20,285 nucleotides of DNA from Verrucomicrobiales bacterium (GTDB taxonomy: Bacteria; Verrucomicrobiota; Verrucomicrobiia; Limisphaerales; UBA9464): assembly GCA_003445095.1 (NCBI GenBank), contig DLVS01000471.1, positions 1 through 20,285 of the forward strand, read 5' to 3'. Below, in pieces: positions 1 through 20,285 of this stretch (positions within the stretch are counted from its first letter, which is position 1; each line of letters starts with the position of its first letter). A program made the translations under genes and the position numbers. The notes beneath the pieces are model-generated. The model was not told the DNA's origin. It did not search any database and saw only the letters and a list, made by a program, of their open reading frames with translations.

Positions 1-1
1 C

Positions 2-2443
2 AACTCGACGCGCGTGGACAATATCGGGCCGACCTACACCGAACTGCGCCATGATCCACCGGTACCCAAGCCAGGCGAACAGGTTCGTGTTCGCGTCCAC
101 GCCACCGATCCCGACGGTGTCGCCGGACTCACTTTGCGCTACCTCGTCAACAACTCGTCGGCGCAAGCCATCGTCATGGATTCACAGGGCGACGGTTACT
201 TCGAAGCGACTCTGCCGGCGCAGGCGAATTCCGGAACCGTGATCCAGTTTTGGGTCGAGGGCCGCGATGGACGCGATGCGACGTCATTTGCTCCAGCGGG
301 TGGACCGTCGTCGCGCGCGCTGATCCGCGTGGATTCCCGCGTCCCCGGCCCGCGCCGTCGCGGTTTTCATCTCATCGTGAACTCGCCTGACGCCGCTCGC
401 CTCCATGAGTTCAAGAATATGATGAGCGATGATCGTCTGGGTGCGACCGTGATCTGGGACGGCCGAGAAATCTTCTACGACTGTGGGGTTCATTTGCACG
501 GAAGCATGTTCAGCCGCAATGACCCCGATAGTTGTTCGTTCAACATCCAATTTCCTGCCGATCAGCTTTTTCGCGGGGTGCATCGGACCGTCCAGCTCAA
601 GCGCCGGGTGATGCAGGAAATCATCGGGAAATTCGTGCAGGTACAATCGGGCGTGCCGGGCATGTATGAGGACACCGTGGAGTTCCTGTCGCATCGTCCC
701 GGTAATTCCGGCGCGGCCCGCATGTCACTGGCTCACTACGGCGATATCTTCCTCGCCTCTCAATTCGAAGACGGCGACGAGGGAACGTCGTTCAACATGG
801 AGGGAATCCGCGTCGCCCAAGCGACCGACAACGGATCGGTCGAGGGAATCAAACTGCCGTTTCCCGTTGGCTGGGTGGGCGACTACGACATCACCAACTT
901 GGGCGATGATCCGGAGCAATACCGCTGGACAACGACAATCAAGAGCCGTCGCGCTCGGGACGACTACTCGCACTATATGGCGATGGCCAAGGCGTTCGAT
1001 CTGAGTGGCGACGCGTTGATCCGACGGCTTCCCGAAGTGGCGGACGTGGACGAATGGATGCGCGTTTTCGCGCTCACCTCGTTGTTCGGCGTCGGGGACA
1101 CCTACACGCAGGGCAACCCGCACAATCTCCAGTTCTTCGCGCGTCCGAACGATGGTCGAGTATTGGCTTTTCCCTATGACTGGGATTTTTTCTTCGCCTA
1201 CGAACCCTCGGCGCCGTTATGGGGCAACCAGAACCTCGGTCGTATCATTGGCACCTCCGTGTTCACCCGGCTCTTTCACGGGCATTTGCTCGATCTGATG
1301 GAGACGACGTTCAATGAGGTTTACCTGCGCCCGTGGGTCACGCAATTCGCAGCCGTCGCGGGCGAAAACTATTCCTACGTGCTCGACCGGGTCCGCCAAC
1401 GCAGCCAATTCGTGCGCGGGCGGCTGCCGGCGAAGATTGAGTTCGAGATCACTTCGAACGGCGGCGCTGACATTTCCGTGAACACCCCCGTCGTGACCCT
1501 CGAAGGCCGCGGTTGGATTGATGTCCGAGAGATTCGTCTGGCGGGCCAAGAGGTTGCGATGACTCCGACCTGGCTCGACGCGCAACGCTGGCGGCTCGTC
1601 GTGCCGCTGGCGTCCAGCACCAACGAACTCCATCTGGAGTCCCTGAACCGCCGTGGAGAAAGAGTCGGCGAAGATCAGATCGTGGTGACGACCACCGCCG
1701 CCCCGGACAGTCAGCGAGCCTACCTGCGCATCACTGAGCTGATGTATCATCCGTCCGATCCCACGGCGGAGGAAGCGGCCGCCGGGTCCGCCGATGCCGA
1801 CGACTTCGAGTTCGTGGAGCTCGCGAACCTCGGACCGCGAGGGCTGCCGTTGGTGGGCGTTCGATTTACCGACGGCATCGACTTTGATTTCACTGGCGGG
1901 CGTGTTGCGACCTTACCTGCTGGCGGCCGAGTGTTGGTGGTGAAGGACGAAGCTGCCTTCGCTCGACGGTATGGCACGAATCTCCCAGTCACGGGCGAAT
2001 ATTCGGGATCGTTGAACAATGCGGGAGAACTTCTGCGCCTCGTGGATCGCCACGGAATCGTGATCCAACAGTTTGTTTACTCTGACGACCCGCCATGGCC
2101 GCGGGAGGCCGATGGGTTCGGCCGGTCCCTCGAAGTCCGCGACCCGAACGGAAACCTCAGCGATCCGGACTACTGGCAGCTTAGTGCCGATTTCGGCGGA
2201 TCGCCCGGATTGATCCCCGCGCCTGCACCTCCGCTGATTTCCGTCCGCGTCGAGGGCGATTCGGTGGTGCTCACCATCCGGAGACCTGCTGGCCCGACCG
2301 GCCGAATCTTAGGCGCCGACGCGCTGTCTGGTGATTGGTTCCTCCTCCACGAATTGGAAGCGTTGGTCGCAGATGGCGAAGTAGCAGTGGGGATTCCTCT
2401 CCAGGAATCTGGCACGCAGTATTTTCGGGTCGAAGTTCCGTGA
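2..2443 (+). CDS. Exported CotH-kinase-like protein with C-terminal lamin-tail domain (5' end outside window)
   Basis: The reading frame is open from base 2 with no stop before the window edge. The first possible start, a GTG at 14, falls inside an Ig/FnIII-like beta domain (visible residues about 1-105), so I treat the gene as 5'-truncated by the window. Residue numbers count from that GTG. Residues about 115-480 resemble the CotH kinase-like family. The signature usually read as PWDxD near its end appears here as P-Y-D-W-D-F (D389, D391), followed by a W-G-N-Q-N segment. Residues about 567-735 are a lamin-tail (LTD) domain: it opens with ITELMYHP, then has D-F-E-F-V-E-L and a closing S-P-G. 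The last 70 residues form a short beta domain ending in a QYFRVEVP-like segment, common at the C-termini of large exported Verrucomicrobia proteins. CotH of Bacillus is a spore-coat protein kinase. The role of these environmental LTD fusions is unknown, and extracellular or surface location is inferred from the domains. No operon partner is visible downstream. Confidence 0.85.
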   Translation, partial: NSTRVDNIGPTYTELRHDPPVPKPGEQVRVRVHATDPDGVAGLTLRYLVNNSSAQAIVMDSQGDGYFEATLPAQANSGTVIQFWVEGRDGRDATSFAPAGGPSSRALIRVDSRVPGPRRRGFHLIVNSPDAARLHEFKNMMSDDRLGATVIWDGREIFYDCGVHLHGSMFSRNDPDSCSFNIQFPADQLFRGVHRTVQLKRRVMQEIIGKFVQVQSGVPGMYEDTVEFLSHRPGNSGAARMSLAHYGDIFLASQFEDGDEGTSFNMEGIRVAQATDNGSVEGIKLPFPVGWVGDYDITNLGDDPEQYRWTTTIKSRRARDDYSHYMAMAKAFDLSGDALIRRLPEVADVDEWMRVFALTSLFGVGDTYTQGNPHNLQFFARPNDGRVLAFPYDWDFFFAYEPSAPLWGNQNLGRIIGTSVFTRLFHGHLLDLMETTFNEVYLRPWVTQFAAVAGENYSYVLDRVRQRSQFVRGRLPAKIEFEITSNGGADISVNTPVVTLEGRGWIDVREIRLAGQEVAMTPTWLDAQRWRLVVPLASSTNELHLESLNRRGERVGEDQIVVTTTAAPDSQRAYLRITELMYHPSDPTAEEAAAGSADADDFEFVELANLGPRGLPLVGVRFTDGIDFDFTGGRVATLPAGGRVLVVKDEAAFARRYGTNLPVTGEYSGSLNNAGELLRLVDRHGIVIQQFVYSDDPPWPREADGFGRSLEVRDPNGNLSDPDYWQLSADFGGSPGLIPAPAPPLISVRVEGDSVVLTIRRPAGPTGRILGADALSGDWFLLHELEALVADGEVAVGIPLQESGTQYFRVEVP

Positions 2444-2903
2444 CTTGGCGATCATCAAATAGACTCGGCCCGGCCCGTACTTAAGGACGAATCGCCTTCG
2501 CGTGCGATCCCCACTTTATAGCTACGCTTAGCCCGACGTCCGTCTTGGCGAGACGCAGAGACGCGGCATGGCGGGTCTCTGCAATTGACGCAAGCACTAG
2601 AAGTTCGGGCTGCGACGAGCCTCCAACGGGCGCGACCTACTCAGTTCCTGTCAACCCCCGCATTCCATCGCTGCGTTGAGAGCCCCGCGATGATCCCAGT
2701 TTTGAGCCTCCCGAAATCTTGGGAATCGATCGATACGGGGGGATTGTCCCATGTTAAATGTCAAACGGGCCCTCCTGCTGCAAGTTCGTCTCCACAAACC
2801 ATCAGAAGAGGTGTGCTGGATGTGAACTCAAAACTAAGCTCACACCAAGCGGTGGGACTATCCGTGGCGATATTGGCCAAGCAGACACTTGCCGCGAATG
2901 TGC
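2444..2903. other. Gene-poor intergenic stretch
   Basis: I see no convincing gene here. An open frame at 2585-2932 (plus, 115 codons) has no recognisable motif, no good ribosome binding site and low-complexity composition. It also runs across the left end of the IS66 remnant, so I do not call it. The stretch holds one GCAGAG-type hairpin (annotated separately) and a weak imperfect inverted repeat around 2720-2750. No T-rich terminator follows the upstream gene. Confidence 0.6.
2546..2583. repeat. GCAGAG-type intergenic repeat with hairpin
   Basis: The stretch contains GAGACGCAGAGACGCGG, and within it GCAGAGAC (2555-2562) pairs perfectly with GTCTCTGC (2575-2582) across a 12-base loop. No T-run follows on either strand, so a classical terminator is unlikely. 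The ACGCAGAGACGC core resembles short intergenic repeats scattered in many Verrucomicrobia and other environmental genomes. A related unit lies at 14989-15030 in this window. Confidence 0.5.
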
Positions 2904-2961
2904 GTAAGCGTCCTCTAGACCTAATCTGGTGAGCTGCGGGAAGCTGGGGTAAAAAGAGCGG

Positions 2962-3210
2962 ATGGAAGAGATACGGAGGTCACGGGCGGCGCGAACGAGT
3001 GCGGCGCAGCGGGCGGCGTGGTTAGCGCGTTTAGCTCAGTCGGGGCAGCCGGTTCGGAGCTTCGCGCGGGAACACGGCTTGGCCGAGTCCAAGGTGTATC
3101 GGTGGTTGTGGGCGGCCCGGCAGAGCGCGAGCCCATCCTCCCCCGCCGCTTCAACGAGCTTTGCGACGCTGGACCTTTCGGGTCCCGAACCGGCCGGCTG
3201 GGCCGGCCGA
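2962..3210 (+). pseudogene. Truncated IS66 tnpA-like accessory gene
   Basis: From the ATG at 2962 the first 55-60 residues look like the N-terminal helix-turn-helix of IS66 accessory protein TnpA. There is an R-A-A-W-L-A-R segment, then S-F-A-R-E-H-G-L, then K-V-Y-R-W-L-W. In IS66 elements this protein is needed for transposition with TnpB and the TnpC transposase; none of those is here. After a Pro/Ser/Ala linker and an F-A-T-L-D-L strand the similarity is lost around residue 80. The open frame runs on to 3390, but those codons lie antisense to the 3265-3630 gene and look meaningless. I read it as the left piece of a deleted element, not a functional gene. Moderately sure of the family, sure that it is incomplete. 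Confidence 0.6.
3191..3209. terminator. G+C-rich hairpin downstream of the toxin/immunity operon (tentative)
   Basis: CGGCCGGC (3191-3198) pairs perfectly with GCCGGCCG (3202-3209) around a TGG loop, an 8-bp all-G/C stem. It lies 56 bases past the stop of the minus-strand immunity-like gene and could end that transcript. No T-run follows on either strand, and it sits inside the tnpA remnant, where it may simply be coding sequence. Low confidence as a terminator; the structure itself is certain. Confidence 0.25.
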
Positions 3211-3264
3211 CCGGTGACACACACCTTATATGCCACACTCGCTATCTCTCCACGCACATCCTGT

Positions 3265-3630
3265 TCAGTTAGGCGACCGAATAGCTCGTCGCACCCTACT
3301 CCTAGACATTGCCCCGGTGATTTGAGCACAAACCAAGCACACCAGGAAAGAGACGAACACAAGTTCCAATATCATAACGGCGTAGACTGAAGGCCCACCC
3401 ATTCCGCCATGTCCAGTCGAAGTAGTTAGAGGCACTCCAGGAAGTAGTCCCTGAACCCATGCCGAAACATTGTTGCAATGTTCATACCAACGCCGCAACC
3501 ACGGTCCCAAAAAGCCAATTGATTGTTGAAATGTATATGACGAATATCCACCAATAGCGGCGATTCCACCGATAATGCATATTGTAATGTGCAACATGAT
3601 GCATGGTGCTTTAAATAACCTGTGCTTCAT
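3265..3630 (-). CDS. Small two-helix membrane protein, candidate immunity protein for the RHS tip toxin
   Basis: I do not recognise a family. The 121-residue protein has a basic N-terminus (K2, R4, K7), a hydrophobic helix at about 11-29, a polar/aromatic loop at 30-81 with several Trp and Gly, a second helix at about 82-104, and a very basic tail (R110, R112, R114, R115, R118). By the positive-inside rule both ends are cytoplasmic and the loop is outside. The ATG lies 3 bases after the RHS stop codon, and a GGTGA 7 bases before it overlaps the last RHS codons, so translation is probably coupled. A small gene placed directly after the variable C-terminal tip of an RHS protein is the standard position of an immunity gene. 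Sampled 60-base rows in this gene are about 42% G+C. The immunity role is inferred from position and topology, not homology. Confidence 0.65.
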   Translation of the reverse strand: MKHRLFKAPCIMLHITICIIGGIAAIGGYSSYTFQQSIGFLGPWLRRWYEHCNNVSAWVQGLLPGVPLTTSTGHGGMGGPSVYAVMILELVFVSFLVCLVCAQITGAMSRSRVRRAIRSPN

Positions 3631-3633
3631 ATA

Positions 3634-6600
3634 TTATTCACCGGACCACCTGTCCCAGTAAGAAAGATCAAACCACATCTCGGACACTTTCGGTTCGATT
3701 TCGGCAGTTAGATGGTCCCACATTCCAGCCGTTGCCTTGTGCAATAAGCTTCCTGTACCAGGATCATTAATCTCGAACCTGATATGCTGATTCCAGGCAA
3801 GTGGAGGGAATGGTTTGTTATCAAAATTTCCCCACCGATCGTCCCAAGGCTGAAAATACTGATGCGACGGAGAAGTGTTGTCTTGAATAGTATGCAACGC
3901 ATTGCCGAACCTGACTAAAGCCTCTTCTTTGTCGCACTGGCGCCATAACTTCCAAGCGGCACGGATCTCTACTTGCACCCAGCGGATACTTTTCGCTCGC
4001 GCTGTCGCAACCGCCTCCTGCGTGTTAAGGTTCCGCATTGCATGGAGAAAAGAGAGCTTTCCGCTTTGAAATGCATCAATTCCGTCATGCCCTTGGCGGT
4101 CTTTAATGATTTCTCTAAACCTATCTTCCACAAAGCTCAAAGCTGAATCGATAGCACTTTGATGAATAAAGAAGCCCATCTGGCTAGCCCAAAGTCCAAG
4201 CGTGTCCGTTCTTCCGGACGGGTCGTTTGAGACGAATCCATATAATGCCGGAGAATCAAGTTCTTCCATCGAATCGCGATTGATCCACCTACCGAACGTA
4301 GGGCTGTAGTAGCGGTAACCGTAGTACAGCAGATCCGTTTCGGGGTCCTGGTATTTGGTGGAGAAGCGGATGGGGTTGGCCTTGGCCTGAGCGCCGGTGG
4401 CGCGGATCATCTCGCCGAAGGGGCCGTACTCGTAGGTGGCCGACGGGATTCCCGTGGAACCATCCACGAGTCCGGTGACATTGCCGTTGCCATCGTAGGC
4501 GACGAAATGGGCGGTGGTCCCGCCCGGCTTGACGGCAATGAGCCCGCCCGCGCCACCTGCACCTTCTGAAGTTCCACTTAGGTCGTTCCCCCAAATATAA
4601 CTACGCGTGACGGCGTTGGCTGAGTCGAGTTCCGCAAGCACATTCCAACCTTCCAAGAGGAACTTCGATTGAGAGGAAGGCGTGGTTGAATAGTCGTTGC
4701 TGCCCCAGGCGTACGTCTTCTTGCCGATCCGTCGGCTTCGATCGTCGTACTCGAAGGTGACCTTCTTTCGGGCGGCGGTAACAAGTGAAGCCGCCGCGAC
4801 GTTCTGGATGGCAAGCAACCGGTTTTCCGCATCCCACGTGTAGCTCCAGAGACCGTCGCTGAGCAGATTCCCATCGTCGTCGTACGTGAAGGTCTGCGTG
4901 GCTGGTGGCATCAAGACGTTGCCAGTCTGAGCGACCCCTCCAGGCACCGTGACGTTTACGGCCGTCCATTGCGGGCCCGTGCTGTTGGGAAGATTCAGCG
5001 CCTTCCAGAAGTATTCACCTTTGCGCGCATCGGGAGCAGTTGAGTTGATGGTTGGCGTCACGCTAGCCAGGGCAATACCGGTCACGTCCCAATAAGGCGG
5101 GACTGTCCGCGTGTCATATTGGTTCAAACCGTTTGGCTTAGGGGTGTACGTGACTTGGCGGAGATTGGCGCCGTTGTTGTCGCCGCCGGCGAGCGTGATC
5201 TTGCGGTTCCCAATGTCGTCAAATACGTACTCAAACTGCTGACCAGCCACCGGGGTGCCATCGCTCCAAAATCTCCGGCCGACGATTAACTGGCCCAGAT
5301 TGTCATATTGATAACGCCACCCACTGCCGTCGGGCATGTCGAGCGTGATTCGCTGCCCGGCATCATTGTAACCGTAGCGAAAGTTCATGGCGCTTTGTCC
5401 TGAACCGGCGGGCATGGACTTGACTTGATACAATCGGTTCAGAAAGTCAAAGGAACGTGTCGTGGTCATTCGCGTCGTCGTCAGGTGTTTGAAGGTTAGG
5501 GTTCCTGGCAACGCTGAGTTCGCCAGGTACCCGTAGGTTGCCGAGTAGGTTCCATCGCCAGCCGTCGCGAGGCGCCCGGCTGTGTCATAGCCGTAGGTCA
5601 CCGAAGCCAGAGTCTGCGTCCCATTTTTGGCCGAGATCACCTGGCGCCGAAGGTATCCGTCGTAGCTGGCGATGACACTTAAGCCGGCGAGGGTGGCACC
5701 TGTTCCCGACCAACTCTCACTCAGGAGATCGCCCGTCGTGTTGTAAGTTCGGGTCGCCGTCAGTGCGCCTCGAGTAACGGTCGTCGGATGTCCACACCGA
5801 TCGTACCCATAACTAACCGTCGGGGTGTTTTGCGGGTCGTAGGTGTAAGACAAAGCCACCAAGTCTCCGCTATCATTCTTGGACGGATTGTCTTCTGGAC
5901 CGGTCGCGCTCTCAAACCCGTAGGTCCACGTCGTGAGCAATCGCTGGTTGCTACCGTTCTTGCGCGCCCATTGGCGCGTCTTCATCCGTCCCCCTTTGGT
6001 ATACGTGAAGTCGGGTCCCTTGCCATCGGCATAGCGCTTGTTGTCGAGCCACCCCCGATACGGGTTGTAATTCCACGTCGTGGTTGCGCTGGTCGCCGCG
6101 TCAGCGAGTTGTCGCCAAGTCTTCAACGTCTTCATTCGGCCTTGCGCATCGTAGGTATATTCCAAGGGATACGTCCGACTACCCGACGTCTTTTTCAGTG
6201 AACCCGTGGGGAAATATTCATTCTTCACGACCGACTCGTCCGGCTGAATCAGTTGTTGGACCCGGCCCAACGAGTCATACACCGTCATCGCCGTTTGCGC
6301 GGCGAGGCCAGTTCCCGGTGGAGGAGTGGTGACACTGACGACCCGATCCGAGGTGTCATATCCGTAGGTCGTCGTGCCGTTCCGAGCATCGGTGACCTTC
6401 CATTGGCGCCCATGGGCATCATAGGTGTAGCTAATTTTCCCCACTTGCGAACCCGAGCTTGAGTATTGAGTCTGGGACAACAGTCGTCCGTGTTGGTACT
6501 GGGCCACAGAGAAGGACCCATCTGGCGCCGTGCTGGTCACGTTGCGGTAACCGTTCCCGGGGAAACTTACCTGTGTCTGCGCCGGATTCACCACGCCTGG

Positions 6601-9600
6601 CGTCACGGTCCACGTCCGCAAGCCATCCACTGAGCTCGAGGTTGTCGAAATGACGCTCGCGGTCGAGTTACCTGAGAGTTTGTACTCGGAGACCGTGGTT
6701 CGGCGCGTGGTCGTACCAAATTCGGCGACTGTTTCGTTGAGAGTCTTGGTAATGCGATCCGGGCCATTCCAATCAATGATTCCATCCCGATCGAGGTCGA
6801 TGACGGTAAAGTCCTCATTGTAGTTCTGGCGCAGGAACAAGGTCGTGACGCCATCGGGATCCACCTGCCTCACGACCCGACCCGCCGAGTCATAAAACGA
6901 TTCACTAGCGGGATTGTTGGCCAGGTCGGATGGGGAACTATCGGAATAAATCGTTTTGTACGGCCTTCCGAAAAAGTCCGACCAGGTCATAACCCACTCA
7001 TTGGTTCCCGTGGGCGTGCCAGCAGAGGTGAGGTTGATAGTAATTCGGTAGGGATGATAGTTGGGATTGTCGTGATCCCCTTCGTTAAAGACTCCGTAAT
7101 CGTAGCGGACGGGATTACTACCCGTGTCTGGCGAGGCTGCTGTCCCGCCCATCTCAGCCAGCTGCCCATCGCGAAAGTATCGCTCTTTGCGAGTCACTAC
7201 CTCAGCAGTTCCCACCGCTTCGGTAGTCGTCCGCAGCAGATAGCCATTGGACAGGTCCTCAACAAAAGAAGTAACGACACCGGCGGCGTTCGTTTCAGAA
7301 AGCGTCCGGCCCGCGTCGTCGTAGGCATAACCGCTGAGTGTAATCACACTCGCGTCTGAGCCCTGACGCTGGATATATTGAATGCGTCCCGCGGCATCGT
7401 AGTTGTTGATGGTCGTGACTCCGCCCATTGTGCTCGTCCGCAATCGGTTCAGTGAATCGTAGGTATAGCTCGTCACAGTTCCCTCCCGACTCGTCGTCGA
7501 ATCGAGCATACAACAACTATAGGATGACCATTCCGCCAATCCGCTCAGATTATCTAAGGTCCGCTGCGGCCGCCCTCGACTGTCGAAATTGTCGAAAGTG
7601 ATCGAGCTCGTAGTGAGTGTCGTATTGAGGCCAGTGATGCTGGCCGTACTTGAGCTGACCGTCTGTCCGGCGTCATTAACTACGGTCACGCTTCTGGTCC
7701 CTTTGATAATCGCCCCATTCGAATCCGCTAGCCCACTATCCACCGAAGTGGTCCTCAGCCCAGCGCCATCCGCATAGGTGAAAATCTGCATCAGACCATC
7801 AGGTGTTTTCACGGACTTTATCCGGCCCAAGGAAGGACCACTCGTGTAGAACTGAGTTTCGGTGACTAGGTTGGCCGGATCGTCGAGCCCCAATGGTTCA
7901 TACTGGTCAGCATCTTCGGCGTGCATCCGATATTCCCGAAGCCATTCGATGGCTCCGCTGATGGGCTCGGCATGCACGACGCGTTTGGTTTGGGATATAG
8001 TGACCTCCGATTGCGATTCTGTCTCAGTACGAGCCAAACGGGGGAGAACACCGCCATCATCATTCCAGGCATCGACCGTCGAATACTCGAAGACTCGTTT
8101 CTTCACCGGCGCGGATGTTGAATTACTCACGAAGTCGGAATGCGTGCTGTCCTTTAGGCCCGTGATTACTTCGCTCAGGAAGCCCATGGAATCATAATTC
8201 CGAACAGTCCAGCTCCCATAGGGGTCGATCTCGACTTTTCGCCGCCCCGTATTAGGGTCTGGCTCATACGTGGTTACCAACGCATTGGCCCCAGTTCCCA
8301 CTCGGTGTTCCACCAGCCAAATCCATTGATCACGTTCGGGGTAGCCGATCGCGTCATCGCCAAATAGCTGGTAGCGGAACTCTTCATGGTAAACCACCGC
8401 TAAGCTAATTGGATCGAGCGCCTGATAAACTTCAGTCAATTGGGTGAAGGCAGGGTCCCAAGAGGATGAGCGCCGCTCAACCGAAAGCCCCTCTGGCCGG
8501 GTCAGGGTCCAAGAACGATCGACCTCGGAATAGACGAACTCGCTCGTGCGCAGGCTACCGGCTTTGTCTTCGGTGATTCGCAGACGATTGAAGTTCCCTT
8601 GCGCGCCATCGGGAGCAGTGACGGTCCAGCTTGTCAGTTCCAGCATTCCATTCGTTGGATACAGTCCATTGGCGCCTTTGGCGGAGAGTGTCGGCCCGAA
8701 GAAGTGAATCTTGAACTGATATCCGGAGACCGTTTCCACGTGCACCAATCGCTGAGATGATTTGGCTTGCGCGATGGTCCCGTTGGAATTGACCACCAGC
8801 TCGGTTGAACTCGCCAACGACGCAGCGGTGAGCGAAGCGCTTTGGGCCAAACCTTCGTGCGGAGTAAGCGCGGCTAGGGTCAGCACCCCGGCTGGCGCAC
8901 CGAATTCCGTTTTTCCGAGATTGACGGTCAACAGAGGCCCACCCTCCAATGCGACCCGACCGTCACCCAAGTCGGCGTCACCGCCACAACATCCGCGGGC
9001 GCTTCCAGCCCGCGATACTCTCCCGGCCGAGCTCAAGGAGCTCCAGCCCTGGCATACCTTGAAGTCACCGGCAAATCTAACCCCGTTTTCAACTGGAGGC
9101 TCAACAATCACTTGGTAGGTCACCTCGCCCCCGGGTGCCGACGCAAGGGTCCAACTCTTTTGCTCGGTCCGAAACCCACCTTGGAAACTGAACGTATACT
9201 CAGTCCAACTCAGCGTGTACCGCTGCCCGGCGATGGTCGCGAAGGAAAAAGTCAGGAGAAGCCGACGTAAATAGAGGTACTCGTGAGTGGCGCTCCAGAG
9301 GCGCTTGGCCGAGCGCATGCCTACCCCCCATCCACTGGCGGCCATGTCGCTACGCACCTTTGCCTCGAGATCAGCGTCCGAATACAGATTGGAAATGGTT
9401 TCCTCGGTAGAGGCGGCTCCCCCGGGTGGAGGCGTCGTTTGATCCATCTTTCGGGTAGTGGGGGTGCACAGCACCTGACGATCACCGAAGCGCTGGATGG
9501 CCGAGATCAGGTAGTCTGTGTTCGCCGTCTGCTGCGGAGTCGGGAACCAACCCGTTTCGTGAGTCCAATCATCCTGAGTGACATACGAGCCACATCCGCT

Positions 9601-10197
9601 GCAACCGTCTGTGCGGCTACCTTGCCAGCGCCCTTGGAACCCCGACGTCGTTAGCTGCTCCGAATAAGTCATAAACGTACGGAGCGAGCTGCGTTTGTAG
9701 TATCCAATTCCGGCTGTGTGGTGCGTGTAGAGTCGCTGATCGTCGTCGCCGGTAGTCCCATTCATCGATCCACTAAATGTATGGCTCTTAATCGCCTCCG
9801 TCTGACGATCAATGGTGGTCGTTTCGGTCGCGTCGTAGGAGGAACTAAGGTGCAGCTCGCGGTATCCCTGAGACCAGGTCTTAGAAAAGCCAGCCTCACT
9901 CACCGACTCTCCAGGCCAATTGGGATTTTGTTCATCGAGTTGCGCGTTGCTGTGCGAAACAATCGTATAACTCAAATAGTGCTGAACGAACGGTGGACGG
10001 GCCGGACAAAACTCCGGCCAGCCGGGCTTTGCGTGCGAAGCGTGACTGAACTCGATCGTAACATTGGGAACCCAACATTCTCGACCCATCGGGTCGGGAC
10101 CGCAATCGGCCAACGAGACACCACAAAACACCATTGCCCCAAGCACGGCCAAAGCCGGCGAAGCCAAAGACTGTCGGTTGCTCGATCTGAGATTCAT
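3634..10197 (-). CDS. Exported RHS-repeat polymorphic toxin with zinc-phospholipase-C/S1-P1-like C-terminal tip
   Basis: The 2187-residue protein begins with a Sec-type signal peptide (hydrophobic about 14-28, likely cleavage after the Ala of SLA). Residues up to about 640 are beta-rich with no recognised domain. From about 650 to 1920 there are many RHS/YD repeats (YTYDSLNR, YTYDAQGR and similar) with a Cys-Cys motif near 895. The RHS-associated core spans about 1922-2002 and includes YYGYRYYSPTFGRW. It ends with R1974-D1975 and D1998-T-L-G-L2002, matching the aspartyl autoprotease signature of TcC/RHS proteins (usual form DPxGL; here Pro is Thr). The 185-residue tip has the full zinc-ligand order of phospholipase C / S1-P1 nuclease enzymes. 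There is no PAAR domain and no VgrG gene, so this is not an obvious type VI effector. Known RHS shells enclose a tip toxin; I infer the same here. It is the second gene of the 13410-3265 operon. The ATG at 10197 has no Shine-Dalgarno, with CTCCT directly before it. Confidence 0.9.
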   Translation of the reverse strand: MNLRSSNRQSLASPALAVLGAMVFCGVSLADCGPDPMGRECWVPNVTIEFSHASHAKPGWPEFCPARPPFVQHYLSYTIVSHSNAQLDEQNPNWPGESVSEAGFSKTWSQGYRELHLSSSYDATETTTIDRQTEAIKSHTFSGSMNGTTGDDDQRLYTHHTAGIGYYKRSSLRTFMTYSEQLTTSGFQGRWQGSRTDGCSGCGSYVTQDDWTHETGWFPTPQQTANTDYLISAIQRFGDRQVLCTPTTRKMDQTTPPPGGAASTEETISNLYSDADLEAKVRSDMAASGWGVGMRSAKRLWSATHEYLYLRRLLLTFSFATIAGQRYTLSWTEYTFSFQGGFRTEQKSWTLASAPGGEVTYQVIVEPPVENGVRFAGDFKVCQGWSSLSSAGRVSRAGSARGCCGGDADLGDGRVALEGGPLLTVNLGKTEFGAPAGVLTLAALTPHEGLAQSASLTAASLASSTELVVNSNGTIAQAKSSQRLVHVETVSGYQFKIHFFGPTLSAKGANGLYPTNGMLELTSWTVTAPDGAQGNFNRLRITEDKAGSLRTSEFVYSEVDRSWTLTRPEGLSVERRSSSWDPAFTQLTEVYQALDPISLAVVYHEEFRYQLFGDDAIGYPERDQWIWLVEHRVGTGANALVTTYEPDPNTGRRKVEIDPYGSWTVRNYDSMGFLSEVITGLKDSTHSDFVSNSTSAPVKKRVFEYSTVDAWNDDGGVLPRLARTETESQSEVTISQTKRVVHAEPISGAIEWLREYRMHAEDADQYEPLGLDDPANLVTETQFYTSGPSLGRIKSVKTPDGLMQIFTYADGAGLRTTSVDSGLADSNGAIIKGTRSVTVVNDAGQTVSSSTASITGLNTTLTTSSITFDNFDSRGRPQRTLDNLSGLAEWSSYSCCMLDSTTSREGTVTSYTYDSLNRLRTSTMGGVTTINNYDAAGRIQYIQRQGSDASVITLSGYAYDDAGRTLSETNAAGVVTSFVEDLSNGYLLRTTTEAVGTAEVVTRKERYFRDGQLAEMGGTAASPDTGSNPVRYDYGVFNEGDHDNPNYHPYRITINLTSAGTPTGTNEWVMTWSDFFGRPYKTIYSDSSPSDLANNPASESFYDSAGRVVRQVDPDGVTTLFLRQNYNEDFTVIDLDRDGIIDWNGPDRITKTLNETVAEFGTTTRRTTVSEYKLSGNSTASVISTTSSSVDGLRTWTVTPGVVNPAQTQVSFPGNGYRNVTSTAPDGSFSVAQYQHGRLLSQTQYSSSGSQVGKISYTYDAHGRQWKVTDARNGTTTYGYDTSDRVVSVTTPPPGTGLAAQTAMTVYDSLGRVQQLIQPDESVVKNEYFPTGSLKKTSGSRTYPLEYTYDAQGRMKTLKTWRQLADAATSATTTWNYNPYRGWLDNKRYADGKGPDFTYTKGGRMKTRQWARKNGSNQRLLTTWTYGFESATGPEDNPSKNDSGDLVALSYTYDPQNTPTVSYGYDRCGHPTTVTRGALTATRTYNTTGDLLSESWSGTGATLAGLSVIASYDGYLRRQVISAKNGTQTLASVTYGYDTAGRLATAGDGTYSATYGYLANSALPGTLTFKHLTTTRMTTTRSFDFLNRLYQVKSMPAGSGQSAMNFRYGYNDAGQRITLDMPDGSGWRYQYDNLGQLIVGRRFWSDGTPVAGQQFEYVFDDIGNRKITLAGGDNNGANLRQVTYTPKPNGLNQYDTRTVPPYWDVTGIALASVTPTINSTAPDARKGEYFWKALNLPNSTGPQWTAVNVTVPGGVAQTGNVLMPPATQTFTYDDDGNLLSDGLWSYTWDAENRLLAIQNVAAASLVTAARKKVTFEYDDRSRRIGKKTYAWGSNDYSTTPSSQSKFLLEGWNVLAELDSANAVTRSYIWGNDLSGTSEGAGGAGGLIAVKPGGTTAHFVAYDGNGNVTGLVDGSTGIPSATYEYGPFGEMIRATGAQAKANPIRFSTKYQDPETDLLYYGYRYYSPTFGRWINRDSMEELDSPALYGFVSNDPSGRTDTLGLWASQMGFFIHQSAIDSALSFVEDRFREIIKDRQGHDGIDAFQSGKLSFLHAMRNLNTQEAVATARAKSIRWVQVEIRAAWKLWRQCDKEEALVRFGNALHTIQDNTSPSHQYFQPWDDRWGNFDNKPFPPLAWNQHIRFEINDPGTGSLLHKATAGMWDHLTAEIEPKVSEMWFDLSYWDRWSGE
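3637..4191 (-). other. C-terminal toxin domain of the RHS protein (zinc phospholipase C / S1-P1 nuclease-like)
   Basis: The domain is residues 2003-2187. Visible candidate ligands are W2003, H2012, D2038 or D2041, H2052, H2102, D2106, H2112, H2138 and E2142. H-x3-D-x5-H (2102-2112, with Pro two before the last His) and H-x3-E (2138-2142) match the spacing of Clostridium alpha-toxin H126/D130/H136 and H148/E152. The 50-residue gap from H2052 to H2102 is close to 49 in Bacillus cereus phospholipase C. The gap from H2112 to H2138 is 26, nearer to P1 nuclease (23) than to the phospholipases (12-14). The domain is shorter than those enzymes (about 245-270 residues). Substrate, lipid or nucleic acid, cannot be decided from sequence. 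Sampled rows are 43-47% G+C against 70% in the core row starting at 4381. Confidence 0.72.
3638..3642 (-). promoter_or_regulatory. Ribosome binding site of the immunity-like gene, inside the RHS 3' end
   Basis: On the minus strand GGTGA lies 7 bases before the ATG at 3630 and within the last codons of the RHS gene. This supports the chosen start and suggests coupled translation of toxin and immunity protein. Confidence 0.45.
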
Positions 10198-10221
10198 AGG
10201 AGTATAAATATAGAACCTGAA

Positions 10222-13200
10222 CTATTTAAGTGCCGTGTACACGGTGAACGCGGTCGAACCGGTGAGCCCACCGGGTGAGTTGTACGTGCTCGGACTTGTC
10301 TCCCCCGAATCGGCGACATTGTTACCATTTCGGTCCTCCACATAGTTCGGCAGACCGTCACCATCCGTGTCGCTGGGCTGGCCTGAACCGTTCAGCCCGA
10401 CGTAATGAAAACCAATATCCACCCAAACCAGGCTGTCCGCGCCTTCCTTAGTATTGCTCGCCGTCTTGACCGTAAAATGGTAGAGACCTGCGGTTTCCCG
10501 GGTCTGACTCCCCGCATCGATCAAACTACTCAAGCTCGGATGGCCACCGGCGGCCGGATAGTACCGGTTCCCCCAGCTCCCATTGGCTTGGTAGTCAGTG
10601 CTCAGCCCCGTCTTGTCGTTGCTTCCAGAGAAAGTGGTTGTTGTACCAGTCGTGAACCCATTGTTCGACCGAATCACATTGATCGTGCCACTGCCGGTCA
10701 GGGTTTGAATCGTTCCATCGAAAAGATTGTCCTTGAGAGTCCACGCTGGGTTAATGCTCCCTGAGTCGTAGGTGACTGAAAAGGAGCCTCGCCAGAACAA
10801 GTTATTGTTGCCTGCTAAAGTCAGCGGAGTGTTCTGGGAGGTATAGCTTTTGTTAATGCTAAGAACCGACCTCTCGAACAGATTGTTTCGCAACGTGACC
10901 GTTGCCGAACGCGAATCCCCAGGCCACAAGCTGGTCAACCCGACGTTGCTTAGTTGACAGAACTCTAAAGTGACGGACTGAAATGGCTGCGTACCGCCCG
11001 TGTCTAATAGGCTTGTGCCAGACTTGCTCGGCGCTGTCAGTTCGGTGAATCTTACTGAAATATAGGGGCGGGTCGTATAATTGGCTCCGATCCGTGCTAT
11101 CGGCCCGCCGTTGCCTTCTGAGGTCGACTGTTCCTGGACGCTATTCCACCGGGTAAGGCGATTCGGGCGTTCTGCGCGACCCTCGCTAATGAGACTACTC
11201 GCATCTTGGAGGTCCACTCCATAGGCGCCGGCAACCGCCACCGCGACTCCGTTCGTCAATTGCACCATCGCAGTCGCGGTGACTGACCTGAAAACGTAGT
11301 CAATCGGTACGTAATGGAAGCCTTTGTCGACCTGATCGATGTCGCGCAGGACTCGCGGAGTAAGGGTCGTTCCTACGCTGAGACCACCGGTCATCAACTG
11401 TGGGGCCTCGGTCGTCAGGCTCTTCAGCTCAAGGGCAAGAGTGGTGTCGATGCTTGCGCTCCCGGCATTGCGGTAGGGACTTCCAGAAGGCAGGTAATGG
11501 CTTCCTCCGGACACGGCTTGGAAGACGCCGGTGCTACTGGCAATAATGTCGGGCGGAGTGCCGGAATAGCTTCCCGGAGTGGTGACTCCGACCAAAAGAC
11601 TGTTGAGGTAACTTACCGTCGCCGCGGAGCCAAAGTTGACGGTGCTCCCATCGTTAACGGTGAGGTGCTGGCAATTCACGGTCGCGGCCGTGCCCGCGAG
11701 CACCTTATCTACTCGATGAAAGAGGGCATTATGCAGGTAAACCGTATTCTTAGGTGCTAGGCCTTCCTGACAGTGGACAAATTGAGCGTGCCTCACCCAG
11801 TGGCTTGGCCCCCCAGCAAAAGTCAACCCTCGGCGGCAATGACTAAACCGAGGATGATTAAGCGTCGTGCTGCTGTTGTTATTTAGGATCAGCGCGGGAT
11901 TTGCGTAATAGGTGCCGCTCGGATCGCTAGTTGAGCCTACAATGACTTGACCGACGGTGTTGTCGTCCTTGCCGGTGAAGACGACCGGCCGGTACGCGGC
12001 GCCGCCAAAGCTAAGTGATCCTTGTATTTCGATTTTGGAAGTCGTCGCCGAGTCATATTTGATGACCGTGCCTCCCTCGAAGGTCGTCGAACCGCTCAGG
12101 TTGACCGTACCGCTGATATAATAAGTGTCATCGCTGGCGAAGGTGTAGTTATTCTGACTAGTAGTTAGGGTCAGATAATCCAGGACCAAGCCCGGTCGAG
12201 CGGCTTCGGCCAGGGCGACATCATCCGCACCTAGCGTCAATCGCCGAATTTGCGCGGTGGCCGCTCCTCGTCGGTCAGGTTTTCGGGGAAGCTCACGGAG
12301 CGCCGACATTCGGTCGGCTGACGGTTGGCCAATGCGGGCGCCACCCCCACTCGTCGGAAGCGTCTCGAGGGCACTTTGAACCGCGTCGAGCTCGACAGAT
12401 TCTACCAAGAACTTTCTTCCGTCGTCCACCCGAACCCAGCGCTTAACGACCAACGAGAGCGGATCGTCGTCGCGCCCCAGTCGAAACGTTTTGCCCGTGC
12501 CAACCCGGGCGCTTTGAAAATCCAAGACCTCGTCATCCCGCTCTTCCAGCGTCGATTGCGGGCCATTGGAGCGCGCATTTTCATGCCTAATCCTTACTGG
12601 TTCCGGCGACCCGGTAAACTCAGTCCATACCTCTAACTGCGTTGTCTCCGAGCTTAGTCCAAACCGTTCTGGCCTGGGAGGCTGCTCCCGCAGAATCACG
12701 TCCTGTTCAAAGCCCGCCTTGCTCACCGAATACCGCACGTCCGCCAAGATTCCGGTAAAGGCGTCCGGGAAGAGAATCTGGTGGTCAGCCACCTGAAAGC
12801 CGCTGCAATCCTGGACCTGACCCAGTAACACCGATTGGCCCGAGGCTGTGTCAACATAAGCCAGGCCATACACGTGACTGGTTAGCAGTTGATTGTCCGG
12901 CAGGCGCAGTTGTACCGCATCGGCAGAGTTTAGATTGGCTGCCACGGATACCTTGTGCTGACCCTTCCACGCGACCGCGGCTCCATGAACCAACTCGAAG
13001 ACTGGCTCACTGGGGACCAGCCGGCCTTCGGGGGTGAAATAGTTCAACCCGGTCTCGAGTTGGACATAGCTATTCGTTTCGAAACGCCGATCTGCCCCAA
13101 TTCCGATTTGACGCACGATCGAAACCGTTTGGTCATGGAGACCCCGTCGAGTAATGGCAACAAATTCAGTAGGCTCGTCGGCGAAAAGAGTTGGCGTCGA

Positions 13201-13410
13201 GAGAGCACCGATCCCAATGGCCAACAGAATCGCGCCACCGCTGGAGGTCCGTCGGTATTTCCGCGGTAGCAGGGCCGCCGTTGGTCGCGCGCCTCGATTT
13301 CTTCCCTCGACGTGCCATTCACTTGGGTTCGAGGCCTCTCGGGCTCCCAAAGGTTGAAAGTTAATGCGATGGTGATGTTGAGCTAGGAGGTTCAGCAGGT
13401 TCGCGTTCAT
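10222..13410 (-). CDS. Exported parallel beta-helix protein with C-terminal calcium-binding (thrombospondin-3-like) repeat, first gene of the RHS operon
   Basis: The protein has 1062 residues. A hydrophobic stretch at 58-77 ending LFA-D looks like a signal peptide, but it follows a 57-residue basic/polar extension. No ATG, GTG or TTG codon just before the hydrophobic part offers a shorter start, so I keep the ATG at 13410 with reservation. Residues about 80-400 form an unrecognised domain. About 405-970 have the Ser/Thr/Asn-rich short-strand pattern of a right-handed parallel beta-helix, with segments such as YYISGTVNLSG, GGTVIKYD and LTLAGNNNLFWRG. Residues 1014-1038 carry D-T-D-G-D-G-L-P-N-Y, a calcium-binding type-3 repeat. 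Such helices bind or cleave polysaccharides or act as surface adhesins; no catalytic residues can be assigned. The gene ends 24 bases before the RHS start, so it is probably co-transcribed with it. A role in display or delivery of the RHS protein is speculation. Confidence 0.8.
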   Translation of the reverse strand: MNANLLNLLAQHHHRINFQPLGAREASNPSEWHVEGRNRGARPTAALLPRKYRRTSSGGAILLAIGIGALSTPTLFADEPTEFVAITRRGLHDQTVSIVRQIGIGADRRFETNSYVQLETGLNYFTPEGRLVPSEPVFELVHGAAVAWKGQHKVSVAANLNSADAVQLRLPDNQLLTSHVYGLAYVDTASGQSVLLGQVQDCSGFQVADHQILFPDAFTGILADVRYSVSKAGFEQDVILREQPPRPERFGLSSETTQLEVWTEFTGSPEPVRIRHENARSNGPQSTLEERDDEVLDFQSARVGTGKTFRLGRDDDPLSLVVKRWVRVDDGRKFLVESVELDAVQSALETLPTSGGGARIGQPSADRMSALRELPRKPDRRGAATAQIRRLTLGADDVALAEAARPGLVLDYLTLTTSQNNYTFASDDTYYISGTVNLSGSTTFEGGTVIKYDSATTSKIEIQGSLSFGGAAYRPVVFTGKDDNTVGQVIVGSTSDPSGTYYANPALILNNNSSTTLNHPRFSHCRRGLTFAGGPSHWVRHAQFVHCQEGLAPKNTVYLHNALFHRVDKVLAGTAATVNCQHLTVNDGSTVNFGSAATVSYLNSLLVGVTTPGSYSGTPPDIIASSTGVFQAVSGGSHYLPSGSPYRNAGSASIDTTLALELKSLTTEAPQLMTGGLSVGTTLTPRVLRDIDQVDKGFHYVPIDYVFRSVTATAMVQLTNGVAVAVAGAYGVDLQDASSLISEGRAERPNRLTRWNSVQEQSTSEGNGGPIARIGANYTTRPYISVRFTELTAPSKSGTSLLDTGGTQPFQSVTLEFCQLSNVGLTSLWPGDSRSATVTLRNNLFERSVLSINKSYTSQNTPLTLAGNNNLFWRGSFSVTYDSGSINPAWTLKDNLFDGTIQTLTGSGTINVIRSNNGFTTGTTTTFSGSNDKTGLSTDYQANGSWGNRYYPAAGGHPSLSSLIDAGSQTRETAGLYHFTVKTASNTKEGADSLVWVDIGFHYVGLNGSGQPSDTDGDGLPNYVEDRNGNNVADSGETSPSTYNSPGGLTGSTAFTVYTALK

Positions 13411-13674
13411 AGATCGTCGCTCAGTCCACAGTGCCTCTGGAGGCTGAAGCGATCAGATACACGTTATCAGGTCCGCTGGGGTGTCTGATAATTCCTAAAT
13501 ATCAGTAGCGAATAGATTGGGACCGCCCGTCCTTCCCGAAGAGTCTAAGTGCTGCTCCGCTTGCCGAAGCGCGGCTCCGCGACTGGGATAACATGGCGGC
13601 CGGCAACTCATTTCCAGACCACAGGATGTCCAAGGCTTCCCGCGCCGCCGCGAATCCGGCAGGCTTTATCCCTC
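13411..13674. promoter_or_regulatory. Divergent promoter region with inverted repeat (candidate operator)
   Basis: This gap separates the minus-strand RHS operon from the plus-strand MFS gene and must hold promoters for both. TTATCAG (13464-13470) and CTGATAA (13485-13491) form a perfect 7-bp inverted repeat with a 14-base spacer. Further ATCAG units lie at 13452-13456 and 13501-13505. The stretch 13490-13515 is locally A+T-rich. I could not pick convincing -35/-10 boxes. No regulator gene is in the window. Confidence 0.4.
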
Positions 13675-14922
13675 ATGTCCCGCACACGTCAGCCTGCGCT
13701 TGGATTCATCTTCGTGACCCTGCTGCTCGATATTCTGGGAATCGGTTTGATTATCCCGATTTTGCCGAAGTTGGTGGAACAGTTGCAGGGCCGGAACATT
13801 TCGGCCGCCTCCCACACGGTGGGCTTGCTGGCTTCGCTGTACGCGCTAATGCAGTTTTTGTTCGCCCCGATCCTCGGAAGTTTGTCGGATCACTTTGGCC
13901 GGCGCCCGGTCATTCTGGCTTCACTCTTCGGATCAGGACTTGACTATATCTTGCTCGCCTTCGCCCCGACCTTGAGTTGGTTTTTCTTGGGCCGAATTGT
14001 CGCCGGCGTCACGGCCGCCAATATCACGGCGGCAACGGCCTATATCGCGGATGTCAGCCCGCCCGAGAAGCGGGCTGGAAACTTTGGACTCATCGGTGCG
14101 GCTTTCGGACTCGGGTTCATCCTCGGTCCAGCCTTGGGAGGATTGCTGGGTGAACACAGCTTGCGGTTGCCGTTCTTAGTCAGTGCCGGACTCACGCTGG
14201 CGAATTGGCTATATGGTTTTCTTGTTTTGCCGGAGTCATTGGCACCGGAGAACCGCAGCCAGTTTTCGTGGAAGAGGGCCAACCCGATCGGTTCGCTGGC
14301 GTCGCTTCGTCGATATCCCTTGGTACTGCGGCTGGCCGTCGCCCTCTTCATCGCCAACATCGCGCAATTCATGCTGCAAAGCATCTGGGCCTTGTACACC
14401 GACTACCGATTCGAGTGGACTCCGACGCAAGTCGGCCTTTCGCTCACGTTTGTCGGAATGATGGCGGCCTTGGTGCAAGGGGGCCTGGCTCGCCGGGTGA
14501 TCCCGTGGCTGGGCGAACCGCGCTCCGTGGTGATTGGTTTCGTCATCGGCACCATCAGTTATCTCGGCTATGGGCTCGCGACCCACGGGTGGATGATCTA
14601 CCTGACCTTGGCCTTCGGGTGCTTGGGAGGCATTTGCATGCCGGCGGCACAGAGCATCATCTCTCGCACCGTCGGCGCCAACGAACAGGGTGCCGTTCAA
14701 GGCGCCTTGGCCAGCTTGGCGAGTCTGGCGGGGATTGGCGGGCCGCTCATTGCGACCAATTTGTTCGGCTGGTTCATTGGTCCCCGCGCTCCGTTCGCTT
14801 TGCCAGGCGTTTCTTTCTTCGTGGCGGCCATCCTCATGCTGTTGGCACTGGGACTTTCGATTCGCGCCTTGCGGGGCAAAACCGTGACACCGATCGCTCC
14901 CTTCGGCGGGCCAGAGGAGTAA
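13675..14922 (+). CDS. TetA-like major facilitator superfamily efflux transporter
   Basis: The protein has 415 residues with about 12 hydrophobic segments. I chose the ATG at 13675, where the typical first helix starts; the frame is open 42 codons further upstream, but that part is not MFS-like. Motif A is present between helices 2 and 3 (G68-S-L-S-D72-H-F-G-R76-R77-P). The drug/proton antiporter pattern G-R-I-V-A-G-V-T-A-A and the helix-5 segment G-L-G-F-I-L-G-P-A-L-G-G are also present. Aligned by eye with TetA, Asp15, Asp66 and Asp84 are kept (D19, D72, D90), but Asp285 of helix 9 corresponds to Gly292. Asp285 is important for tetracycline transport, so this is more likely a related antiporter of unknown substrate than a tetracycline pump. 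It acts in the inner membrane using the proton gradient. There is no strong Shine-Dalgarno, and the next gene starts 269 bases later. Confidence 0.88.
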   Translation: MSRTRQPALGFIFVTLLLDILGIGLIIPILPKLVEQLQGRNISAASHTVGLLASLYALMQFLFAPILGSLSDHFGRRPVILASLFGSGLDYILLAFAPTLSWFFLGRIVAGVTAANITAATAYIADVSPPEKRAGNFGLIGAAFGLGFILGPALGGLLGEHSLRLPFLVSAGLTLANWLYGFLVLPESLAPENRSQFSWKRANPIGSLASLRRYPLVLRLAVALFIANIAQFMLQSIWALYTDYRFEWTPTQVGLSLTFVGMMAALVQGGLARRVIPWLGEPRSVVIGFVIGTISYLGYGLATHGWMIYLTLAFGCLGGICMPAAQSIISRTVGANEQGAVQGALASLASLAGIGGPLIATNLFGWFIGPRAPFALPGVSFFVAAILMLLALGLSIRALRGKTVTPIAPFGGPEE

Positions 14923-14988
14923 CGAGGTATGAATTCCCGGTTCACCCGTGAATCATCAGGGGATTTCCCGTGCGTGCGCGGCATCGAT

Positions 14989-15030
14989 CTTTCGCGCAGA
15001 GCCGCAGAGAGCGCCGAGGAAGACAGGCAG
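14989..15030. repeat. Second GCAGAG-type intergenic repeat
   Basis: The stretch reads TTTCGCGCAGAGCCGCAGAGAGCG and then CGAGGAAGAC, two near-copies of CGCAGAG in tandem. It resembles the unit at 2546-2583 and the widespread GCAGAGACGCAGAG intergenic repeats. It lies in the 269-base gap between the MFS and DUF1552 genes. Open frames across the gap (for example 14948-15184) show no family likeness. No clear terminator is visible in the gap. Confidence 0.45.
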
Positions 15031-15191
15031 GTTCATGGCCCCGATACGCGTCCGATCGATCCGGCGAATCGTCGTTCTCCGTGCCCTAACAGCGGGCAAA
15101 ATTCTCCCAATGAATTTGGCGGGCGAGCTAGCGTCGGAACTGCGTTTGCTTGCGGGATCGGCCCGTCAGCGTATTGATTTGTAAAACGACG

Positions 15192-16598
15192 ATGACTTCC
15201 ACCCGTCTCTCGCGCCGAACTTTACTCCAAGGAATGGGGGTCACCATGGCGTTGCCCCTCCTCGAAGCGATGCGTCCGCTCCAAGCGTTGGCCGGCACGA
15301 CGACCTCCGCGAGCCGAATCGCCGCGGCCGCCCGCGCGCCCGTGCGATTCGCCGCGCTGTACATGGCGAACGGGGCGTTGATGAGCGACTGGACACCAAG
15401 AGGCGAGGGGCGGGGCTTCGAACTGTCGCCCACGCTGTCACCGTTATCCGGGTTTAAAGAGGATTTGTTGGTGTTGAGCCACCTTTGGAACAGGGCCGCC
15501 GATACCGGTGACGGTCATTATGTCAAAACCGGGGCTTGGCTGACGGGTACCACGATCACCCGAACTACCGGCAGCAACCTCTGCGCGGGTAACATCTCCA
15601 TGGACCAAGCCATCGCCCAAAGGATTGGAAACCTGACTCCGTTGCCGTCGCTTGAATTGGGCATCGAACCCGTTTCCACCGGCGTGGACGTCAACGTCGG
15701 TTTCACCCGGCTCTACGGTGCGCATATCGCGTACAGCACGCCGACGACGCCGTTGGCCAAGGAGATCAACCCGAAACTCGCCTTCGACCGCCTCTTTCGG
15801 TCCCGCGCCGGTACCAAAAGCGGCGGGTTTGGAGACGATCAAAGTGTCTTGGATCTGGTGGCCGACGACGCGCGACGTTTGCAACGCCAGTTGGGCCATG
15901 CGGATCGGCAAAAACTCAACGAGTACTTTGACAGCGTCCGGGCGGTGGAGCGCCGCATTGAATTCGACCGCCAACGCAAATCCTCCGAGAATCTCGCGGA
16001 TCCATTGGTTCGAGCCGAGATCGCGCGACTCGGCGGGGCGGTAGACCTATATCAAGATCCCGCGCGAGTCAGCGAACGCGGCGATAATCACACAGAACAG
16101 GTGCGCCTAATGTTAGATTTGATGGCGCTCGCGTTTTGGACTGATTCGACCCGCGTGGCCACGTTCATGTTTGGAAATTCTGTTAGCGGTCGCAACTTCT
16201 CTTTCCTCGAAGCGGGGTTGGGTTCGCATCATGAGAACAGCCATCACGAACACAAGGACGACAAAAAGGCCCGCTACCGACGAATCAATGAATGGCATGT
16301 CGCCCAATACACGTACTTCCTCGACAAGTTGCGCAGCTATCAAGAGGGCGACCGCTCAGTGCTCGACAACTCCATGGTATTATTCGGCGCGGGCATGAGC
16401 GACGGCAACGCGCACAGCCCGCACAATCTCCCGCTGGTTTTGGCCGGGCGCGGTGGGGGGACCTTAAACCCGGGCCGGCACCTCATCTTCGAGAAGGATC
16501 ACCCGATGGCCAATTTGCACGTCGCCTTGATGAACCGCATGGGAGCGCCCCAAGAGCACTGGGCCGATAGCACGGGTGAGCTAGCCGGGCTGAGCTAG
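15192..16598 (+). CDS. DUF1552 family exported protein
   Basis: The protein has 468 residues from the ATG at 15192, chosen because the Arg-Arg leader characteristic of the family starts there (L-S-R8-R9-T-L-L-Q-G). A hydrophobic stretch and probable cleavage near A34 follow, which suggests twin-arginine export. The family signature is clear: R-F-A-A-L-Y-M-A-N-G near the mature start, L-S-H-L-W-N, a His-rich H346-H-E-N-S-H351-H block, and the closing G-M402-S-D-G-N-A-H408-S-P-H411-N block followed by P-L-V-L-A-G-R-G. DUF1552 proteins are abundant in Planctomycetes and Verrucomicrobia. They usually sit next to DUF1592/DUF1588/DUF1585 cytochrome-like proteins, but none is adjacent here. Biochemical function is unknown; the Asp/His pattern resembles DUF1501/alkaline-phosphatase-like proteins, but I would not assign a reaction. 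Length fits the family. Confidence 0.93.
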   Translation: MTSTRLSRRTLLQGMGVTMALPLLEAMRPLQALAGTTTSASRIAAAARAPVRFAALYMANGALMSDWTPRGEGRGFELSPTLSPLSGFKEDLLVLSHLWNRAADTGDGHYVKTGAWLTGTTITRTTGSNLCAGNISMDQAIAQRIGNLTPLPSLELGIEPVSTGVDVNVGFTRLYGAHIAYSTPTTPLAKEINPKLAFDRLFRSRAGTKSGGFGDDQSVLDLVADDARRLQRQLGHADRQKLNEYFDSVRAVERRIEFDRQRKSSENLADPLVRAEIARLGGAVDLYQDPARVSERGDNHTEQVRLMLDLMALAFWTDSTRVATFMFGNSVSGRNFSFLEAGLGSHHENSHHEHKDDKKARYRRINEWHVAQYTYFLDKLRSYQEGDRSVLDNSMVLFGAGMSDGNAHSPHNLPLVLAGRGGGTLNPGRHLIFEKDHPMANLHVALMNRMGAPQEHWADSTGELAGLS

Positions 16599-16735
16599 GC
16601 GCCCCAGGTCGCGCTTCCAGAGGTTCGAGGCCGTAGCGAGAGGCTCCGGTTACTTCTGGAGCTACCCGGCAAGGAATTCACGGTTGAGGAGCGTCAGAAC
16701 TCCTCTGTCTTGGTCATTGAGTCGGAACTTCGGCT

Positions 16736-16753
16736 GCCAATAGTGATATTGGC
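16736..16753. promoter_or_regulatory. Perfect inverted repeat GCCAAT-N6-ATTGGC
   Basis: GCCAAT (16736-16741) and ATTGGC (16748-16753) are perfect complements separated by 6 bases. It is a candidate protein-binding site upstream of the gene pair starting at 16908. Function is inferred from symmetry and position only. Confidence 0.3.
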
Positions 16754-16776
16754 CGTGGTTTCCCTGGCTTCAGATT

Positions 16777-16796
16777 GCGTAAGCAATGCTTGACGC
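16777..16796. promoter_or_regulatory. Near-perfect palindrome GCGTAAGCA-A-TGCTT(G)ACGC
   Basis: Nine base pairs with a single bulged G at 16792 flank a one-base centre. The core AAGCAATGCTT is an exact odd palindrome. It overlaps the possible TTGACG -35 box at 16790, the position expected of an operator. It is too tight for a normal RNA hairpin loop, which favours a DNA-binding site. Confidence 0.35.
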
Positions 16797-16907
16797 GGCT
16801 CACGATTTACCGGCCCAATCCGACGATTTGCAACCAAATCGAGGGTAGCTAGAAGATGGCTCTCGTCTTCCGGTTCCTTCGCGCAACCAGTCGAACCACT
16901 CTCAATT

Positions 16908-17513
16908 ATGAATCACCCCCCCCTAATTCCACGCACCGGGCTTGCCCCGGGCAGGCGGACGGGCAGCGTCCTCCGTTATCTCGTTCTCGGTGTGACCGCC
17001 ACCTTCTTGGCCGCGGTTTCAGTCCAAGCCTCCGTATATGTCCAGCAACTCAAGCTCGACGCGCTGTGCAAGAATGCCCACCGCATTATACGGGGAACGG
17101 TTGATTCGGTCAGTTCAGGACAGATCAGTGTCGGTGGCGGATCTCTGCCGACGGTTACTTATCGAATCAAAGTCACGGAGACCATGGCCGGTGCGCCAGC
17201 CGAAATTGTCAACTTGACCATGGTTGCGGAGCCAAAAACTGCCATTCGGCACGGTAATGCGCGCCGAGAACCGTTGATTGAGGTTCCTCCGCTGGAGGAA
17301 GGCAAGGAGTACCTGCTCTTCACTACCAAACCGAGCAAGATCGGCTTAACGAGCCCCGTCGGTCTCGCCCAGGGACTCTTTTCCATCAAGCAGCAGGGCG
17401 ACAAAGTGACCGCGGTAAACGGCGTCAATAATGCGGGTCTCGGCCTCGGATCTGGTGGGCCGGTTGCCTATCAAGAACTCGCCGCACGAATTCGAGCTCT
17501 CCGTCCTAACTAA
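16908..17513 (+). CDS. Small exported protein paired with the downstream metalloprotease
   Basis: The protein has 201 residues. The N-terminus is proline/arginine-rich, then a signal peptide (hydrophobic 21-39, cleavage after A41). The mature part has a beta-sandwich-like pattern: L-K-L-D-A-L-C-K-N-A-H, R-G-T-V-D-S-V, then T-Y-R-I-K-V-T-E-T-M-A-G, later E-E-G-K-E-Y-L-L-F. I recognise this arrangement from small exported proteins, usually unannotated, that sit beside matrixin-type metalloproteases in environmental bacteria, but I know no function. The sequence shows no catalytic motif. It ends 30 bases before the metalloprotease start and is probably in the same transcript. A role as partner, inhibitor or folding aid of the protease is a guess from context. 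No clear Shine-Dalgarno precedes the ATG. Confidence 0.75.
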   Translation: MNHPPLIPRTGLAPGRRTGSVLRYLVLGVTATFLAAVSVQASVYVQQLKLDALCKNAHRIIRGTVDSVSSGQISVGGGSLPTVTYRIKVTETMAGAPAEIVNLTMVAEPKTAIRHGNARREPLIEVPPLEEGKEYLLFTTKPSKIGLTSPVGLAQGLFSIKQQGDKVTAVNGVNNAGLGLGSGGPVAYQELAARIRALRPN

Positions 17514-17530
17514 GAAATCATTCAACCCCT

Positions 17531-17536
17531 GGAGAA
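17531..17536 (+). promoter_or_regulatory. Ribosome binding site of the metalloprotease gene
   Basis: GGAGAA lies 7 bases before the ATG at 17544. It is one of the few good Shine-Dalgarno sequences in the window and supports this start. Confidence 0.6.
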
Positions 17537-17543
17537 CTCACCC

Positions 17544-20216
17544 ATGAACTTCCCCCTCTCTGTTCTCTCCCGCGGAGCACGTGCCGCGGCTCTCGGCGTT
17601 TCCGCCGTCTCCCTGGCTCTGACCAGCCAGGCCGGTGGCCCCATTGGCCTCTGCGATACTGATACGCCTCTAATCTGGCCTGCGGGCGGCGTAGGCATTC
17701 CCTTTAATCCCGATCAGGGTAATTTGGGTCCGATTAGCCACGACGATGCGGTCGCCCTCGTTCAGTCGGCGTTCGATGTGTGGGGCGCCATCCCCAGCTC
17801 GACGGTTACCTACGTCAACGCTGGGGAATTACCGGTGGACGTCGATTTCAGCAATTTCGTCGACTACCTATTTCCAAGCGCGCCGGACGGCTACAGCGCC
17901 ATTGTTTTCGACGACACCGGTGAGATTTTTGACGCGTTATACGGTCCCGGTTCCGGGATCCTTGGATTTGCCGGACCCGAATGGGTAGACGTCAGCACCT
18001 GCACCATTCTCGAAGGAGTTAGCTTTCTCAATGGTCCATCGTTCACTGATGCTACCTATGCCCAGGACGTGATGGTCCATGAGTTTGGCCACTACTCGGG
18101 GCTTGGCCACACCGTCGTCAACGGGCAGATTTATATCGGGGATACGACCGGCCCCACGCCCACGAATGACCCTTTCGGACCAGCGCCGAATCCGTTCGTG
18201 GAAGATGTGGTTGAGACAATGTACCCGTTTTATTTCGGACCTGGCATCGGCACATCGTCGCCGGAGAAGGATGATATCGCGGCGATCTCGACGCTTTATC
18301 CAGAACCGGATTTCGCAACGACCACCGGCACCATTACCGGCGTCATTCGGGGCCCCCTGGGCGGAGTGCCGCTCACCGGAATCAATGTCATCGCCCGCAA
18401 TATTGCCGATCCTTTCGCCGACGCCGTGTCCGCCATTTCCGGCAACTACAGTGCATTCGGCGGCGATACTGAGACGGGGCGTTTCACGCTGACCGGACTG
18501 ACTCCCGGAGCAAGCTACCTCATCTTCATCGACCAAATCCTCGCCGGCGGGTTTAGCACTCCGGTGATCACCTTGCCGGGACCTGAGGAGTATTATAACG
18601 GGGCCGATGAATCAAACGGTTTGGTAACGCCCGATGTTGTGTCGGAGTACACGGCCGTGAGTGCGGCCGCGGGTTCGACCACGGAAAATATCGATATCAT
18701 CATCAACACTTTTGCGCCGGGAACCGCGTTACCCGTGGGTGATGATGGTTGGGTTCAGTTGTTCCTGCCCTTCCCCTTCCGGATTCTGGGCGAGACCTAC
18801 ACCACAGTGTTTGTTAATGCCAACGGCAATCTTTCCTTCGGCGCACCAGCCCCATCATTTGTTGAAAATGTTGCCGATTTCCTGAATGGGCCTCCCAGAA
18901 TTGCGGGGTTATGGCACGATCTGAATGCTTCAGCCGGCGGTATGGTCTCATATTCGCAGACGCCCAGCACACTCACCGTCCGGTGGAAAGACGTGCCGGA
19001 GTTCCCTGATATCGGCGCCAATACCTTCAGCATCACGCTGAAAAAATCGGGCAATGTGGTCGAGGTTAAATATGGCAAGGTGACGGCGATCGCGGGCCTG
19101 GCTGGATTGTCCGGTGGCTATGCTCAAACCTCAGGTTCTGAGACACCCATCGATCTCAGCAAGGCGCTCAAGAGCCGGCTTAGCCTGTGGCCTCAGCCAG
19201 CCATCTATGAGCTATTCACGTCCAATCGTAAGTTCGATCTGGCCGGAAAGACTCTCCTCTACCAGCATGACGTGGATTACAACGACGCCTGGGCCGGAAA
19301 TAATAACTCCTTCAGCTCGGCCAAGGCCATTAAAGCGCCGTTCGTCTCCGACACAGTGCGGTACTACACAGAAATCTCCCCAATCGGCGGCGACGTCGAT
19401 TACTTCAAATTCGAAGTGGGGGTTGGTGATCTGATTCGAGCCGAACTTACTCGGGGCAATTTCGACTCGGTCCTCGGAATATTTGATCCCGCCGGCAACT
19501 TGGTCGCCGTCGACGACGACAGCGGCGTGGAGTTGCTTTCGAAGGTGAGCCACCAGGCAACCGAAGCGGGAACCTATCGAGTCGCTGTCTCGGCTTTCTC
19601 CGACTTCTCATTTACCGGTGGCGGTGGCAGCGGAGGTCGCTACGTCCTCCAACTGGACATCGCCAATTGCGGTACGCCGAGCCCAGCCAATTGGGTCGTG
19701 AACTCGGGTTTCGAAACGGGTGATTTCCTCTGCTGGAATGTCATTGAAACCAGCACACCGTTCATCCCGCTGACAGTAACCGATGGATCGACGCCAACTT
19801 GGTTCTCTCCGCCCTTGGCGCCGGAAGGCAACTATGAGGTAGTCGGTGGTTTTGATGGCGATGGTCCGATGCAGATTGCGTTGTTCCAAGATGTCACCAT
19901 TCCGGCCGGCGAACCATTCTTAACCTTGGAATGGCAGGAACGGTTGCAGTGGGAGCTTTTTAACTTCCCCACTGTATCGCGCCTGTACGCGGTCTTGATC
20001 GTCGATCCGACGACCAACGATCTCCTGCGGATCGTCAAACTCGTCGACACCGGAGTTGACCCGGCCTATATGGATTCAGGCTGGCTGAGCGAGAGTTATG
20101 ATGTATCCGAATTCATCGGTACGACGATTCGGCTCATGTACTACCAACAGATAGACGAGCCGTTCACCGGACCGGGTCAGTTCGAGCTCGACGACGTGCG
20201 CCTGCGCAGCCAGTAG
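17544..20216 (+). CDS. Exported M10/matrixin-like zinc metalloprotease with multidomain C-terminus
   Basis: The protein has 890 residues. Residues 1-30 are a signal peptide (cleavage near SQA-G). The catalytic domain (about 35-255) has a matrixin-like A-F-D-V-W-G-A-I-P segment. It also has the metzincin zinc motif H179-E180-F-G-H183-Y-S-G-L-G-H189 and a Met-turn at M226 (E-T-M-Y-P-F-Y). Next come a carboxypeptidase-regulatory-like beta domain (about 259-345) and a domain of about 403-530 (F-V-N-A-N-G-N-L-S-F, then R-I-A-G-L-W-H-D-L) that recalls nidogen-type domains. A PPC-like domain follows (about 577-705; D-V-D-Y-F-K-F, then D-S-V-L-G-I-F-D). The C-terminal beta module (about 712-890) begins N-S-G-F-E-T-G-D-F and ends F-E-L-D-D-V-R-L, like carbohydrate-binding jelly rolls. 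It probably cleaves extracellular or surface proteins. Cys37 and a Cys in S-T-C-T may form a disulfide. There is no cysteine-switch motif and no sorting tail. Confidence 0.9.
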   Translation: MNFPLSVLSRGARAAALGVSAVSLALTSQAGGPIGLCDTDTPLIWPAGGVGIPFNPDQGNLGPISHDDAVALVQSAFDVWGAIPSSTVTYVNAGELPVDVDFSNFVDYLFPSAPDGYSAIVFDDTGEIFDALYGPGSGILGFAGPEWVDVSTCTILEGVSFLNGPSFTDATYAQDVMVHEFGHYSGLGHTVVNGQIYIGDTTGPTPTNDPFGPAPNPFVEDVVETMYPFYFGPGIGTSSPEKDDIAAISTLYPEPDFATTTGTITGVIRGPLGGVPLTGINVIARNIADPFADAVSAISGNYSAFGGDTETGRFTLTGLTPGASYLIFIDQILAGGFSTPVITLPGPEEYYNGADESNGLVTPDVVSEYTAVSAAAGSTTENIDIIINTFAPGTALPVGDDGWVQLFLPFPFRILGETYTTVFVNANGNLSFGAPAPSFVENVADFLNGPPRIAGLWHDLNASAGGMVSYSQTPSTLTVRWKDVPEFPDIGANTFSITLKKSGNVVEVKYGKVTAIAGLAGLSGGYAQTSGSETPIDLSKALKSRLSLWPQPAIYELFTSNRKFDLAGKTLLYQHDVDYNDAWAGNNNSFSSAKAIKAPFVSDTVRYYTEISPIGGDVDYFKFEVGVGDLIRAELTRGNFDSVLGIFDPAGNLVAVDDDSGVELLSKVSHQATEAGTYRVAVSAFSDFSFTGGGGSGGRYVLQLDIANCGTPSPANWVVNSGFETGDFLCWNVIETSTPFIPLTVTDGSTPTWFSPPLAPEGNYEVVGGFDGDGPMQIALFQDVTIPAGEPFLTLEWQERLQWELFNFPTVSRLYAVLIVDPTTNDLLRIVKLVDTGVDPAYMDSGWLSESYDVSEFIGTTIRLMYYQQIDEPFTGPGQFELDDVRLRSQ

Positions 20217-20236
20217 CTGAATTGCGGGTTTGACGC

Positions 20237-20284
20237 ACGCGGGCGTCGCTGGCCTTGGGCCGAGTGACGCCCGCGTTTTGTTTT
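20237..20284 (+). terminator. Strong intrinsic terminator after the metalloprotease gene
   Basis: CGCGGGCGTC (20238-20247) pairs perfectly with GACGCCCGCG (20266-20275), with one more A-T pair outside. Inside, GGCC (20251-20254) pairs with GGCC (20258-20261). The stem is followed by TTTTGTTTT. It begins about 20 bases after the stop codon. Confidence 0.88.
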
Positions 20285-20285
20285 C

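Follow-up and report, generated by a model that had tools for sequence, protein, structure and literature searches.

Self-cleavage of RHS proteins is usually read as the release of a toxin. The locus described here lies in a stretch of 20,285 nucleotides from a Verrucomicrobiales bacterium (contig DLVS01000471.1; hereafter the window) and raises the question of whether the same cut could also make the toxin active, by turning the residue that follows it into a ligand of a metal site. An earlier note on this DNA had proposed this, drawing on the Trp that stands directly after the expected cut. The reading that we favor, with a probability of roughly 0.6, is a cleavage-activated, phospholipase C (PLC)-like RHS toxin in which the cut completes the metal site with W2003. 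The RHS protein and the parts of it that bear on the cut are the following.

3634..10197, minus strand: RHS protein P0001, an ORF of 2187 aa with a signal-like N-terminus, RHS repeats and a C-terminal tip
4192..4428, minus strand: RHS-associated core (1924-2002), whose last residue precedes the putative cut
4273..4275, minus strand: D1975, putatively the first of the two autoprotease Asp residues, 23 residues from D1998 (the Tse5 spacing)
4204..4206, minus strand: D1998, the pair's other Asp, within DTLGL; the expected cut is at D+4, the position found for Tse5 and RhsA
4189..4194, minus strand: putative scissile bond between L2002 and W2003; W2003 (4191-4189) would be both the mature N-terminus and a metal ligand

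P0001 is built like an RHS polymorphic toxin, with RHS/YD repeats and a core placed ahead of a variable tip, and such cores carry differing tips. The repeats match PF05593 above its cut-off (E 2.3e-30, 10 stretches), and all 76 positions of the NCBIfam core profile TIGR03696 are matched by residues 1924-2002, also above cut-off (E 5.6e-19 for the whole protein), with the match ending at L2002. The first 60 residues contain a single hydrophobic segment (residues 9-27). Reading the translated ORF bears out the residue numbers of the earlier note (R1974, D1975, D1998, T1999, L2000, G2001, L2002 and W2003) as well as its spacing of the Asp pair, which is present with 23 residues from D1975 to D1998 and the putative cut at D+4, equal to D1141/D1164 of Tse5. 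The span 4186-4197 that it had given for the site does include W2003, but it covers G2001-A2004. Tse5 has D1141 and D1164 23 residues apart and is cut between L1168 and I1169 (PMC10684867), RhsA has D1324 and D1346 22 residues apart with its core ending at W1350, which is D+4 (PMC8765631), and the core cut is required for toxicity in both (PMC10684867, PMC8765631). The prolines of the DPxG motifs are replaced in P0001 (D-S at 1975 and D-T at 1998), and the second is absent from most of the relatives too (DRNG and similar in the set of 44 tips described below). A profile scan of P0001 and eight further ORFs of the window found no PAAR/prePAAR or T6SS-type domain.

The check suggested in the earlier note was whether relatives of the tip invariably carry Trp after the cut. 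Searching with just the tip region yielded a single further RHS protein, P0004 (E 1.5e-4; 33% identity across 59% of the tip), and the P0004 tip used as query found 31 more database proteins; among the 45 candidates of the search with the tip alone there was no standalone homologue at E <= 1. A scan of genome contigs gave three named loci, in an Armatimonadetes MAG, an Acidobacterium MAG and Acidobacteria bacterium AB60. A whole-tip profile had matches in eight of 396 genomes from the AB60 phylum, and a profile without the N-terminus had matches in nine of 347 genomes of its order. The resulting W-type set holds 44 tips (the window, 32 database proteins and 11 genome loci), which fall into 38 groups at 90% and 10 groups at 50% identity by single linkage. 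Left out were L117, whose contig begins inside the tip, L118 and L119, which have no in-frame RHS core upstream, L120, which has no RHS junction visible upstream, and the duplicates L007, L016 and L113 (of L003), L008, L122 and L162 (of L001), L009 (of L002), L022 and L123 (of L049), L023, L121 and L124 (of L086), L126 (of L025), L127 (of L030) and L125 (of L038). The PLC-like tip stretches of L118 and L119, lacking a core in the same frame, are possibly broken copies.

Trp stands right after the cut in all 44 of these tips. The expectation had been an invariable Trp behind the Leu of (D)PxGL; the Trp part of it stands and the Leu part does not, since the residue before the cut is L in only 34 tips (Q and K in 3 each, M in 2, F and H in 1 each). 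The residue after the Trp is P in 37 tips, L in 2, S in 2 and A, V and W in the others. At six loci the Trp is retained although the residue before the cut is K, Q, M or H (L018, L019, L020, L114, L115 and L116). In the control set of other RHS tips, which come almost entirely from acidobacterial genomes, Trp follows the cut in 4 of 91 cases and 18 other residues make up the remainder (Fisher p 3e-31; 5e-11 when each 50% group is counted once; kinship among the controls is not taken into account). These 91 are what remains of 101 cores after removal of 3 W-type tips, 5 sister tips and 2 PLC-like tips (L078 and L083). The 101 comprise 41 core loci and 60 hand-picked among the matches listed, so they are not a random sample, near-copies are kept and most come from genomes of the phylum of G003, with a few from G001 and G002. 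Restoring the seven set-aside PLC-like tips gives Trp in 5 of 98, and leaving out L067 and L073, whose junctions are possibly misplaced, gives 4 of 89.

The searches themselves point the same way. In the whole-tip search of 396 genomes six of the eight matching genomes have the Trp, the two weakest being sister tips with Leu. A Trp-blind profile, from which the first 10 residues had been removed (14 in the window), matched nine genomes, and of the five RHS junctions that could be read four have Trp (L113, L114, L115 and L116) and the fifth is the sister tip L121. Trp at the junction exceeds chance, and its presence in every W-type tip and rarity among other RHS tips argue that it is demanded by the tip and not by the protease or the core. 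At the level of sequence, then, the main prediction has survived a test that it could have failed.

The tip itself and its candidate metal ligands, besides W2003, are located as follows.

3637..4191, minus strand: toxin tip, residues 2003-2187, 185 aa, a predicted PLC-like all-alpha domain
4162..4164, minus strand: H2012 (tip H10), candidate metal ligand, invariant column in an alignment of 12 tips
4075..4077, minus strand: D2041 (tip D39), candidate metal ligand, invariant column in the 12 tips
4042..4044, minus strand: H2052 (tip H50), candidate metal ligand, invariant column in the 12 tips
3892..3894, minus strand: H2102 (tip H100), candidate metal ligand of HxxxD, invariant column in the 12 tips
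3880..3882, minus strand: D2106 (tip D104), candidate metal ligand, invariant column in the 12 tips
3862..3864, minus strand: H2112 (tip H110), candidate metal ligand (SPxH), invariant column in the 12 tips
3784..3786, minus strand: H2138 (tip H136), candidate metal ligand of HxxxE, invariant column in the 12 tips
3772..3774, minus strand: E2142 (tip E140), candidate metal ligand of HxxxE, near-invariant column, 31 of 33 tips

The predicted structure of the window tip has the all-alpha fold of the PLC superfamily, and nine candidate ligand positions occur in order, the first being the N-terminal residue. Each conserved residue would be assigned to a metal by comparison with the ligand list of PLC. 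The PLC-like predicted fold, the ligand set and the Trp right behind the cut are the parts of the earlier interpretation that find support. Sequence profiles alone give no link from the tip to PLC or S1-P1. At E values up to 1 the window tip (2003-2187) has no match in Pfam, which includes PF07217 (Tox-HET-C) as well as PF00882 and PF02265 of the Zn-dependent PLC superfamily, and it has none in NCBIfam; a Pfam scan of twelve tips gave weak, unrelated families only (best E 0.054). The hhalign comparison of the tip family with secreted S1-P1 and PF00882 relatives reached motif level and no significance; S1-P1 against PF00882 reached 59% in that run. A PDB search with the tip profile had no match. 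Designed beta-trefoils, the PDB sequence matches of the tip (best E 0.014), were rejected as chance, as JetA1 from PADLOC (E 0.003, 14 bits) was rejected. What we have is an RHS tip family whose predicted fold is PLC-like and for which the scans made gave no Pfam match.

The distance from the cut to the first His is a further regular feature. Counted from the cut, this His is the sixth residue in 42 of the 44 W-type tips, the exceptions being the window (10) and L114 (12), and in 6 of the 98 other tips (L025, L030, L049, L078, L083 and L086), all of which have HxxxD-like motifs by inspection. His6 occurs in 0 of the 91 control tips, but the seven PLC-like tips had been set aside after viewing the tips with His at 5-7, so this count is no independent control. 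Secreted S1-P1 homologues from the same phylum have Trp after a signal-like segment together with His6 in all 13 that were read (L128-L140; L141, where the match starts later, was left out). At 7 of 17 PF00882 loci read, Y-S-x-x-T-H follows a signal-like segment, which would again be His6 if signal peptidase cuts before the Tyr. One spacing may therefore serve several processing proteases.

The five sister tips (L025, L030, L038, L049 and L086) show where a strict wording of the Trp ligand fails. Trp holds throughout the tip's own family, but these distant homologues, with the same ligand motifs, begin with S, L, L, L and L, respectively. All five have His at residue 6 (L038 at 5 and 6) and D in place of E as last ligand. 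The relationship can be seen in the profiles: sister profile A5 matches the W-type tip of L001 (E 1.1e-5), and W-type profile A2 matches the sister tips L022 (E 1.7e-5) and L023 (E 9.1e-4). In genomes of the phylum of G001, A5 (251 genomes) and A4 (241 genomes) found only the known W-type tip of G001, and across 396 genomes from G003's phylum A5 found only its own five source sister tips. L083 (W and His6, after DIVGL) and L078 (F and His6, after DPTGK) look like further members; L083 also has VWA7_N at E 1.2e-4, below its cut-off. Because sister tips with Leu or Ser still keep His6, the wider invariant may be the spacing from cut to His, and because it is the main chain of W1 that binds metal in PLC, a free N-terminus could suffice even where its residue is not Trp. 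It is conceivable, though we put it at a little under even odds, that there is a superfamily of RHS tips with the PLC/S1-P1 fold (residue 1 Trp, Leu, Ser and perhaps Phe; His usually 6) whose members are obligate zymogens, with the RHS autoprotease as propeptide remover and the free N-terminal main chain as last ligand whatever the side chain.

The gene that follows the RHS gene has a bearing on the likely target.

3265..3630, minus strand: P0003, 121 aa, candidate immunity protein, starting 3 bases past the RHS stop codon

P0003 has two membrane segments predicted by simple hydropathy and no Pfam match. At 7 of the 11 W-type genome loci (L001, L002, L003, L017, L018, L021 and L114) the downstream ORF has 84-113 aa, two or three segments and a start within 53 bases; of the others, L115 has a single-segment partner, L019 and L020 have a different protein and L116 has none near. 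Under one rule, a small membrane protein with at least 2 predicted helices follows the tip at 8 of 12 W-type loci including the window, compared with 4 of 28 control loci. The partners of L001, L002, L017, L021, L114 and L115 are mutually related (0 of 500 block shuffles score as high). The same comparison gave no homology to the other partners for P0003, whose score was equaled by 52 of 500 block shuffles, or for those of L003 and L018 (30 and 37 of 500). The small membrane protein is likely the immunity protein, which would favor a lipid target. Proteins of 192-209 aa, alike by eye and unlike the W-type partners, follow the sister tips L030, L038 and L049, and no downstream partner was found for sister tip L025, the flanking sequence at L086 being too short to show one. 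Elsewhere in the window, a 1062-aa protein with a weak TSP3-like repeat at its end lies upstream of the RHS gene on the same strand (10222-13410, minus strand) and is a possible operon partner; the plus strand carries a protein with CotH kinase and lamin-tail domains (2-2443), a DUF1552/HXXSHH protein (15150-16598) and a matrixin-type protease with a PPC domain (17544-20216), genes that may point to a host of verrucomicrobial or planctomycete type.

These findings suggest the following mechanism. The tip would be a three-metal, PLC-like hydrolase that an RHS shell carries as its C-terminal toxin. The aspartyl autoprotease of the RHS protein (D1975/D1998) would cut between L2002 and W2003, and W2003, through its freed alpha-amino group and its main-chain carbonyl, would complete a metal site formed by H2012, D2041, H2052, H2102, D2106, H2112, H2138 and E2142, as W1 does in secreted PLC. 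Since the peptide bond would block the W2003 ligand before the cut, release from the shell and activation would be one event. The target is likely a membrane lipid, with the adjoining small membrane protein the likely immunity protein. In Listeria PC-PLC, the metal is coordinated by main-chain atoms of W1 while the side chain anchors W1, the pro-form is inactive and one residue added ahead of W1 abolishes activity, and the substitutions of W1 that were tried lower activity, except Phe (PMC10576769). Combining this with the requirement for the core cut in Tse5 and RhsA, we infer that the RHS cut both frees the tip and makes its last ligand; activation of the tip family by cleavage is likely. 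Sequence, conservation, spacing, predicted fold and neighborhood are the basis of this reading, and cleavage, metal binding, zymogen behavior, substrate and immunity are what they would imply. The position of the cut appears to be built into the active site, so that the cut would be the activation step as well and would shield the producer cell.

The Trp could have another explanation, in which it is kept for packing or was inherited with the junction of core and tip, so that the cut only frees the tip and the metal site is independent of the N-terminus. The prevalence of Pro after the Trp and a core that near the cut is largely conserved among the relatives too would fit this, as would sister tips that manage without Trp and the W1 side chain of Listeria PLC, which also packs and hydrogen-bonds (PMC10576769). 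However, the Trp stays at the six loci where core and preceding residue vary, of the 91 control tips that follow RHS cores 87 do without it, and one extra residue before W1 inactivates Listeria PLC, so we regard this explanation as improbable. About equally improbable is a tip with the same fold and the same activation by cleavage that is an S1/P1-type nuclease or another phosphodiesterase and no phospholipase. SmNuc1 was not among the matches listed for the window tip's own model, which excludes nothing. Still harder to credit is a signal-peptide-bearing RHS protein that does not cleave itself, its tip being silent or freed by another protease. The replaced DPxG prolines and the absence of a T6SS-type domain from the nine window ORFs scanned are in its favor, but the full-length core profile and the retained Asp pair, spacing and D+4 geometry speak against it.

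Cleavage-activated, PLC-like RHS toxin thus remains our preferred description, and it can be placed among known systems. The searched open-access literature, in its accessible portions, contained no description of an RHS toxin whose cleavage creates an N-terminal ligand. Tox-HET-C is a polymorphic toxin domain with predicted kinship to Zn-PLC and S1-P1 (Zhang et al. 2012, PMC3482391), a relationship also predicted for the window tip; the part of that text available mentions no N-terminal Trp or ligand-creating cleavage, and the window tip has no Het-C match, L083 having a weak one (E 0.046). Tse5 and RhsA have in common with P0001 the RHS repeats, the core profile, the Asp pair and the geometry of the cut, but their cut is described as required for release and toxicity, whereas in P0001 it would also create an active-site ligand, and no PAAR domain was found in P0001. 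S1-P1 nucleases resemble the tip family in having Trp and then His6 behind the point of processing (all 13 secreted homologues read, 42 of 44 tips), but they score lower in structural comparison with the tip model, and the tip has no signal peptide just before its Trp and, in the window, its first His at residue 10. The last ligand of S1-P1 nuclease is D, and that of the tip would be E. The closest likeness is to the Zn-dependent PLCs (B. cereus PC-PLC, Listeria PC-PLC and the N-domain of clostridial alpha-toxin), with which the tip shares a predicted all-alpha fold, the N-terminal Trp, the HxxxD...H and HxxxE motifs and the order of nine ligand positions. It differs from them in having no sequence-level match and in being carried by an RHS protein, and its N-terminus would arise by RHS self-cleavage, where that of PLC arises by removal of a signal peptide or propeptide.
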